A DNA stretch of 64,000 bases from contig PLYP01000001.1 of NCBI GenBank assembly GCA_003153395.1, forward strand, positions 1 through 64,000, given 5' to 3'. This document shows, one piece after another, positions 1-64,000 of the stretch. Each line of letters begins with the position of its first letter. Position 1 is the first letter of the stretch. The translations under genes and the position numbers were made by a program. Origin of the DNA: Candidatus Saccharimonadota bacterium. GTDB lineage: Bacteria; Patescibacteriota; Saccharimonadia; Saccharimonadales; UBA4665. The notes beneath the pieces are model-generated. The model saw only the letters and a program-made list of their open reading frames with translations. It had not been told where the DNA came from and ran no database searches.

Positions 1-34
1 TTGAGGTCTAATTCGTGATTCAGGTGTACCAAGA

Positions 35-63
35 TTGACAATTTATCAAGCTTATGCTAAAGT
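35..63 (+). promoter_or_regulatory. Sigma-70-type promoter of the first gene
   Basis: A perfect -35 hexamer TTGACA lies at 35-40, followed by a 17-nt spacer and a 4/6 -10 hexamer TAAAGT at 58-63. Only six bases separate the -10 from the ATG at 70, so transcription would begin at or next to the start codon. The gene has no Shine-Dalgarno sequence, which fits a leaderless mRNA. Confidence 0.55.
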
Positions 64-69
64 TATTAT

Positions 70-462
70 ATGTCATTAGAACAAACAACTAAAATAAGCG
101 AGCCTGATGCTCTGTCTAGACTATTTGAAAGAGCTCCGTTAACCAAAATAGAGAAGTTAAAGTTTTTTATTGGTTCAATAGCCACATATGGGATAGTTGA
201 AGGGTTTATGTCATTAAGCCAAAATACTCAAAGAGTTGCTTTAACAGACGCTTTATTAGTTGGTGGTATGGTTGCGGTTAAAAACAAATTTGGCAATCAT
301 CAACCACAAGTAACAACTCAAACGATTTCTGAGAACGATATGGAAGGTTTTGCTCCACGTCCAGGTTGGGTTAATCCTTTTAGTGAAGTAGTCCCTAATC
401 AACCGTTATTAGGCCCAGGTCACGACGGCCCTATGGGCGACCCTTCTGATCCTCGTAGCTAG
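70..462 (+). CDS. Hypothetical protein, possibly membrane-associated
   Basis: 130 aa; I do not recognise the family. Residues about 28-50 (from KLKFFIGSIATYGI) and about 60-72 are hydrophobic enough to touch the membrane, and the C-terminal third is polar and rich in Pro, Asn and Gly. The ATG at 70 has no Shine-Dalgarno sequence but sits six bases after a promoter-like -10, which favours this start. It stands alone on the plus strand, convergent with the minus-strand secreted-repeat gene 68 bases downstream. Nothing in the sequence indicates a function. Confidence 0.6.
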   Translation: MSLEQTTKISEPDALSRLFERAPLTKIEKLKFFIGSIATYGIVEGFMSLSQNTQRVALTDALLVGGMVAVKNKFGNHQPQVTTQTISENDMEGFAPRPGWVNPFSEVVPNQPLLGPGHDGPMGDPSDPRS

Positions 463-530
463 ATAGTAATTTGGTTCTAACCTCAGCCAGAGAGGTGTGC
501 CATTCTATTAACTTTTTAACAAGCTTATTG

Positions 531-1082
531 TTAATACGGACTTCCTGACGACGAATTGCTGTTCGAGGGTGTCGATGTATTGGTTGATGGAGAGGTAGTA
601 GACTGCGTAGAAGTAGGCTTAGACGAAGCTGCGGATGATGGCTTTGCTACCTGAAAGTTTTGAACGCCATTACCTGTGACTTGTCCTGGGCTATCACCTA
701 TAAAGTAATAGAGCGGCATACCCATGTAGGTGTACTGCGTTTTACCATTGTCGGTACGCTTAATGGTGCTGACACCGGCTGGTAACTTTGTAGTCGAGAC
801 ATTGACTTGGTAGGCAGGCCAAGAAGCGAGACAGGAACCTGTACAGTTACTTACGCCAGAACTGTCCGCAGCGTAAGTATATAGAGTTTTACCGCTAGGA
901 TCAGCTAAATATTGGCCCACGCTCGCATTAGTCTTAGTTACTAAGACCGCATTACTAACTGCTGGAGCATTTGAAGAGCTAGAGGTTGTCGAAGGAGTGG
1001 TCTTTGACGATTTGTGGAAGATTAGATAGCCTCCAGCTATTACTAATACTGCAATCACAACTGTCATAATTACTTTTTTCAT
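531..1082 (-). CDS. Membrane-anchored secreted-repeat protein (COG4315/PF03640-like)
   Basis: 183 aa. An N-terminal hydrophobic helix (about residues 4-22) without a lipobox suggests a signal anchor. It is followed by a Ser/Thr linker and, at about 50-145, the secreted repeat of unknown function: the first unit carries LYTYAADSSG and a Cys pair in NCTGSCLASWPAY, the second carries MGMPLYYFIGDSPGQVTGNG. These motifs are typical of COG4315 lipoprotein-like proteins, whose biochemical role is unknown. The last 35 residues are a Ser/Thr/Pro tail. A good Shine-Dalgarno (AAAGGAAAAG) precedes the ATG. It lies downstream of a tiny membrane protein and the sigma/anti-sigma pair on the same strand, so it may be a target of that regulator (inference). 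Confidence 0.8.
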   Translation of the reverse strand: MKKVIMTVVIAVLVIAGGYLIFHKSSKTTPSTTSSSSNAPAVSNAVLVTKTNASVGQYLADPSGKTLYTYAADSSGVSNCTGSCLASWPAYQVNVSTTKLPAGVSTIKRTDNGKTQYTYMGMPLYYFIGDSPGQVTGNGVQNFQVAKPSSAASSKPTSTQSTTSPSTNTSTPSNSNSSSGSPY

Positions 1083-1120
1083 TCTTTTCCTTTCTTAATA
1101 ATTAATATAACTTACTGATC

Positions 1121-1285
1121 TTAGTAGCTAAATCCTCCGCCTGAGCTGCCACTACTTTTGTGAATAAATACTAAATAAATAAGACCATACACAATAACCG
1201 CAATTACCAAATAGACAATTATCCAGTATTTCCTAGAGTGTTTGCCGTATCCTTTTGATGGCCTATCAGAGGGCTTTTCTTCCAT
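1121..1285 (-). CDS. Small single-pass membrane protein, 54 aa
   Basis: An open frame of 54 codons begins with ATG at 1285 and ends with TAA at 1121-1123. A strong Shine-Dalgarno (AGGAGAA) stands directly upstream. The protein has a basic N-terminus (MEEKPSDRPSKGYGKHSRKY), one clear membrane helix at about residues 20-41, and a Gly/Ser-rich tail ending GGGFSY. It sits between the anti-sigma gene and the secreted-repeat gene on the same strand, so the four genes may be one unit. The reading frame, the signal and the helix make it a convincing real gene. Its function is unknown. Confidence 0.72.
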   Translation of the reverse strand: MEEKPSDRPSKGYGKHSRKYWIIVYLVIAVIVYGLIYLVFIHKSSGSSGGGFSY

Positions 1286-1348
1286 AATTCTCCTCTTGTT
1301 TTAGATTCTACCTAGTACATAACGGATGACAACTAATTTTGTTACAAA

Positions 1349-1909
1349 TTATGTAGTTCCAAGAGATTGCAGGCTACTTAAAATAGCCTGACGAACATTG
1401 GGAGTTGCTGTAGCTAACGCCTGCATTAAATTCGTCTTACAGTATTCTAGCGCAGCATAGTTAGTATGGGGAGTAGCTTTATACGCGCTAGCCTCTGATG
1501 TGTAATCAGCAAGCGTAGCTAGCACCTGTTTAGAATCAGTGTGATTGGCTACAAGCTGATTGACTTGCTGAGCACGTTTCATCATGACACTAGCCCTATA
1601 CTGCGAATGAATACTTACAGCAATGTGATCGGAAAACTTCTGTACAGGATATAGCACACTGGTTGGTAGAGCCGCTTGAGCAATAATGACGAGATACATA
1701 CCCAAAGCTAAACCCAAAGCAGAAAAACTCACTGGTTTAACTATTTTTAACCAACGATTCTCTTTCTCTCTTTCTCCTACAGCAGATGTGTTGTTGTCTT
1801 CCAACAATTTCAATTTAGATGCGATGGGCAATAACTCTTTTATCTCAGCAGCATTAGCACCTGCTGTAAACAGTTCATTCTGCAGCTGCTGTCTTCTATT
1901 CTGTCTCAT
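1349..1909 (-). CDS. Putative membrane anti-sigma factor
   Basis: 186 aa. About 58 cytoplasmic residues are followed by one transmembrane helix at about 60-82 and an extracytoplasmic alpha-helical domain of about 100 residues (TSVLYPVQKFSDHIAVSIHS and onward). The start codon overlaps the stop of the upstream ECF sigma gene in an ATGA, the classical arrangement of translationally coupled sigma/anti-sigma pairs. No zinc-binding HxxxCxxC anti-sigma motif is visible, so the call rests on topology and coupling rather than on a domain match. The protein would hold the sigma factor at the membrane until an envelope signal releases it (inference). Confidence 0.6.
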   Translation of the reverse strand: MRQNRRQQLQNELFTAGANAAEIKELLPIASKLKLLEDNNTSAVGEREKENRWLKIVKPVSFSALGLALGMYLVIIAQAALPTSVLYPVQKFSDHIAVSIHSQYRASVMMKRAQQVNQLVANHTDSKQVLATLADYTSEASAYKATPHTNYAALEYCKTNLMQALATATPNVRQAILSSLQSLGTT

Positions 1910-2427
1910 CGTAGTAAATTCCTTAACTTCTTGAGTGCTCGATACTGGATAATTCGAACATTCGATTCACTTATATTAAGTTTAGTAGCCGTATCACGTG
2001 CCGATTTGCCTTCTATAAAACGCATCTGTACCACGTTGTACATTCCTTTGGGAAGTTTATCTAGAGCTTCTTGCAGCTTGGCTTTTGCCATAGTTCGATC
2101 AAATACTTCGTCAAGTCCAGCATTATCACTTACAGCTTGAGAAATGATATTCCCATCATCAGAGACTTCTTTCTTCTTGCGCCAATAATCTATAAGTGTC
2201 GTATGGGCAATCTTGTAAAGCCAGGCTTTGGCAGAGCCGCCCGTAAAACCCTGGCGGGTTCTCCATGCTTTCTCAAAAACATTACTAGTAAGGTCTTCGG
2301 CTAGCATTTCGTCTTTGGTGCGCCAAAACATGAAACGGTAGATTAATGATGAGTTTGATTTATACATCACCTCAAATTCATCTGCGGAGTTTATCATCTC
2401 ATTAGTAGATAACGATTTCTTAGTCAT
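1906..2427 (-). CDS. ECF-type RNA polymerase sigma factor
   Basis: 173 aa, the usual ECF length. Region 2 covers about residues 22-85 (LIYRFMFWRTKDEMLAEDLT, then KAWLYKIAHTTLIDYWRKKK, the core-binding and -10-reading helices). Region 4 covers about 115-170 (LDKLPKGMYNVVQMRF, with the helix-turn-helix TATKLNISESNVRIIQYRAL). A TACAAT hexamer lies at 2440-2445 on the minus strand, 12 nt before the ATG, and there is no Shine-Dalgarno. Its stop overlaps the anti-sigma start by four bases. The sigma should direct transcription of envelope genes; its targets cannot be read from the window, although the secreted-repeat protein downstream is a candidate. Confidence 0.9.
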   Translation of the reverse strand: MTKKSLSTNEMINSADEFEVMYKSNSSLIYRFMFWRTKDEMLAEDLTSNVFEKAWRTRQGFTGGSAKAWLYKIAHTTLIDYWRKKKEVSDDGNIISQAVSDNAGLDEVFDRTMAKAKLQEALDKLPKGMYNVVQMRFIEGKSARDTATKLNISESNVRIIQYRALKKLRNLLR

Positions 2428-2563
2428 AATGTTACATTTATTGTACCGCCAATGCCTAAGCGTGGCTCCTTATAGGAGATTTAACTCATAATTATGAATA
2501 AAATCTAATGCGCTATATAAATCATAAAATAAAACAAACTCTAAAGTATATACTGTTAGAAGT

Positions 2564-3589
2564 ATGAAAATTGCTGTTATAGGATTTGGTGGAACTATAG
2601 GTATGGTGCCTGACATGAGTGGTGCTTTAGTACCAGCTAGATCTATCGCAGATCTGGTTACTTTATCTCCACAGTTAGAAGAGCTAGCTGATTTAGAGCT
2701 AATTCAAATGGAAAATCGTGATAGCACAAACATTAACCCTGACCATTGGTCCAATCTTGCCCAAAAAGTTTGGTATTTAAATGATAAGGTTGATGGAATA
2801 GTAGTAACTCATGGGACTGATACCATGTCCTATACTGCAAGCGCGGTATCTATCGCCATTGGTAGGAGCTTAAAAATTCCCGTAATATTCACAGGTTCTC
2901 AGCTACCAATATCTGATCCGGGTAGTGATGCCAGATTTAATCTTGAAAACTCATTTAAAACCGCGTTAGTTGCAATTGAAAAGGGTATCGCAGAAGTAAT
3001 GATCGTATTTTCTGATCGGGTATTAAGAGCATCTCGTTCACTTAAAACAAGTGAGTCTCGATTTGATGCCTTCGATTCACCAGCTTTCCCATATTTAGCT
3101 CATATTTCAGCAGGCGGCGTTAAATTTAGTTCTAGGGTATTAAAGAAAAAAAGCAACGAAGAAATTAGTGACCTAACACCATTTTTTCAATTCAATAGAG
3201 AAATATTTGCTATCGATGTCGTACCTGGGTTAGATCCTGAAATACTAAGAGAAATAATTAACTCGAAGAGGTGTAGGGCACTTTTATTAAAATCTCTGGG
3301 GGCAGGCAACGTTCCCTCTGAAGGAAGCTATTCTTTAATCCCAATAATAGAAGAGGCTATTAATAGTGGTGTGCCTGTACTGATTTCTACTAAATTTGCT
3401 GGAGGCAAAACATCCCCAGACATATATGAGCCGGGTCAACGTGCATTACGAGCTGGCGCAATTCCTACAAATGATATGACCGATGTAATGGCTCAGGTGA
3501 AACTTATGTGGCTGCTAGCTAAAGGTTTTGATTCATTTGATACTCTCAAGCAACAAATGCTTCACAGTTTCGTTGGTGAGCTAAGTTAA
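2564..3589 (+). CDS. ansA: Type I L-asparaginase
   Basis: 341 aa, the length of cytoplasmic type I asparaginases, which hydrolyse L-asparagine to aspartate and ammonia. The nucleophile loop GGTIGM is at residues 9-14 with Thr11, and the second catalytic triad block VVTHGTDTMSYTA is at about 80-92. The conserved FTGSQLPI follows at about 110. The DST of RDSTNIN (about 52-58) matches the substrate-binding loop. GatD, the asparaginase-like subunit of archaeal amidotransferase, is an alternative, but it normally has an extra N-terminal domain that is missing here. No Shine-Dalgarno is seen; a TATACT -10 at 2549-2554 ends nine bases before the ATG, suggesting a near-leaderless transcript. Confidence 0.9.
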   Translation: MKIAVIGFGGTIGMVPDMSGALVPARSIADLVTLSPQLEELADLELIQMENRDSTNINPDHWSNLAQKVWYLNDKVDGIVVTHGTDTMSYTASAVSIAIGRSLKIPVIFTGSQLPISDPGSDARFNLENSFKTALVAIEKGIAEVMIVFSDRVLRASRSLKTSESRFDAFDSPAFPYLAHISAGGVKFSSRVLKKKSNEEISDLTPFFQFNREIFAIDVVPGLDPEILREIINSKRCRALLLKSLGAGNVPSEGSYSLIPIIEEAINSGVPVLISTKFAGGKTSPDIYEPGQRALRAGAIPTNDMTDVMAQVKLMWLLAKGFDSFDTLKQQMLHSFVGELS

Positions 3590-3724
3590 AGCTTACTGAT
3601 TAGTCTGCGACTCCAAAGCCATTTTCAACGTTTTTACTGGAGTGTGTATATTCTCACACCCATCTATTGAATCTGATTATAAAATATTAATGGTTAATGT
3701 AAGTCTGAAGATCAGGGGCAAAAA

Positions 3725-3967
3725 ATGAGTGAAGCAAAAACTGGAAAAGATACAAGATCCTCTAAGGGAACAAAAATCAGCATGCAATTAGGTGAATCGA
3801 TGCTTAGCGCATCAGCGCGCACAATAGGTACAACCCGCAGATATTCATTAGACAGAGTTATCGGACATATGTCTAGGCTTAGTGAGACAATAAGGCCCGC
3901 TCTGCCTCCAAAAGATCAAACTGCTGATATAGGTAAAGATCCAGGTAATAATTCCAGCAGACACTAG
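3725..3967 (+). CDS. Hypothetical protein, 80 aa
   Basis: A short basic, Ser/Thr-rich protein with no recognisable family, signal peptide or membrane segment. The middle (about residues 30-60, including SARTIGTTRRYSLDRV) could form a helix, and the ends look disordered. An AGGGG Shine-Dalgarno about six bases before the ATG supports translation. It lies between asparaginase and a tiny Arg-rich frame on the same strand. I infer only that it is probably expressed. Confidence 0.5.
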   Translation: MSEAKTGKDTRSSKGTKISMQLGESMLSASARTIGTTRRYSLDRVIGHMSRLSETIRPALPPKDQTADIGKDPGNNSSRH

Positions 3968-4076
3968 AAGAATTTGTAATTAATCAGATCTGTAACGTTG
4001 TAAGAATACTCACAGCATATACACAGGTTACTGGCCTATGCTTGCTTATGGAGACTTATATTAGGAGGGACTGGGG

Positions 4077-4151
4077 ATGTCTAATCAGCCGAAAACTCGT
4101 AGCCGAGCTTCAGGTCGCCCACGTGTTTGGTGGCGAGCTTATCTTACTTAA
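4077..4151 (+). CDS. Possible 24-aa Arg-rich peptide gene
   Basis: ATG at 4077 is preceded by a very strong Shine-Dalgarno AGGAGG at 4064-4069 and a TATATT hexamer at 4057-4062. The frame runs 24 codons to TAA at 4149-4151. The peptide is strongly basic at its start (MSNQPKTRSRASGRPR) and ends VWWRAYLT. Its last bases overlap the stop of the convergent YihY-like gene. No family is recognised. The initiation signal is stronger than for most genes here, but the shortness of the frame keeps the call tentative. Confidence 0.4.
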   Translation: MSNQPKTRSRASGRPRVWWRAYLT

Positions 4152-5052
4152 TAGCTGAAGAAATAATTTTGTCAGCATTAGTTTTGTTAGAATTATTTAA
4201 ACTTCTTGGCCACAATTTTTTAGAATTTACTACTGAAATTTCTATCGAGTAGTATATTATTTGCGCTTGTAAATATATCCAGAAAAGCAGGCCTAGAGCA
4301 ACTGCAAAATAGCTATAAAGGGCGTCCAGTCTTTTTAACTGGTGTATTAGGAGGTAGCTCCCAAGCGTTTGAAGTACAAGTAAGGCAATTGCCGCAACAG
4401 CGGCTCCAAGCCTAGTTTCTTTAATCGTTACGTGTTTTGGCAAACTAAAATTTATAATAAATATGAAAAGCCAAAAGAGTATAAATAAGTTAACTGCTAA
4501 TGACACTGCCCTGAACCCAAGCCCGTGACCGGCAGAACTCGCAAGGCTTGCTACAATCGAAGCTAGTATAAATCCCAGTCCGCCCACCACTATTAACGCA
4601 ATACTTTTTAGAGCCGATTTAGGAAAACTATCCCGTTTAGACTTTGGAATAAGCCATATGGTGTCTACGCCATTTCTAAAAGCTTCAGCAACTCCTCTGG
4701 TCCCATAAAGAGTGAATAAGATACCTGTTATAAGAGCCACTCCGCTAGCATTTAAACGATGCACGTGTGAAGATAATTGACTACCTAACAGAGGGAAATA
4801 ATTCGTTAAGCCATTAATAATCGTTGCTCTTAGGTGCGCATCTTTACCAATCAATACGTCTACTATTGTAGTTAGTAGTAGTAGAAGAGGGAAAAGTGAT
4901 AAAAAGCTGTAATAGGTTAGTAGTGCAGCATGTTTTCCCGCTTCATCATCACCATATTTTTTTATAACTGCAAAGATAAATGCTGTTGCACGATGTTTTT
5001 GCTGAAATGTATCTAGTCTGTTAACTCCCATATGAATCTTGCTCATCGACAT
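4144..5052 (-). CDS. YihY/BrkB-family inner-membrane protein
   Basis: 302 aa with about six membrane helices. The family block HAALLTYYSFLSLFPLLLL (about residues 42-60) and the later region TRGVAEAFRNGVDTIW are typical of YihY/UPF0761 proteins, formerly mis-named ribonuclease BN. The function is unsettled; a transport or envelope role has been suggested for the family. The frame opens with ATG at 5052, but a TAGAAT -10 hexamer (5053-5058, minus) abuts it, so the second in-frame ATG at 5046 is the likelier start of a leaderless message. The C-terminal 30 residues are polar and Lys/Asn-rich. Confidence 0.85.
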   Translation of the reverse strand: MSMSKIHMGVNRLDTFQQKHRATAFIFAVIKKYGDDEAGKHAALLTYYSFLSLFPLLLLLTTIVDVLIGKDAHLRATIINGLTNYFPLLGSQLSSHVHRLNASGVALITGILFTLYGTRGVAEAFRNGVDTIWLIPKSKRDSFPKSALKSIALIVVGGLGFILASIVASLASSAGHGLGFRAVSLAVNLFILFWLFIFIINFSLPKHVTIKETRLGAAVAAIALLVLQTLGSYLLIHQLKRLDALYSYFAVALGLLFWIYLQAQIIYYSIEISVVNSKKLWPRSLNNSNKTNADKIISSAIK

Positions 5053-5153
5053 ATTCTAACTTTTTTGTTAAAAAGTTTACAGCTTAATTGCAGGCATAAG
5101 CTTAATAATAAAATTGCGTAAACTTAAAAAAATAAGAAAAAGGAGTAAACGCT

Positions 5154-5282
5154 ATGTCAAACGAAGAAGCCGACGAATTAATGGATTCATTCGAAAGAAA
5201 ATGGAAGGCTAAACAAAAGCGTGACTTCATAGACAGAATGGAACGAAAATTAAGTCATAAGGAAAGAATGGCTCGCTCATAA
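5154..5282 (+). CDS. Small charged helical protein, 42 aa
   Basis: ATG at 5154 follows a good Shine-Dalgarno (AAGGAG) with normal spacing, and TAA at 5280-5282 is followed closely by a hairpin terminator. The protein is almost entirely charged and predicted helical (MSNEEADELMDSFERKWKAK at the start, RMERKLSHKERMARS at the end) with no Cys or membrane segment. A clean start signal plus its own terminator makes it a convincing monocistronic small gene. It could be a nucleic-acid-binding or stress peptide, but nothing proves that. Confidence 0.7.
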   Translation: MSNEEADELMDSFERKWKAKQKRDFIDRMERKLSHKERMARS

Positions 5283-5301
5283 TCTTAACAACTGATTATT
5301 T

Positions 5302-5334
5302 AAGAATCGCTCTATCACGGGCGATTCTTTTATT
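5302..5334 (+). terminator. Rho-independent terminator of the 42-aa gene
   Basis: A perfect 9-bp inverted repeat, AAGAATCGC at 5302-5310 and GCGATTCTT at 5321-5329, with a 10-nt loop, is followed by TTATTT. The AAGAA on the opposite side gives it some capacity to stop the convergent minus-strand transcript as well, whose gene ends at 5340. Confidence 0.75.
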
Positions 5335-5339
5335 TAAAT

Positions 5340-6035
5340 CTAAAAGTGAATTCGGCGCATTAACGATTCTACGGCATCGGGTTTTGTTTGTTCAAACGGG
5401 ATATGATTTGCGATCAAATTAATAACTTTATCCTCGTTTTTAGTTTCAAAATATATACTTAAAGGAGGGGAAAAGCGTTTTAATGGGGTAAAAGTTATAT
5501 CGCTAATATTAGCTTCTTTTATTACTGTGAAAGTACGAAATTCACTGTAATGATATTCTTTATTACCCATTACTACAGCTAGGTTATTAAGTTCGTAATC
5601 TACCAATTTTGGCTGCCTAGAGCCATAGATCCCAAAGAATAACGCACCTATGATTACAACTATTACTGTAACTATGTCTTTCATCAAAATATAAAATAAG
5701 ATGGATAAAACTAAGGCCACAATAATTAGTACTACGTACCATAGTGTAGATTTGTCATGAGAAATAAATTCGGGGGCAGACCACGTTAAAGTGTCAGGGG
5801 AGCTATCTGGCACATTATCTTCTTCGTCGATTTTAGAAGTAAACTTCGCATTATCAATTTCAGTCGGTTCCTCTATGTCTGGGGTTTTAGGCAATTCTAC
5901 TGGCTCTTGGGTTGGTTTATTGTCTTTTGGCACTGAAGCGGGAGTATCATCACTTCCAGGCGATATAACAGCCCCAGGCTGAGGATGGTCTTTAGTTATA
6001 TTGTTCTGATTCAGTGCTTCTTTGTCGTCGGCCAT
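5340..6035 (-). CDS. Hypothetical membrane protein with acidic linker
   Basis: 231 aa. The first 90 residues are a disordered Pro/Glu/Asp-rich stretch. Two transmembrane helices follow at about 98-116 and 119-137 (YVVLIIVALVLSILFYILM, then IVTVIVVIIGALFFGIYG). The C-terminal 90 residues form a beta-rich domain (from YELNNLAVVMGNKEYHYSEF) that resembles small PH-like domains in layout only. I do not recognise a named family. A TACAAT -10 at 6043-6048 (minus) ends seven bases before the ATG and there is no Shine-Dalgarno, again a leaderless arrangement. Confidence 0.75.
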   Translation of the reverse strand: MADDKEALNQNNITKDHPQPGAVISPGSDDTPASVPKDNKPTQEPVELPKTPDIEEPTEIDNAKFTSKIDEEDNVPDSSPDTLTWSAPEFISHDKSTLWYVVLIIVALVLSILFYILMKDIVTVIVVIIGALFFGIYGSRQPKLVDYELNNLAVVMGNKEYHYSEFRTFTVIKEANISDITFTPLKRFSPPLSIYFETKNEDKVINLIANHIPFEQTKPDAVESLMRRIHF

Positions 6036-6088
6036 AAGCGTTATTGTACCCTAAACTTACTTTGCTCAACAAAGCTATCAACTATTTC

Positions 6089-6097
6089 TGATATAAT
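6089..6097 (+). promoter_or_regulatory. Extended -10 promoter for the tRNA-Ser pair
   Basis: TGATATAAT at 6089-6097 is a perfect extended -10 element (TGn plus TATAAT), 50 bases upstream of the first tRNA-Ser. A second hexamer TATACT lies at 6107-6112. No good -35 is needed with an extended -10. Both tRNAs probably form one transcript. Confidence 0.5.
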
Positions 6098-6146
6098 TAC
6101 CTCCGTTATACTGACTTTTGAATAGATAGCAAAAGTATAAGTATAT

Positions 6147-6236
6147 GGAAGGGTGTCCGAGCGGTCTAAGGAACATGTCTTGAAAACATGCGTGCCGGCA
6201 ACGGTACCGTGGGTTCGAATCCCACCCCTTCCGCCA
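6147..6236 (+). tRNA. tRNA-Ser(TGA)
   Basis: A class II tRNA of 90 nt with encoded CCA. The acceptor stem GGAAGGG (6147-6153) pairs with CCCTTCC, the anticodon stem CATGT/ACATG encloses the loop CTTGAAA with anticodon TGA, a long variable arm follows, and the T-arm is GTGGG-TTCGAAT-CCCAC. All stems are perfect. The antisense frame across it is an artefact. Confidence 0.97.
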
Positions 6237-6269
6237 TATATTATTTCAATATACAATACATGATCATAC

Positions 6270-6362
6270 GGAGAGGTACCCAAGTGGCTGAAGGGGTCGG
6301 TTTGCTAAATCGATAGGGGGGAGCAATCTCCCGCGGGGGTTCGAATCCCCCCCTCTCCGCCA
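6270..6362 (+). tRNA. tRNA-Ser(GCT)
   Basis: A class II tRNA of 93 nt with encoded CCA, 33 bases after the TGA isoacceptor. The acceptor GGAGAGG (6270-6276) pairs with CCTCTCC, and the anticodon stem TCGGT/ATCGA encloses a loop with GCT. A long variable arm with the short stem GGGGGAG/CTCCCGC is present, and the T-arm GGGGG-TTCGAAT-CCCCC is perfect. Together the pair reads UCN (via TGA) and AGY serine codons. Confidence 0.97.
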
Positions 6363-6364
6363 TC

Positions 6365-6390
6365 AATTATTTGAAATAATTAGTTTTATT
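6365..6390 (+). terminator. Weak AT-rich terminator after the tRNA genes
   Basis: AATTATTT (6365-6372) and AAATAATT (6374-6381) are perfect inverted repeats around one G, followed by AGTTTTATT. The stem is all A-T, so its strength is doubtful, but its position directly after the CCA of the second tRNA fits a terminator. Confidence 0.4.
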
Positions 6391-7945
6391 ACTTATTTTC
6401 AGGCGACAAGAGAAGTTCAGCTCCGTTTGCTATAAGCACTGTATTCCAATGGGCTTTTATTAATACTTCTGAAAGCTTTTTTCCATCAGATAATCCTACA
6501 AGCACACACTTAATATTATATCTTTGAAATTCTGTTTTATAGTTCTTTGCCGGGTTGTTAATTACCGCTTCATATTTATTCATATATTTAACCCACGTCG
6601 GCATTCGACCGTCTATGTATACGGGCTGGCTCGGTAGTTTCCAAATTAAATAACCGCCATAATCATAGCTATTGAATAAGTTACCGCTACATTTATGTTC
6701 CTTTAAATATGTAACTGCCGTAATGGGGTAATTATTCTCCCTGTTAGTGGTCCATGGAAGATAAGTGAGGAATGCAGAATAAAGTAGCCAAAAGCTAAGT
6801 AGTCCTATTATTGAACCTAAAACTACTTTACGAGGTCTATCAAGTTTTTTAGGGACAAGATCAATAACTTTCGTCATCGATGTATCTAGTTGCTTCATTG
6901 AAAAAATTACAAACAATGGGAAATTTCGAGAAGCAGAAAATGCAGTAGCTAGAAGAATAGGCGCAATATCAAACCAATAGTACAGTTTTTTCTTTTCATT
7001 TTCAGGTAATGTACTTAGCCTTAACTCACGAGCTAAGAGTTTAAATATATGTAAAATGTACGAAAAAAATGCTTTTACATTTTCTTTTACGGTACTAGTA
7101 ACTCCTGTTTGATAGGATGGACGAAACATCCAAAACCCAGTTAGCCAAAGGACCATAAATAATATTGATGGTCCCGGTATGCTAAACGATTTCCATTCTT
7201 GAATCTGACTATGAATTGCAGGATCAAAGATAGTATGAGCAATCTCAAAATATAATCTTGCACCATAAGCGTTTATTAAAGTTGCTAGTGTAGAAATGCC
7301 TAAAATAGTTAGAAGGGTTTTGCTTCTTTCTTTAAGTGAGAAATAGGCAATAAGTCCCAGACCTGCAATAAATCCGGCATGTAAGTTTGCCCATGGTATA
7401 AAAAGTAAGGGAATGATCCATCTATATCGCTTATTAGGGGATTGGATGATCCTAAATAGGACAGCCGCTAATAACATTGTCCATGCCAGTGGCCGGTTAC
7501 CTGCGTATGGCGATAAGGCTATAATCGCGGTAAACAGGACAATGATTCTAACTTTAAAAGCTCCTGCTACCAGGGTTGCGAGAGTCCAAAGTGATGCATA
7601 TAAAAACGAAACAAGACTATACCCGCCTATGGAATATAGCCAAGACATAATAACGTCGTTGCCCCATTCGTGATCTATCCATTTATATGATTGAGCGGTA
7701 TATGTATAAATATCGTGCATAGGTATGCCGAACTTGCGAAAATATATACCCGATTTAAGATGCCACCCAAAATCCGGGTCCAAACGGTTTTCACTAATAA
7801 TCCAAAATAATACAAAAGTAAGAACTGTAACAAATAAGGCATTTATAGTTCGGTGGCGTCTTAAAAAATTACTTAAATAGCGGAGTACTCCCCACAAAGT
7901 CTTACCTAGATAGGCAAAGGGAAGTTCAGCTTTTTTGAGATTCAT
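6389..7945 (-). CDS. GT-C-like polytopic membrane protein
   Basis: 518 aa with about ten membrane helices. An early loop holds the acidic motif DPDFGWHLKSG (about residues 57-67) and a second block WIDHEWGNDV (about 88-98). These resemble the first-loop acidic motifs of GT-C glycosyltransferases that use polyprenyl-phosphate sugars. The C-terminal extracytoplasmic part has NSYDYGGYLIWKLP and PVYIDGRMPTW, a signature I know from many unnamed membrane proteins of this type. The gene overlaps the upstream DPM1-GtrA fusion by 20 bases, so the two are coupled. A role as acceptor transferase for the sugar that fusion makes is an inference. Confidence 0.7.
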   Translation of the reverse strand: MNLKKAELPFAYLGKTLWGVLRYLSNFLRRHRTINALFVTVLTFVLFWIISENRLDPDFGWHLKSGIYFRKFGIPMHDIYTYTAQSYKWIDHEWGNDVIMSWLYSIGGYSLVSFLYASLWTLATLVAGAFKVRIIVLFTAIIALSPYAGNRPLAWTMLLAAVLFRIIQSPNKRYRWIIPLLFIPWANLHAGFIAGLGLIAYFSLKERSKTLLTILGISTLATLINAYGARLYFEIAHTIFDPAIHSQIQEWKSFSIPGPSILFMVLWLTGFWMFRPSYQTGVTSTVKENVKAFFSYILHIFKLLARELRLSTLPENEKKKLYYWFDIAPILLATAFSASRNFPLFVIFSMKQLDTSMTKVIDLVPKKLDRPRKVVLGSIIGLLSFWLLYSAFLTYLPWTTNRENNYPITAVTYLKEHKCSGNLFNSYDYGGYLIWKLPSQPVYIDGRMPTWVKYMNKYEAVINNPAKNYKTEFQRYNIKCVLVGLSDGKKLSEVLIKAHWNTVLIANGAELLLSPENK

Positions 7946-9119
7946 ATATTAATTCGAGCTCTTCTGGAATTTTATTGTCAACTATTCGCCATACTAAGCG
8001 TTTACTCAACCCGTAGTTCCATCCAGTTGCAAAAATAATTCCGGCTATATCGCTAATTAAATAATTAATTTTGAACTGGTTTAAGAATAAATTGAATACT
8101 GCCCACGCAATTGTAGCCCCACCTAGAGCTATGAAGTTAAATACTAATAATTTACCAAGTAGAGTTCTTATAATTTTTAACCTGTCCGATACATCGTCAT
8201 ATGTAATTTTAAAAGTAAACCAATTATTTAAAATGAAATTACTTATAATACTAACCTCAAGTGCTATTAAATACGCGGGCATAACATCAATGCGAATAAC
8301 TTGCTTTAGGAATACAAGCACTCCAAGATTTACTACGGCACCAATTGCTCCAACTGTACAAAATCGTAATAGCCTACGGTGTTTGGAGTTTGGATTAAGT
8401 AAATAGCTTTGTTTTACAAACTCTGCAATATCAAAAAGTCTAAGTTTAGATTTTCCATGCGCACGTATTGCAAAGGTGATTGGTACTTCTTGAACAACTA
8501 ATTTCTTTTGAAACATTTCAAAAAGCATACTTACCTGAAACACATATCCTGACGCATTTATGTCTTCCAGGCTCATTTTAGCCAAGCTTTTAGAGTTCAA
8601 CGCTTTGAATCCACTTGTAAGATCCTTAATATCAACATCTAAATCAATAAGTGAACTAGCCAATCTATTTGCTGCTTTGCTTAAGTATCTTCGGAATTTG
8701 GGGTAGTTATCAACCGTTTTACTACCCCTCATATATCTTGAACCAACCGCACAATCTGCACCATTTTCTAATTTTTTAAGAAGACTCGAAATATCTTTAG
8801 GGTCATGAGATAAATCAGCATCCATCATTACGTAAGCGTAATAGTCTTTAGGTAGATCATTTTTAGCGAAGCTTAGACCTTTACGATAGGCGCGCCCTAA
8901 TCCTTTTTTTTGCCCGCTAATAATATATATGTCGTTAGGGTAGCTTTCTATCATACTTTCTATTACAGTCACTGTGCCATCGGGAGAATTGTCGTCTACA
9001 AATAAAATATCTGCCTTATAAGAAGTGGTTTTGCTAAAAACTCCATTTATAGATGCTATAAGCACTTGAATGTTATCGGCTTCGTTATATGTAGGAACAA
9101 TAATTAATATGTTTTTCAT
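7926..9119 (-). CDS. Polyprenol-phosphate mannosyltransferase fused to GtrA domain
   Basis: 397 aa in two parts. Residues about 1-240 are a GT2 family DPM1-like transferase: VPTYNEADNI at the start, DDNSPDGT, the metal-binding MMDADLSHDP, and GYVFQVSML. It moves a sugar, usually mannose, from a nucleotide donor to a polyprenyl phosphate. Residues about 245-385 are a GtrA-like four-helix membrane domain (RFCTVGAIGAVVNLGVLVFL; WFTFK), thought to help flip or place the lipid-linked sugar. The 20-bp overlap with the downstream GT-C-like gene suggests a two-gene lipid-sugar pathway. The ATG at 9119 has no clear Shine-Dalgarno. Confidence 0.88.
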   Translation of the reverse strand: MKNILIIVPTYNEADNIQVLIASINGVFSKTTSYKADILFVDDNSPDGTVTVIESMIESYPNDIYIISGQKKGLGRAYRKGLSFAKNDLPKDYYAYVMMDADLSHDPKDISSLLKKLENGADCAVGSRYMRGSKTVDNYPKFRRYLSKAANRLASSLIDLDVDIKDLTSGFKALNSKSLAKMSLEDINASGYVFQVSMLFEMFQKKLVVQEVPITFAIRAHGKSKLRLFDIAEFVKQSYLLNPNSKHRRLLRFCTVGAIGAVVNLGVLVFLKQVIRIDVMPAYLIALEVSIISNFILNNWFTFKITYDDVSDRLKIIRTLLGKLLVFNFIALGGATIAWAVFNLFLNQFKINYLISDIAGIIFATGWNYGLSKRLVWRIVDNKIPEELELIYESQKS

Positions 9120-9368
9120 TTGTTGTATTTTGAAAGGTTCATTACTAATTATACTAAAGTATAGAAAAGATTAGATATAAAAGAAGATTTAATGTTATAA
9201 CTAAAAATGACTATATATGGGGTGGCTGAAGACCGTTGTTATTATTGTGTTGTAAATAAGTGATCTTAGCATTGCACAGCAATTCTTACCTAGCTATACT
9301 GTTAACAACACCAAAACGCAAGCTTTTTAATCAATGAGGTTCTTAATTAATAAAAAGAACGTTAAGAC

Positions 9369-9374
9369 TATAAT
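9369..9374 (+). promoter_or_regulatory. -10 element of the hsp20 promoter
   Basis: A perfect TATAAT at 9369-9374 lies 33 bases before the hsp20 ATG. No good -35 is seen at the expected distance. The gap 9120-9407 otherwise holds only a short inverted repeat ATTGC-ACA-GCAAT (9271-9283). It contains no CIRCE operator. Confidence 0.5.
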
Positions 9375-9407
9375 AAGTCGTTAACCTAATTTTGGAGGGT
9401 AACAATA

Positions 9408-9887
9408 ATGGCACGACGTAATCGTGATGACGATCTTTTGTTAGAGGAAGATGAATTAACTGCAGCCTTTTTAGGTGACGACTCTAGCCCTGTTGCAAGT
9501 GAACCTTCTCAAGTCGCTGCGACTCCCGCAGTCGATGATGAATGGGATGAAGAAGAATCTGTTCCAGGTCAACTAGCTGTAGATGTTTATGAAACACGCG
9601 AAAAGCTAGTTGTAAAAGCACGAACAGCTGGAGTAAATAAGAATGATTTAGATGTCAGTATTTCTGATAACCAGCTTACTATTCGTGGAACTCTTAGCTC
9701 GGGCAGTGAAGAAGGGGTTGAGAATTATTTTCTTCAAGAATGTTATTGGGGAGAATTTTCAAGAACTATTGCTTTACCTGTTCCAGTTAAAGAAGAAGAG
9801 ATTGAAGCTGTACTAAAAGATGGTGTACTTACAATATCTTTTAGTAAGGTTCAGCAGGATACAGTTAAAAAGATCCAAGTCTTATAG
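9408..9887 (+). CDS. Small heat-shock protein, Hsp20/alpha-crystallin family
   Basis: 159 aa. An acidic, disordered N-terminal arm of about 50 residues precedes the alpha-crystallin domain (about 55-155: LAVDVYETREKLVVKARTAG, then NQLTIRGTLSSG, ending with the LKDGVLTISF signature). It is an ATP-independent holdase that binds unfolding proteins in the cytoplasm. An unusually strong Shine-Dalgarno GGAGGG (9394-9399) and a TATAAT promoter precede it, and a strong hairpin terminator follows, so it is a well-expressed single-gene unit. The C-terminal IxI motif appears as IQV at the extreme end. Confidence 0.93.
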   Translation: MARRNRDDDLLLEEDELTAAFLGDDSSPVASEPSQVAATPAVDDEWDEEESVPGQLAVDVYETREKLVVKARTAGVNKNDLDVSISDNQLTIRGTLSSGSEEGVENYFLQECYWGEFSRTIALPVPVKEEEIEAVLKDGVLTISFSKVQQDTVKKIQVL

Positions 9888-9909
9888 TACTTAGAAATTT
9901 TAAGTAATT

Positions 9910-9937
9910 AAAAACCCCTCTTTAAAGAGGGGTTTTT
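9910..9937. terminator. Strong bidirectional terminator
   Basis: A perfect 28-nt palindrome: AAAAACCCCTCTTT at 9910-9923 mirrored by AAAGAGGGGTTTTT at 9924-9937. It gives a GC-rich stem with T-runs on both strands. It separates hsp20 (plus) from the convergent pilin operon (minus) and should stop both. Confidence 0.92.
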
Positions 9938-9959
9938 ATATTGCTAAGAGTTTTACTAA

Positions 9960-10391
9960 CTAGGAATTAGTGAAGTTAGTTGCCTGGGTAAGTACAAAGG
10001 TCACTATTACTTGGGCTACTGCCACAATTACTAGCCCTATAATGGCATAGATAATGGTATTTTTAGCATTACCAACTCTTCCGCTTTCACCACCGGAAGT
10101 AATATATCGAAAACCACCGTAGATAAGCATTATTATAGATACAATTCCCACAATTAGAGAGAAAATATCTACTATATTTCGGCCAATTGAAGAAATTGTA
10201 GAGTTATTGGCAGTAGTACCGAAATTACAGCCTGATGATGCTGTATTGTTTCCCGCCGTCGTAGCTCCGTTTCCGACTGAGTTAGCTATAGAATTACACG
10301 CATATGTAGTTGCTGGTATTGCTACTACTGGTGCAGCTAGAGTCAACAACGTTATCAGCGCTAGACTATAGTTTTTAATTTTTTGTATCAT
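9960..10391 (-). CDS. T4SS-type pilin-like protein (paralogue 6)
   Basis: 143 aa, the last gene of the minus-strand pilin cluster. It has a signal peptide (about 1-31, ending PATTYA), a Ser/Asn/Thr/Gly-rich segment with two Cys, and two membrane helices at about 72-95 and 108-132. Between the helices lies the cluster hallmark GGFRYITSGGESGRVGNAKN. The layout matches the VirB2/TrbC-like T4SS pilin family (Pfam T4SS_pilin), whose mature subunits build the conduit or surface pilus. A Shine-Dalgarno GAAAGG precedes the ATG. It is separated from the next paralogue by 138 bases holding a hairpin. Confidence 0.8.
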   Translation of the reverse strand: MIQKIKNYSLALITLLTLAAPVVAIPATTYACNSIANSVGNGATTAGNNTASSGCNFGTTANNSTISSIGRNIVDIFSLIVGIVSIIMLIYGGFRYITSGGESGRVGNAKNTIIYAIIGLVIVAVAQVIVTFVLTQATNFTNS

Positions 10392-10463
10392 GTTTGCCTT
10401 TCATTATTGCTTAATAAAATATATATCATAACTATAAACTAAAATACAACTTTTACGTAATTG

Positions 10464-10483
10464 CATTAGCAGTTTAGCTAATG
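10464..10483. repeat. Hairpin between two pilin genes
   Basis: Perfect 7-bp inverted repeat CATTAGC (10464-10470) and GCTAATG (10477-10483) around a six-base loop, in the 138-base gap between the last two pilin genes. No T-run follows on the minus strand, so it looks more like an mRNA processing or stability element than a terminator. Confidence 0.4.
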
Positions 10484-10529
10484 GGGTTGATATTTACAAT
10501 AACCGAAAAAGAAATAAATGCGATTAGTG

Positions 10530-10943
10530 CTAATTTACAGAATTATTTGCAGACACTAAAACAAACTGTACAAGGAATTGCGCAACTGCAGCGATAGCTA
10601 CTCCGATCAATGCATATACCAGAGCACTTTTAGCGCCGCTGACTTTAGTTGAGTCACCCCCAGATGTAATAAATCTGAATGCACTTACGACAATCATTAT
10701 TATTGCGGCAATTCCAACAATATAGCTTAAAATGCTCACTGCTGCGCTAACTGTATTTGTAACACCCGATCCATTGCAGTTTGATCCCGTTTGACCGGTA
10801 CCATTTAATATCTGTTCCTTAGAATTTCCAGTCGCGCTTCCACATGCAAAAACTAATGGTTGGCTTATAAATTGGCTTGCTAATGTCAGTAGTAATACTA
10901 GTGTTGGTATCGCTACTTTGAGTTTTCTAATTATATTTTTCAT
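10530..10943 (-). CDS. T4SS-type pilin-like protein (paralogue 5)
   Basis: 137 aa. The N-terminal signal segment (about 1-32, LVLLLTLASQFISQPLVFAC) is followed by a short Gly/Asn/Thr-rich stretch with Cys residues. The two-helix pilin core follows (helices about 70-90 and 103-128) with the linking motif FRFITSGGDSTKVSGAKS. It shares the core with its neighbours but differs throughout the exposed part, as expected for pilin subunits that specialise. An AAAGGA Shine-Dalgarno stands upstream, and it lies 14 bases after the preceding paralogue. Confidence 0.8.
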   Translation of the reverse strand: MKNIIRKLKVAIPTLVLLLTLASQFISQPLVFACGSATGNSKEQILNGTGQTGSNCNGSGVTNTVSAAVSILSYIVGIAAIIMIVVSAFRFITSGGDSTKVSGAKSALVYALIGVAIAAVAQFLVQFVLVSANNSVN

Positions 10944-10957
10944 ATTACAAATCCTTT

Positions 10958-11344
10958 TTAAAGTTTACCCAGGACGAAATTAATTAACGTAGCTCCTAAT
11001 ACTATAATTGCTAATCCTATTAATGCGCCTACAATTGTGCTCTTTGCGGTACTTACTTTAGCACTATCACCGCCTGAGGTTATAAATTGTATGCTACCGA
11101 CTAAAATTAATATTACTGCTGCTACTCCTGCTATAAAAGCAACGATGTTAGCAATTTTTACTAATAACCCGTTAGATCCATAAATAGGACTTGAACTATG
11201 GTTTGAATCAGTACAAAGAGCAGAGCCACCAGTATTCCCCCCGGAATAATTGGCACAATTAACAACATTTGATGCATATACAGGCACGCTTGGGATCAGT
11301 AGTGTTAATACGGTAAATATTATTAGACAGAATCTTTTAATCAT
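10958..11344 (-). CDS. T4SS-type pilin-like protein (paralogue 4)
   Basis: 128 aa. Signal peptide about 1-24 (cleavage near PVYA-SN), then a short loop with two Cys (NCANYSGGNTGGSALC). The two-helix core follows with the linker QFITSGGDSAKVSTAKS and a second helix IVGALIGLAIIVLGATLINF. Its start overlaps the stop of the preceding pilin gene by four bases, showing translational coupling. Role as for the cluster: presumed VirB2/TrbC-like structural subunit. Confidence 0.8.
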   Translation of the reverse strand: MIKRFCLIIFTVLTLLIPSVPVYASNVVNCANYSGGNTGGSALCTDSNHSSSPIYGSNGLLVKIANIVAFIAGVAAVILILVGSIQFITSGGDSAKVSTAKSTIVGALIGLAIIVLGATLINFVLGKL

Positions 11345-11628
11345 ACGTTACCTATCACAAACGCGACGATTGACTCAGCGGCAACTGCAATTGCAAGTCC
11401 CACTAAAGAATAGATCAAACCATTTTTGGCTTTAGAAATTTTTTGAGGATCTCCTGCGGCTAAAATATATCTTAGCCCCGATATCGTGATCATTAGTATT
11501 GCTAATGCTCCAATAGTGCCAAAGACTATTGTCATTGCGCTACTTATTGCTCCACTATTAGCTGTAGCTTGAGGTAAACCGCCAGGGCTTATACTAGTTG
11601 AAACTAGAATATGCATAGTATTTATCAT
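11341..11628 (-). CDS. Short T4SS-type pilin-like protein without signal peptide (paralogue 3)
   Basis: 95 aa, the shortest of the six. It lacks a classical signal peptide and begins with a 20-residue polar segment. The core follows: helix about 28-48, linker LRYILAAGDPQKISKAKNGL, and helix about 68-92. A strong Shine-Dalgarno (GGGAGGATG) precedes it, and it is coupled by an ATGA overlap to the next gene. The absence of an export signal suggests direct membrane insertion of a two-helix protein, perhaps as a minor or assembly subunit. Confidence 0.75.
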   Translation of the reverse strand: MINTMHILVSTSISPGGLPQATANSGAISSAMTIVFGTIGALAILMITISGLRYILAAGDPQKISKAKNGLIYSLVGLAIAVAAESIVAFVIGNV

Positions 11629-11629
11629 T

Positions 11630-12184
11630 TCATCCTCCCAGCGAATTACCTAAAAAGTTCACAAGTACTACAGCTATGCTAGTAATTGCTAGCCCTATTA
11701 ATGCGTTGATAACAGTCGATTGAGCTTGGGCGGTTCCTTCCGGGCTACCTTGGCTACCGACATATTTAAATGCTCCAAATAATACAAATCCAACAGCAAC
11801 TAAGCCGGCAATCCTCAGTAAATCGTCTATAACCGCAATAAGTACGTATGGGACATCACTTTTAATTTGACCACAAGAATTTGGAGGATTTGTATCAACT
11901 ATATTGAAACAACGTACATCGCATTTATGGTGATAAGTACCGTCATCTATTTCTCCTGCAGGTAAAAAGTGATACCAAGGTTCAAGACCAATAAAAGTAA
12001 CTTTTTGACAACTATCATTTGAAAAACCAGAAGCAAAACTACTTGGAAGAGTAAGGCTTACTTTATTAGTTAGGGGGGCTGCACTTGTGGCATGTGGAAT
12101 AAAAAGAATAAACAAGATTAGGGTCGCTAATGCGATTTTAATTTTATTATTTTTCAACCAATAAATATTTTGCGTAATTGTCAT
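11630..12184 (-). CDS. T4SS-type pilin-like protein with Cys-rich ectodomain (paralogue 2)
   Basis: 184 aa, the longest pilin paralogue. Signal segment about 16-36 (IALATLILFILFIPHATSAA), then an ectodomain of about 85 residues with five Cys (KCDVRCF among them) that could form disulphides. The two-helix core follows with a diverged linker FKYVGSQGSPEGTAQAQ. Its start overlaps the stop of the preceding gene by four bases. The added ectodomain suggests a tip or minor pilin rather than the main subunit (inference). Confidence 0.75.
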   Translation of the reverse strand: MTITQNIYWLKNNKIKIALATLILFILFIPHATSAAPLTNKVSLTLPSSFASGFSNDSCQKVTFIGLEPWYHFLPAGEIDDGTYHHKCDVRCFNIVDTNPPNSCGQIKSDVPYVLIAVIDDLLRIAGLVAVGFVLFGAFKYVGSQGSPEGTAQAQSTVINALIGLAITSIAVVLVNFLGNSLGG

Positions 12185-12720
12185 CTGTTAAATGCTCCTC
12201 CTGGAACCAGGAATTGTAGAAATGCGAACAAGAAAATATATGCTACTACTGCAATTATAGTATTCATGATGCGCGATTTTGCTTTAGACGCCTTTTGAGG
12301 ATCTCCTTCAGATGTTGTATAACTTATACCTCCGAGAATAATAGATATAACAGCTATAAGTCCAAACAGAACTGAAAATAAATTTATGGCGGGATTAACA
12401 TATTTAGCAATAAGATCACAGTTGTTACTGGAACAACTTATGGCAGGATCAGAGTAGCTTGGTGCAGGAGTGCTAGTAGTGCTCGGACTAGCTGAAGGCC
12501 CGCTTGAACTACTGCTAGAGCCACTAGGAGTCGAGGATCCCGTATGACTAGTTGATGGCGTCGGAGCTCCATGACACAGACCATTACTATTACACTGAAC
12601 AGCTGCAAAAACGGGGCTTATTGGCAAAAAAATAAATGCTGTTACAAAAATAGATATTGAAGCTAAAATACGATTTTTTAGCAAATAGAATTTATAACCA
12701 TTTTTGCGTTTTTGTATCAT
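12181..12720 (-). CDS. T4SS-type pilin-like protein with Ser/Thr/Pro stalk (paralogue 1)
   Basis: 179 aa, the promoter-proximal gene of the pilin operon. Signal segment about 16-40. A 60-residue Ser/Thr/Pro/Gly stalk is bounded by Cys pairs (QCNSNGLC and CSSNNCD). The core has helices at about 112-133 and 146-170 and the linker ISYTTSEGDPQKASKAKS. A Shine-Dalgarno AGAAGG is present. The stalk is a plausible glycosylation target, since glycosyltransferases abound in this window (inference). It is divergent from the VirB6-like gene, sharing a 139-base intergenic region. Confidence 0.75.
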   Translation of the reverse strand: MIQKRKNGYKFYLLKNRILASISIFVTAFIFLPISPVFAAVQCNSNGLCHGAPTPSTSHTGSSTPSGSSSSSSGPSASPSTTSTPAPSYSDPAISCSSNNCDLIAKYVNPAINLFSVLFGLIAVISIILGGISYTTSEGDPQKASKAKSRIMNTIIAVVAYIFLFAFLQFLVPGGAFNR

Positions 12721-12790
12721 TAAGAACCTTCTCTATTACTATATTGATAATAATGTCAAATGGCAAGTAACTAAGATTGAATAATGCTTG

Positions 12791-12799
12791 TGCTATAGT
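12791..12799 (+). promoter_or_regulatory. Extended -10 promoter for the VirB6-like gene
   Basis: TGCTATAGT at 12791-12799 matches the extended -10 consensus (TGn plus TATAGT). It lies 60 bases before the VirB6-like ATG and faces away from the pilin operon. No clear -35 is visible at standard spacing. Confidence 0.45.
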
Positions 12800-12859
12800 A
12801 TATACGAAGAGGAATATAGGAAATAAATAATAAAATAACATAACCATAGACACCTGGTC

Positions 12860-15841
12860 ATGCTAATAAAAAATCTCTTGTTAAAGAAAACATTTATACT
12901 AGTGATGCTTATAGCATTACTAGTACCTTTGTTATCCAGCGCACTGCCTAATACAGTAGTGCAAGCTTCAGCAGGTGGTTCACCATCCGCGGGAGGAGGA
13001 GGGGGAGGAGGAGCTCCACCTGGTCTGGGACATGTATCATATTTGAATACTATGGCAAATCGCTGCCAAGATCTTCCTAATCCTGGAAATGGCAGTTTTT
13101 CTAATGGTCTGTGTTCATATTTACAGTCGCAACTAGCATCCGCTCTAGGATGTAGCGATCATATGTTTACCGATACAGCTATTAACGGCGTAGATGCGAA
13201 TGGAGCAAAAACTGTTAATTATGTCTGGTTAATAGATGAAGGGCTATATAAGGATTGCTACAACAAGGCTGGTGCAAAACTCAATGATCTAAACGTTAAT
13301 TGCCAAGTGGTGAATTCTTCTCAAAACTCTAGTTTGTGGAACCAGTGTCAAGGTGGAGCTACCAGCGATCAAGGTAGCTTATCTACCGCTTTGGGTTGCA
13401 GCCCAAACATGTTTAACAGTATCGGATCAGGTGATTACCGGATAAACTCTGCAAATTGGACGAATTGTCAGAATGCTTTAAACGCGGTAGGAGCCCAGCA
13501 AATAAAGATTTTGGGGCCCAGCGGTACGGTCGTTCCCGATACTAATCCAATAAGTAGTGCGGCTGTCGGTTCCAGCGCACCCCCAAGTGGATCTAGTGGT
13601 AGTTCTGGAGGTTTAACTTGTGATACTTTTGAGGCTAATCCACTGAATTGGGTAATATGCCCTGTGGTGTCCATTTTAGTGAAATTGATCAGCTTGATTG
13701 ATAGTTTTATAACAAACGCCCTAACAATAAATACTAATAACATATTCTGCACTACAAGCACGACCTGTGGAGCTTATCATGACGCCTGGTCTTCTTTTAG
13801 AGATATTGCACTTGGGTTAATGAGCATAGTAGGTCTAGCAATACTAATTGCCCAAGCGCTGGGAGTGGAAGTATTAGATGCGTATACTATTCGGAAATCG
13901 CTTCCTAGATTGCTAATTGCTGCAATAGGAATAACCTTGTCTTGGCCATTAATGGACTTCTTGATTACTCTTTCGAATGACCTTGGTTTTGGTGTTCGTC
14001 ATCTAATCTATGCTCCTTTTAGTCATTTAAGTCACACTATAGATTTAAACTTTGGCGGAAATCCAATAGGATCATTTTTTGGTGAGCTAGGAGTAGCCGC
14101 TGGAGTAGTAGCCGTAGGAATTCCAGCAGCAATTTTAGCTGGTGGCATTGGAGCCTTAATTGCTTACGCCGGCACCGCTTTGCTAGCTGTGTTTGTAGCA
14201 TTTATTGTCTTGACCATACGACAAGTAGTAGTAATAGTCCTGATGCTTGTAGCACCTATTGCAATTATCGCGTACGTACTTCCTAATACTCAAAATATAT
14301 ATAAATTATGGTGGCAATCTTTCAGCAGAGCTTTACTAATGTTCCCTTTAATAGCAGCTTTTATAGCCGCTGGTAGAGTTTTTTCGGCAGTTGCTTTAAG
14401 CAGCGGAGGTGTAATAAATGGTTTTCTAGGATTTGCGGCTTATTTTGCTCCATACTTTCTAATCCCATTAACTTTCAGGCTTTCTGGTGGGATTATGGGT
14501 GGAATAGGTAATTTTGTTAATTCAAGAAGTCAAGGTGGCTTCAAAGCATTGGCACAAGTACGCGCCAATGCCCGAAAAACAAGAAGAGAAAATTTGGGAT
14601 CAGGTACTGCCCTCAACGAAGATGTTACAACTCTTGGATATGATAAGTTTGCTAAAAGATTTAATAGACTTTCATCAGGTACCGCGAATTTAAAGAATGC
14701 CGGGTATAACCCTTATAAAATGAAAGATCGCATGGCTGCGGCTAGATCAACACGGGATTTCGAATTAGCAAATAAAGCGATGCAAGAAGATCAACAGCTT
14801 AGATATGCACTAGCAAATGACGATGTTGCCGAAGCGTTATTACCTAAAGTTGAATCATATAAGGGTTCAGGCCATTTCGGATCACATTCTGGCGATGCTG
14901 ATGGTGATGCAGAGCAATTCTTCAGAGACCGTGGTTATACCGAAGAAAGTGGACTTAAAGAGATGGTCGCCTTGCATAGGCAAGCGCGACGCAAGCTTTC
15001 AGGACACTCAATGGAAATTGCAGCATGGAACGCCAACTGGCGCACGGGAACTGGTTTCTCGGAAAAAATGGTTACTGATGAGCACGGTGTACAGCATCAA
15101 ACTGGGGGAGTTGGCGAGTCATTTATGCAGTTGGCTGAAATTACAAAAGGAGCAAATGGTGGAGATCAACTAAGAGCAAATATGATTGCAAGCCAACGCG
15201 AAGGAGCCACTAGTCAGCGAAGATCAGATGTATTAATGAGTTTTACAGAGTCAGTCGGTCTTGCTAGAGACGTAGCGACGACTGGTGGAAGATCGGCAGC
15301 AGATATTAGCTCTGAGGTAAGAAGAGGGGCTGCAAAAGGAAGATCACGTGGCGAACATATTACTGGTCGCCCTCAGGCTATAAAAGCTATGGTTCCTCAA
15401 TTTATTGAAACCTTTGACCATATAGTCGGTTCTGGTTCCGAAAAAGAGTTCATGCAAGAACTAGCGATGGCGGGAGCTGGTCAGCAAATTGCCGCACAAG
15501 CCTCTCCAGAGAACGGTAGAGAACATGCCAAGTATATGAACCATGAAATTGATCTTAAAAACTTACCTGCTAATATAGATCCTCAGGTAAGAGATGCTAT
15601 TTACAGAACTGCTCAAGAAAAAGAACGTCTTGTTGGTGGTCCGGTTGATAAAGTCACAGTTCAGGACATGCTAGATGTTAGTCGAGGTAATAGAGAACTG
15701 ACGGCCATGACATATCAATATGGAAATGAGTTTGCAGCAGCTAATGCTCAAGCAGCAAGAGCAGCTGCTGAGGCTGGCTTTGGTGGAGGTGCCGGTGCAG
15801 GAGGAGGAGCTACGGGGGGTGGCACTGGTACAGGTGGTTAG
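12860..15841 (+). CDS. VirB6/TrbL-like polytopic T4SS membrane protein
   Basis: 993 aa. Signal segment about 8-36, then a 220-residue extracytoplasmic region with several Cys and two similar units (each with LGCSDHMF or LGCSPNMF). A multi-helix membrane block spans about 265-560, including LTIRQVVVIVLMLVAPIAII. A soluble, charged, probably cytoplasmic tail of 430 residues ends in a poly-Gly stretch. This is the layout of VirB6/TrbL-like channel proteins in Gram-positive and CPR T4SS loci. It is the largest plus-strand gene before the two unknown minus-strand paralogues. No Shine-Dalgarno is seen, but an extended -10 lies 60 bases upstream. Confidence 0.75.
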   Translation: MLIKNLLLKKTFILVMLIALLVPLLSSALPNTVVQASAGGSPSAGGGGGGGAPPGLGHVSYLNTMANRCQDLPNPGNGSFSNGLCSYLQSQLASALGCSDHMFTDTAINGVDANGAKTVNYVWLIDEGLYKDCYNKAGAKLNDLNVNCQVVNSSQNSSLWNQCQGGATSDQGSLSTALGCSPNMFNSIGSGDYRINSANWTNCQNALNAVGAQQIKILGPSGTVVPDTNPISSAAVGSSAPPSGSSGSSGGLTCDTFEANPLNWVICPVVSILVKLISLIDSFITNALTINTNNIFCTTSTTCGAYHDAWSSFRDIALGLMSIVGLAILIAQALGVEVLDAYTIRKSLPRLLIAAIGITLSWPLMDFLITLSNDLGFGVRHLIYAPFSHLSHTIDLNFGGNPIGSFFGELGVAAGVVAVGIPAAILAGGIGALIAYAGTALLAVFVAFIVLTIRQVVVIVLMLVAPIAIIAYVLPNTQNIYKLWWQSFSRALLMFPLIAAFIAAGRVFSAVALSSGGVINGFLGFAAYFAPYFLIPLTFRLSGGIMGGIGNFVNSRSQGGFKALAQVRANARKTRRENLGSGTALNEDVTTLGYDKFAKRFNRLSSGTANLKNAGYNPYKMKDRMAAARSTRDFELANKAMQEDQQLRYALANDDVAEALLPKVESYKGSGHFGSHSGDADGDAEQFFRDRGYTEESGLKEMVALHRQARRKLSGHSMEIAAWNANWRTGTGFSEKMVTDEHGVQHQTGGVGESFMQLAEITKGANGGDQLRANMIASQREGATSQRRSDVLMSFTESVGLARDVATTGGRSAADISSEVRRGAAKGRSRGEHITGRPQAIKAMVPQFIETFDHIVGSGSEKEFMQELAMAGAGQQIAAQASPENGREHAKYMNHEIDLKNLPANIDPQVRDAIYRTAQEKERLVGGPVDKVTVQDMLDVSRGNRELTAMTYQYGNEFAAANAQAARAAAEAGFGGGAGAGGGATGGGTGTGG

Positions 15842-15844
15842 TTA

Positions 15845-16663
15845 TTAGGGACGAGGTATATGACTATGGGACGGATGAGTCGGCGGAGCAAATTGTGTCT
15901 GTAGGTCTATAATTCTATCCTCAATCTTTGCTAGCCATCGTATTCTATCGATAGAAGCTCTTGGATCACTTGCAGTTACTGTTCTGTGCTCTTCAAGAGC
16001 ATGGTTACCAGTATTTTTTGATTTTGAATCCTCCACTACGCCAACTACAGGCAATTTTTCAGACTCTGTTCCAGGCTCCATGTTCAACTCGTAAGGAACA
16101 AATATTCCTTGCCATGACCTATCGCTTCCGTCTAAGGCAATTACTAAATCTTCAGGTCTATCGTTTGGTCTAACTTGCGGCCTGCGATCTATGTCGCCCT
16201 TGCCTCCAAATACATAAGGAAGCACTATTGCCCTTACATTATCATAATTTTTGCCATGCATAGTGTGAAAAAGTCTTCCTTCAGCACCTAGTGTTTGTGT
16301 GCCTGATATGTACTCACTTCTAGTGAAGCCATGGCCTACAAATTTACGTCTTAATTTCTCACTGTATAACCTGTCTTGTGGCAATGGACTTATAACTTCG
16401 ACTAAAGCAGTAACGTCTCTATTAGTACCAACATACGGAAGGGCAAGTCGAGCAAGCTCCATAGATGCTTGATGCAAAGATTCAAGTTGTTGTTGTTCTG
16501 CTGCTTCACGTGCTTCGATAGCAAAGCTACCTGCTCGGCGTGTCATATTTACATCCCTCTCTACGTCATCACCTGGGATATATGTGCTCTCATGGGCATT
16601 AAGCTGCCTTAGTGATTCGCGAACTGGATGTCTAATTTTTGCAGAAGCCGAGCGTAATAACAT
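15845..16663 (-). CDS. Unknown protein, paralogue A of a pair inside the T4SS locus
   Basis: 272 aa, soluble, no signal or membrane helix, no family recognised. It aligns by eye with the neighbouring 253-aa gene over most of its length, best around residues 165-210 (DLVIALDGSDRSWQGIFVPY here, DLVVAADTGASWAGALRAY there) and in the final helix. It ends three bases from the convergent VirB6-like stop. The promoter looks convincing: TTGCGC at 16695-16700, 17-nt spacer, TATAGT at 16672-16677 (minus), then eight bases to the ATG, with no Shine-Dalgarno. A regulator or effector linked to the secretion machine is a guess from position only. Confidence 0.7.
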   Translation of the reverse strand: MLLRSASAKIRHPVRESLRQLNAHESTYIPGDDVERDVNMTRRAGSFAIEAREAAEQQQLESLHQASMELARLALPYVGTNRDVTALVEVISPLPQDRLYSEKLRRKFVGHGFTRSEYISGTQTLGAEGRLFHTMHGKNYDNVRAIVLPYVFGGKGDIDRRPQVRPNDRPEDLVIALDGSDRSWQGIFVPYELNMEPGTESEKLPVVGVVEDSKSKNTGNHALEEHRTVTASDPRASIDRIRWLAKIEDRIIDLQTQFAPPTHPSHSHIPRP

Positions 16664-16756
16664 AGTAATATACTATACTACATATTCGTTAAAAGCGCAA
16701 GCACTTTGTATAATTATACTCGCGTCTTGTTGCTGTAGGCGTTTGGTCTAGAGCCG

Positions 16757-17518
16757 CTATACACCCGTCCGACTCCCGGTGTCTGGAGGAGCCGGTAGCT
16801 CTGCAACATACATTAGTGAAACTAATTTTCTTGTAATATCGTTCAGGTAGCCAATTTTACCATCCATACGCGAGCTAGCTTCTGGGTTAGTAAGGGCGTC
16901 AATTGCGTTGTGGCTTTCTTCGCCCAAACCTAAAGTATCAATATCCGGGCCTACTCCAACGGCTGCTTCATAATCTTCCTCTCTATCAGGGTGAATATAA
17001 GCACGAAGTGCTCCTGCCCATGATGCGCCTGTATCAGCAGCTACTACTAAATCTTGGTGCCTGGCCCTAGCTATTGGCGTTATTGACGCCGGTTCTTTGC
17101 GGGGTGGCTTTAATAGCGGAAAGGGGATTACATATCCACGTAACTCTTCCTGGGTATAGTAAAGCTTAGGGTCTTTTTGTCTTGTGCTTACACCGTAGGC
17201 ATATCGTGAAAGCGTGAAATGTTCACGGTACTTGGGCAAGACCAGCATACCTAAACGCCTTGAGTTGATAAGTCGCTCTTGCCAGCCAGGTATACGTTTA
17301 ATAACCTCGACACGAGTTTCTATCTTGCTTTGTTGGTCTACAGGCAGAACATGAAGTGCATTAAGAGCTCTATTGACCCTATCACGGGCAATGTCATATC
17401 GGGCATTCTCATTAAGCTCAGTATGCGTTCTTGGGTCCGGCCTACCTTCAATCCGTGAAGTTACTACAGAACTAAGTCGTTGCTGGCGTCTACTAGATTT
17501 GGACTGAAAACCTGGCAT
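16757..17518 (-). CDS. Unknown protein, paralogue B of a pair inside the T4SS locus
   Basis: 253 aa, soluble and basic at the N-terminus, no recognised domain. It shares with its neighbour the middle segment (VEVIKRIP, VIPFPLL followed by DLVVAAD) and a C-terminal helix (LNDITRKLVSLM). The two therefore arose by duplication and diverged strongly. Its promoter is good: TTGTAA at 17549-17554, a 17-nt spacer, TATAAC at 17526-17531 (minus), then seven bases to the ATG, with no Shine-Dalgarno. It is divergent from the PrgI operon, so the 144-base gap holds both promoters. Confidence 0.7.
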   Translation of the reverse strand: MPGFQSKSSRRQQRLSSVVTSRIEGRPDPRTHTELNENARYDIARDRVNRALNALHVLPVDQQSKIETRVEVIKRIPGWQERLINSRRLGMLVLPKYREHFTLSRYAYGVSTRQKDPKLYYTQEELRGYVIPFPLLKPPRKEPASITPIARARHQDLVVAADTGASWAGALRAYIHPDREEDYEAAVGVGPDIDTLGLGEESHNAIDALTNPEASSRMDGKIGYLNDITRKLVSLMYVAELPAPPDTGSRTGV

Positions 17519-17644
17519 AAAATAAGTTATACGATATTTATCAATGTATTACAAGGCCCTATCCGAGCATAAAAGGACGGGTTCGTTGCATGTTTTATAG
17601 CTGCACACCCTATTCTCTTCTAGATAAAGCTTAGGGAAAACATT

Positions 17645-17653
17645 TGTTATACT
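17645..17653 (+). promoter_or_regulatory. Extended -10 promoter of the T4SS plus-strand operon
   Basis: TGTTATACT (17645-17653) is an extended -10 element ending nine bases before the ATG of the PrgI-like gene, so the transcript would start within a few bases of the start codon. The gene has no Shine-Dalgarno. This promoter probably drives the whole run of genes to 28230. Confidence 0.55.
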
Positions 17654-17662
17654 TATTATGCT

Positions 17663-18745
17663 ATGGCCACATACAAACTAATGCAAAACATCGAAGCTGA
17701 AGATCATATACTTGGTCCACTTACTTTAAGGCAATTTATATTTGCATTAATAGCTGTATTTTTCTTTTATTTATCTTTTATTACGGTTACTAAACTGTCG
17801 CCTTTTTTGTTAATTATTTTCTTACCACCAGCACTGTTTTTTGGTTTTTTTGCAATACCTTTTGGACGCGACCAGCCAACTGAAGTATGGGCTTTGGCAA
17901 AAATTCGTTTTTGGCTTAAACCTCGAAAACGAATTTGGGATCAAAGTGGAGTTAAAGAGCTTGTGACAATAAGTGTACCTAAAAAAATTGAGAGAGTGCT
18001 GACAAACGGCTTAAGCCAATATGAGGTTGACAGCAGGCTTAAAGCTTTGGCAAGTACCCTAGATAGTCGAGGCTGGGCGGTAAAAAACGTCGCGCTTAGC
18101 GCTGAGGGTCAAAATTACATGCCAAATATGACAACTGTCGATTCAGAAAGATTAATAGATATGAGCACCTTGCCTCAGTCAGTTCCAGACGATAATTTAC
18201 CGGCTGACGCAGATATTTTAGACGATGAAACAAGCCCTTTAGCACAACACTTCGGACAAATGATTGATGAATCTAGTAATATGCGTCACCAACAGTTAGT
18301 TCAAAAAATGAATGCCAGTGTGCCTTCTCCGCAAATACCATCAAGCCAAGGTAATAACCAGTGGTTTATGCCTAAAAATGATAACAATTCTAATGCCTCA
18401 AATGTATCTGCACCAGATGTACTTGCGCAAAATGAAACTCCCGAGGAAACCGCAATTGCCGCTCAACTTAAATCGCAGCATAAATCGCAGCAAGTATCTT
18501 ATGGAAATCTTCGAACGCTTCAGCCTTTAGGCAGCCAACCTATTATGCAACCAGTGGATAATTATCAGCCTGTACAGCAAACAGACGCGCCCATTCCTAC
18601 AGCCCTGACAGTTCAGCCCGATCCTGCTATAATATCTCTGGCAAACAACGATGATATTTCCGTGGCAACAATTGCTCGGGAAGCAAAAAAGGTTAATGAT
18701 AAAAAGTTAGAAGATAATGATGAAGTAGTGATTTCACTACATTAA
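17663..18745 (+). CDS. PrgI/VirB3-like T4SS protein with long tail
   Basis: 360 aa. The first 110 residues match the PrgI family: a short N-terminal segment IEAEDHILGPLTLRQFIFAL, two closely spaced helices (about 24-44 and 48-66), then FGRDQPTEVWALAKIRFWLK. PrgI/VirB3 proteins sit in the inner membrane and contact the VirB4 ATPase. The remaining 250 residues are Gln/Asn/Pro-rich and probably disordered and cytoplasmic, longer than usual for the family. It opens the operon with the TraC-like and VirB4 genes 56 bases downstream, matching the usual PrgI-VirB4 order. Confidence 0.85.
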   Translation: MATYKLMQNIEAEDHILGPLTLRQFIFALIAVFFFYLSFITVTKLSPFLLIIFLPPALFFGFFAIPFGRDQPTEVWALAKIRFWLKPRKRIWDQSGVKELVTISVPKKIERVLTNGLSQYEVDSRLKALASTLDSRGWAVKNVALSAEGQNYMPNMTTVDSERLIDMSTLPQSVPDDNLPADADILDDETSPLAQHFGQMIDESSNMRHQQLVQKMNASVPSPQIPSSQGNNQWFMPKNDNNSNASNVSAPDVLAQNETPEETAIAAQLKSQHKSQQVSYGNLRTLQPLGSQPIMQPVDNYQPVQQTDAPIPTALTVQPDPAIISLANNDDISVATIAREAKKVNDKKLEDNDEVVISLH

Positions 18746-18800
18746 TCTAAAAAGAATTAAAGACAAAACAGTGATAGTAGAAAAGGGTGGCTAAAAAGTA

Positions 18801-19718
18801 ATGAATCCCCAAGCAAATAATCCAAACCCTGGTATGGCTGGCCAGTCTATGCCTAACGTACCTACGCCTCCACAGCCCAACACTGTTTATCAGCCGAACC
18901 CGAATCCACCGCCTGCTCCTCCTACAGCACCGTCAGTCGGGGTTCAACAAAATCAACCAACTGTATCCAAGCCGGCTAAACCGGCAGCTAACACTAATAG
19001 TACTCAAAATTCACTGCAAATTGCCGAGGTTAGAGATGGAATTGTAATTATGAATGACGGATCATTCAGATCTGTTGTCATGGTTAAAAGCATCAATTTT
19101 GATTTAATGAGTGCTCAGGAACAAGAAGCTGTTGAATTTAGTTATCAAGGATTCTTAAACTCACTTTATTTCCCGATCCAGATATTCATGCGTTCTCAAA
19201 AAGTTGATCTTCAGCCATATATACAGAAATTAGATAAAATTCGAACCGAACACGACAACATGCTTCTTGCTCTTCTAATGGAGGACTACATTGGATATAT
19301 TGATTCTCTAAGTCAGCAAACCAATATTATGGACAAAAAGTTTTATGTAATAATCCCATTTTTTCCGGTAATTGATTCAACTAATAAGGCTGTTGCGCAA
19401 AGTAAGAATTTTATTACTGGTTTCGGAGGTTTATTTAATAAGACAGAACAGCATGTGGTAATAAATGAGCCTGATTTAGAAAATGCAAAGACGGAACTGC
19501 GCAATAGAGTACAAAGTGTGCTCTCTGGTCTACTTCAATGCGGCATTCAGGGTATACCCCTTGATACTCAAGAGCTTATAGAGCTCTATTATGACACTTA
19601 TAATCCTGATACGGCTTCTCGTCAGCAACTTAAAAATTTTCCTGACCTCACAGCCGATGTAGTAACTAAAGGTCAAGGAACAGCTCCTCAAGCCCATTTA
19701 CAAAGGGAATTACAGTAG
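18801..19718 (+). CDS. TraC-like protein: separate N-terminal half of VirB4
   Basis: 305 aa. A Pro/Gln/Asn-rich leader of about 70 residues is followed by a domain resembling the N-terminal part of VirB4/TraC (from LQIAEVRDGIVIMNDGSFRS, through QEQEAVEFSYQGFLNSLYFP, FYVIIPFFP and a pairing region near 200-250). No Walker motifs are present. It ends one base before the VirB4 ATPase gene, so the usual single VirB4 seems split into two coupled genes. A Shine-Dalgarno-like AAGGGTGG precedes the ATG. It likely docks the ATPase to PrgI at the membrane. Confidence 0.8.
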   Translation: MNPQANNPNPGMAGQSMPNVPTPPQPNTVYQPNPNPPPAPPTAPSVGVQQNQPTVSKPAKPAANTNSTQNSLQIAEVRDGIVIMNDGSFRSVVMVKSINFDLMSAQEQEAVEFSYQGFLNSLYFPIQIFMRSQKVDLQPYIQKLDKIRTEHDNMLLALLMEDYIGYIDSLSQQTNIMDKKFYVIIPFFPVIDSTNKAVAQSKNFITGFGGLFNKTEQHVVINEPDLENAKTELRNRVQSVLSGLLQCGIQGIPLDTQELIELYYDTYNPDTASRQQLKNFPDLTADVVTKGQGTAPQAHLQRELQ

Positions 19719-19719
19719 C

Positions 19720-21654
19720 ATGTTAGGTAAGAAAAAAAGTCCGCCACTTGATCCTGTAGCAATTGCACAGGCTCAAAGAGAACGAGAAGAACAAGAAGTT
19801 CAGGTAGCCTTCCAAAAAGGTATCACTGCTCTTAGGGACTTCATTGCTCCAAGCTCTCTTGAGTTTAGCAGCACACATTTTCAGCTGGGAACACGATATG
19901 CTAGGACTTACTATGTCTACGGATATCCAAGGCAAGTTTATACAGGCTGGCTAAGTGGTCTTGTAAATATTGACGAGGTTATAGACCTAAGTATGTATGT
20001 ATACCCAGTAGAAAGTCAGGTGGTTCTAGAAAACTTAAAAAAGAAAGTTACGCAATTAGAAGCTGGTATCCAAATTGATTCTGAAAAAGGCCGTGTACGT
20101 GACCCCGGCAAACAAGCAGCAATTCTTGATGCCGAAGAGATGAGAGATAAATTACAAGTCGGAGAAGAGCGATTCTTTCGTTTCGGTTTATATTTCACTA
20201 TATATGGCGGAAGTATGGAAGAGCTAGAATTTATCAGTCACAAAATTGAATCTATGCTTGGGCAACAACTTGTATACAGTAAGGCCGCCACTTCCCAGCA
20301 GGAGCAAGGTCTAAATAGTACCATACCGCAAATGGTTGATCAGCTCCAGATAAGGCGAAATATGAATACTGGGGCATTAAGCACAAGTTTTCCTTTTACG
20401 AGCGCGGATCTTACTCAGGACAACGGTATATTGTACGGAATTAATATGCACAATTCCGGCCTAGTCATTTTTGATAGATTCACACTTGAAAATGGTAACT
20501 CGGTTGTATTCGCGAAGTCTGGTGCAGGTAAAAGTTTTCTAGTGAAATTAGAGGCATTAAGAAGCATGATGTTCGGCACTGAGATTTTTATAATTGATCC
20601 CGAGAACGAGTACGAGAGAATGTGTGAAGCAGCGGGTGGCGCGTACGTGCGATTAAGCTTATCTTCAAGTACTCGTATTAATCCATTTGAATTACCAAAA
20701 GTCGTTGATTCCGAAGAAGCGGACAATGCATTAAGATCCAATCTTATTACTATGCATGGTTTGTTGCGTCTAATGATGGGAGGCGCACAGACTCAAATGC
20801 AGGGAAATTCACAAGTTACTATGCCAGCTTTAGCTCCTTCAGAAGAAGCTGATTTAGATGCTGCTCTTATAAGCACATATGCAAAGGCTGGAATAACAAA
20901 CGATCCTCTTACACATACCGCGGAACCGCCAACAATTAGCGACTTATACGATACTTTGCTCCATATGGGAGGTAATGGTCCTCAGCTAGCTCAAAGGCTT
21001 CGCAAGTATACCAGCGGAACATTTGCGGGCATATTTAGTCAACCAAGCAACATTAATATAGATAATCCTCTGGCTGTATTTAATGTCAGGGACCTAGAAG
21101 ATGAGCTTAGGCCAGTAGCTATGTACATCGTGCTTAACTACATTTGGAATAAAACTAAAACTGACCAAAAAAGGCGAATACTTATAGTTGACGAAGCATG
21201 GCAACTTATGAAATATGAAGATTCAGCTAACTTCCTTTTCTCGCTAGCTAAACGAGCTAGAAAATACAACTTGGGGGTAACTACTATAACTCAAGACGTT
21301 GAAGACTTTATGGGTTCACGTATGGGCCGAGCTATAGTATCTAATGCCTCAATGCAGTTTTTATTAAAACAGTCTCCCTCAGCCGTAGATGTTCTTAGCG
21401 ATGTATTTAAACTAACTAGTGAAGAGAAAAAGAGATTAAGTCAGTTCCCGGTGGGTCAAGGACTATTCTTTGCCGGTCAGAATCACGTACATATTCAAAT
21501 AATTGCCAGTCCAACTGAGACTGGTTTGATTACAACTAACCCTGGTCAGGTTGCAGACATGAAAGCAGCGATTGCGGAAGGTGAATTTAGCCAACCACAG
21601 GGCACTATAGATCTAAGTAATAGGTTGTCACCTGGAAGCGCTGGTAGCGTATAA
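19720..21654 (+). CDS. VirB4-like T4SS ATPase
   Basis: 644 aa. Walker A FAKSGAGKSFLVKL at about residues 263-276, Walker B RRILIVDEAW at about 486-495, and the TITQDVEDFM block (about 525) place it in the VirB4/TraC/TrbE family of conjugation-type ATPases. These energise pilus biogenesis and substrate transfer at the inner face of the membrane. The N-terminal 230 residues include a second CagE/TrbE-like region. It starts one base after the TraC-like gene. No VirD4 coupling protein or relaxase is found in the window, so the substrate need not be DNA. Confidence 0.95.
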   Translation: MLGKKKSPPLDPVAIAQAQREREEQEVQVAFQKGITALRDFIAPSSLEFSSTHFQLGTRYARTYYVYGYPRQVYTGWLSGLVNIDEVIDLSMYVYPVESQVVLENLKKKVTQLEAGIQIDSEKGRVRDPGKQAAILDAEEMRDKLQVGEERFFRFGLYFTIYGGSMEELEFISHKIESMLGQQLVYSKAATSQQEQGLNSTIPQMVDQLQIRRNMNTGALSTSFPFTSADLTQDNGILYGINMHNSGLVIFDRFTLENGNSVVFAKSGAGKSFLVKLEALRSMMFGTEIFIIDPENEYERMCEAAGGAYVRLSLSSSTRINPFELPKVVDSEEADNALRSNLITMHGLLRLMMGGAQTQMQGNSQVTMPALAPSEEADLDAALISTYAKAGITNDPLTHTAEPPTISDLYDTLLHMGGNGPQLAQRLRKYTSGTFAGIFSQPSNINIDNPLAVFNVRDLEDELRPVAMYIVLNYIWNKTKTDQKRRILIVDEAWQLMKYEDSANFLFSLAKRARKYNLGVTTITQDVEDFMGSRMGRAIVSNASMQFLLKQSPSAVDVLSDVFKLTSEEKKRLSQFPVGQGLFFAGQNHVHIQIIASPTETGLITTNPGQVADMKAAIAEGEFSQPQGTIDLSNRLSPGSAGSV

Positions 21655-21687
21655 TAATTACATAAGCAGTTTAGGCGAAAAACTAAA

Positions 21688-24600
21688 ATGGCAAACGGCT
21701 ATGACCCTGAAGTAGAGAATAAAGATGTGTCGGGCTCAAACAGCTCTAGCTCAAGCCCTGGTGCTTCCAGTAGCTCTACATCTGGAGGAGGAGCCTCATT
21801 TTCCATGGGGGACTCATTAGACCCTGTTCGAAAAGCCGAAAGAAGCGGCGGATTTTGGAAACCGTCAGGAGATACTGCTGGAAATTCTGAAGGCGGGGCA
21901 GTTGATAAAAGCAGCCCTAGTTCTGAAGCAGCAAGTCCAACTTCGACCACTGGGCCGGGAAGAAATGCCCCTCTACAGAGACAAGAGCAAGGTGACGGAA
22001 ATGATACTGTTGGCAGTGGCTATTCTAGTGGCAACTCTAATACAACAAGTAAACTAAGATCGAAAATTAAGGTTACAAAAAAACAAGCTGCAGTGGGCGG
22101 AGGAGCCATTGCAGGATTAGGCGGGATTGGTCTTATCATGTTTTTTTTACTTATTCCTTTAAAAATCGAAAGCATGGTGGTTAATTTAGAGCACAGATTT
22201 TTCGCAACCGCTAAGAATGCGGTTCAGAAAGAAACAGACAATGCCTTTAGGATGTTCTTAAAAAGAGAAATTGGGCCAGCTTTAGCTAAAGGTGATTGTA
22301 GAGGTTATGTAAGTAAAGATTGTACACTTAACTTACCTGGAAATGGTCGGAATCCTGTTACTAATCTATATAAAACATGGAATCAAGCAAAAATAGAAAA
22401 TACATTGGCTGATAAATATGGAATTGAGCTTAGGTTTGATAGAAGAACTAGAACGTACTATATGAAATCCCCTGGGTTACATGGTGAAGCCCGCGTAGGT
22501 AATGCAACATCTGGTCTAGGTTCAGGATTTGACAGAATAGTTAATAGGAGCGACATACGCCAAGCTTTGACAGACGCAGAAGAAGGAATGACCAAATGGG
22601 ACAAAGTCATGTTTAGATATAAAGTAGGCACACTTCTACAAGAAAAATACGGGGTAAAACGCTGCATTATTTTTTGTGGTGTAAAAGACGCACTCTCTGA
22701 TAAAAAAGATTCGGTTCTTGGGGGACTTACTGAACGAAAAGCTGCCGCCCAGATTTATTTAGTTCAGCGCGTGTTAGTCCCGCTGGATGAAGCAAGAGGT
22801 ATTGCATTAACGTGTCTTATAAGTACAAGTTGTGACCCAACAAGAACCCAGCCTACAACGCCCGCTACTGGATCAGAGGCACTTAACGGGGCGCCAGAAG
22901 ATCCAACAACGGATACAGCAATACGAAATAAATTAGTAGAACTTGCGGGAAAAGATGGAGCAGTTATTGATGATGCCCTGAAAGAGCTTGGCAAGATGAG
23001 AAATGACGGCTTTACTAAATATGCAATTACTTATGCGCTTGAAAAAGCAGGTATGAGTGAAATATCAAGTAATGTTACAGATGCCGTACCAATTGTTGGT
23101 TGGATCTCAAAAGGATCCGCAATTATTACCCAGCTTAACAATGCCGGTCCCATAGTTAAAAAGCTGTCGTATGTTACTAACGCAGCAGGAGCAGTAAATT
23201 TGTATATGATGTATAGGACTTACGCCGATGAGATTCATACGGGACACGTTAATGCTACAGAAGTAGGTTCTTTGGTAGGATCTCTTAGTCCAGGTACTCA
23301 ACCAGGCAGCTCAACAGATCCTCAGGTAGGAGGAACAGCAGGGGCAGAAGGATCTCCTCTCTATGGTAGCCTCATGGGAAGCAATGCTACCAGCACTACC
23401 TCTTCAACAAGCGCATCCTTACTGGGTAGCCTTTTGCCCGGTACGGCCTATGCTGCATCATCTAGCACAAGAGGTGGTTCAAGTAGTTATAAATGTGCTA
23501 ACGGGAGGGGTGTGCCTTCCGGTAGTTTAGTATGTGAGGAGGAAAAACTGGGAGGAGGAAATAGTACATTAAATTCCATCCATTCCTTTTTAAACCAAGG
23601 TTTTATTGGCATAATTACCACCGCTGCAGGAATAATTAATGGACCTCTGCATTTACTAGGTAATATATTGGGGGCTATACTCTCCCATCTTCCGTTTATT
23701 AACAACATCTCTGAGTTAATTAGTAAAGCAATTGCTCCTTTGTTTAACACCTTGCTAAAGGATGTCATTAAAACTCCGTTCGCTAGTAAAATGAGTGGCG
23801 CCAGATCTTTTAACATGGTGGCGGCAGGGGCTGATGTATCGGGAAACGACTATGCTCATACAGGCTTGGGTGGGAGAAAACTCAGTTCTGGAGCTGTTGC
23901 GACAATAGTTAACGAACAAGATAGCCAAGCGAAACAACAATTTTCTCACGAACCATTCTTTGCTCGTATGTTTAGTACAAATAGTCAATATTCTCTAGTG
24001 TCTAAAGTCGCGATGGATGTGCCGTTTGGATTCCAGAGTACTGCTGCAACATCGTTTGCTAGTTTTATAAGTAATCCTTTCGGTTCTTTAACTAATAGTT
24101 TTGCCTCGATTTTTTCTGGCAGAGCTAGCGCCGCCGTAACTGCTCAGCCAGACGCTTTTAATGTTGTACAGTATGGCTATTCGAATTCGGACATACCTAG
24201 TGACCCCGAAGCCTATTGGAATCAACATTGTAGCGATGGCGTAAACGGCGCTGTGACTCAGCAATGGAATAATGACGCTAGCCAGCCTAGTAATTTAGAT
24301 CCTGCTACGCAGACGCCAGTCAACAACACTACCGATCCTTGTTTACTTATTAGCTCAACTTCTGGCAGCGCTGGAGCTACATCTGATTCAAGCCTACTTA
24401 CAGCTGACGAACAAGCTAACTTGAATGCATCAAGCCCAGGAAGCCAAACTACAACCCCTACTCCATCTGGGGGCTTACCAACCGGGACTGCCAAAGACCT
24501 GGCAAGTCAATTACTACCTTTAATTCAACAAGGCAAGATTTCATGCAATAATCAGGCTCATGATTGTCCAGATATTCAAAATACAGCTAAAGGAGTAAGT

Positions 24601-24984
24601 ATTAAAGGCGGCCAAGGCTGTCAGGTTGATGGACTTCAGCCAGCCCTATTAGGCATGCTCCTTAAACTAGTTCAAATGGGACATACTTTTGTTCTATCTG
24701 CGCTCTGTAGCGATCACAGCAATGATGGCAGTCTTGCAGGACACTCCGGAGGTAGGGCAGCAGACTTTAACTATATCGATGGGGTATTTATGGGGCCAAA
24801 TGATGTGCCTTGGGACAGCTCTAAAAATAAAGTCGGCCAAAAACTTGATCAAGATATTGCCTCATTTATGCCAAAAACTACAGGCTTTGGTCAAATACAG
24901 TGTCATCCATCCTACCCATTTTTAAGCGGTTTCGTGACATTTTCAGATACTTGTCATCACCAACATATCCAGGTGGAAAATTAA
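21688..24984 (+). CDS. Giant T4SS-locus surface protein with C-terminal M15-like peptidase domain
   Basis: 1098 aa. A Ser/Gly-rich cytoplasmic N-terminus (about 125 residues) precedes one strong helix at about 130-155 (AIAGLGGIGLIMFFLLIPLK). Two further hydrophobic stretches lie at about 640-690. The C-terminal 130 residues contain AGHSGGRAADF (about 1017) and CHHQHIQVE (close to the end). These match the zinc-ligand motifs SxHxxGxAxD and HxxH-type of M15/VanY-like peptidases that cut peptidoglycan stem peptides. It is therefore a wall-remodelling component, like VirB1 in other T4SSs but fused to a huge anchor (inference). The M15 motifs are clear; the rest is unrecognised. Confidence 0.7.
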   Translation: MANGYDPEVENKDVSGSNSSSSSPGASSSSTSGGGASFSMGDSLDPVRKAERSGGFWKPSGDTAGNSEGGAVDKSSPSSEAASPTSTTGPGRNAPLQRQEQGDGNDTVGSGYSSGNSNTTSKLRSKIKVTKKQAAVGGGAIAGLGGIGLIMFFLLIPLKIESMVVNLEHRFFATAKNAVQKETDNAFRMFLKREIGPALAKGDCRGYVSKDCTLNLPGNGRNPVTNLYKTWNQAKIENTLADKYGIELRFDRRTRTYYMKSPGLHGEARVGNATSGLGSGFDRIVNRSDIRQALTDAEEGMTKWDKVMFRYKVGTLLQEKYGVKRCIIFCGVKDALSDKKDSVLGGLTERKAAAQIYLVQRVLVPLDEARGIALTCLISTSCDPTRTQPTTPATGSEALNGAPEDPTTDTAIRNKLVELAGKDGAVIDDALKELGKMRNDGFTKYAITYALEKAGMSEISSNVTDAVPIVGWISKGSAIITQLNNAGPIVKKLSYVTNAAGAVNLYMMYRTYADEIHTGHVNATEVGSLVGSLSPGTQPGSSTDPQVGGTAGAEGSPLYGSLMGSNATSTTSSTSASLLGSLLPGTAYAASSSTRGGSSSYKCANGRGVPSGSLVCEEEKLGGGNSTLNSIHSFLNQGFIGIITTAAGIINGPLHLLGNILGAILSHLPFINNISELISKAIAPLFNTLLKDVIKTPFASKMSGARSFNMVAAGADVSGNDYAHTGLGGRKLSSGAVATIVNEQDSQAKQQFSHEPFFARMFSTNSQYSLVSKVAMDVPFGFQSTAATSFASFISNPFGSLTNSFASIFSGRASAAVTAQPDAFNVVQYGYSNSDIPSDPEAYWNQHCSDGVNGAVTQQWNNDASQPSNLDPATQTPVNNTTDPCLLISSTSGSAGATSDSSLLTADEQANLNASSPGSQTTTPTPSGGLPTGTAKDLASQLLPLIQQGKISCNNQAHDCPDIQNTAKGVSIKGGQGCQVDGLQPALLGMLLKLVQMGHTFVLSALCSDHSNDGSLAGHSGGRAADFNYIDGVFMGPNDVPWDSSKNKVGQKLDQDIASFMPKTTGFGQIQCHPSYPFLSGFVTFSDTCHHQHIQVEN

Positions 24985-25008
24985 TTATGATTAGGATCTG
25001 GCCGCCCT

Positions 25009-26781
25009 ATGCTAATCATTAACCATTTAAGTGCTAAATATCTGAACAGACTACTATGTGTCTTGGTCTTTTCGGTGTTTATAATTGGCACTACTTTAAG
25101 TACGTTTGCGGCCCCTTTAACCGATTCCGAGGAGAAGGCCTTAAATGAATATGTTAATTGGGTAGCCTCCCAATGTTCTCCGGATACAAGTACTACAGTT
25201 GCGCCAACAAGCGCCAACCCTTCAACACCAACCAATCTACACTACATCTCTATAGGCAACATTCCTGCAGGTGGAAAAGATGTTGGAGCTTCAATATTTG
25301 GAGGTACTTATATAAACGGGTCTTTTGGTCCTACTAATGATGTGCAAGGTGGTCCTCAACCACACGATGATAATGGACAGGGTAACGGCGGCGGCTCACC
25401 GGCGGGTCACTCAGCGTATGCAGAGCTTAGTGTTAGTCCTGGGTCACAAGACTTTTCTGCCATGGGCAATTTACCAGAGCATACAAAACTGGCGATTACG
25501 TTTAAAGGCAAGACGGTTATAGCCGAAAAGCTAGACGTTGGAGCGGGTGGTAGTTCAGTAAACGGTAAACCTAGAGTCATTGATTTGTGGTGGGAAACAG
25601 CAAAGCTTCTTAATTTTACGACTGGCACGGATGTGGTAAACATACGTGCAGTTGATGCTTCAACTCCCGCAACACCGGTTGATGCCCAACCAACCGATAC
25701 AACAACCGCAACTACTCCGCAGTGCGCTTGCACCTCAAGTACAACCCTAGTTGGAACTGATGATAAGAGTAAAATATGGAACTATTTTATAAGTAAGGGC
25801 CTAAACGACATACAAACAGCTGCGGTCATGGGCAACTTTCAGCAAGAATCAAGTTTTAACCCCCTGGAGATTCAAAACGGAGGAAACAGTAAGAACCCAG
25901 CAGACGCAGGTAGTGGAGGTTGGGGTCTTGCTCAATGGACGCCGGGTACTAAGGCACTTGATGAAGCACAGAAATATCATATTACCGGCCCAATTTATGA
26001 ACTAGCCACTCAGCTAGACCTTATCTGGGCGGAAATGAGCGGTTCAAGCCCAACTGGCGTATCAGACATGGTTAGTCATTTGAAAACACTAAATGACTTA
26101 TCTTCAGCGACAAGTTATTTTACGACCGCCTTTGAAGGACCTTCAATTGTTGGCCCAAGACTTACTTATGCTCAACAAATACTTTCTCAATTTAGTCATG
26201 GATCCACCGGTTCCACTGGGGGAGGATCTAGTCCTGGTACGGGTGGCTGTGCGCCTAGTTCAAGTAGTTCAAGTGGCTATAAAAACCCCCTACGTGATAT
26301 CCAGGGACTTTTTGCCAGACGAATTGATCAGGGAGTAGACTACGGAGGTCACGGGCCGATATACGCAATAGGTAATGGAACCGTCGACACAGTATTCCCA
26401 ATTGGTTCCAGTGCCTCGGGATGGCCAGGCGGAGGATGGGTGAGTTACACTTTAACAGACGGTCCGGCCAAGGGCAAAATAGTATACTTTGCAGAAAGCT
26501 GCGATCCTAAAGTCACGCACGGGCAAACAGTTACTTCCAGTACAGTCATATGTCAAATGAGCGGCGATAGTAGTCCGTGGATAGAAACCGGTTGGGCTGC
26601 CTCAGAAGCATCAGGAGATACACAGCCTTTGGCGCAGCAATACGGAGGAAACGGAAGTACTGTTACTACTGTAGGTATAAACTTTAATGATTTATTAAAA
26701 TCACTTGGTGCACCTTCTGGGCTATTCCAGGGTTCCACAATAGGAAATCCGCTGCCTTCTGATTTTCCGACCTGGAAATAG
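25009..26781 (+). CDS. Secreted multidomain wall hydrolase: barrel-like, tail-lysozyme and degenerate M23 domains
   Basis: 590 aa with a signal segment at about 12-35. Residues about 95-215 include LPEHTKLAITFKGKTVIAEK and GKPRVIDLWWETAKLL, resembling double-psi beta-barrel (RlpA/3D) folds. Residues about 253-395 match phage-tail-type lysozymes (IWNYFISKGLNDIQTAAVMG, then NFQQESSFNP with the catalytic-type Glu, and GLAQWTPG). Residues about 424-520 look like an M23/LytM domain (YKNPLRD, DQGVDYGGHGPIYAIGNG). The first zinc His is replaced (DQGVD instead of HxGxD) and the HxH is missing, so that domain is probably inactive and binding only. It cooperates with the M15-like neighbour to open the wall for the T4SS (inference). 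Confidence 0.72.
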   Translation: MLIINHLSAKYLNRLLCVLVFSVFIIGTTLSTFAAPLTDSEEKALNEYVNWVASQCSPDTSTTVAPTSANPSTPTNLHYISIGNIPAGGKDVGASIFGGTYINGSFGPTNDVQGGPQPHDDNGQGNGGGSPAGHSAYAELSVSPGSQDFSAMGNLPEHTKLAITFKGKTVIAEKLDVGAGGSSVNGKPRVIDLWWETAKLLNFTTGTDVVNIRAVDASTPATPVDAQPTDTTTATTPQCACTSSTTLVGTDDKSKIWNYFISKGLNDIQTAAVMGNFQQESSFNPLEIQNGGNSKNPADAGSGGWGLAQWTPGTKALDEAQKYHITGPIYELATQLDLIWAEMSGSSPTGVSDMVSHLKTLNDLSSATSYFTTAFEGPSIVGPRLTYAQQILSQFSHGSTGSTGGGSSPGTGGCAPSSSSSSGYKNPLRDIQGLFARRIDQGVDYGGHGPIYAIGNGTVDTVFPIGSSASGWPGGGWVSYTLTDGPAKGKIVYFAESCDPKVTHGQTVTSSTVICQMSGDSSPWIETGWAASEASGDTQPLAQQYGGNGSTVTTVGINFNDLLKSLGAPSGLFQGSTIGNPLPSDFPTWK

Positions 26782-26808
26782 TACAATGAATAAAAGAAAT
26801 GAAAACTA

Positions 26809-28230
26809 ATGAATAACAACGAAAAATATAGAAAACTACTTATAGGATTTTTACCAGCACTAATACTTATTGTGCTCGGGTTTTGGATATTTAGCTATTT
26901 AAATTCAGCAGAAATCACTGTAAGCAGCAACTCTGCAACTAATTATGTTTCGATAATTCCGATAATTAACGGGGAGCAGGTCAACAATAAGGCTCAGCAT
27001 AGAATACATATAATCTCATTAAGAGTTAAGCCTGGAAGCTATGCAATATCGGCTTTTAATAAAGTATCGTCGGTATCGAGAGTAATAAACATTAAGGCGC
27101 ACCAAAATCTAAGCTTCAATCTTGATGTCGTAACAGCTTCAGCTCCAGAACCAGTATATGGTAATAGTATTACCGGCTTAAACGCTACGACCAACCAATT
27201 GGTTTTTTTAGATTCAGATAATCTGTTAACAGGAATTGATGCAAACAATAATGTGACAAAAATATTTCCAGACACACGGTTATATGACCTCAAATGGTCT
27301 TCTCAAACACTAGGAATAGCAAGAGATGAAAACAAAAATATTTATCTTATAAACAATCTTAATGTAACTAAGCTCAACCTGCCTTTTGCGGTGTCTTCTA
27401 ATCTGGGAGTAAGTTATGGTGTATCTAACGGGGGGAATGTATATGTAAGCCAGGGAACGGCTATTTATAAGGGGTCTTTGGGAGGTAATTTTCAAAAAAT
27501 TTATTCTTCAAACGAAGCTATTGAGAGTATGTCGGTAAGTAATGGGTTTGTTGCAGTGGTTGTAAGCAAAAACGCTAGCTCACCCGATCCTACCAACAGT
27601 ATTTTATTAATAAATGACGGCGGAAAAATTGTTCGTAACTCCTACGACGCAAACCAGGTTTTATGGTCACCTGATGGCAAATATATGCTTGCGTCCGGGC
27701 AGTCTGGCTTTATAATCTTAAACTCTTCCCTAAACCAAATAGCATCAATACCTTCAATAACTGCCAATAATTTCTCATGGGGAGCTGATGATAACTTATT
27801 CTATAGCCAAGTAGCTACTTTGTGGACTTATATAGTAAACCAGTCTCAATCAATCAAGCTCGCTGATATGCCAGCAAAAGCAGCTATAGTCGGAGTATTT
27901 TCAGATGATAGCAACCAATATATATATGTCGCGGCTACTGGGACAAACACTCTGAACAATAACAGCTCTAGCGCTTCTCAGCTTTTGCGCGTTGGACTAA
28001 AAGGACAATCTTTTAGTGGCACATTGACTTCCTTGAGCGCCTTTTTACCAGAAACACTAGGGTATTGCGCAATAAATTATATTAACTTTACCCACCCCAC
28101 CATCCAGTCAGAATTTCCTTTTACTGGCTCGCAACAGAATTGCCAAAGTTTAGCTCAAGGAGAACTACAAACATACGGACTGGATATAAACTCGTTTAAT
28201 TATAATTTTATTCGCCAGGGTGCTGACTAA
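26809..28230 (+). CDS. Membrane-anchored PEGA-like/beta-propeller protein
   Basis: 473 aa. One N-terminal helix at about 10-30 anchors a large extracytoplasmic part. Residues about 33-105 look like a PEGA-type beta domain (LRVKPGSYAISAFNKV). The remainder, about 115-430, consists of repeated four-strand units with WSPDGKYMLASG and similar blocks, typical of WD40/TolB-like propellers. It ends the T4SS plus-strand operon, 27 bases after the lysozyme-domain gene, and may be an outer scaffold. Function is not known. Sequences at 26782-26808 give no clear Shine-Dalgarno. Confidence 0.65.
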   Translation: MNNNEKYRKLLIGFLPALILIVLGFWIFSYLNSAEITVSSNSATNYVSIIPIINGEQVNNKAQHRIHIISLRVKPGSYAISAFNKVSSVSRVINIKAHQNLSFNLDVVTASAPEPVYGNSITGLNATTNQLVFLDSDNLLTGIDANNNVTKIFPDTRLYDLKWSSQTLGIARDENKNIYLINNLNVTKLNLPFAVSSNLGVSYGVSNGGNVYVSQGTAIYKGSLGGNFQKIYSSNEAIESMSVSNGFVAVVVSKNASSPDPTNSILLINDGGKIVRNSYDANQVLWSPDGKYMLASGQSGFIILNSSLNQIASIPSITANNFSWGADDNLFYSQVATLWTYIVNQSQSIKLADMPAKAAIVGVFSDDSNQYIYVAATGTNTLNNNSSSASQLLRVGLKGQSFSGTLTSLSAFLPETLGYCAINYINFTHPTIQSEFPFTGSQQNCQSLAQGELQTYGLDINSFNYNFIRQGAD

Positions 28231-28244
28231 TTTAAACGTCATCC

Positions 28245-29297
28245 TTACTTCAAAGTAATTATATTATTGGTTTTTGCAAAATTTTGCAGAACGAGATCTG
28301 CGTCTGTAGTTGTAATAAATGACTGGTAAGACGATAAGTGTTCAGTTAGTGCTTTACGTCGTTTAGCGTCAAGTTCGCTAAAAACGTCATCTAAAAGCAG
28401 CATGGGAGCGACGCCGCGGGCTTCTTCTATAATTTTAAGTTCAAGGATTTTCAAAGCAAGTATGAGTGTTCGTATCTCGCCACGTGATGCAGTATTTTGC
28501 GAGGGTTTATCATCAAATGTAGCCAGCACGTCTTCTCGGTGCGGGCCTGCGCTGGTATATCCGCGCACTCTATCAAAACTAATGCTGCTTTCTAGCTCCT
28601 TAAGTAGCTGGCTTTCATATGATGAACTATCCCATTTGGATTGATACATAAACTTAACATCGGTTTTAGATTTAGATATCTCTCGGTATAACACATTTAA
28701 ATTGTCATTTATGTGCAGGACTAGATTGCTGCGAAGTCGCATTATTTGACCACCAAGCTCGCTTATTCTAATATTCCACGGGAATATCTCTTTGTGTTTT
28801 TGATGCTCGTTCTTTAATAATACATTTCTTTGAGAAACGGCTCTTTTGTATTGACGACGTAGCTTACTGTATCCAATAACAGTTTTCTCAAGCAAGCCAT
28901 CCAAATACTCTCTTCTTAATTCAGGGCGCCCAGATAAAAGAAGTAAATGCTCTGGCTCAAACAACACTAGTGGGAGGGTGTTGGTTATAGTTAACCTCTT
29001 GATGGGTTTTTTGTTAATTTCATATTTTTTATTAGGTGTTATATCGATAAATAACTTAACCGTTCTCGATGTCTGATCAGTAAGTAGACAGTCAATCCTG
29101 GACCACTCTTTATTTCTGCTGATAAGTTGTTGATCTTTAGCTCTATATGATTGACCACTAGACACCACAAGTATGGCTTCTAATAAATTAGTTTTTCCGC
29201 TAGTGTTGGGTCCAACTATTATATTTACACCAGGTTTAAACATAAAAGTATTATCACTATAAGACCGAAAGTTTTGTAATCTTATCTCGGCAATCAT
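28245..29297 (-). CDS. recF: DNA repair/replication protein RecF
   Basis: 350 aa, the usual RecF length. Walker A GPNTSGKTNLLEAI at about residues 30-43, the ABC-type signature region with SRGEIRTLILALK at about 270, and Walker B PMLLLDDVFSELD at about 297. It is an SMC-like ATPase that helps load RecA at gaps through RecO/R and lies, as commonly, next to dnaN. A TATAGT at 29304-29309 (minus) ends six bases before the ATG. This hexamer overlaps the dnaN end and may give a separate leaderless transcript. The stop is 14 bases from the T4SS operon end. Confidence 0.95.
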   Translation of the reverse strand: MIAEIRLQNFRSYSDNTFMFKPGVNIIVGPNTSGKTNLLEAILVVSSGQSYRAKDQQLISRNKEWSRIDCLLTDQTSRTVKLFIDITPNKKYEINKKPIKRLTITNTLPLVLFEPEHLLLLSGRPELRREYLDGLLEKTVIGYSKLRRQYKRAVSQRNVLLKNEHQKHKEIFPWNIRISELGGQIMRLRSNLVLHINDNLNVLYREISKSKTDVKFMYQSKWDSSSYESQLLKELESSISFDRVRGYTSAGPHREDVLATFDDKPSQNTASRGEIRTLILALKILELKIIEEARGVAPMLLLDDVFSELDAKRRKALTEHLSSYQSFITTTDADLVLQNFAKTNNIITLK

Positions 29298-29311
29298 GCC
29301 TTAACTATAAC

Positions 29312-30403
29312 CTAGCTCTTGAGAGGCATTATTATATGTCTGTAGTCCGAGCTAGTAGAATCTACTAGCATTGTTGGGTCTAGTTTTCCATTAAAGCTAA
29401 ACTCCACATTCTCGCCGTTCATTACATTAAGAGCATCAAGCAAGTAGCGCGAATTTAGTGTAATACTGCCGCTTCCTTTGGCTTTTACGTCTGCTGTTGA
29501 GGTATTTTCACCTAGCTGAGAAGCCACAGACCTTATACTTAACTGCTGTTTCTCTTCGTTAATTTCAATCGTTACACTTCCAGCGCTTTCTCTAGCAAAT
29601 AAGCTTGATACTTTAGTTACGTTTGTTAGATCTGCCCGCTTTATACTGGCTGATGTAGCGAAGGTGGATGGTATAAGTTTTTGATAATCAGGATAGTTCC
29701 CGTCAACCTGCCTGGTAACTAACTCTATATCGCCTACTTGAAACAGCACTTGTTGTTCGTCGTGTTTTATTTTAACTTCATCCTCACCATCCCCCAATAC
29801 TCTAAGAAGGTCTTGAAGAGCAGTAGCAGGAATTAAAAGTTGAATATCTTGAGACACCTTACCGAGTTTTTTTTCCGCCAATCTATAACTATCGGTAGCC
29901 GCCATAGCCAGCATATTGTCGCTAGTTTTTAACAACACCCCTGTTAAAACTGGCCTGGTTTCGTCATTTGAAGCAGCAAATACAACCTGCTGTAATCCTT
30001 TTTTAAATAAACTACCATCTAGTTTCCAAATAACCCCGTCGGTCATAGCTGGCATCACAGGAAAATCATCAGCAACTATTCCATTTACGACGGATTTATA
30101 TTGCTCGGTGCTGACGTGAAGTTTATTTCCATCAAGCTCAAGTTCAATTATTTCCTGAGGTAAACTACTTACAAAATCCTGCATTAGTCTTGCCGGTACT
30201 GTTATTGACCCTTCTTCGCTAACTTTCGCTCCAATGTAGTGGGTTATAGCTATATCTAGATTCGTTGCAGATAAGCTTAATCTATTTTTACTGGTCTTGA
30301 TTAAAACGTTAGCCAGTATTGGTAGTGTTCCTCGACTATTAGCAACTTTTGCGACTGAGTTTAAAGCGCGATTTAGGTTTTCTTGGGTAACTTGAAGTTT
30401 CAT
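29312..30403 (-). CDS. dnaN: DNA polymerase III sliding clamp (beta subunit)
   Basis: 363 aa, three repeated clamp domains of about 120 residues each. It begins MKLQVTQENLNRALNSVAKV and ends with the conserved YRHIIMPL (IMPL-type) C-terminus of beta clamps. It encircles DNA and tethers polymerase III. A good Shine-Dalgarno (AAAGGAG) precedes the ATG. The order dnaA-dnaN-recF on one strand is the ancestral bacterial origin arrangement. Confidence 0.97.
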   Translation of the reverse strand: MKLQVTQENLNRALNSVAKVANSRGTLPILANVLIKTSKNRLSLSATNLDIAITHYIGAKVSEEGSITVPARLMQDFVSSLPQEIIELELDGNKLHVSTEQYKSVVNGIVADDFPVMPAMTDGVIWKLDGSLFKKGLQQVVFAASNDETRPVLTGVLLKTSDNMLAMAATDSYRLAEKKLGKVSQDIQLLIPATALQDLLRVLGDGEDEVKIKHDEQQVLFQVGDIELVTRQVDGNYPDYQKLIPSTFATSASIKRADLTNVTKVSSLFARESAGSVTIEINEEKQQLSIRSVASQLGENTSTADVKAKGSGSITLNSRYLLDALNVMNGENVEFSFNGKLDPTMLVDSTSSDYRHIIMPLKS

Positions 30404-30612
30404 AAATTAAGAGCTCCTTTTAATACATTAACTATTACTAAATATTAAATATGTAGTTGTTATTATTGGTGGTGTGGAAGATGAGTATAAAGGCAGGGTT
30501 AACAGTGAAAAAATTGAGTTTAAACCTGAGGAAAAACCTAGGGATAAAGAAAGTAAAAGCCGTTTATAATCCGGTGTTGTTATACCCAAGCCAAACTTAT
30601 ATACAACGAGGT

Positions 30613-30641
30613 TTGTGTATATATTCAATTTGCTTACACAA
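30613..30641. repeat. Inverted repeat in the dnaA-dnaN gap
   Basis: The 286-base gap 30404-30689 contains TTGTGTA (30613-30619) and its exact complement TACACAA (30635-30641), 22 bases apart centre to centre (two helical turns). Further ACACAA/ACACAG copies lie at 30649-30654 and 30658-30663. None matches the DnaA box. It may be an operator or transcript hairpin upstream of dnaN. No open frame in the gap is convincing. Confidence 0.4.
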
Positions 30642-30689
30642 CTTCCCAACACAATAGACACAGCTTTTACCCAGCTTATAAACATTAAT

Positions 30690-32057
30690 CTAGGCATATA
30701 GATACTCTTTTATTTCAGTTATTGCACTTCGAATTGAAGCATCAACCTGTGATTCCCGGGCTATTTTCCTAACAGAGTGCATGGCTGTAGTGTGATCTTT
30801 TCTGCCTAATTCTCGGGCTATTTTAGGGTAGCTCAACCTAAGCTCCTCATGAAGTATATACATAGCCACCTGTCTTGGAACAACTATATCTTTATCTCTT
30901 TTTGGACCGACAATGTCTTCAATAGGAATTTGGAAATGTCTAGCTGTCCTCTCAATAATCTGCTTTGCGCTTAAGTGTTTTGGCCGACTTTTGTTTACTT
31001 GCAATAGACTAGTAGCGATAGCGACGGTCGGAATTAAACCTCTTACGTCACACCAGGCAAGTAATTGATTTAAAGCTCCCTCCAGTTCACGTACGTTTGT
31101 CTGGATTGTGCTAGATAAGTACTCAACCACATCCTGTTCAAGGTCTGTTTGGTGTCCTTCAGCTTTTGTTTGAATAATAGCGCACCTAGTTTCAAAATCC
31201 GGCGCCTGCATATCTATACTCATTCCACCCGCAAAACGGGATTTTAATCGGTCTTCAAGCATACCAATGTCTCTTGGGGGTTTATCGGAGCTCATAATAA
31301 TTTGCTTGTCTGCTTGGTGAAGGGTATTAAATGTGTGGAAGAATTCTTCTTGTATCTTATCTTTTCCAGCAAGAAACTGAACATCATCAACTATTAAAAC
31401 GTCTGCCGAGCGGTAATTATTAGCAAACGTTGCCGCAGTTCTGCCACGCAAGGCCTGAACAAACTCCCTTACAAATTGTTCGGTAGCAATATATAGAACT
31501 TTTGCGTCGGGGTTTCTTGTTTGAATGGCATTCCCAACAGCTTGAATTAAATGAGTTTTTCCAATCCCAACCCCTCCGTAAAGATACAGCGGGTTATATT
31601 TTTTACCTGGGTGTTGGGCTACTGCCTGGCAAGCAGCAAAAGCCAGCTCATTGCTTGCTCCCACCACGAAATTATCGAATGTATAGCGTTCATTTAAACT
31701 TTGTTTGAAGTTGTTCGGATTAGCATTAGGCCTACTAGACTGCGAGAAGGAGTCTGTAGCTTCAGAAGTGTCGATAGAGGGTTGAAGAGAATTATTGTCA
31801 TTTCTAGATGAGACAGCAGACATCATTTTATATTCAACTTTATCAACTTTTATACCTTGCTTCTGAAGAGTTGTAACAATAAGCTCACTATATTTCTTCT
31901 CCAGATGTTGTTTGATAAAGACATTAGTTACCCCAATAACTACAATGCCATTCTCGGCTTTCAATAGGTCTGTATTCTTAAACCAGGTAACAAAATTACC
32001 TCTCGAAAGAGAAACTTCTATCTCACCTAAAGCGGCTCGCCAAACATCATCTTGCAC
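30690..32057 (-). CDS. dnaA: Chromosomal replication initiator DnaA
   Basis: 455 aa with all domains. Domain I is at about 1-80, a linker follows to about 125, and AAA+ domain III contains Walker A GGVGIGKTHL and Walker B VLIVDDVQFLAGKDKIQ. Domain IV carries the DnaA-box-reading helix-turn-helix LSYPKIARELGRKDHTTAMH. It unwinds oriC and loads the helicase. A GAGGT lies about 15 bases before the ATG. On the minus strand a TATAGT -10 (32085-32090) with a weak -35 TGGAAA (32108-32113) overlaps a DnaA-like box, suggesting self-repression. Confidence 0.98.
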   Translation of the reverse strand: MQDDVWRAALGEIEVSLSRGNFVTWFKNTDLLKAENGIVVIGVTNVFIKQHLEKKYSELIVTTLQKQGIKVDKVEYKMMSAVSSRNDNNSLQPSIDTSEATDSFSQSSRPNANPNNFKQSLNERYTFDNFVVGASNELAFAACQAVAQHPGKKYNPLYLYGGVGIGKTHLIQAVGNAIQTRNPDAKVLYIATEQFVREFVQALRGRTAATFANNYRSADVLIVDDVQFLAGKDKIQEEFFHTFNTLHQADKQIIMSSDKPPRDIGMLEDRLKSRFAGGMSIDMQAPDFETRCAIIQTKAEGHQTDLEQDVVEYLSSTIQTNVRELEGALNQLLAWCDVRGLIPTVAIATSLLQVNKSRPKHLSAKQIIERTARHFQIPIEDIVGPKRDKDIVVPRQVAMYILHEELRLSYPKIARELGRKDHTTAMHSVRKIARESQVDASIRSAITEIKEYLYA

Positions 32058-32099
32058 TACTTTTACCTCACTCTTCGACTAGTAACTATAACGAACATA

Positions 32100-32400
32100 T
32101 CAAAAGTTTTCCACACGTTTTTCTCTAAAATGAAGACTTTTTAAGTATTTAACAGCTATAAAGTCTGCTAAGGATATATAGTTTTACACATGAAAGTAAT
32201 CCATCTGTTCTGATTGTGGATAATACCAATACTTCAGTGGATAAAAACCTCGATTTAGTGATAAAACATTGTCAAATCTACCCCGAATTTAAATAATCTA
32301 CTGCTGACTTTGGTTTAACCAAGGAGTCGTCTAAAAGCCTAGTTTATTAAATAAATATTAAAACTATTTCAGCTAGTCAAAATCTAAGCTTTACTTTACA
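32100..32400. other. Probable replication origin (oriC) with DnaA boxes
   Basis: The 409-base gap between dnaA and rpmH has no gene. It holds one perfect DnaA box (TGTGGATAA, 32215-32223, reverse), two 8/9 matches (TTTTCCACA at 32107-32115; AGTGGATAA at 32236-32244) and a 7/9 match (TTTTACACA at 32182-32190). A very AT-rich stretch at 32341-32370 is a candidate unwinding element. The position between dnaA and rpmH is a standard bacterial oriC site. Confidence 0.75.
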
Positions 32401-32423
32401 TTTCTAGTTATAACAGATATAGT
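32395..32423 (+). promoter_or_regulatory. Promoter of the rpmH-rnpA operon
   Basis: TTTACA (32395-32400, 5/6), exactly 17 bases of spacer, and TATAGT (32418-32423, 5/6) form a good sigma-70 promoter 44 bases before the rpmH ATG. This is one of the clearest full promoters in the window and faces away from dnaA. Confidence 0.7.
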
Positions 32424-32466
32424 CATCTGAACGAATCATTACTAAAATCTCGATAAGGAACATATA

Positions 32467-32604
32467 ATGCCAAAGCGAACTCACCAGCCTAAAAAACGCT
32501 CCAGAGCCAGAGAACACGGCTTTTTAAAGCGTATGGCAAACAAGGGCGGAAGAGCTGTTTTAAAACGCCGCCGCCTAAAAGGCCGCGCTAAATTATCAGC
32601 GTAG
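32467..32604 (+). CDS. rpmH: Ribosomal protein bL34
   Basis: 45 aa, highly basic. It begins [19 protein letters not shown] and continues [20 protein letters not shown], the standard bL34 sequence pattern (KRTYQPS-like start, GFLxRM, GRxVLxxRRxKGR). bL34 is a small protein of the large ribosomal subunit. ATG at 32467 follows GATAAGGAACATATA, whose AAGGA is the Shine-Dalgarno. The gene lies 14 bases upstream of rnpA, as in most bacteria. Confidence 0.97.
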
Positions 32605-32618
32605 AATAGAAGTTAATT

Positions 32619-32966
32619 ATGCTAAATAGGCAGCACCGTTTTCACGGTTATGGTAGCTTGCGACGGGTATATAGCAATGGTAATAGTGCTAGAGGATCAT
32701 TAGTCAGTCTTCGTTATGCGATGCGTAAAGACAATAAACCATACCGGGTAGCTGTTGTAGTTGGACGTAAAGTACATAAGTCAGCTGTAAAGCGAAATAG
32801 GATTAGAAGAAGACTCTATGAAATTATACGTCGCTCAAATGATGTTCCAGAATCAACGGATTTAATTTTCACGGTATATAGTGATCGGGTTGCAGAAATA
32901 CCTGCCACAGAACTAGAAACCATGATTAATGACCTTTTAGTAAAAACATCGCCCAGCACCTCTTGA
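32619..32966 (+). CDS. rnpA: Ribonuclease P protein component
   Basis: 115 aa. The family RNR motif appears as KSAVKRNRIRRRLYEIIR at about residues 52-69, and the N-terminal RVYSNGN and SLRYAMR segments fit the substrate-leader-binding face. It partners the RNase P RNA to mature tRNA 5' ends. It follows rpmH directly. No RNase P RNA gene was found in the window. Confidence 0.95.
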   Translation: MLNRQHRFHGYGSLRRVYSNGNSARGSLVSLRYAMRKDNKPYRVAVVVGRKVHKSAVKRNRIRRRLYEIIRRSNDVPESTDLIFTVYSDRVAEIPATELETMINDLLVKTSPSTS

Positions 32967-32994
32967 ACTTAGCCTAATAAACACCGGTAAGTCG

Positions 32995-33003
32995 TGTTAT
33001 AGT
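32995..33003 (+). promoter_or_regulatory. Extended -10 promoter before yidC
   Basis: TGTTATAGT (32995-33003) is an extended -10 ending 11 bases before the yidC ATG, with no Shine-Dalgarno between. It would give yidC its own near-leaderless start site inside the rpmH-rnpA-yidC run. Confidence 0.5.
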
Positions 33004-33014
33004 ATTAGACAATC

Positions 33015-33965
33015 ATGTTTACCGTTTTCATCGTAAAGCCGATCTTTAATTTACTTGTGCTCGTTTATGCACTTCTGCCTGGGCATAACTTCGGTTTAGC
33101 CCTAATTATCTTCACAATAATTATACGTTTACTTCTCTGGCCTCTTCTTAAAAAACAACTTCATCAAGCCAAAGCCATGAAGAAGTTGCAGCCTGAGATT
33201 AAGCGCATAAAAAAAGAAACCAAAGGCAATAAAACCAAAGAATCCCAGATGCTTATGGAGCTATACAAAGAGCGCGGCATTAATCCATTTGCAACCTTCC
33301 CAACCCTTATCCTTCAGCTAATTGTTCTAATTGGACTTTATAGCGGACTTAGAAGAGTAATTAGCGATCCGCACGCCCTTGTTACCTTTGCTTATCCTGC
33401 TCTTCAGCATCTAGGGTGGATGAAAGTAATTGCACATAACATACACCGTTTTGATAACACCTTATTTGGAGTAGTAAATCTAAGCAGAGCCGCATTGAGT
33501 AAGGGCGGGGGAATATACTGGCCAGCCATGATAATCGTACTCGGTAGCGCAATAGCCCAGTATTTCCAGAGTAAGCAGCTTATGCCACAAGATAAAGAGC
33601 ATAGAGGACTGCGAGAGATACTTAAATCTGCAGGCCAAGGTAAACAAGCTGACCAATCTGAAGTGAACGCAGCAGTAGGAAGAAGTACCCGCTATTTCAT
33701 TCCTGTGATGATCTTCTTATTCACGGTTAATCTAGCTTCAGCATTAAGCCTTTATTGGCTAACTGGTGGAATTGTTGCCTATATACAACAGAGCTTTGTT
33801 CTTAGGAAAGACGAGGAGGAAATGGAAGAAATTGCAGATGCGCCAGACAAGCGAGATGTTTCTAAAATTCCTGAAGCCGAAATAATTGAAACTAAAGAGC
33901 TTAAGTCTCCAAAGAAGCTATCCTCCAAAAAGAAAAAAGCAAATAAGCGGAGGAAACGCTCATGA
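33015..33965 (+). CDS. yidC: Membrane protein insertase YidC/Oxa1
   Basis: 316 aa with about five membrane helices, the size of Gram-positive-type YidC without the large periplasmic domain. Helix 1 is near the start, the cytoplasmic coiled segment KQLHQAKAMKKLQPEIKRIK is at about 50-70, and later helices include NPFATFPTLILQLIVLIGLY. The C-terminal 50 residues are Lys/Arg-rich (KKKKANKRRKRS), a ribosome-binding tail. It inserts proteins, alone or with Sec, likely including the numerous pilin-like and GT-C proteins here. Its TGA overlaps the khpB ATG. Confidence 0.95.
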   Translation: MFTVFIVKPIFNLLVLVYALLPGHNFGLALIIFTIIIRLLLWPLLKKQLHQAKAMKKLQPEIKRIKKETKGNKTKESQMLMELYKERGINPFATFPTLILQLIVLIGLYSGLRRVISDPHALVTFAYPALQHLGWMKVIAHNIHRFDNTLFGVVNLSRAALSKGGGIYWPAMIIVLGSAIAQYFQSKQLMPQDKEHRGLREILKSAGQGKQADQSEVNAAVGRSTRYFIPVMIFLFTVNLASALSLYWLTGGIVAYIQQSFVLRKDEEEMEEIADAPDKRDVSKIPEAEIIETKELKSPKKLSSKKKKANKRRKRS

Positions 33966-34441
33966 ACGAATCCATGGAAGAAGCAATCGTATATGCTAAA
34001 AAATATTTAGAAGACCTCCTATCTTTCTTTGGCCTTAATACTGATGTATATGCAACTAGTGACGACGAAGTAATTCAGCTTAATGTACCTAGCACACACC
34101 TCAACGGATTCTTAATCGGTCAGCGCGGTGAGAATATGCGCTCCCTCCAGTACCTTACAAGCACAGCACTTAAGAATAATAATTTCGCGCACAGTCGGGT
34201 TAATGTAGACATTGCGGATTATAAAAAACAGCGTGCCGAAAGACTTAGAGAAAAAGCTGAGGATTGGGTTAAGAAAGTCCGTGACTCTAAGGAGTCTATG
34301 AATTTGGATCCCATGAACGCCGCAGATAGACGAGTAGTGCATCAGTTGTCCGCTGAGTACGGAATTACTAGTGATTCAGAGGGTGAAGGCAGAGACCGTC
34401 ATATAGTATTAAGACCTCCAACCGACGATAAAGAGGAATAG
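33962..34441 (+). CDS. khpB: RNA-binding protein KhpB (Jag), short form
   Basis: 159 aa. A KH domain covers about 30-95 with the GxxG loop in GFLIGQRGENMRSLQYL. An R3H domain covers about 100-155 with RVVHQLSAEY and GRDRHIVLRP. The N-terminal Jag_N domain of longer homologues is absent. It binds RNA together with KhpA in Gram-positives and affects cell growth and division there. It overlaps yidC by four bases, the usual coupling at this locus. Confidence 0.93.
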   Translation: MNESMEEAIVYAKKYLEDLLSFFGLNTDVYATSDDEVIQLNVPSTHLNGFLIGQRGENMRSLQYLTSTALKNNNFAHSRVNVDIADYKKQRAERLREKAEDWVKKVRDSKESMNLDPMNAADRRVVHQLSAEYGITSDSEGEGRDRHIVLRPPTDDKEE

Positions 34442-34445
34442 TTAA

Positions 34446-35615
34446 ATGCCACGTAAAAGGCTGTCAGAGTTTCGTGCTAAATCTATTTTATATAAAGCTT
34501 TAGATGAGCCGTATAGCGGCTGGGAATTTAACTCGGAAGAGGATTGGCAAGCTAACCTAGACGCACTTCCAGACAATCAGAACTACGTAGTTAAGGTAGA
34601 CCAGGCTGAAAAAGGAAGATTTAAGAAAGGCCTAGTAAAACTAAATAGAAATAAAAGTGAAGCTACGAGCGATCTAGATGAATTATTTAATGCCGGATAT
34701 CAGTTTGCGTTAGTTGAGCCATATGAAACCCACGAAGACAGCGAAGAAAGATATTTTTCCCTAGAGAGAACCCGTGATGGTATTAAAGTTTCCTACTCTC
34801 CCTCGGGTGGAATAAATGTAGAAGAGAATAGCGATAGCATAACCCATGAAGTATTTACAGGTGAGCCATTAAGTGGAATAGATGTAGATACCAAAAGCCT
34901 AAGTTCTTTAGTAGATGCTTTTCAGTCAAACTACTTCAGCTTTTTAGAAATTAACCCCCTTGTTATTAAGGATGAAAAGCTATACCTGCTTGATGCCGCG
35001 GTAGAAGTAGATAACGAAGCGGAGTTTTTTGAAGAAAACTGGAAAGCCAGCGATCTAAGGCGACCTAAATCTAAAGCAGAGTCACCCGAAGAACTATCAG
35101 TTCAAGAACTGGCAAGCAAAAGCCAGGCCTCCTTTAGTCTGGAAGTAATTAATCCAAACGGTAGAATATTTGTTTTGCTTTCTGGCGGCGGAGCGAGCGT
35201 AGTTGTAGCGGACGAAGTATATAACTTAGGCAGCGGTAAGGAACTAGGCAATTACGGAGAATACTCAGGCAACCCTAATTTGGAGGAAACAGAAATATAT
35301 ACCGAACAAGTTGTGAAACTACTTTTAAAATCTAGCGCAAATAGCAAGGTTTTAATTATTGGCGGAGGGGTTGCTAACTTTACCGACGTAAGGATAACTT
35401 TTAAGGGCGTAGTTAACGCTATTAAAAAACATGAAGAAGAACTCAGAAACCAAGGTGTAAAAGTTTATGTAAGAAGGGGAGGGCCACACGAAAAAGAAGG
35501 CCTAGAAGCTATTAAAAGCTATTTAGAAAAAGCCAATATTGCCGGATATATTGCCGGTCCTGAGCTATTACTCTCAGACATCGTGAGCCTAGCTCTAAAG
35601 GGCGAGGGAAATTAA
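34446..35615 (+). CDS. aclB: ATP-citrate lyase, ATP-grasp/citrate-binding (small) subunit
   Basis: 389 aa, close to the roughly 400-aa AclB of green sulfur bacteria and to the N-terminal part of animal ACLY. An ATP-grasp domain covers about 1-200 (YVVKVDQAEKGRFKKG and FLEINPLVIKDEKLYLLDAA). A citrate-binding domain covers about 220-389 with LLSGGGASVVVADE, the NYGEYSGNP loop, IIGGGVANFTDV and VRRGGPHEKEG. The citrate-contacting residues known from human ACLY (GGAS, ANFT, the Arg of the VRRGG block) are all kept. With AclA it would convert citrate, ATP and CoA to acetyl-CoA and oxaloacetate. It starts four bases after khpB and ends one base before aclA, so the pair is tightly coupled. Unusual for this reduced lineage. 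Confidence 0.9.
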   Translation: MPRKRLSEFRAKSILYKALDEPYSGWEFNSEEDWQANLDALPDNQNYVVKVDQAEKGRFKKGLVKLNRNKSEATSDLDELFNAGYQFALVEPYETHEDSEERYFSLERTRDGIKVSYSPSGGINVEENSDSITHEVFTGEPLSGIDVDTKSLSSLVDAFQSNYFSFLEINPLVIKDEKLYLLDAAVEVDNEAEFFEENWKASDLRRPKSKAESPEELSVQELASKSQASFSLEVINPNGRIFVLLSGGGASVVVADEVYNLGSGKELGNYGEYSGNPNLEETEIYTEQVVKLLLKSSANSKVLIIGGGVANFTDVRITFKGVVNAIKKHEEELRNQGVKVYVRRGGPHEKEGLEAIKSYLEKANIAGYIAGPELLLSDIVSLALKGEGN

Positions 35616-35616
35616 C

Positions 35617-37401
35617 ATGCCTGAACTAAACATTGAAGAACTAAGAGATCTAGAGCCATTCATAGTCTGTCTGGGCAGCCATCCTTCCACCATCCAAGCC
35701 TTGCTAGACTTTGACTACCTTCTTGGCAGGGATAAGCCGTCAGTAAAAGTGATAATTGCAACCGGCCGAAAACATGAAAGATACTTTTTTGGTAAAAAAG
35801 AGATAGTAATTCCGGTCCTGGATTCTGTTAAGAAACTATCAGAAGAGGAAAAACAGTCAATCAATCTGTTTATTAACTTAGTTTCCGCTAGGCGAATACT
35901 TAGTTCCTCCAAAGAGCTTATTAGTATTGCGCCTAACCTTAGTGGCGGAGTAATATTTGGCGAGCGCTTGCCAGAAAAGCATGCATTAGAACTTTATGAG
36001 ACGATAAAACAGAATAATTTATGGATTCTAGGTGGCGCAAGTGTCGGGCTAGTTATACCTGGAAAATTAAAGCTAGGAGCAATTGGCGGAGTGGATTCTC
36101 GACAGTTTGAAGCCTCTAATCTTTTCGCTGAGGGACAAGTTGCCGTAATTTCTTCCTCGGGCGGTATGGTAAATGAGATTATAAGGCAGGTAGCAGATAC
36201 CAAATACGGCGTATCTTTTGCTTTAGCCGTCGGAGGAGAGCGTTTCCCGATTACCAGTCCTAAAGAAGCTATGTTATCAGCTGAAGCCGACCCAAACACT
36301 AAAGCTATTGCCTACTTTGGCGAACTTGGCGGGACTGATGAAGCTGACGTAGCTGACTTATTAAGATCGGGCAAGGTTACTAAACCAATAGTTGCCTATA
36401 TTGCTGGTACTGTGGCAGAACTTTTTGATACCCCACCTCAGTTCGGACACGCTAAGGCTATGGCTGGATCTCAGGCAGAAACTGCCAGAGCCAAGCGCGA
36501 ACTATTAAAAGAAGCAGGTGCAAAAGTTGGGGATTCCTTCGCAGATTTTATAAACTACTTAAGGAGACTGGATTTAATGAGTATAGACAACATTTCAAAA
36601 GACGCAGATGACTTACAGAACCGAAGCAAGGGCTTAATAGCTAGTTCTCTTTCATATGATGAAAACGGTGACGTTAAGATTCTTGGAAAAGACATACTCG
36701 ATCTAGCTGAAAATAGTTCCTTTGCGGCAATAGTAATTTCCATGCTCCTTGGTAAACAAGAGATAAGTAAGGAAACAGAAAACTTTACTGACTTTGTACT
36801 TCGCCTACTTGTTGACCATGGCCCATATGTATCCGGAGCTATGAACACAATTGTTACCGCCAGAGCCGGACGAGACCTTGTTTCTGCTTTATCGGCAGGC
36901 CTACTAACTATTGGGCCACGTTTCGGCGGAGCTATAAACGAAGCGGCTGTCATATGGCTTAAGGGTGTAAAAAATGAGCTTAAACCAAGCGAGCTAGTAG
37001 AAGACTATGCATCTAGAGGCGAGTACATATCTGGCATCGGCCACCGTAAGTATAGAGTAGATATGCCTGATCCTAGAGTCACAAAAGTCTTAAGCTTAAT
37101 AGATGGCCTTAAAGAACGTAAATTTACGAACTTTGCTAAGTCAGTAGAAGCAGAAACTTTGCAGAAAAAAGGAAATCTAATTCTTAACATTGATGGAGCT
37201 ATTGCGGCGGGGCTACTTGATGTACTACATGAGTGCGAAGGCTATGATTATGACGCGCTTGCTGAGCTAACAACACAAGAATTCTTTAACGCTCTGTTTG
37301 TTTTATCTAGAAGCGTCGGGCTTATGGCTCACTTTTTTGACCAGAAACGATTAGACGAGGGACTATTCCGGCTAAGCGATGATCAAGTCACCAAGCTTTA
37401 G
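35617..37401 (+). CDS. aclA: ATP-citrate lyase, CCS/citrate-synthase (large) subunit
   Basis: 594 aa, near the 608 aa of known bacterial AclA. A CoA-binding/ligase domain covers about 1-330, with the GGASVGLVIPGKLKLG block and the phosphohistidine segment PQFGHAKAMAGSQAE (about residues 269-283). That His matches the phosphorylated His of ACLY and succinyl-CoA synthetase. A citrate-synthase-like domain covers about 345-594, with DHGPYVSGAMNTIVTARAG, RFGGAINEAA, the active GIGHRKYRV, and NLILNIDGAIA. All main catalytic elements are intact, so an active enzyme is likely. The gene is convergent with the PIG-L fusion gene, 16 bases apart. Confidence 0.9.
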   Translation: MPELNIEELRDLEPFIVCLGSHPSTIQALLDFDYLLGRDKPSVKVIIATGRKHERYFFGKKEIVIPVLDSVKKLSEEEKQSINLFINLVSARRILSSSKELISIAPNLSGGVIFGERLPEKHALELYETIKQNNLWILGGASVGLVIPGKLKLGAIGGVDSRQFEASNLFAEGQVAVISSSGGMVNEIIRQVADTKYGVSFALAVGGERFPITSPKEAMLSAEADPNTKAIAYFGELGGTDEADVADLLRSGKVTKPIVAYIAGTVAELFDTPPQFGHAKAMAGSQAETARAKRELLKEAGAKVGDSFADFINYLRRLDLMSIDNISKDADDLQNRSKGLIASSLSYDENGDVKILGKDILDLAENSSFAAIVISMLLGKQEISKETENFTDFVLRLLVDHGPYVSGAMNTIVTARAGRDLVSALSAGLLTIGPRFGGAINEAAVIWLKGVKNELKPSELVEDYASRGEYISGIGHRKYRVDMPDPRVTKVLSLIDGLKERKFTNFAKSVEAETLQKKGNLILNIDGAIAAGLLDVLHECEGYDYDALAELTTQEFFNALFVLSRSVGLMAHFFDQKRLDEGLFRLSDDQVTKL

Positions 37402-37417
37402 CTGTAGAAGGTAGCTT

Positions 37418-40030
37418 CTATTGAGGGTTAGTGTATTGCCTATTTAAATACAGCCCAAATGTAGAGTCGAAATTGCATTGTTTAATTGTTTTACAAACTG
37501 CTGCATCATACTTTGAGTAAGCAAAATAGGCCGCTGCTTTAGCCGGTAGATCCTGAGCTGGAACATTAGCGGCAAAACCGTGCACAGGATACCCAATGTA
37601 GTATTTAATAGGGATGATTAACTGATTATTAAATTGCTCAGTTTCATATCGAGAGTAAACCCTCTTAACAAAACTACCCACTGTCATGTGATCACTGTGA
37701 TCAGAGTAGCGGGCACTTACATAATTAGCCTGAGTATGGATCTCGGTAGGCTGAAAAAAGTGCATAAGGCTATCTAATGCTGATACCAAATCACTTGAAG
37801 TATATTTAGACTGACCATCCACGCTGTGTATAGTTTGAATCTTACCGCTATATAGCTTCACCAAGCTTTCATGGTTAGTTGCTTTAAAGCCGTCGCCCTT
37901 TAAGTTACCGTCTGGCAAACGCATAAAAACAATCAGCAGGCTGCTGTTGCCCCTAGGGTTTGCAATGGTGACATATTGGTTGTTTGCTATTTTAACAATT
38001 CTCTCTTCCCAAATAAGTGAGCTTCCTGGAAGCATAGTATTGTAGGCGGATTCAGAACCTTGTTCACGACCTAACCAGTAGAACTTGTTATTACCCCCAT
38101 CTCCTGCGGTAACATAAATAGTACGCATACAATAACCGGCTTGTATGGCATGAATATTATCAGGGTTCATGAATAGTAAATCATCATCTTGATGGGCGAC
38201 TACTGTAAGCACCGTTGGCCTATTACATGGCTTATAGGGCAGGTCAGACAGATTGGTAGGCGCAATAGTATCTGACGGTTGTATAAGCGAAACTTTGAGC
38301 GGACCACTTTTATGAGCTCCGTTATCGTAGCGAAGAATTATTTCTTTAGGGCTGCTCACACTACCGGCAATGACAGTAGAAGAGTTAGGTTGACCGTAAG
38401 TAGTTACTACCTGCTTAAAGCTGCAGCTAGGATAGTTAGTAAGCTTTTGGTCTAAATTAAGTAAATACTCAAAACCTTGTTTATTTAAATTGTATTTCCA
38501 TGTCTTACTTGTAAGTGTGCTACGAGCTTGTGTGCAGTTCGCTAGAGGCATAATATTTAAATTTTTACCGGTTTGTAACTTTATCGGCAGAACTCGCCAA
38601 TAGTCTCCTACTAACACTTTTCCGTCACGGTTATGGAGCAGCTGTTTTATTTGTGAATCACGGTTTTTAATAACAGCCAGCGAAGCATTCTCAGAATGAT
38701 AAGCTCTGCTAGAAGTAAATATACCGAAAATAATACCGACTATTATTATTGCCCCAATAAACACTAAATATTCGCTTTTCCACTTACGACTTTTTGTGAA
38801 TACAGCTATTGCTATAAAAATAGTGAAGAAAGCTATAGTTAAATAACGAGCATCAACCGAGTATTGATGATTACTGAGTACAAATAAAAACAGTGCTATA
38901 GCAGTAGAAAAAACCATCATGATAAGTAGCTGAAAAGAGCTGTCGTTCTTAAATGCTGCATGCCTGGTAAGGAGAGAAGACCGAATAATACGGTAAAGAC
39001 AGTACAGGCCGGCTAGTAGAATTAGAATGTTAATTAAAAAGGCAAAACCGCCGAGACCGAACATGCGTGACAGCATCTGATGAGGAAATTGCCTTAAAAC
39101 TGTCGTATCATAAGCTGGATTTGCTCCAAAGTTAGTGAGTAGTCCAGTAATGCTATATACAATCCCTAAGAGTACATCATGCAAATTATGTGCTAAACCA
39201 TACGGACCAACCGATTGTTGACTAACAAGGTTTGTAATTTTTGTTACTGTAATCAACGCCTGAATACCTACTGCTGTTATAGCAGCGACTATGCTGCCAA
39301 GTAGCCATCTGCCTGAAATATTTGCCAGCTTCCAATTTTTCGTTAATGAATATGTTAAAAGAGCTAGAATTCCTCCTCCTATGGCTATGGATAAAAATAA
39401 TTTGTCACTAGCAATAAGCACACCTAGACAGAGTACGCCGAACCAAAAAGGCCAAGATTTAATTCGTTGTGCACGAACAAAAAGCATTAAGCTAGCTAAG
39501 TAGAACGCGTATTCAAGGTTACGTGTAGTAAGCATAGCCATATTAACAGGCAGCAGACCGCCGGAGTATGGCTGTGCAGGTATAAGCAGTAAGGTTGAAG
39601 CTAGTGCTAAAAATAGAGTTCCTAGTACAAGCGGACGGTGCTCAATGCGGTATAAAATAAACGCCAAAATAGCAATTGTTAAAAGCACTACTGAGACAGT
39701 AATTATTACAAAGCTTGCACTCGAGTATCCAAATAGCTTTATTAGGTAAAAAAGTGGCCATTTTAGCAAAAAGGTATGTGCGCCGGGAAACTGTGCGTTA
39801 TGAAAGGTTGAGGAGCTTTGAAATAGATAAGGATCCACTAGCTGATCAGCGTTAGAAAGCTGAAGGACAGCTCCTTTAATTGACCAAAAAAGAGTTGTTG
39901 CAAGCAGTATAAAGATTGAAGTGAATAGATAAACCTTAGCAAATAAAGCTGATTCTATTCGGACTACTAATTTTGCAATTAAAGGACTGTTCAGGAAGGG
40001 TAATTTACTCTGTTTTTTATTACGAACCAC
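37418..40030 (-). CDS. GT-C-like polytopic protein fused to a PIG-L deacetylase
   Basis: 870 aa. The first 450 residues hold about eleven membrane helices, and about 460-590 is an extracytoplasmic domain. From about 600 there is a PIG-L/LmbE domain: VVAHQDDDLLF is the AHPDDE zinc motif, TAGDGGNN follows, and ARYSDHSDHMTV (about 776) is the HxDH motif. PIG-L enzymes remove N-acetyl groups from sugars. The membrane part resembles the two paralogues at 57035 and 58797, which lack the deacetylase. A single protein that both handles a lipid-linked sugar and deacetylates it outside the cell is inferred. The start is GTG with a GAGGG Shine-Dalgarno. Confidence 0.78.
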   Translation of the reverse strand: MVRNKKQSKLPFLNSPLIAKLVVRIESALFAKVYLFTSIFILLATTLFWSIKGAVLQLSNADQLVDPYLFQSSSTFHNAQFPGAHTFLLKWPLFYLIKLFGYSSASFVIITVSVVLLTIAILAFILYRIEHRPLVLGTLFLALASTLLLIPAQPYSGGLLPVNMAMLTTRNLEYAFYLASLMLFVRAQRIKSWPFWFGVLCLGVLIASDKLFLSIAIGGGILALLTYSLTKNWKLANISGRWLLGSIVAAITAVGIQALITVTKITNLVSQQSVGPYGLAHNLHDVLLGIVYSITGLLTNFGANPAYDTTVLRQFPHQMLSRMFGLGGFAFLINILILLAGLYCLYRIIRSSLLTRHAAFKNDSSFQLLIMMVFSTAIALFLFVLSNHQYSVDARYLTIAFFTIFIAIAVFTKSRKWKSEYLVFIGAIIIVGIIFGIFTSSRAYHSENASLAVIKNRDSQIKQLLHNRDGKVLVGDYWRVLPIKLQTGKNLNIMPLANCTQARSTLTSKTWKYNLNKQGFEYLLNLDQKLTNYPSCSFKQVVTTYGQPNSSTVIAGSVSSPKEIILRYDNGAHKSGPLKVSLIQPSDTIAPTNLSDLPYKPCNRPTVLTVVAHQDDDLLFMNPDNIHAIQAGYCMRTIYVTAGDGGNNKFYWLGREQGSESAYNTMLPGSSLIWEERIVKIANNQYVTIANPRGNSSLLIVFMRLPDGNLKGDGFKATNHESLVKLYSGKIQTIHSVDGQSKYTSSDLVSALDSLMHFFQPTEIHTQANYVSARYSDHSDHMTVGSFVKRVYSRYETEQFNNQLIIPIKYYIGYPVHGFAANVPAQDLPAKAAAYFAYSKYDAAVCKTIKQCNFDSTFGLYLNRQYTNPQ

Positions 40031-40108
40031 TATTGCCCTCTGGCTTACTATTAACAGAGCACTTTATCAGTGTTACTGCTCTAATATTAATAGTAAGTAT
40101 ACAATAAA

Positions 40109-40516
40109 TCACTCGTCGAATTTAAAGATACGTGTCCTATACAAATAAAAATTCCAAATAGTCGTAATTCCTAGCGCTATAGTTCTTGTCAAAACTGCAG
40201 GAATCGCTGGATACAAAACTTTTGTTACTAAAATTGTAAATCCAAAATTGAAGAATACCAGTAAACTAAATGCCACAAGTTGAGGGATAAGTATGTGATG
40301 ATGCATTCTTTTATCCTGAAAAGTAACTAGTTTCTGAAAACCGAACGAAACGATTAGACCTAGCCAAAAACTTAAGCCAACCGCAAAAACAGCAGTAGCA
40401 CCTAGCTTTTGAGCAACAACAATAACTAGTAGTTCAAACAGGTAAATGCTTCCACCAATAATAATATAGCGGTGAAATGGTTTTTTTAGCAGTTCGTTAA
40501 GTTTAGACTCCATCAT
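40109..40516 (-). CDS. GtrA-family membrane protein
   Basis: 135 aa with four membrane helices. The sequence begins near FHRYIIIGGSIYLFELLVIV and includes FQKLVTFQDKR and FYLYRTRIF, typical of GtrA-like proteins that cooperate with bactoprenol-sugar synthases, possibly flipping the lipid-linked sugar. It overlaps the preceding GT2 gene by 14 bases, a common pairing. Confidence 0.85.
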   Translation of the reverse strand: MMESKLNELLKKPFHRYIIIGGSIYLFELLVIVVAQKLGATAVFAVGLSFWLGLIVSFGFQKLVTFQDKRMHHHILIPQLVAFSLLVFFNFGFTILVTKVLYPAIPAVLTRTIALGITTIWNFYLYRTRIFKFDE

Positions 40517-41483
40517 TAGTCTTTATGCCAACAGACTGGTTGTAATCAACGACGTATAACGGACGTCCTTTACTCTGACTGTGGATGTGAGAGATATAAA
40601 GCGAAAGTATGCCCTGGGACATCAGCACAATACCTACCAAGAAAAGAATTAGTATCCCTAGCATGGCAGTTCCGGTAAATTTCCAGTGCAGCGGATCACC
40701 TAGTAATAATTGCTCAATCAATACGGCTAGACCCAATATAAAAGCACTAAAAGTAATAAGAATTCCCAAGTAACCGAACATATATAGAGGTTTAGGGCTT
40801 AATGACACAAAGCTATTAGCAGCTAAACGGATCAGCTTTCTATTACTATAGCTAGCATTACCGGCAATTCTTGGTCTTACATCAAAGCTAATGTACGTAG
40901 GCTGGAACCCTAGCCAGTCAATTAAACCTCTAGTAATTCGGTCAGTCTCTTCTATTGCGAGAAAGGCTTGTTGCACCGAGCGGTCTATAAGACGAAAGTC
41001 TGTAGCCCCTGACACTAGTTCGTTATTGGTAAGTTGATTGAAAATCTTATAAAACCAGTTAGAACTCAGACGTTTAATATAGTTTTCATTTTTACTCCTA
41101 CTGCGCAAACCTATAACAACGCGCGAACCTTTTTTCCATGATGCAATAAATTCTGGTAATAACTCCACAGGATGTTGACCATCGCCATCTATCATAATAA
41201 TAGCTTGGCCTTTTGCTACTGAAATGCCAGCAGTCAACGCATTTTCTTTACCAAAGTTCCTAGTAAGTCTTAGTAGCCTAACTTTCTTATTACTGGCAAT
41301 GAATTTTTGAACAACCTTTGCGGTATCATCAAGGCTTCCATCATCACAATATATAAGTTCATAAGAATCCTTTGAAACAGCGTTAAGCTGTTTAACTAAT
41401 GCCTTATGAAAAGTCGCAAGTCCCGCAGCTTCGTTATAAAGCGGTACTACTACAGATATAACCGGAATTTGCAATTCTTCCAT
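40503..41483 (-). CDS. GtrB-like polyprenyl-phosphate glycosyltransferase (GT2)
   Basis: 326 aa from the ATG at 41483. The GT2 catalytic domain shows ISVVVPLYNEAAGL, DDGSLDD and MIDGDGQHP (metal-binding acidic cluster). Two C-terminal helices (about 230-300) anchor it, ending YISHIHSQSKGRPLYVVD, as in GtrB/ArnC-type transferases that make undecaprenyl-phosphate sugars. An upstream TTG at 41504 is in frame, but a TATACT -10 lies at 41495-41500 (minus), between it and the ATG, so the ATG is preferred. It is coupled to the GtrA gene. Confidence 0.88.
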   Translation of the reverse strand: MEELQIPVISVVVPLYNEAAGLATFHKALVKQLNAVSKDSYELIYCDDGSLDDTAKVVQKFIASNKKVRLLRLTRNFGKENALTAGISVAKGQAIIMIDGDGQHPVELLPEFIASWKKGSRVVIGLRSRSKNENYIKRLSSNWFYKIFNQLTNNELVSGATDFRLIDRSVQQAFLAIEETDRITRGLIDWLGFQPTYISFDVRPRIAGNASYSNRKLIRLAANSFVSLSPKPLYMFGYLGILITFSAFILGLAVLIEQLLLGDPLHWKFTGTAMLGILILFLVGIVLMSQGILSLYISHIHSQSKGRPLYVVDYNQSVGIKTNDGV

Positions 41484-41522
41484 ATAACACGTCAAGTATA
41501 CCAATAAATTGGATAATTACTC

Positions 41523-42626
41523 TTATGAAACCTTATTACCTTGTAATATTTGGTTATACAATTTCAAGGTTTTCTCAGCCATGGTCTGCCAGGAATACTT
41601 TTTTGCCTGTTCTTTACCTGCAATAATAAGTTTCTGCCTTAAGTTTTTATCTGTTAATACTTCGCTTATGGCATCAGAAATTGCTTGAACGTCCGTCGGG
41701 TCAAAGTAATGCGCCGCCTCCCCATAAATTTCAGGCAGACAAGTAGCGTTACTACTCACTACTGGCGCTCCGTGCATCATCGCTTCTAGTCCTGGCAAAC
41801 CAAATCCTTCACTTAATGATGGAAAAACATATGCCTCGCAGGTTTCATATAACCAACGAAGCTGTCCTTCGCTAACAAAGTCAGTAAAAACTATGCCTCC
41901 AACTCCTCGTTTTGCAGCACTTTCTCTAACCCTCCTATAATTAGCGTCTTCCTTGCCAGCCAAGACGAGTTGTAACTGCGGGTGTTGGGATTTGAGTAAC
42001 GCGAAAGCATCAATTAGTCTTTCAAGGTTTTTATGAGGAGTTGGTCGACCGACATACATAATAAACTGTTTATTCAATAGTTCAGGCAATGGTTCCAGGG
42101 CTTGGTTGATTGCCTCACTTGCCTCATATATAACATTAATTTTCTGCTCTTTTACCCCAAAGAAACCAACAAGCTCCTTTTTAACGAACTCCGAAGGCAC
42201 GATTAAATCTTCAGACTTACTTGCAGCACGTTTCATAACCCATTCGAATATTTTTTGTTTTAGTCTAAAAACAACTAGATTTTTATCAGGATTAGTAAAC
42301 CTGAGCGTAGTTAGGTCATGAAAGGTGGTTACTGTTTTACCTCTATATAAGACGGGTTGCTGAGGGAAAGGAAAGTGAACCAAGTCAGCTTTAGTTTTTC
42401 TAATTTGCCTACCCAGACCAACTTGTTCAGCAAACGTAAATTCTTTAACTGGGCATTCTTCTTTTGTAAAGTTAGGGTTTGTTGGATTCCAGCCGTCAAA
42501 ATCAATCGGCTTAATAAGGACCACGTATTCATTAACTTTGTCTATGATCTGTAAATAATGCAGAAGACGTTCAACATACCGGCCACTGCTGGTTCTTAGC
42601 TCCCTAGCATCAATAACTATCTTCAT
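41523..42626 (-). CDS. GT4-family glycosyltransferase
   Basis: 367 aa with the two-Rossmann GT-B fold. The donor-side EGFGLPGLEAMMHGAPVVSS (E-x7-E motif) is at about 267-286, and FIMYVGRPTPHKNLERLI is at about 188. It likely adds a sugar, often mannose or rhamnose, to the growing surface glycan in the cytoplasm. A TATAGT -10 at 42634-42639 (minus) ends seven bases before the ATG without Shine-Dalgarno, suggesting a leaderless message. It is divergent from gmd. Confidence 0.9.
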   Translation of the reverse strand: MKIVIDARELRTSSGRYVERLLHYLQIIDKVNEYVVLIKPIDFDGWNPTNPNFTKEECPVKEFTFAEQVGLGRQIRKTKADLVHFPFPQQPVLYRGKTVTTFHDLTTLRFTNPDKNLVVFRLKQKIFEWVMKRAASKSEDLIVPSEFVKKELVGFFGVKEQKINVIYEASEAINQALEPLPELLNKQFIMYVGRPTPHKNLERLIDAFALLKSQHPQLQLVLAGKEDANYRRVRESAAKRGVGGIVFTDFVSEGQLRWLYETCEAYVFPSLSEGFGLPGLEAMMHGAPVVSSNATCLPEIYGEAAHYFDPTDVQAISDAISEVLTDKNLRQKLIIAGKEQAKKYSWQTMAEKTLKLYNQILQGNKVS

Positions 42627-42741
42627 GTATAGAACTATACTAAAGGACGCTGTTGTTAAATAAAACTACCCTAATCATTATCTTATAGTTATAATTTCAT
42701 ATTAGACTAGATTACTGAGACGAATCGGAGGATATAACAAA

Positions 42742-43740
42742 GTGGCTAAACAAGCTCTAATTACAGGCATAACTGGTCAAGACGGTTATCACTTAGCAGA
42801 ATTATTAAACGAAAAAGGCTACAGCGTTTATGGCATTATTCGCGGTCAGCAGAATCCTAAGAAAAATCGCGTTGAACAAGAACAGCCATATGTAAAACTC
42901 ATTGAAGGGGATCTAACTGATCCGTCTTCACTAGTTCGAGCTATGGAAATTTCTAAGCCTGATGAGGTGTACAATCTGGCAGCTATTAGTCATGTAGGCT
43001 ACTCCTTTAAGACTCCACAGCTAACTGCTGACGTTACTGCTAAAGGTACTCTAAATATGCTTGAAGCAATTCGACTAAGCGGAGGAGCAAAAACCGTACG
43101 TTTTTATCAGGCTTCAACTTCTGAAATGTTTGGTGGGCTAGATTATAACCGACCAGGCAAGGGATACGACGAAGAAGCTTTATTCCACCCAAGAAGCCCA
43201 TACGGTGTCGCTAAACTTTACGCCCATTGGATTACAAAGAATTACCGTGAAAGTTACGATATGCACGCTAGCTGTGGAATTCTTTTCAACCACGAAGGTC
43301 CAAGACGAGGACTAGAGTTTGTAACAAGAAAAATCAGTAATGCGGCCGCTCGCATTCACCTTGGCAAACAGGATCACATTGAGCTTGGCAATCTAGAACC
43401 AAAGAGAGACTGGGGATATGCAGGAGACTACGTTGAGGGTATGTGGTTAATGCTCCAGCAAGATAAGCCCGATGATTTCGTACTTGCTACAGGCGAAACT
43501 CATTCCATAGGTGAATATTTGGATCTTGCATTCAAAGAAGTTGGTATTAATGATTGGAAGCCATATGTAAAACAAAACCCGGCGTTCATGCGACCGGCAG
43601 AAGTAGACATTTTGTTAGGGAATCCTTCTAAAGCTGAAAATGTTTTAGGATGGAAACGTAAAGTAGATTTTCCTGGTCTAGTTAAAATGATGGTTGAGTA
43701 CGATATTGGTTTAGAATCTGCCGGTAGCCTGAGCAGTTAA
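42742..43740 (+). CDS. gmd: GDP-mannose 4,6-dehydratase
   Basis: 332 aa. NADP-binding GITGQDGYH at the start, the catalytic TSEMFGG with Ser/Thr and Glu, YGVAKLYAH with the Tyr-x3-Lys pair, and NHEGPRRGLEFVTRKI, all classic for Gmd. It converts GDP-D-mannose to GDP-4-keto-6-deoxy-D-mannose, the branch point for rhamnose, fucose, colitose and perosamine. The GTG start follows a clear GGAGG Shine-Dalgarno. The enzyme supplies the substrate for the neighbouring Rmd-like reductase and ColD-like dehydratase; ManC at the end of the window makes its precursor. Confidence 0.95.
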   Translation: MAKQALITGITGQDGYHLAELLNEKGYSVYGIIRGQQNPKKNRVEQEQPYVKLIEGDLTDPSSLVRAMEISKPDEVYNLAAISHVGYSFKTPQLTADVTAKGTLNMLEAIRLSGGAKTVRFYQASTSEMFGGLDYNRPGKGYDEEALFHPRSPYGVAKLYAHWITKNYRESYDMHASCGILFNHEGPRRGLEFVTRKISNAAARIHLGKQDHIELGNLEPKRDWGYAGDYVEGMWLMLQQDKPDDFVLATGETHSIGEYLDLAFKEVGINDWKPYVKQNPAFMRPAEVDILLGNPSKAENVLGWKRKVDFPGLVKMMVEYDIGLESAGSLSS

Positions 43741-43745
43741 TCAAA

Positions 43746-44675
43746 CTATTCTCTATTGCGCCAATCCGCTATCACATCTCGCAAAGTGTTTTCTAGAGGT
43801 ATTTCAGGCTGCCAGCCGGTGTCTTCAGTCAATTTATCATGACTGCCATAACTCAAGGGAGTGTCCGAAGGACGCCTTTTAGAAGGGTCAAGTGTGATTT
43901 CAGGCTTAATATCCGTTTGGTTTAATAAACCAGAGAGGACAACTTTACCGCTTAATGCCTTGCCTGAGCAAACGTTGTATGTCTCGCCTGATTTACCCTT
44001 TTCTATTAATAATCGATAGGCTTTAACAATATCTCGTACATCAGTGTAATCACGTTTTGATTCTAAATTGCCGACTGAAATATTTTTCTTTGAACGTTTT
44101 TCAACTTCAACAATTTGTTGAGCAAGGTCAGGGACGATAAAACCTGATCTTTGCCCCGGACCAATGTGGTTAAAGGGCCTGGCGATTATACACTCAAAGC
44201 CTCTGGTTTGGTAATACATGGCGACTTGTTCCTGGCAAATCTTGCTAACAGCGTACGGAGAATTAGGGTTGACAGAAGATTCTTCTGTAAGCGGCAAAGT
44301 TGATGTAGCGTCATAAAGCGTACCACTGCTAATAATTAAAAACTTTGGCTTGACCTGCTGTTTCAGAGCAGCTTCAAACAAATTTATTTCAATACCAAGG
44401 TTAACGTTTATATATGACAAGGGGTCAACAAAAGAATGGCGAACATCCGTTATCCCTGCCAAATTTATTACCGCGTATACGTCTCTAAAATCTATCTGCT
44501 CGGTTTCCTTGGGCTTTGTTAAATCAAGGGTTAGTTGGGTTTTTACATAAAGTGACTTATCTGTAGAGCCTAGAGTACCTCCAATACCAACCACTTCCAT
44601 TCCGTTGTCGTATAGCTCCTTCGCTAGATGTTGACCAACAAAACCATTAACGCCTGTAATCACGATTTTAGACAT
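43746..44675 (-). CDS. Rmd-like GDP-4-keto-6-deoxymannose reductase (SDR family)
   Basis: 309 aa from ATG at 44675. The frame opens upstream at 44720, but the ATG fits the SDR start (IVITGVNGFVGQHLAKEL). The catalytic Tyr-Lys pair is in NSPYAVSKICQEQ, and RPFNHIGPGQRSGF and VGNLESKRDYTDVRDIV are typical of GDP-6-deoxy-D-mannose reductases. Rmd makes GDP-D-rhamnose from the Gmd product. The gene is convergent with gmd (five bases between stops) and divergent from the PLP enzyme. A related 4-epimerase role cannot be excluded. Confidence 0.82.
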   Translation of the reverse strand: MSKIVITGVNGFVGQHLAKELYDNGMEVVGIGGTLGSTDKSLYVKTQLTLDLTKPKETEQIDFRDVYAVINLAGITDVRHSFVDPLSYINVNLGIEINLFEAALKQQVKPKFLIISSGTLYDATSTLPLTEESSVNPNSPYAVSKICQEQVAMYYQTRGFECIIARPFNHIGPGQRSGFIVPDLAQQIVEVEKRSKKNISVGNLESKRDYTDVRDIVKAYRLLIEKGKSGETYNVCSGKALSGKVVLSGLLNQTDIKPEITLDPSKRRPSDTPLSYGSHDKLTEDTGWQPEIPLENTLRDVIADWRNRE

Positions 44676-44860
44676 AGTATTAGAGTACAGGACGTATAAG
44701 TCTTTACCAAAACGGCCCAATAATTGGCATAGCTAACTTCGTGACTAATGGATATAATTACGGAGTGGTATAGTCGTAAACTTACAGCCCGCCAGTCTGA
44801 GAGTAATAAACTACAAAGGGTATAGTGTATAATGATCAGCTTTAAGAGGTAGCAACATTG

Positions 44861-46036
44861 ATGATTAAACTTATTAAATCTACCTTTCATAATGAAACGC
44901 AGACCAAAAAGGAATTGCAGACGTTTATTAAAAATGCTGAGATTTTGAGCTTTGGGCCTCAGTGTCAGCAATTTGAAAGTAAATTTGCGAAATGGCAAGG
45001 GAAAAAACACTGCATTTTTCTCAATAGTGGTAGCTCTGCAAATCTGGCAATTATCCAAGCGCTATTGAATATAGGTAAGATAAAACACAATGATTATGTC
45101 GGCTTTTCAGCCCTTACCTGGTCAACCAACGTTATGCCTCTTATAGAACTCGGCTTGAAAGCGGTACCGATTGATGTAGAGCTCGACACGCTTAACGTTT
45201 CTAGCAGTCAGCTCAAAAAAATCTTAAAGAAGTATCCGCTGAAAATGTTGTTTATTACCAACCTACTTGGGTTTTGTGATGATTTAGATGAAATTAGAAA
45301 GATATGTAATGAGCAGAAAATTATCCTTATTGAAGACAACTGCGAATCACTAGGGTCTAAATATAAAGGTGAAAAGTTAGGTAATTTTGGTCTGGCCAGC
45401 TCATTTTCATTTTACGTAGGGCATCACATGTCAACGATAGAAGGTGGAGCTGTCTGTACTGACAGCGAGCAGCTAGCCTCGATGCTGCGCATTGTCAGGG
45501 CGCATGGCTGGGACCGAAATCTATCCGAAAAACGGCAAGTAAAACTGCGCAATAAACATAAAGTTAATTCAACATTCTACTCAAGATATACCTTTTATGA
45601 TCTCGGTTACAACCTGCGTCCAACTGAGATCAATGGCTTTATTGGTAACACCCAGATCCAATATCTTGATGAGATTATTCAAAAACGCAAGAGCAACTTT
45701 TTTAAAATGGCGCCTCCCATATATAAGCAAACCGATAAGTATTATTCAGTGCGGTACGACCATTTAGACTTACTTTCAAATTTTGCAGTGCCAGTTATAT
45801 GCAAATCCACAAAGATAAGGGATGAATTAGTTGCAAAATGCGTTGGCAAAGTAGAGATTCGCCCGATTGTTGGCGGCGATATGACGCTTCAACCGTTTTT
45901 CCAAAAGCATTTAAAGTCACGGATTTTAAAAAATTCAAACGCCAAGATCATTCACACGCAAGGGCTGTATTTCGGAAACAACCCGGAGTTAACAGATAAG
46001 GAAGTAAATGAAATTATTTCTATTTTTACGCAATAG
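44861..46036 (+). CDS. ColD-like PLP-dependent GDP-sugar 3-dehydratase (His replaces Lys)
   Basis: 391 aa from the ATG at 44861 (a TTG directly before is also in frame; AGAGG is the Shine-Dalgarno). It has the DegT/DnrJ/EryC1 fold: FLNSGSSANLA, LIEDNCESLGS and SFYVGHHMSTIEGGAV. In sugar aminotransferases the last block carries the PLP-binding Lys (GNKxxTxGEGG). Here the Lys position is His (residue 188), the replacement found in ColD and the RfbH-type E1 enzyme, which remove the C3 hydroxyl of a 4-keto sugar instead of transaminating. Next to Gmd it probably acts on GDP-4-keto-6-deoxymannose, toward a 3,6-dideoxy sugar such as colitose. A partner reductase of the ColC kind is not obvious. Confidence 0.72.
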   Translation: MIKLIKSTFHNETQTKKELQTFIKNAEILSFGPQCQQFESKFAKWQGKKHCIFLNSGSSANLAIIQALLNIGKIKHNDYVGFSALTWSTNVMPLIELGLKAVPIDVELDTLNVSSSQLKKILKKYPLKMLFITNLLGFCDDLDEIRKICNEQKIILIEDNCESLGSKYKGEKLGNFGLASSFSFYVGHHMSTIEGGAVCTDSEQLASMLRIVRAHGWDRNLSEKRQVKLRNKHKVNSTFYSRYTFYDLGYNLRPTEINGFIGNTQIQYLDEIIQKRKSNFFKMAPPIYKQTDKYYSVRYDHLDLLSNFAVPVICKSTKIRDELVAKCVGKVEIRPIVGGDMTLQPFFQKHLKSRILKNSNAKIIHTQGLYFGNNPELTDKEVNEIISIFTQ

Positions 46037-46084
46037 TTAAAATTGAATTACAAAGGTAGAAGTAATAGAATAATATAATCTCAT

Positions 46085-46792
46085 ATGGACAACAACCTAG
46101 CAATAATTATCCCTAGCTATAATGATGCCGAGAATATACCGTTGGTAGTTGAAGGCATTCGTTTAGTTACACCAAGGGCAAAAATTATCATTGTTGATGA
46201 TTCAAATGAACATGAAAAAAAGAAATTAAGAAGTTTTGCGAGAAAGCAAAAAGGGCTACAAATCATCGAACGTAAAGTAAAAAGTGGTCGAGGCAGCGCA
46301 GTACTAGATGGTTTTAAAGAAGCCCTTTTGGATAAACATATACAATATGTGTTTGAAATGGATGCCGATACCTCCCATGACGCCAAAGACCTTACAAAGT
46401 TTCTTAAAAAGAAAAAATCTGCTGATATGATAATTGGCTCTCGCTATTTACCGGAAAGTAAGATCGTAAATTGGCCTAAAAGAAGATTATTTATGAGTAA
46501 GCTTATAAACTCTGTTCTATTAAACTTACTATTTAACCTAGGCATCCATGACTATACGAATGGTTATCGTCTCTACAATAGAAAAACCGCAGAGTATTTA
46601 TTAGGGATTACGTTACACGAAAAGGGCTTCCTACTTCTTTCCGAGAGCGCCTATCAATTAAAACGAGCAGGATTTACCTTGGCTGAGATTCCTATCACCT
46701 TCACAGATAGAAAATATGGTGCGTCGAGTGTACATACGATAGATATGTTTGTTGCACTTTTCGGTGCCTTTAAAATACGATTCGTATACTAA
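46085..46792 (+). CDS. GT2 DPM1-like glycosyltransferase
   Basis: 235 aa, catalytic domain only, without a GtrA tail. IIPSYNDAENIPLVVEG, VDDSNEHEK, FEMDADTSHDAKDL and HEKGFLLLSESAYQLKRAGF are all typical of polyprenol-phosphate hexose synthases. A TATAAT at 46074-46079 ends five bases before the ATG, and no Shine-Dalgarno is present, a leaderless arrangement. It follows the ColD-like gene and precedes the ABC exporter. Confidence 0.87.
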   Translation: MDNNLAIIIPSYNDAENIPLVVEGIRLVTPRAKIIIVDDSNEHEKKKLRSFARKQKGLQIIERKVKSGRGSAVLDGFKEALLDKHIQYVFEMDADTSHDAKDLTKFLKKKKSADMIIGSRYLPESKIVNWPKRRLFMSKLINSVLLNLLFNLGIHDYTNGYRLYNRKTAEYLLGITLHEKGFLLLSESAYQLKRAGFTLAEIPITFTDRKYGASSVHTIDMFVALFGAFKIRFVY

Positions 46793-46944
46793 TAGACGCC
46801 CAAACTCTTGCATGGCCGTACGCTGTTAGTGACTATGGTCTTGTAATTTTGGGTTTTAAATATTTGGCTTAAGCGTAAGCAGAAATTCAGCGATGAAACA
46901 AGCAACATTGCTTCAGAGGTCACTAGCCTATAAAATGTAGGGAA

Positions 46945-47751
46945 GTGCAAAAATTCTTAACTCGATATCGTTATTCAATCATTCTGCTAAAGCAGCTGGT
47001 AAAAACTGACTTCAAGATTCGCTATCAAGGTTCGGCTCTAGGATATATATGGACACTATTGCGGCCTCTCTTACTGTTTGTAATTTTATACATTGTGTTT
47101 GGAGTGTTTTTGAAAGCAAAAGGTAATATTCCGCACTACCCAGTTTATCTATTACTTGGAATTGTCTTGTGGAACTATTTTGCGGAAGTTACTAGTGGTA
47201 GCGTGGCAGCAATAGTTGGTAAGGGTGACTTGCTGAGAAAAATTAACTTTCCGAAATACGTTATTATCTTAGCGGGATCTTTCTCAGCATTCATCAATTT
47301 ACTTATTAATTTCGTAGTTATTGCGATTTTTATGATTATCGGTCATGTCGGATTAACTTGGCAGGCATTAATAATGCTTCCACTCATTGCCGAGTTATAC
47401 GTCTTCTCCCTTGCCTTAGCATTTTTCTTGAGTGCACTTTATGTACGTTTTCGTGACGTATCCTACATCTGGGAAGTAATTATGCAGGCAGCTTTTTATG
47501 CTACACCTATTTTATATCCACTTAGTCTGATACCTCATAGATATGCTAAATTCCTGATACTAAACCCCATGGCTCAGATTATCCAAGATGCAAGGCATGT
47601 CTTAGTAACTACAAAGACAGAAACAATTTATCAGGTTTATGGAGGCGATAGACTGATATGGTTAATCCCACTAGGGATTAGTCTTCTAGTAGTTATATTG
47701 GCGTCTTCCTATTTCCGAAGTCGGTCAAGATATTTTGCGGAGGAAATTTAG
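46945..47751 (+). CDS. wzm: ABC-2 polysaccharide export permease (Wzm/TagG-like)
   Basis: 268 aa, six membrane helices. The N-terminal amphipathic segment LLKQLVKTDFKIRYQGSALG and WTLLRPLLLFVILYIVFGVF are typical of Wzm/TagG permeases, which export undecaprenyl-linked O-antigen or teichoic-type polymer. The GTG start has an AGGGA very close by. It is directly coupled to the ATPase gene. Confidence 0.93.
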   Translation: MQKFLTRYRYSIILLKQLVKTDFKIRYQGSALGYIWTLLRPLLLFVILYIVFGVFLKAKGNIPHYPVYLLLGIVLWNYFAEVTSGSVAAIVGKGDLLRKINFPKYVIILAGSFSAFINLLINFVVIAIFMIIGHVGLTWQALIMLPLIAELYVFSLALAFFLSALYVRFRDVSYIWEVIMQAAFYATPILYPLSLIPHRYAKFLILNPMAQIIQDARHVLVTTKTETIYQVYGGDRLIWLIPLGISLLVVILASSYFRSRSRYFAEEI

Positions 47752-47752
47752 G

Positions 47753-48946
47753 ATGGAGGATGAAATTGTCATAAGAGTAGAGAATGTATCTAAGGACTTT
47801 ATTCTTCCGCACGATAAAGTTACAACCGTAAAGGGATTATTTACTGGTATATCTAAAGTAGGCCAAAAGAAAATAAAAGAAAAACAACATGCCCTCAAAG
47901 ACATTTCCTTTGAGATCAAAAAAGGCGAATTTTTCGGTATCGTAGGTCGCAATGGAAGTGGCAAGAGTACTTTACTTAAGATTCTGGCGGGCATTTACCA
48001 GCCTACTAGAGGAAAATTATATACACAGGGAAAGCTTGTTCCATTTATTGAATTGGGAGTTGGCTTCAACCTAGAGCTTACCGGACGAGAAAATGTTTAT
48101 CTTAATGGTGCTATGCTAGGTTTTTCGGAAAAAGAAATTGATAAGATGTACGACGATATTGTTTCTTTTGCAGAGCTCAAGAGGTTTATGGGGCAAAAAT
48201 TAAAAAACTATTCTTCAGGCATGCAGGTGCGTTTGGCTTTCTCTATGGCTATTCGCGCTAATGCTGATATTTTACTTATAGACGAAGTGCTGGCTGTAGG
48301 CGACGAAGACTTCCAGCGTAAGTGTTTTGATTATTTTAGAAAGCTTAAAAAAGATAAGAAAACCGTTATTTTTGTCAGCCATGACATGAATTCTGTTCGT
48401 GAATATTGTGATAGGGCAGCATTCATTGAAGATAGTAAACTAGTAACGATTGGACCGGCTAATGAAGTTGCAAAGCAATATTCTCGTATGTTTATAGATG
48501 AGACTACTAACAACACATCAAAGACATCAGAAACTCGATGGGGCAATGGCATGATGATGTATACAAGCGTTATGGCTCAGCCCGAAGTACTGTCAGACCA
48601 AAGTCATATTGAGATATATACAACATCCAAAGCAAAGCAAAACCTAGATGAAATTATGCTTGGATTCGTAATAAAGGACTCCGCGGGACAAAATATCCTA
48701 GGAACTAATAGCCAACTTGAGAGACAAAAGTTTATCGATATTAAAAAAGGTGATGAGATAACAGTTAAGTGGACAGTGCCAAATATTTTCAGTGATGGTA
48801 ACTATCAAATAGATCCAGCTATCGTACTTTTTGACGGTCAGGTATGTGACTGGTGGGAAGATGCCGCAACATTTACTGTAGCTAAAGAAGATCATGCACC
48901 ATATATAGTTGCGCCAAAGATTAACTTAATCAAACTTGATAAGTAA
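47753..48946 (+). CDS. wzt: Polysaccharide export ATPase with carbohydrate-binding tail (Wzt-like)
   Basis: 397 aa from the ATG at 47753, whose GGAGG Shine-Dalgarno (47739-47743) lies inside the permease gene; a TTG at 47735 is in frame but less likely. Walker A GRNGSGKSTLLK at about 66, signature NYSSGMQVRLAF and Walker B LIDEVLAVGDEDF define the ABC ATPase. The last 130 residues (from about 265) match the Wzt C-terminal domain, which recognises the finished polymer end before export. The chain therefore probably has a defined terminal modification. Confidence 0.93.
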   Translation: MEDEIVIRVENVSKDFILPHDKVTTVKGLFTGISKVGQKKIKEKQHALKDISFEIKKGEFFGIVGRNGSGKSTLLKILAGIYQPTRGKLYTQGKLVPFIELGVGFNLELTGRENVYLNGAMLGFSEKEIDKMYDDIVSFAELKRFMGQKLKNYSSGMQVRLAFSMAIRANADILLIDEVLAVGDEDFQRKCFDYFRKLKKDKKTVIFVSHDMNSVREYCDRAAFIEDSKLVTIGPANEVAKQYSRMFIDETTNNTSKTSETRWGNGMMMYTSVMAQPEVLSDQSHIEIYTTSKAKQNLDEIMLGFVIKDSAGQNILGTNSQLERQKFIDIKKGDEITVKWTVPNIFSDGNYQIDPAIVLFDGQVCDWWEDAATFTVAKEDHAPYIVAPKINLIKLDK

Positions 48947-48967
48947 TTAGAAATACTGACACCATTA

Positions 48968-50158
48968 ATGAGCAAGCAATCCGAAACTTTGATTAAAAAT
49001 AAACCATTAAATCTATATATAGATGCGTCTCCGTTAGCAGAATCTAGGATTACGGGCATACCGCATTTTACTGCCGAGCTTATTAAAGCGCTAGACGAGC
49101 ACCCAGATAATGGCAAAGTTTTTAATCTTATTTTGCTAATAGCTTTTGATAAAAGAGATAAATTGAGCAGATGGCAATTTAAGAACACTCATATCAAAGA
49201 CATATCATTACCTATGAGACTGCTAAATCTTTTATGGAAGTACAGACTCTTGCCCCCAATGGATATATTTTTTGGTAAAGGGGTATACTTATTTCCAAAT
49301 TATAAAAACTGGCCACTATTACGGTCAAAAAATTTAACTTATATTCACGATCTTAGCTATTTACGATATCCTAAGTTTACTCAACCCAAAAACTTAAAAT
49401 TTTTACAAAGGGGAGTGAATAGATGGGTTTCACGAAGCGATATAGTTTTAACAGGATCAGACCACACTAAGCAAGAGATAGTCGACTTACTTAATGTTCC
49501 GGAAGAGAAAGTAATAAGAATCTATCACGGAGTGGGACATAGTTTTTATTATCCGAGAAGTTCAAATGAGATCATTACGGCTAAATCCAAGTACGGCATA
49601 AAAGGTAAGTATATTTTGCACATTGGAAGTCTAGAACCAAGAAAGAACTTAATCAACCTGATCATTGCATACAAAGCATTACCTTTAAAAATAAGACAAC
49701 TGTACGGACTCTGTCTTATTGGAGGGGGAGGATGGCTAAACGGAAAAATTATTGATGCAATTAATAACGCACAAACCGAGGGATATAATATAATTCAACC
49801 TCAATCTTACGTTGAGGACGAGGATCTTCCCGCTCTTATCAGCGGCTCAACCATACTAGTACACCCTGCCGTTTATGAAGGTTTTGGACTTCCGCCTTTA
49901 CAAGCCATGGCTTGCGGAGTACCTGTACTTGTAGCAAATAATTCGTCTATGCCTGAGGTTGTAGGCGAAGCTGGTGTTTTATTTAATGCCGAAAAGCCAG
50001 AGGACATATCTGTTAAAATGGATAAAGTATTGAGTGAACAAGATTACCGTGAGCAATTATCCGTAAAAAGCCTTGCCCAGTCTAAAAAATTCGATTGGTC
50101 AATAAGCGCCAATGAATTGGTTAACTGCATAAAAAAGGGAACCGAAACGAATGGCTGA
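48968..50158 (+). CDS. GT4-family glycosyltransferase
   Basis: 396 aa, GT-B fold. LHIGSLEPRKNLINLIIAYK at about 212 and VYEGFGLPPLQAMACGVPVL at about 300 are the donor-domain motifs. The second catalytic Glu of E-x7-E is replaced by Gln in LPPLQ, which also occurs in active relatives. The stop overlaps the next gene by eight bases. It lies with the ABC exporter and probably extends the exported chain in the cytoplasm. Confidence 0.88.
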   Translation: MSKQSETLIKNKPLNLYIDASPLAESRITGIPHFTAELIKALDEHPDNGKVFNLILLIAFDKRDKLSRWQFKNTHIKDISLPMRLLNLLWKYRLLPPMDIFFGKGVYLFPNYKNWPLLRSKNLTYIHDLSYLRYPKFTQPKNLKFLQRGVNRWVSRSDIVLTGSDHTKQEIVDLLNVPEEKVIRIYHGVGHSFYYPRSSNEIITAKSKYGIKGKYILHIGSLEPRKNLINLIIAYKALPLKIRQLYGLCLIGGGGWLNGKIIDAINNAQTEGYNIIQPQSYVEDEDLPALISGSTILVHPAVYEGFGLPPLQAMACGVPVLVANNSSMPEVVGEAGVLFNAEKPEDISVKMDKVLSEQDYREQLSVKSLAQSKKFDWSISANELVNCIKKGTETNG

Positions 50159-51278
50159 TTTTACTGTTTCATATGCCCAGAACAGAGAAGACATTATACT
50201 TAGTGGGTTTTTTAAAGATCTAGAAAAAGGTTTTTATGTTGATGTGGGCGCTAATCATCCAGAAATTTTATCAATTACAAAGCATTTCTACGATAAAGGT
50301 TGGAATGGTATTAATGTCGAACCAAATGCGCATTTATTTAAATTATTAAAACAACAAAGAACTCGAGACATTAATCTCAATATTGGCGCAGCCGACAAAT
50401 TGGCAGTTTTGACACTTCGTGAATACCCGGAAGGAGATGGATTATCTACATTCTCCAAAGAAACCCAGAACGATTATCAGAATACTACGAGTGTTTATAG
50501 AAAAAATACTCAAAAATATGAAGATCATGAAGTTTCCGTCAAGCCATTAAATATAATTTTCGAAGAAAATAAAGTCAGTACTATAAATTTCATGAGTATT
50601 GATGTTGAGGGTTTTGAGTACGAAGTAATCAAGGGTAACGACTGGAACAAGTACCGACCTCAAGTTCTATGTATTGAAGCTAATCATATAGTAAAAGACT
50701 GGAGACCGTTACTACTGGAGGCAAATTATTCATTAGTATTCTTTGATGGTCTTAATAATTATTACGTAGCCGATGAGAATAAAGCCATTGCCAAACAATT
50801 TTCTTATGTAGAAACTGTATTACTAAAAAATGAGATTATACCCGCAGCTTTTCATAAAAGACTGGTAGAGCTGCAAACACAACTTAGTCAATTAGATAAT
50901 AAGTTAGTACGTCAAAATCTAGTTGAAGAGAACTTAAGGGCAGAAATACATCAATTGCATTCTCAACAGATAGCAAATAGAAGGTTACGCTCACTGTTAA
51001 AGCAACTAATATCTGGCCTCAATGCTGCCGTTCTAACACAAATTGAAAAGTTGAATAAACCAAAAATAAAGAGTCTATCAGATTTAAAAATTGATGAGGA
51101 TTTAGAGATCAATGACATACTTTTAAAGATAAAACAGTATGACGTAAAACAATATTATAATTCTAAAAATAAGACGCCTATGAGATATAAAATTATCCAT
51201 GGAACATATACAACTGTGTACGAAGCATTGAAGGCAGCAGCGAGAAAGCTAGTGAAATTACTCCGAGGACTAAAATAA
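50151..51278 (+). CDS. FkbM-family methyltransferase
   Basis: 375 aa. The FkbM SAM-dependent domain covers about 1-215 (FTVSYAQNREDIILSGFFKD, YVDVGANHPEIL, NVEPNAHLFKLL). A helical, coiled-coil-like region at about 238-290 and a basic tail follow. FkbM enzymes usually O-methylate sugars or small molecules. Between two glycosyltransferases and beside Wzt it may methylate the glycan, a known way to cap ABC-exported chains. The stop overlaps the next start by one base (TAATG). Confidence 0.85.
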   Translation: MADFTVSYAQNREDIILSGFFKDLEKGFYVDVGANHPEILSITKHFYDKGWNGINVEPNAHLFKLLKQQRTRDINLNIGAADKLAVLTLREYPEGDGLSTFSKETQNDYQNTTSVYRKNTQKYEDHEVSVKPLNIIFEENKVSTINFMSIDVEGFEYEVIKGNDWNKYRPQVLCIEANHIVKDWRPLLLEANYSLVFFDGLNNYYVADENKAIAKQFSYVETVLLKNEIIPAAFHKRLVELQTQLSQLDNKLVRQNLVEENLRAEIHQLHSQQIANRRLRSLLKQLISGLNAAVLTQIEKLNKPKIKSLSDLKIDEDLEINDILLKIKQYDVKQYYNSKNKTPMRYKIIHGTYTTVYEALKAAARKLVKLLRGLK

Positions 51279-53662
51279 TGTCTAAGAAGATATTGTTTAT
51301 TGATGGGCAAGTATTTCAGAGTGTAGCCTGGGATCGAGGGATGGGTAAATACTCGCTAGCTTTATTGAAAGCAATGGTAAGCAGTAAAGATTATGAGTTC
51401 GATAAAACATATATATTATTTACTGAAAATATGTCGCTAGACCCGGAAGCAAAAAAACTAATAACAAAAGCTGCACCAGAGGCAAACCTCATTTTTACTG
51501 ATCTAAAAGTACCTGATGACCCATCTCTAGTAGATATCCCTCACCTTCAAGATAGAAACCAAACGATCTTAGATACTTATATAAAGAATATATGTGGTGA
51601 AGACCAAGAGTTCTCATTCTTAATACTATCTTTATTTATCGACCAGGTTTGCACAGTGTTTCCAACTTTTGGACGTAAGATGTTACTTTTTTATGATCTA
51701 ATACCCCTTCAGCACAATGAGAGATACAGTCTGTTGAATAGTTACAATAACTATCTGGCAAGATATAAAATAGTTTTCGAAGCCGACCTTATTTTAACGA
51801 TCTCACAAACTGTCGCTGACGACGTAGCATTAAATCTCGGTATATCTCAATCAAAAATATTTAATATTAATGGTGCACCAATAGAGAGCACAATAAAAGC
51901 ATCGAAAAAACCGAATATTAGGTTACCAGATAGATATATATTAATGCCTTCTGGTGACGAAATACGTAAAAACAACATTCGCGCTACCCAAGGATTTGAG
52001 GCTTACCGAAGAGGAGAAGATATATCGGACATCGCCTTAGTTGTAACCTCACATTTTACTAAGAATACAATGAGTTTACTTAAGGCGTATTCAAAGAATA
52101 TTATATTTACCGGTAACGTTCCGGAAGAAGAACTTAGTTGGCTATATAAAAACGCTGAAGCATTATTATTTGTGCCAGAGTATGAAGGCTTAGGACTGCC
52201 GATATTAGAAGCTTCAGGTTATAATTTGCCGATCGTTTGCTCTGATTTAACTGTATTTAACGAAATATCTCAGACAGCTTTTTACTATTCTGACCCTTTT
52301 GATCCGCCGACTATTGCAGAAGCGTTGAAGCAAGCATTTCGTAAAATTGGCCTGGATAAAAAGCTAAAAGAATACCCAAATATATTAAGGCGTTACACCT
52401 GGGAAAATAGCGCCGAACTTGCGCTAAAAGCTATGAAAGAAGGGGTACCCACAACCAAGAAAATTAAAAAAATTAAATTGGCTATTCTTACACCTACCCC
52501 CAGCGGGTACTCTGCGATAGGCAAACTTATAATGCAGTTGCATCCTGCCATGAACGATTATTTTGATATTGATTATTACGTTGAAGAAGGAAAAACCAAA
52601 AAAGACTTTTCGCGGCCAAACTATCTGCCATTCATAAGTAAAGTGAGCTCTACGCCTGATTTCGACAGAAGTGCTTACGGGAAATATGACTATGTTATTT
52701 ATCATATTGGTAATAGTGAGTTCCATATGGATACGATTAAGAACGCCTTATATCTTCCTGGGTATGCAATATTTCATGACACATATCTGACGGATGTATT
52801 TGAAGGAGCACTTATGGCATTCAGTTATATCAACCAAGATAGGTTGAACGCCGAGATGTTATTAGACAAAAAGATTGGCAACAACAAAGCTTCTTATATA
52901 TCGTCTATTGTAAATAATCAGCTAGCACTCATTGCCCATTCAGATTATTCAAAGAATGCTCTGGATGACTCAAAGCTAGAACAAGATGTTACTACGTTGA
53001 AACTAAATCTCCCCACTGTTGTCCCCAAGCAGGCCTTGAAGAAAAAGAAAGGTAATCAAATAACAATAGGGCTAGCAGGAATTATTCATCCTGCAAAAGG
53101 CTTAGATGTAATAGAAAAGATAGCTCAAACAGAAAGCTTTTATGATTGTAAAATACATATCTTTGGGCTCCCCTTAGTGCCTGACGAAGTCATTAAGAAG
53201 CTGCAGTCATACCCTAATGTGCAGGTTGATACTAACGTAACAGATTTTCAGTTCCAAAACATGCTAAGCCAAGTGGATGTGCTTATAAACTACAGACTTG
53301 AATATAGAGGGGAAACATCCTTAGCAACTATCGAAGCAATGCGTTTTGGCATAGTACCCATAGTGAAGAAAATAGGATGGTATGATGAGCTTCCAGATAA
53401 TGCCGTAGTCAAAGTTCTTAATAGCGAACAACTAATTAATGAACTTAAAGTTCTTATAGATAACCCGTCAAAACTAGCAGAAATGAAACTGCTAGCAAAA
53501 AAATATATTGAAGAAAACCACTCTTACCAATCGTATGCGAAAAATCTCTACGAATATCTAGAGAACCGTTCTAATAATGGAAAAATCAATAAAGTTGCTG
53601 ATGCTATAAAAACTGGTGCTTCGCTGAAATATATTGAACGGCTTTTGGCCCAAGAAGAATAG
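51278..53662 (+). CDS. Tandem GT4 glycosyltransferase (two transferase modules)
   Basis: 794 aa, about twice the size of one GT4 enzyme. The first module (about 1-390) has RYILMPSGDEIRKNNIRATQ and EYEGLGLPILEASGYNLPIV. The second (about 400-760) has ITIGLAGIIHPAKGLDVIEK and YRGETSLATIEAMRFGIVPI. Both modules keep donor-site motifs, so the protein may add two sugars in succession or polymerise a disaccharide repeat. It is the last gene of this plus-strand run; the next gene is on the minus strand. Confidence 0.88.
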   Translation: MSKKILFIDGQVFQSVAWDRGMGKYSLALLKAMVSSKDYEFDKTYILFTENMSLDPEAKKLITKAAPEANLIFTDLKVPDDPSLVDIPHLQDRNQTILDTYIKNICGEDQEFSFLILSLFIDQVCTVFPTFGRKMLLFYDLIPLQHNERYSLLNSYNNYLARYKIVFEADLILTISQTVADDVALNLGISQSKIFNINGAPIESTIKASKKPNIRLPDRYILMPSGDEIRKNNIRATQGFEAYRRGEDISDIALVVTSHFTKNTMSLLKAYSKNIIFTGNVPEEELSWLYKNAEALLFVPEYEGLGLPILEASGYNLPIVCSDLTVFNEISQTAFYYSDPFDPPTIAEALKQAFRKIGLDKKLKEYPNILRRYTWENSAELALKAMKEGVPTTKKIKKIKLAILTPTPSGYSAIGKLIMQLHPAMNDYFDIDYYVEEGKTKKDFSRPNYLPFISKVSSTPDFDRSAYGKYDYVIYHIGNSEFHMDTIKNALYLPGYAIFHDTYLTDVFEGALMAFSYINQDRLNAEMLLDKKIGNNKASYISSIVNNQLALIAHSDYSKNALDDSKLEQDVTTLKLNLPTVVPKQALKKKKGNQITIGLAGIIHPAKGLDVIEKIAQTESFYDCKIHIFGLPLVPDEVIKKLQSYPNVQVDTNVTDFQFQNMLSQVDVLINYRLEYRGETSLATIEAMRFGIVPIVKKIGWYDELPDNAVVKVLNSEQLINELKVLIDNPSKLAEMKLLAKKYIEENHSYQSYAKNLYEYLENRSNNGKINKVADAIKTGASLKYIERLLAQEE

Positions 53663-53686
53663 TTATTAGCGCCAACTCTGCAAAAA

Positions 53687-55030
53687 TTATCTAGTTTCAA
53701 GTTTTACTTTAGTGTTAGGTACAATTCCACCGCCTTCTTGAATAATAGATACGGCTTCTGTGTTCGAACTCATATTTTTACTTAAATTAAAAACATACCC
53801 AAACACTTGTCCAGGTTTTACATAATCGACCACTTCCCATCCTTTTGATGACTTTTTAAATAAATTTACAGAAGGCCGATTTGGAGTATGCCAGCTATTA
53901 TCAGCCAATAAGGAATTGTGATTTACAGGATCATCTGTACCAAGGACCAAGGGCTTTGAGTCAAATAAAGTATGAACACCTGTTAATACAATTGTGGAAT
54001 CATTCTTATACTCCACTACTACCGGTACGTTAGATGTCTTACTTATTTTGATACGACTTTTAACGGGGGTAATAAGATAGTCTTCTGGATTATGTCCCTG
54101 AGCACTCTTGAGAATTCTAATAGTTTTATTTGAAGCGTTAATACTTGCGAGAGTCTTTAGGTTCTTTTTATATGCGATGACATGAACTAGCTCTTGCTGT
54201 AGTTTCTTTATGCCGTTAATTGGTTTACTCGGAACGTGAAAGATTAGTAATGCCTGTGTTGCGATATGCCCACCAATAAGTATTTTTGTGCTGTCCGTGC
54301 CCCATTCGGGATCTAACGATACTATCTGGTCTTGTTTTGATTCTCCGTTAGTAAGCAAAAAGGGCGAACAAAGCACCCCTTGCTTAGAGAGTTTTTTACA
54401 TAGCTCGTAAATATCTCCAAGTCGGAATATAACTGTAGGCCCATCAGAAACAGTTTCATTATTCGAGACAATATTGATTTCTGTAGTATGCACTGCCCAG
54501 CCACCAGGTTTCAGGCATTTCAAGCTATCTTCAATGAATTTCAGCCCGGAATTGATCGACCCTAAATGTCCTAAAGCACAATTGGACCACAGGAAATCAT
54601 ATTTACTATAAAATCTTTTAGCAATGCTTTTCATATCCAATGGTAAAAATTCTACATTTTTATCAAATTTTGCATTATCACAAATGTTATCCTCGTTTAA
54701 AGAGAATGCTCCTTGGGCCAACTGATCGTTATTCCATTGTTTTGCCTTTTCTTTAGTGAAATCCTGGTCAGTAGCTGTAACTTTTATATCTATGCTTGCG
54801 AATAATGCTGGAAGCCTCTCTTTACCTACTCCGAAACCAATACATTTCTTGCCGCTTTTAAGCACTCCTCGTTCATGCAGCGCTTCTACCATCACGGCGT
54901 TCTGCCAAAACTTATTCGCCTTAAGGGCGAATTTACCTTTACCCGAGGGTGTTTGTTTTAGATTCTTAGACCAATCGCTATACCACTTCGAGCTAAAGTC
55001 ATCAAACAATATACTATGGCTTTTCAACAC
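53687..55030 (-). CDS. SAM-dependent methyltransferase-domain protein
   Basis: 447 aa. Residues about 20-180 carry a class I methyltransferase pattern (GKKCIGFGVGKERLPALFAS for the glycine-rich loop, KVTATDQD for the acidic end, FLWSNCALGHLGS and CLKPGGWAVHTTE). Residues about 185-240 include the VIFRLGDIYELCKKLSKQG segment. The C-terminal 170 residues are beta-rich and unrecognised. The start is GTG with a GAGGT Shine-Dalgarno. Sugar-chain modification is likely by context. Confidence 0.75.
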   Translation of the reverse strand: MLKSHSILFDDFSSKWYSDWSKNLKQTPSGKGKFALKANKFWQNAVMVEALHERGVLKSGKKCIGFGVGKERLPALFASIDIKVTATDQDFTKEKAKQWNNDQLAQGAFSLNEDNICDNAKFDKNVEFLPLDMKSIAKRFYSKYDFLWSNCALGHLGSINSGLKFIEDSLKCLKPGGWAVHTTEINIVSNNETVSDGPTVIFRLGDIYELCKKLSKQGVLCSPFLLTNGESKQDQIVSLDPEWGTDSTKILIGGHIATQALLIFHVPSKPINGIKKLQQELVHVIAYKKNLKTLASINASNKTIRILKSAQGHNPEDYLITPVKSRIKISKTSNVPVVVEYKNDSTIVLTGVHTLFDSKPLVLGTDDPVNHNSLLADNSWHTPNRPSVNLFKKSSKGWEVVDYVKPGQVFGYVFNLSKNMSSNTEAVSIIQEGGGIVPNTKVKLETR

Positions 55031-55085
55031 GTTTAATGACCTCAGATAATTCCTTAATTGTAAGTAATTATATCAAAAAGATATT

Positions 55086-56348
55086 TTATTGAACGGTAAC
55101 ATTTAACCATGCCAATCCACCCATGTTCCAAAGGGAAGAGCCTTCAAGTACCGGCTGGAAGTATGATGGGTAATATCCTGAAGGCATATTAGGAGATACG
55201 CTAAATGAGAAATCAAACTCAACAATCTGACCTGGCTGAGCTACGTGCTGGTTACCTGCCAACGTAACACCATCTGATTCATAGACGTGGGCAAAAGTAC
55301 CAGTGGCACGGTTTCTAGTTGGCCAAAATGCGCTAAACGGACTGTAAGAATTGACTGGACTACTAGTGGCTAGGTGAACAGGGTAAGTATTAAGCTGCGG
55401 TGCAGTTACATCGTCATACCAAGGCAGGTTCCCGGTGTTTTTGTAACGCAGCACAGAATTCGTACTGTTACCCGTAATAATAGTTGGATATCCGCTTTGT
55501 CCTGCATAAGAGGCTTGGAATTCAGGCGTATAGGTTGAACCCCACCAACTCACAAAGTTGTTTACGAAATTATAGCTACCGCTATAATACAGCCCCGTAT
55601 TACCAAATTGTGGGTTACCATAAAGTCCCTGAGGGTTGTTATAAACATATGGGGTATAACAGTAAAGTGTAGCCGTAGACATATTTGCCAATGTTATATT
55701 TTCGTAGGCTGTTCCGTTGTCGTCACGGAAAGTAATGTTGTTGCCACCTTTTAGGGGCGCACTATACAAAGAGGTAGCACCATTACATGGATAACTGGAT
55801 GGAGTATAGCCCCAATAGTTATTGCCTGAGCCAAGCTCCATATCAGTTCTAAACTGCCATGTGGCATTGTCTACCTGATAGAAGAAACCTGAATCTCTAG
55901 AGCAAGAATAGTATCCCATAGCACAGTTTAATTGAGATGCGGTAGGATTGGGAGTTGTAACTAGTGACTGTTCTTTCTCTAAAGTGGCCAGTATAACTCG
56001 CGGGTTTATGCCATATGCTTGTGCAGCGGCATAAATTATTTGTGCAGCTGACGCATTATGCCCGCAATAATAGAAATTTGCGTAATAAGAGTAATGCGAA
56101 CCGGAAGTACTTCCACAATCCTCAACCGCAGAGAATCCAGCCAGACCACTACCTTCGCTATCTAAAAAGCTTTGAATATCAAGGGCACTCATTGTGCTTG
56201 TGTCTCTAAACACCTGGTCATCAATTATGTGGTTCGTAAAATTTGATACTGCTAGTGCGCTAGTTCTTGAAGAGGGACCAACAACTACAAATGTAATACC
56301 TAGCAACAACGGAAGAACCGCAAGTAATAGATATTTGTTTTTAAACAT
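55086..56348 (-). CDS. Secreted lysozyme-like protein with C-terminal Ig-like domain
   Basis: 420 aa with a signal segment (about 1-33). The N-terminal part holds MSALDIQSFLDSEGSGLAGF. A lysozyme-superfamily domain has YGINPRVILATLEKEQSL, with the catalytic-type Glu, then CAMGYYSC (about 100-260). From about 290 a beta-rich domain of NBR1/Ig-like type is seen (RYKNTGNLPWYDD). It probably cuts or binds peptidoglycan outside the cell, of its own or a host cell. AGGAG precedes the ATG. Some homologues carry loose names such as hemagglutinin; I do not rely on those. Confidence 0.72.
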   Translation of the reverse strand: MFKNKYLLLAVLPLLLGITFVVVGPSSRTSALAVSNFTNHIIDDQVFRDTSTMSALDIQSFLDSEGSGLAGFSAVEDCGSTSGSHYSYYANFYYCGHNASAAQIIYAAAQAYGINPRVILATLEKEQSLVTTPNPTASQLNCAMGYYSCSRDSGFFYQVDNATWQFRTDMELGSGNNYWGYTPSSYPCNGATSLYSAPLKGGNNITFRDDNGTAYENITLANMSTATLYCYTPYVYNNPQGLYGNPQFGNTGLYYSGSYNFVNNFVSWWGSTYTPEFQASYAGQSGYPTIITGNSTNSVLRYKNTGNLPWYDDVTAPQLNTYPVHLATSSPVNSYSPFSAFWPTRNRATGTFAHVYESDGVTLAGNQHVAQPGQIVEFDFSFSVSPNMPSGYYPSYFQPVLEGSSLWNMGGLAWLNVTVQ

Positions 56349-56356
56349 TTTGCTCC

Positions 56357-56941
56357 TTAAAAATTAATAGGTATTTGTACTTCATTAGATTCCCTTCCGG
56401 ACGAATCAGCAGTGAATACGTCGAGGCGTCCACTACTTCCATTACTTTTAAAATTTATTGCTGCCGTAAAATTTCCATTGACCACATTAATGGGTCCTTG
56501 CGAAATTACACCGACCTGACTATCGATCAATCTATATTGCACCAGATTTACAGACGCTGTACCTGTAAGTGTATCTCCAGACTGCAAAGTTGAATTACTA
56601 GTGGGGAGTTTGACAGTTATAACTCCCGATGCAGAGCTAGACCACTTACTTGGATCTGTCGGCACTCCACTACTAGGAACCTGCCCATTTTTATCGGTGG
56701 GCGAACCTTGATTGAGAGTAGAGGTAGATGTAGGGACTTTCACCCCATTGTTTGAATTATTGGACGTAGCTTTAACTGGCAGTTTAGTAATTGGGGTAGA
56801 TGGCGCTCTAACTACCGCCGTCTTATGAAATAAATGAGTAGTATTTGTGAGCTCCAATACAAGTATCATTAGGGCCCCCCCTATAATTACAATGGCTAGA
56901 ATAGACAACTTAATATTTACTTTATGTTTATGTTTATTCAT
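56357..56941 (-). CDS. Membrane-anchored Gmad2-domain protein
   Basis: 194 aa from ATG at 56941; the TTG at 56977 is in frame but less likely. One helix at about 10-30 (LSILAIVIIGGALMILVLEL) anchors a Ser/Thr/Pro linker. The C-terminal 95 residues match Gmad2, an Ig-like extracellular domain: LPTSNSTLQSGDTLTGTA, then NVVNGNFTAAINF and LDVFTADSSGRESNEVQIPI. These domains are found in cell-surface proteins and spore germination proteins. It ends nine bases before the lysozyme-like gene, so the two may act together. Confidence 0.72.
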   Translation of the reverse strand: MNKHKHKVNIKLSILAIVIIGGALMILVLELTNTTHLFHKTAVVRAPSTPITKLPVKATSNNSNNGVKVPTSTSTLNQGSPTDKNGQVPSSGVPTDPSKWSSSASGVITVKLPTSNSTLQSGDTLTGTASVNLVQYRLIDSQVGVISQGPINVVNGNFTAAINFKSNGSSGRLDVFTADSSGRESNEVQIPINF

Positions 56942-57034
56942 ATTCTCTATTTTAGTTAAGGAATGGTGATAATACAACTTTATCTACGTTAGTACAAAAA
57001 TACCTTTAGATATATTAAACAAATTATAATCCGC

Positions 57035-58786
57035 TTATGATAGTTTTTGCCTAAGGTCGTAATGATAGATCCAGACTTCAACTGACGTAGGATTATTCTC
57101 GAATCCTTTAGGGATTACTATTTTATAAGGCTTACCAAATATAGTCTCTAATTGCTTATCGCTACACTTACCAAAAAATGCACCGTCGGAGCCCAACCTA
57201 TCAATAACGAGTGCTGAATCAATTTGTGACGGGCTTGGCACTCGCCAAGATACGCGAATGTTCTGGTACATATATTGGTTGCAACCAATAAGTGATGCGA
57301 ATTGAATCTTATCGCTAGACCAGAATCGAATCGGTGCGGCTAGAGAATCACCCGTAAGTATCTCGTGAATATTATTAGACTCAACGACTGACACCAAGCT
57401 TTGTATTTTACTTATAGTGGCCGCTGCGTAGAAATCTGAGCTATGCCATGAATCTTTAATTGCCGTGGTCGATAACAGAATACTGAGAATCAATAGAGCG
57501 CTTAAAATAGGCGCAAGGGGTCGCTTAAAGGAATTGTAGTTACTTATAATAAAAACAACACCTGCAATCAACAAGAACGGTATTAGAGTTAAGTAGCGTA
57601 TATTATATGCATCAACAAATCTACCATCTGGCATTTTAGTAACAACCAAACCGGAAAATATGTATGCTCCCAGGGTGGTAAAAAAACTAAATGCTAGTAC
57701 TGTCAGTACGAAACAGTTGGCGCTTAAACCAGTGTCGTTATCCTTTGGCTTATAGTCACGTATACCCCTTAGGATAATCAAAAATATACCAACTAGTGCT
57801 AATATTAGTATCGCAAAATTTACAAAGTATAGTGCATTACTAATATCGACCGTCTTGTTAAAAATAATCGCCCCAAATAGATCTATTATCTGAGACACAC
57901 TATGCGCTACCGAAGGAGCGAAACTATCAATGGGTACAATTTTAGTTTGAAGTACCGAGCCTCCGTAGTAATTAGCTATACCAAATGTTGCTACAAGATG
58001 GTGAATGACGGTACTTATTATAAGGACAGACAATAGCATACTCACAATACGCATTGAAAGTTGCTTATTTTTAAGCCACTCAATTACCAGCAATGCTGCA
58101 ATCGGCAAAATAAATGCAGGAAGCATAAAGCTATCTCCTGCTAAAGCTAAGGTGAACAATAATGCAATTGACGCCCCAACTATTATTTGACGCTTGTTAC
58201 TTACAAAGGTTTTCGTTAGCAGTTTGCTGCACAGAATTATGAAAGCCAGACCAATAGGATACTCAATGTTACGAATAGTAGTTTCAATTAGGTTTAAATC
58301 AAGCGTCGTTGATCCTACTAAAATTGCTGCCATTAAGATAAATAAAATAGGTAAATACTTTTTACCAAAAACATAAGCTAATAATAGACACCACCCGAAT
58401 ACGGTAAGAAGTAATAAGCCGCAGTCAATTATTGTCAGAGTTGTCATATTGTAAGGGATCAGAGACTGCAATATAAAAAGCGGAAATTTTAAAATATTGG
58501 CGTGAGATGAAGGTAAAACAATATCATGGAGATGAGGATTTTTAAACAAGAATGGATACACTGTGGCATCCTGAACGGTTGAATATACTCTATTTGCGTG
58601 CCAGCCAACGTATATAGCTGCAACTAATAGTACAAAGAATGATAGTGAAAAATAGGCTATAGTTACAGTCTTATTGATTCTGCCATCAATGCTTTTATTT
58701 TGTAGGTTACGGTCAATAAACCTCTTAAAAAAGGTCAGACGATTCTTTATTCGCATACTAAACGATTTATTAATACTTAGAAGCAT
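57035..58786 (-). CDS. GT-C-like polytopic membrane protein (paralogue of 58797 gene)
   Basis: 583 aa with about eleven helices and a soluble C-terminus. Motifs shared with the next gene and with the PIG-L fusion are YPFLFKNPHLHDI and SSHANILKFPLF near the start and IRFWSSDKIQFASLIGCNQ near 495. The type suggests transfer from a polyprenyl-phosphate sugar outside the membrane. It follows its paralogue by ten bases, so the pair is a tandem duplicate in one operon. Start ATG 58786; ATG at codon 11 is an alternative. Confidence 0.75.
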   Translation of the reverse strand: MLLSINKSFSMRIKNRLTFFKRFIDRNLQNKSIDGRINKTVTIAYFSLSFFVLLVAAIYVGWHANRVYSTVQDATVYPFLFKNPHLHDIVLPSSHANILKFPLFILQSLIPYNMTTLTIIDCGLLLLTVFGWCLLLAYVFGKKYLPILFILMAAILVGSTTLDLNLIETTIRNIEYPIGLAFIILCSKLLTKTFVSNKRQIIVGASIALLFTLALAGDSFMLPAFILPIAALLVIEWLKNKQLSMRIVSMLLSVLIISTVIHHLVATFGIANYYGGSVLQTKIVPIDSFAPSVAHSVSQIIDLFGAIIFNKTVDISNALYFVNFAILILALVGIFLIILRGIRDYKPKDNDTGLSANCFVLTVLAFSFFTTLGAYIFSGLVVTKMPDGRFVDAYNIRYLTLIPFLLIAGVVFIISNYNSFKRPLAPILSALLILSILLSTTAIKDSWHSSDFYAAATISKIQSLVSVVESNNIHEILTGDSLAAPIRFWSSDKIQFASLIGCNQYMYQNIRVSWRVPSPSQIDSALVIDRLGSDGAFFGKCSDKQLETIFGKPYKIVIPKGFENNPTSVEVWIYHYDLRQKLS

Positions 58787-58796
58787 ATATTTTACG

Positions 58797-60461
58797 TTAT
58801 TGCTTCAACTTGTACCTAATATCATAATCATATAACCATAATGATGGCTTGGCGGGTGTATTGATGTTGATAATTTGTGATGGTTTTCCGTAGATACTAA
58901 TTAGCTGATCATCGGGGCAAGTAGAATAGCTGGCGTCAATACCTACGTGGGCTACTACCAATGCACTTAAGTGTATTCTTGGATCTGGGTAATTCCAGGA
59001 CAGGCGATTATTGATAGGTGGAGAAGGTATATTGCAGCTACCAACCGAAGCAATCATAACCTTATTGTGCGACCAGAATCTAATAGTGGACCCGTACCAA
59101 TAGCCAGAAACTATCACGGGAATTTTGTGCAATTGTGCAGATTGCGCTATAGCAATTGAGTCAACTCTTAAAGCTGGATCATAAACATGAGCCTGTCTAA
59201 TGCTTTGCGAGTTAATAATGAGTAACGCTCCTATAAAAAGAGGTAGCCCAACAAGCTTTAACTTCTGTTTATCAAAGTGTCGCCACAGAAAATATAGAAC
59301 CCCGACTATTAAAAGAAAGGGGAGCATAGTTAGATATCGTTCTTGCTGAGCAGACACTATAGCGCCACTTGTGGAATCGGTTCTGACAGCAAGATCAGAC
59401 AGTATGTATAGAATATAGGTGACTATGAAGGTTAGTGATAAGACCGCTAAAGTAAAGTATTTAGAAACGCCAGCTCGTTCTAACAATTTTTTTGCTTTTT
59501 GTTCATTAATTACATCTTTTAATATATAAATTAAGCCAGCTAATCCAGTACACAGTAGTAGAAAATTTAAAAATACTAAGCTATTACTTGGTGATATTCG
59601 TTGACTGAATATATTTGCTCCAAACAAATTAAGCAATTGTATTGTCGCAGTTGAAATCGAAGGCCCTAGATGGCTTAGAGGCAAGGTGTGTGGCAAATAC
59701 TCTGGATCACTAGTAAGCTTAGCAATTCCTAAAAACTTTATAGCTTCCCGTATAACAATAGCTGCAATGCTGAATGTAACTAAATATCCTGTAGCTAATT
59801 TTATTTGTATGCTCTTAATTTTGTTAGGCTTAGAAACACCGCATGTAAATATTAGAACAATAAAAATTGAAATAAAAATTGTATATAAGAAAAAGCTATC
59901 TCCTGCCACCATGAGAGCATATAAAATTCCCATAATGATTGCGGGTATATATTTACGATCAGCAATAGATCGACCTTGTAGTATCTTCCCAATATAAATA
60001 ATGAATGCAAAAGCGATAGGGTATTCAATGTTGCGGGAGGTATTGCCTATCAAATCCCAATTTAGAACCTGTGAACCAAGCAACACCGCAGCCATAGCAG
60101 CACAGATTACTGGCGTATAGCGTTTTCCGAATAACCAAATAAGGGAAATAGCCCAACCCAGTGTAGTTATAAGCATTAGAACAAAATTAACTAGACTAAA
60201 CGTACTAAAGTTATACGGCAATATAGCCTGAAAAATATAGAGGGGGAACTTTAGAATATTACTATGCTGACTCGGTAACAAAATGTCATGTAGTTTAAAA
60301 CCTTTAAACAAGTACGGGTAAACAATACTATCTGAATTACCTGACATAAAATAATTTGCATAAACAGCGCAATACGAAGTAACAATTACCAGTAGACCTA
60401 AAGAGGAATAAATTACAACATTGCTTCGCGTAAAACTACGGAGTAGTGACACTCTATTCAT
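58797..60461 (-). CDS. GT-C-like polytopic membrane protein
   Basis: 554 aa, about eleven helices, similar to the next gene along its length (YPYLFKGFKLHDILLPSQHS and IRFWSHNKVMIASVGSC). It has the first-loop polar residues typical of GT-C transferases, but I cannot name the sugar. A perfect extended -10 TGCTATAAT (60470-60478, minus) lies eight bases before the ATG and no Shine-Dalgarno is present, a clear leaderless case. Confidence 0.75.
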   Translation of the reverse strand: MNRVSLLRSFTRSNVVIYSSLGLLVIVTSYCAVYANYFMSGNSDSIVYPYLFKGFKLHDILLPSQHSNILKFPLYIFQAILPYNFSTFSLVNFVLMLITTLGWAISLIWLFGKRYTPVICAAMAAVLLGSQVLNWDLIGNTSRNIEYPIAFAFIIYIGKILQGRSIADRKYIPAIIMGILYALMVAGDSFFLYTIFISIFIVLIFTCGVSKPNKIKSIQIKLATGYLVTFSIAAIVIREAIKFLGIAKLTSDPEYLPHTLPLSHLGPSISTATIQLLNLFGANIFSQRISPSNSLVFLNFLLLCTGLAGLIYILKDVINEQKAKKLLERAGVSKYFTLAVLSLTFIVTYILYILSDLAVRTDSTSGAIVSAQQERYLTMLPFLLIVGVLYFLWRHFDKQKLKLVGLPLFIGALLIINSQSIRQAHVYDPALRVDSIAIAQSAQLHKIPVIVSGYWYGSTIRFWSHNKVMIASVGSCNIPSPPINNRLSWNYPDPRIHLSALVVAHVGIDASYSTCPDDQLISIYGKPSQIININTPAKPSLWLYDYDIRYKLKQ

Positions 60462-60469
60462 TTGGAAGG

Positions 60470-60478
60470 ATTATAGCA
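60470..60478 (-). promoter_or_regulatory. Extended -10 promoter for the GT-C-like pair
   Basis: TGCTATAAT, a 9/9 extended -10 on the minus strand, ends eight bases before the ATG at 60461. Transcription would start within about two bases of the start codon. Confidence 0.6.
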
Positions 60479-60721
60479 TGGCGAAATATTAATCCACAGA
60501 AGATATTGTGCATCTGCTGATCTAAACAAACTTAATATTTAGAGTAATGTTAAGGTGTTCTTTCAGAACTAAGTCATCAGTATCTATCATTTAGACCTAA
60601 ACCACGTATGATGACAGACTTTGAAAGAAGTAAGAAGTATAATCATTCCTAGAAATAACACACGCCGTTTAGACTTTAGTACTGTAAACGACTCAACAAT
60701 AACTATGATATATTATTGCTT

Positions 60722-61924
60722 GTGAAACTGCCTAAAAAGCTAGCTAATTATGCGGACTTACATGATTCTGAGAATCAACGGTACGTTCTGTACGTTCTAC
60801 TTAGTCTATTGGTATTACTGACATTTATTGCCAGAATCAGCTTGATACACTTCCAAAACGGCGATTATTATACGTTTAGCTTTTGGTATGACTTTATAAA
60901 GTTACACGGATTACATAGTTTTAAGTATGGCGCGGATGCCGGTTTCAGTGTCTACAACCCACCGTATACGTACTTTCTTTACTTAGCTGCATTACTACCT
61001 CTGTCTAAGATTGTTGCAATAAAAGGTATTTTAGCGATATTTGATATCTTCCTGGCGGTGTCAGTCTACTTTCTAGTTAAGGTCTTTAGGCCTCGTAATT
61101 ACGTACCCTTGTTGGCTGCTGTAGCCACTTTGTTCCTGCCCACTGTATTGGTAACAGGTGTTATGTGGGGGCAGTTCGATCAACTGTATGTTGGCGCAAT
61201 ACTATTCAGCTTATATTTCGGTCTTAAAGATAACAGCAGATGGGCGTGGGTTTGGTTTGGCTTAGCCATAGCTGTTAAGCTTCAGGCTATCTTCTTTTTG
61301 CCTGTGCTAGCTATAATGTGCTTCAAGCGAATTCGTTGGTATGATGCAATCTGGGGAATAGGTGCGTTTCTGGTAGTAACCTTACCACCGATGCTTGTCG
61401 GAAGATCTCTAAGCTCATTGCTAAGAATATATCCGAACCAGGTTAATTTATTTAATGGCCATCTTGTATTAAATGCTCCTACTATGTATCAATGGTTTCC
61501 TAATAGCGCCTTTCCGTATTTCAATCATATGGCTACAGTTTTAGCGATCGCAGTCTCCATCGCGTTGCTGATTTACAGCATACTGCACAAAAAGTTTACT
61601 AATAAAGATATATTACTAGCTACAACTTTGGTACTATACTTGGTGCCGTTTTTGCTACCGGCTATGCATGAACGATATTTTTTCCCCGCTGGAATCGCTA
61701 GCCTGGTACTAGTATTTGCTTATCCAACCACAACTTACGCCGCTATAGCAGTTCTAATGCAAGTCATTACTCTTTTTACTTACATTCCCTTTTTATTTGG
61801 TCTTCCGCCGCCAGTATCATTCAGCATTTTATCTGCATTAATTCTAGTCATTATTAGTATATTAACTGCCCACTTCATGGGTCTTAAAAAAGAACTAGTT
61901 GTTGGCAAAGCCGAAAAGTCCTAG
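60722..61924 (+). CDS. GT-C mannosyltransferase-like membrane protein
   Basis: About 400 aa from the GTG at 60722. A TTG at 60716 is in frame, but an extended -10 TGATATATT at 60706-60714 leaves seven bases before the GTG, which favours it. The protein is polytopic with YNPPYTYFLYLAALLPLS (about 78), VMWGQFDQLYVGAILFSLYF and GLAIAVKLQAIFFLPVLAI. This pattern is typical of polyprenyl-phosphate-mannose-dependent GT-C enzymes. It is convergent with the GtrB-like gene, whose stop abuts its own. Confidence 0.82.
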   Translation: MKLPKKLANYADLHDSENQRYVLYVLLSLLVLLTFIARISLIHFQNGDYYTFSFWYDFIKLHGLHSFKYGADAGFSVYNPPYTYFLYLAALLPLSKIVAIKGILAIFDIFLAVSVYFLVKVFRPRNYVPLLAAVATLFLPTVLVTGVMWGQFDQLYVGAILFSLYFGLKDNSRWAWVWFGLAIAVKLQAIFFLPVLAIMCFKRIRWYDAIWGIGAFLVVTLPPMLVGRSLSSLLRIYPNQVNLFNGHLVLNAPTMYQWFPNSAFPYFNHMATVLAIAVSIALLIYSILHKKFTNKDILLATTLVLYLVPFLLPAMHERYFFPAGIASLVLVFAYPTTTYAAIAVLMQVITLFTYIPFLFGLPPPVSFSILSALILVIISILTAHFMGLKKELVVGKAEKS

Positions 61925-62860
61925 CTATTTAGGCCTCTTGATTGACTCAATTATGTATAGCGGTCTATTTTGTGACTCGGTGTATATACGACTGATGTAA
62001 CTACCAAGCAAACCAAGCATAATAAGCTGCATGCCACCAACTAATAGGATTGCTATAACAATAAATGTCCAACCTGGTACAACAGTGTGTGGGTCTAATA
62101 TCTTTACCAATATTGCGTAGATTATACCTATGAAGCTTAATGCGGATATTAAATAACCAATACGACTCATAAGTTTGAGGGGAAATGCAGAAAAGCTTAG
62201 TATTCCATCAGCTGCAAATTTAAGCATTTTACTCAACGGATAGCTTGTAGTACCTGAATTCCGTTCATCTCGGTCAAAAAGCACAGCGGTTTGCTTGAAA
62301 CCTACATAACTAACCAGACCTCGTAAAAATCGGTTATGTTCCCGGAACTCATTAAGTGCATCAACCACCTTTCGATCGATTAAGCGAAAATCACCTGTAT
62401 CGCGGGGAATCTGTATTTCAGCCAGCTTCTGAAGTACCCAATAGAAGGTACTAGCTGTGGCCCTTTTAAATAGGCTATCTTTTCTGGTGCGGCGCTGAGC
62501 ATAGACTACGTCAAATCCGGCCTCCCATTGCTTTATTAGCTCTAGGCTGACAGAGGGGGGGTCCTGTAAGTCACTATCCATAATTATGACCGCATCACCT
62601 TTTGCATTATCCAAACCAGCTGTTACGGCCATTTGATGCCCAAAGTTACGTGCAAAATTTATTATAGATACGCGATCATCCTGTTCAAGAACTGTCTGTA
62701 GTTTGGACAAAGAATTGTCAGTACTGCCATCATTCACATAAATAATCTCAAATTTGTAGTCGCTTGCTCGTTCCTTAAGCACTTTGCTTAAAGTATTGTG
62801 TAGCAACTCAATGTTGCCGTACTCATTGTGTATTGGTAGAACGTAACTAATTAATTTCAT
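61925..62860 (-). CDS. GtrB-like polyprenyl-phosphate glycosyltransferase (GT2)
   Basis: 311 aa. ISYVLPIHNEYGNIELLHNT at the start, NDGSTDNS, MDSDLQDPP for metal binding, RDTGDFRLIDRKVVDAL and two C-terminal helices identify a GtrB/ArnC-type enzyme. Its ATG overlaps the TGA of a 22-codon frame (62857-62925) that looks like a second GT2 N-terminus. A strong Shine-Dalgarno stands before that frame rather than before this gene, so translation here is probably coupled. Confidence 0.88.
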   Translation of the reverse strand: MKLISYVLPIHNEYGNIELLHNTLSKVLKERASDYKFEIIYVNDGSTDNSLSKLQTVLEQDDRVSIINFARNFGHQMAVTAGLDNAKGDAVIIMDSDLQDPPSVSLELIKQWEAGFDVVYAQRRTRKDSLFKRATASTFYWVLQKLAEIQIPRDTGDFRLIDRKVVDALNEFREHNRFLRGLVSYVGFKQTAVLFDRDERNSGTTSYPLSKMLKFAADGILSFSAFPLKLMSRIGYLISALSFIGIIYAILVKILDPHTVVPGWTFIVIAILLVGGMQLIMLGLLGSYISRIYTESQNRPLYIIESIKRPK

Positions 62861-62925
62861 GTCAGGTAGTAATTTTTGACATTAGCGGCTTCATTATACG
62901 TCGGAATAGCAATCGCTAGTTTCAT
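62857..62925 (-). pseudogene. 22-codon GT2 N-terminal remnant or coupling leader
   Basis: Reading from ATG at 62925 the minus strand encodes MKLAIAIPTYNEAANVKNY and three further residues, then TGA. IPTYNEAANV is the opening motif of GT2 transferases of the DPM1 kind, not of the following gene, which begins MKLISYVLPIHNEYG. A strong Shine-Dalgarno (AGAGAGGTG) stands before it. The TGA overlaps the next ATG (ATGA). It is either the stump of a deleted GT2 gene or a leader that hands ribosomes to the next gene. Confidence 0.7.
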
Positions 62926-62949
62926 GCGCACCTCTCTGGATAGAAATAC

Positions 62950-62957
62950 ATTATACT
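62950..62957. promoter_or_regulatory. Overlapping divergent -10 elements
   Basis: TATACT on the plus strand (62952-62957) and TATAAT on the minus strand (62950-62955) share four bases. The plus hexamer is eight bases before the GtrA ATG. The minus hexamer is 24 bases before the remnant ATG. Only one polymerase could occupy this site at a time. Confidence 0.5.
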
Positions 62958-62965
62958 AAGTATAC

Positions 62966-63457
62966 ATGCTGAAAAAAATGTGGGACGTGAAACTAACAAG
63001 ATTTGCGTCCGTAGGTGTTTTTAATACATTATTCGACATAAGCATTCTTAACACGCTTGTGTTTTTTGTGCATGCCCCGATAGTTGCCGCGAATCTAGTA
63101 TCAGCTTCTTTGAGCATGACGGTTTCTTATTTTTTAAATCATCGTATAGTGTTTCGAAGCAAAGAGACGCATTCGTTTAAACGATTTATTCACTTTTTCG
63201 CTGTGACAGGCATAGGTATTCTTGGCATTCAGTCTCTAGTAATATATTCCGTCACTCACTTTTTAGGTCATCATGAGGCCGGAGTGACTAACATAATACA
63301 TTCATTACATCTCGGCAGTTTAAGCGCAAAAGCTTTTGATTTAAACGTTGGAAAAATTTTAGCAGTTGGCACAGCCATGACATGGAATTTTATGATCTAT
63401 CATTTTGTTATATTTCGTAAAGCTGATGAAACGTTAGACGAGGACGTACTGTTGTAG
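62966..63457 (+). CDS. GtrA-family membrane protein
   Basis: 163 aa with four membrane helices. RFASVGVFNTLFDISILNTL, SYFLNHRIVFRSKETH and WNFMIYHFVIFR are GtrA-family motifs. It probably serves the divergent GtrB-like transferase, giving another GtrA/GtrB pair. No Shine-Dalgarno; the TATACT at 62952-62957 points to a leaderless start. Confidence 0.87.
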   Translation: MLKKMWDVKLTRFASVGVFNTLFDISILNTLVFFVHAPIVAANLVSASLSMTVSYFLNHRIVFRSKETHSFKRFIHFFAVTGIGILGIQSLVIYSVTHFLGHHEAGVTNIIHSLHLGSLSAKAFDLNVGKILAVGTAMTWNFMIYHFVIFRKADETLDEDVLL

Positions 63458-63490
63458 CTGTAACGCTCTAACTTTGGTAATATAGATCGG

Positions 63491-64000
63491 ATGATTATAG
63501 CTATTATTGCGGGAGGGTCTGGTACCAGGCTTTGGCCACTCTCTACACCTGATTACCCCAAGCACCTTTTAAAGATAAATGGTGATACTAGGTCATTGCT
63601 GCAACACACCTATGATCGAGCTTGTGGCTTGACAGACAAAATATACATCGTCTCGGATAACAGCCATATTAATCACGTCAAACAGCAGCTGCCTGAGTTA
63701 TCTGACGAGTTCTTCATAGTTGAACCTGCAAGACGCGGTACTGCCAATTGTATAATGGCCGCACTAGTTCAAATTAGTAAACGTCATGACCAAGATGAGC
63801 CAATAGCGTCAATACATGCCGATCATTACATACGTGACGTTAAAGGATTTAACCACAGTTTTAAACTAGCAACAGAAGTATCTACTACAGAAAAAAAGAT
63901 TGTCCTAGTGGGAGTTGAACCAGACTATCCTGCAACAGGTTTTGGATATATCGAAAAGGATGGTCTTGAAGATGAAACAAATTTTATATATCGTGTAAAC
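63491..64000 (+). CDS. manC: Mannose-1-phosphate guanylyltransferase, N-terminal part (cut by window end)
   Basis: The first 170 codons from ATG at 63491 are open to the last base of the window. The nucleotide-binding AGGSGTRLWPLSTPDYPKHL, the EPARRGTANCIMAAL block and SIHADHYI with its metal-binding Asp are typical of the ManC/RfbM family. The enzyme makes GDP-mannose from mannose-1-phosphate and GTP, feeding gmd and mannosyl transfer. The C-terminal domains, and whether an isomerase part exists, lie outside the window. A TAATAT (63478-63483) ends seven bases upstream, with no Shine-Dalgarno. Confidence 0.9.
   Translation, partial: MIIAIIAGGSGTRLWPLSTPDYPKHLLKINGDTRSLLQHTYDRACGLTDKIYIVSDNSHINHVKQQLPELSDEFFIVEPARRGTANCIMAALVQISKRHDQDEPIASIHADHYIRDVKGFNHSFKLATEVSTTEKKIVLVGVEPDYPATGFGYIEKDGLEDETNFIYRVN

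Follow-up and report, generated by a model that had tools for sequence, protein, structure and literature searches.

An intact ATP-citrate lyase beside the replication origin of a reduced Saccharibacterium and its proposed tie to UDP-GlcNAc synthesis

In a 64,000-nucleotide stretch of a Saccharibacterium genome (the window), two adjacent genes, aclB and aclA, encode what is almost certainly a true ATP-citrate lyase (ACL) and not a succinyl-CoA synthetase (SCS) paralog. We propose, with some reserve, that the main job of this enzyme in this Saccharibacterium and its kin is to form acetyl-CoA from citrate for the synthesis of UDP-GlcNAc. The proposal is built on three observations: the identity of the enzyme and its residues, the absence of the usual acetyl-CoA routes among the families searched in the host genome, and the repeated linkage of aclBA to amino-sugar genes in relatives. 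The presence of aclAB in Saccharimonadia is known, as a 2025 paper lists it in passing as enriched in that class, without interpretation (PMC12577380). The likely purpose of ACL and its linkage are new; neither a role for aclAB nor the hexosamine linkage was found in the open literature searched.

The source genome comprises 920,509 bp in 11 contigs and is 100% complete and 0.09% contaminated. A sequence-only reading had placed the pair beside the replication origin of a reduced genome, and both the origin genes and the DnaA boxes were indeed found (Table 1). The genes dnaA, dnaN, and recF lie on the minus strand and rpmH-rnpA-yidC-khpB on the plus strand, and the perfect DnaA box between them is the only one in the window. 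The one- and four-base spacings given for khpB-aclB-aclA were confirmed by measurement, with 4 nt between the end of khpB and aclB and 1 nt between aclB and aclA. The further suggestion of a settled position after khpB stands in part. Synteny with the relative G352 (UBA5150), together with an AclA identity of 73% compared with 77–85% for housekeeping proteins, indicates that aclBA is resident in the lineage of the window and G352. A recent foreign insertion was rejected, as GC and GC3 are like those of the neighboring genes and comparison with G352 indicates purifying selection on AclA and AclB (pS saturated, pN 0.19–0.26). The setting itself, however, is not conserved: only G352 has the pair in the same position, the loci of aclBA in the remaining relatives are diverse, and the khpB operon is not supported as meaningful context beyond this one relative. 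A glycan-biosynthesis island begins at the PIG-L protein right after aclA and runs past the end of the window to glmS.

Table 1. Genes and sites around aclBA, with the glmS gene of the same contig
Feature	Coordinates	Strand	Basis or remark
dnaA	30690..32057	-	
putative oriC	32107..32244		between dnaA and rpmH; DnaA boxes: one perfect, two with a single mismatch
rpmH, ribosomal protein L34, 45 aa	32467..32604	+	sequence
rnpA	32619..32966	+	PF00825
yidC membrane insertase	33015..33965	+	PF02096
khpB, KH and R3H RNA-binding protein	33962..34441	+	upstream of aclB
aclB, predicted ATP-citrate lyase small subunit, ATP-grasp and citrate-binding domains	34446..35615	+	389 aa; Pfam, PDB, residues, AlphaFold/Foldseek
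aclA, predicted ATP-citrate lyase large subunit, SucD-like with phospho-His, and citryl-CoA lyase/citrate-synthase-like domain	35617..37401	+	594 aa; Pfam, PDB, residues
870-aa membrane protein, C-terminal PIG-L (GlcNAc de-N-acetylase-like) domain	37418..40030	-	PF02585 E 5e-10; convergent with aclA, 16 bp apart
GtrA, two glycosyltransferases, GDP-mannose 4,6-dehydratase-like	40109..43740		glycan island
glmS	G000:C8:67018-68838		29.6 kb from aclA on the same contig; within glycan island

Both open reading frames are intact and full length, and domains, structural matches, and catalytic residues agree with the complete ACL claimed from the sequence alone. AclB matches Citrate_bind (PF16114, E 6e-57) and, above the cut-off, the ATP-grasp family Citrate_synth_N (PF24948); AclA combines Ligase_CoA (PF00549), Succ_CoA_lig (PF13607), and Citrate_synt (PF00285) within its single chain. 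The nearest solved structures are the Methanosaeta and human ATP-citrate lyases (6hxi_A for AclB, E 1.3e-60; human ACLY for AclA, E 5e-98), well above succinyl-CoA synthetases. In a Foldseek search with the AlphaFold model of AclB (mean pLDDT 90), the first 27 matches are 27 ACLY chains; their TM-scores of ~0.5 are probably due to domain orientation. When aligned to human ACLY and numbered accordingly, AclB retains the citrate residues N346, T348, and R379 as well as F347, and AclA retains E599 and H760, the pair that acts in phospho-transfer, together with H900, H975, R986, and D1026 of the lyase. The motifs quoted in the sequence-only reading (GGASV, ANFT, VRRGG, PQFGHAKAM, and GIGHR) are all present and align with functional positions among these, the histidine of QFGHA being the H760 site. 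The ATP-grasp residues K58, R66, E118, N203, and D216, which that reading had not checked (nor had it checked E599, H900, R986, and D1026), are conserved in AclB as well. G67 of the ATP-grasp loop is a Phe in the window AclB and in half of the Patescibacteria homologs, and the ATP-grasp domain is shorter by about 35 residues (389 versus ~425 aa). The assignment of the two genes as an ACL pair is far beyond chance.

The window pair shares its domains and catalytic residues with the two-subunit ACL of Methanosaeta concilii and with human ACLY (6hxi, 6hxh), with AclA 33–34% identical. It differs from both in forming a separate, long-stemmed clade, in its shortened ATP-grasp domain with the G67F change, in having no reverse TCA cycle around it, and in its aclB-aclA order, found beside cell-wall sugar genes in relatives. 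The Chlorobium-type ACL of the reverse TCA cycle (6hxj) likewise has two subunits and would be expected to catalyze the same reaction; its similarity, however, is lower (157 and 217 bits versus 209 and 332), and the window host yielded neither a malate dehydrogenase (MDH) of the Ldh_1 type nor POR. The citryl-CoA synthetase (CCS) and citryl-CoA lyase of Hydrogenobacter (6hxq, 6hxp) perform the same overall chemistry in a layout that resembles the split sets of some Patescibacteria, whereas the window AclA is fused and CCS is a distant match (1e-14).

ACL is widespread in Patescibacteria, a point missing from the sequence-only reading. Within the class, AclA occurs patchily in 36 of 393 genomes, nearly always directly after aclB, and the weak matches beyond these 36 are SucD-like proteins. 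Its bearers include Saccharibacteria and, among more distant relatives, Levy-, Woese-, Roizman-, Magasanik-, and Kaiserbacteria. In a quick AclA tree, built without bootstrap and without SCS rows, 48 Patescibacteria rows fall on one side of a long branch (SH-aLRT 100), separate from the ACLs of archaea, Bipolaricaulota, and human, and the window sequence groups within this well-separated clade. In the PDB and Foldseek searches, ACLY matches stood far above SCS, which speaks against the kinship with SCS-like paralogs that had been named as grounds for doubt. Saccharibacteria do not form one clade within the Patescibacteria AclA group, which indicates loss, transfer, or both. The AclA sequences of three other Patescibacteria loci (L078, L079, and L176) fall with the archaeal-type group.

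Published reconstructions of Saccharibacteria show neither pyruvate dehydrogenase nor PFOR, and acetyl-CoA metabolism appears to be missing from these bacteria (PMC6031116). We searched the host genome family by family, with working controls, and found no 2-oxoacid (pyruvate) dehydrogenase E2, phosphotransacetylase (Pta), pyruvate formate-lyase, POR (PF01855), or AMP-forming acetyl-CoA synthetase (Acs); a search with AclA as the query also yielded no SucD/ACD paralog. Because none of these was found in a genome that is 100% complete, ACL is the only acetyl-CoA-forming enzyme detected in the host within the families tested. A malate/lactate dehydrogenase of the Ldh_1 family (PF02866), for which the sequence-only reading had recommended a search, gave no match; a reverse TCA cycle is thus not plausible in so reduced a genome and was rejected, the lack of POR pointing the same way. 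The idea that ACL runs with a partial pathway likewise found no support in the families tested. Across the class, Pta and ACL never occur together (Pta in 0 of 36 ACL genomes versus 100 of 393 genomes); we dropped this exclusion as proof because it is confounded by clade, with p 1e-5 by genome and p 0.22 by genus, and Pta is concentrated in two genera. Some relatives have neither ACL nor Pta, so the class must possess a further way of obtaining UDP-GlcNAc or acetyl-CoA. Acetate kinase (ackA) is present in the host without pta. Its gene adjoins that of a GNAT acetyltransferase other than the one discussed below (L192:101-1860).

The gene neighbors of aclBA in relatives point to amino-sugar synthesis. 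In a blind clustering of neighbors at 35 loci, glmS was among the commonest families, and hand checks and HMMs were used to identify the neighbors. In four loci (L120, L123, L126, and L128), glmS follows aclBA on the same strand after a gap of 2–13 nt; in four more (L054, L055, L140, and L146), it lies less than 2 kb away. The order aclBA-glmM-GNAT recurs in L062, L063, L065, and L125, glmM-aclBA is found in L068/L146, Levybacteria have aclBA-murB (L114–L118), and a Woesebacteria copy (L124) is flanked by nagB and yvcK. For a hexosamine/early-peptidoglycan gene set named after seeing the data, and with some short contigs in the counts, a member lies within 2 kb in 18 of 56 fused Patescibacteria ACL loci and 6 of 11 split ones. 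Among ACL loci of other phyla, mostly archaeal (no murB), the count is 0 of 42 (Fisher, 18/56 versus 0/42, 1e-5). Within 10 kb, glmS is found in 15 of 46 genomes and in 7 of 21 families (p 4e-7), where ~2.4% is expected. Eight changes are needed to place this linkage on the AclA tree, so it does not reflect one inherited cluster. No hexosamine link was seen at the ACL loci of the Magasanikbacteria, Roizmanbacteria, one Woesebacteria, and g47 group lineages. The rml genes, which need no acetyl-CoA, are also found near aclBA, and what the linkage really marks may be a glycan island. In two Patescibacteria loci, pta (L139) or an acetate-CoA ligase gene, acs (L119), stands directly beside aclBA.

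A second enzyme architecture shows the same association. In other Patescibacteria classes, a trio of SucC-, SucD-, and citryl-CoA-lyase-like proteins, the last with the Hydrogenobacter citryl-CoA lyase as its best PDB match, is encoded in operons with hexosamine genes. These combine the trio with glmS (L086, L102, and L103), with glmS-yvcK-GNAT (L084 and L099), or with a free-standing acetyltransferase domain corresponding to the C terminus of GlmU (L098).

The host's own aclBA is not directly beside a hexosamine gene, as glmM-GNAT lies on contig C1 and glmS 29.6 kb away within the glycan island. GlmU was not found in the host genome, the sole match being a weak one to a GalU-like nucleotidyltransferase. 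The host glmM gene overlaps a GNAT gene by 4 nt (L194:1399-3332, with the GNAT at 1399-2025), and this GNAT is 40–47% identical to that of the aclBA-glmM-GNAT operons in four relatives. It is the strongest candidate for the glucosamine-phosphate acetyltransferase that the genome otherwise seems to lack. Sequence matches were uninformative as to its substrate, with weak similarity to spermidine acetyltransferases.

Under our proposal, citrate would be taken from a host or the surroundings; in ~104 kb of contig C8, no citrate transporter was seen. AclB and AclA would then act as a heteromeric ACL that converts ATP, citrate, and CoA to acetyl-CoA, oxaloacetate, ADP, and Pi. GlmS would make GlcN-6-P and GlmM the 1-phosphate, after which an acetyltransferase, suggested to be of the GNAT type because GlmU is missing, would spend the acetyl-CoA on N-acetylating glucosamine phosphate, with the product passing through UDP-GlcNAc to peptidoglycan and surface glycans. 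We infer the direction of the reaction, the outside origin of the citrate, the GNAT substrate, and the fate of oxaloacetate. Such a role would resemble that of eukaryotic cytosolic ACLY, in which citrate-derived acetyl-CoA serves biosynthesis and not carbon fixation. That enzyme, a single-chain protein in a different cell plan, supplies acetyl-CoA for biosynthetic acetylation. More tentatively, a citrate-to-UDP-GlcNAc module might extend across Patescibacteria, with fused ACL or a split citryl-CoA synthetase and lyase recruited more than once to supply acetyl-CoA specifically for the amino sugars of the wall and, in some lineages, a GNAT taking over from the GlmU acetyltransferase.

An alternative with a minor but appreciable chance of being correct is that scavenged citrate feeds a general acetyl-CoA supply, for protein and tRNA acetylation, terpenoids, or O-acetylation of glycans, with no special tie to UDP-GlcNAc. 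GNATs of several kinds lie less than 2 kb from aclBA in 18 of 56 Patescibacteria and 5 of 11 split loci, and not only beside glm genes, as judged with a profile trained partly on the same loci; terpenoid functions are also enriched in Saccharimonadia (PMC12577380). Against a general supply stands the recurrence of glmS, glmM, murB, and yvcK as direct neighbors in two different enzyme architectures.

We regard as improbable the catabolism of host citrate for carbon and energy, in which oxaloacetate and acetyl-CoA would proceed to fermentation end products, as the sequence-only reading envisaged. Citrate cleavage, giving acetyl-CoA and oxaloacetate, is still the most likely direction for the enzyme, and acetate kinase is kept in the genome. 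No Pta was found to join acetyl-CoA to AckA, however, nor an MDH of the Ldh_1 type, and cleavage costs ATP. Apart from the pta and acs cases noted above, no energy-metabolism gene recurs beside aclBA, and the neighbors point instead to UDP-GlcNAc and peptidoglycan precursors. Operation in reverse, in which acetyl-CoA and oxaloacetate would be turned into citrate with a gain of ATP, appears highly improbable: the ACL reaction is near-reversible, and some sulfate reducers run it oxidatively, but the host genome yielded no other source of acetyl-CoA. A shift to another CoA ligation or lyase reaction, for example on a different tricarboxylate, could be read into the G67F loop, the shorter ATP-grasp domain, and the long stem of the Patescibacteria clade, but is scarcely credible given that ~30 homologs show no variation at any of the citrate, phospho-His, or citryl-CoA lyase residues checked.

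Saccharibacteria have N-acetylated wall sugars despite their reported lack of acetyl-CoA metabolism (PMC6031116), and ACL provides a concrete, testable answer to how this could be achieved. Citrate would then be a nutrient that dependent cells may take from their hosts, and the presence of ACL in such cells could no longer be taken as evidence of carbon fixation. If the broader module is real, it would explain the acetylation of wall sugars in cells believed to be without acetyl-CoA metabolism and make scavenged citrate a point of host dependency.

Some loci in the survey depart from the common pattern. In family f2 Saccharibacteria (L091–L096), the origin-proximal rnpA-yidC-khpB/glycosyltransferase neighborhood, in which the window has ACL, contains instead a SucC/SucD-like pair that has no lyase domain. 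AclA of L075 (G004) is split over two frames (129 and 440 aa) in a genome without glmS above the cut-off, reflecting decay or an assembly error. A record titled Gemmatimonadetes (L144) carries AclA and AclB of the Patescibacteria type, indicating either transfer or mis-binning.
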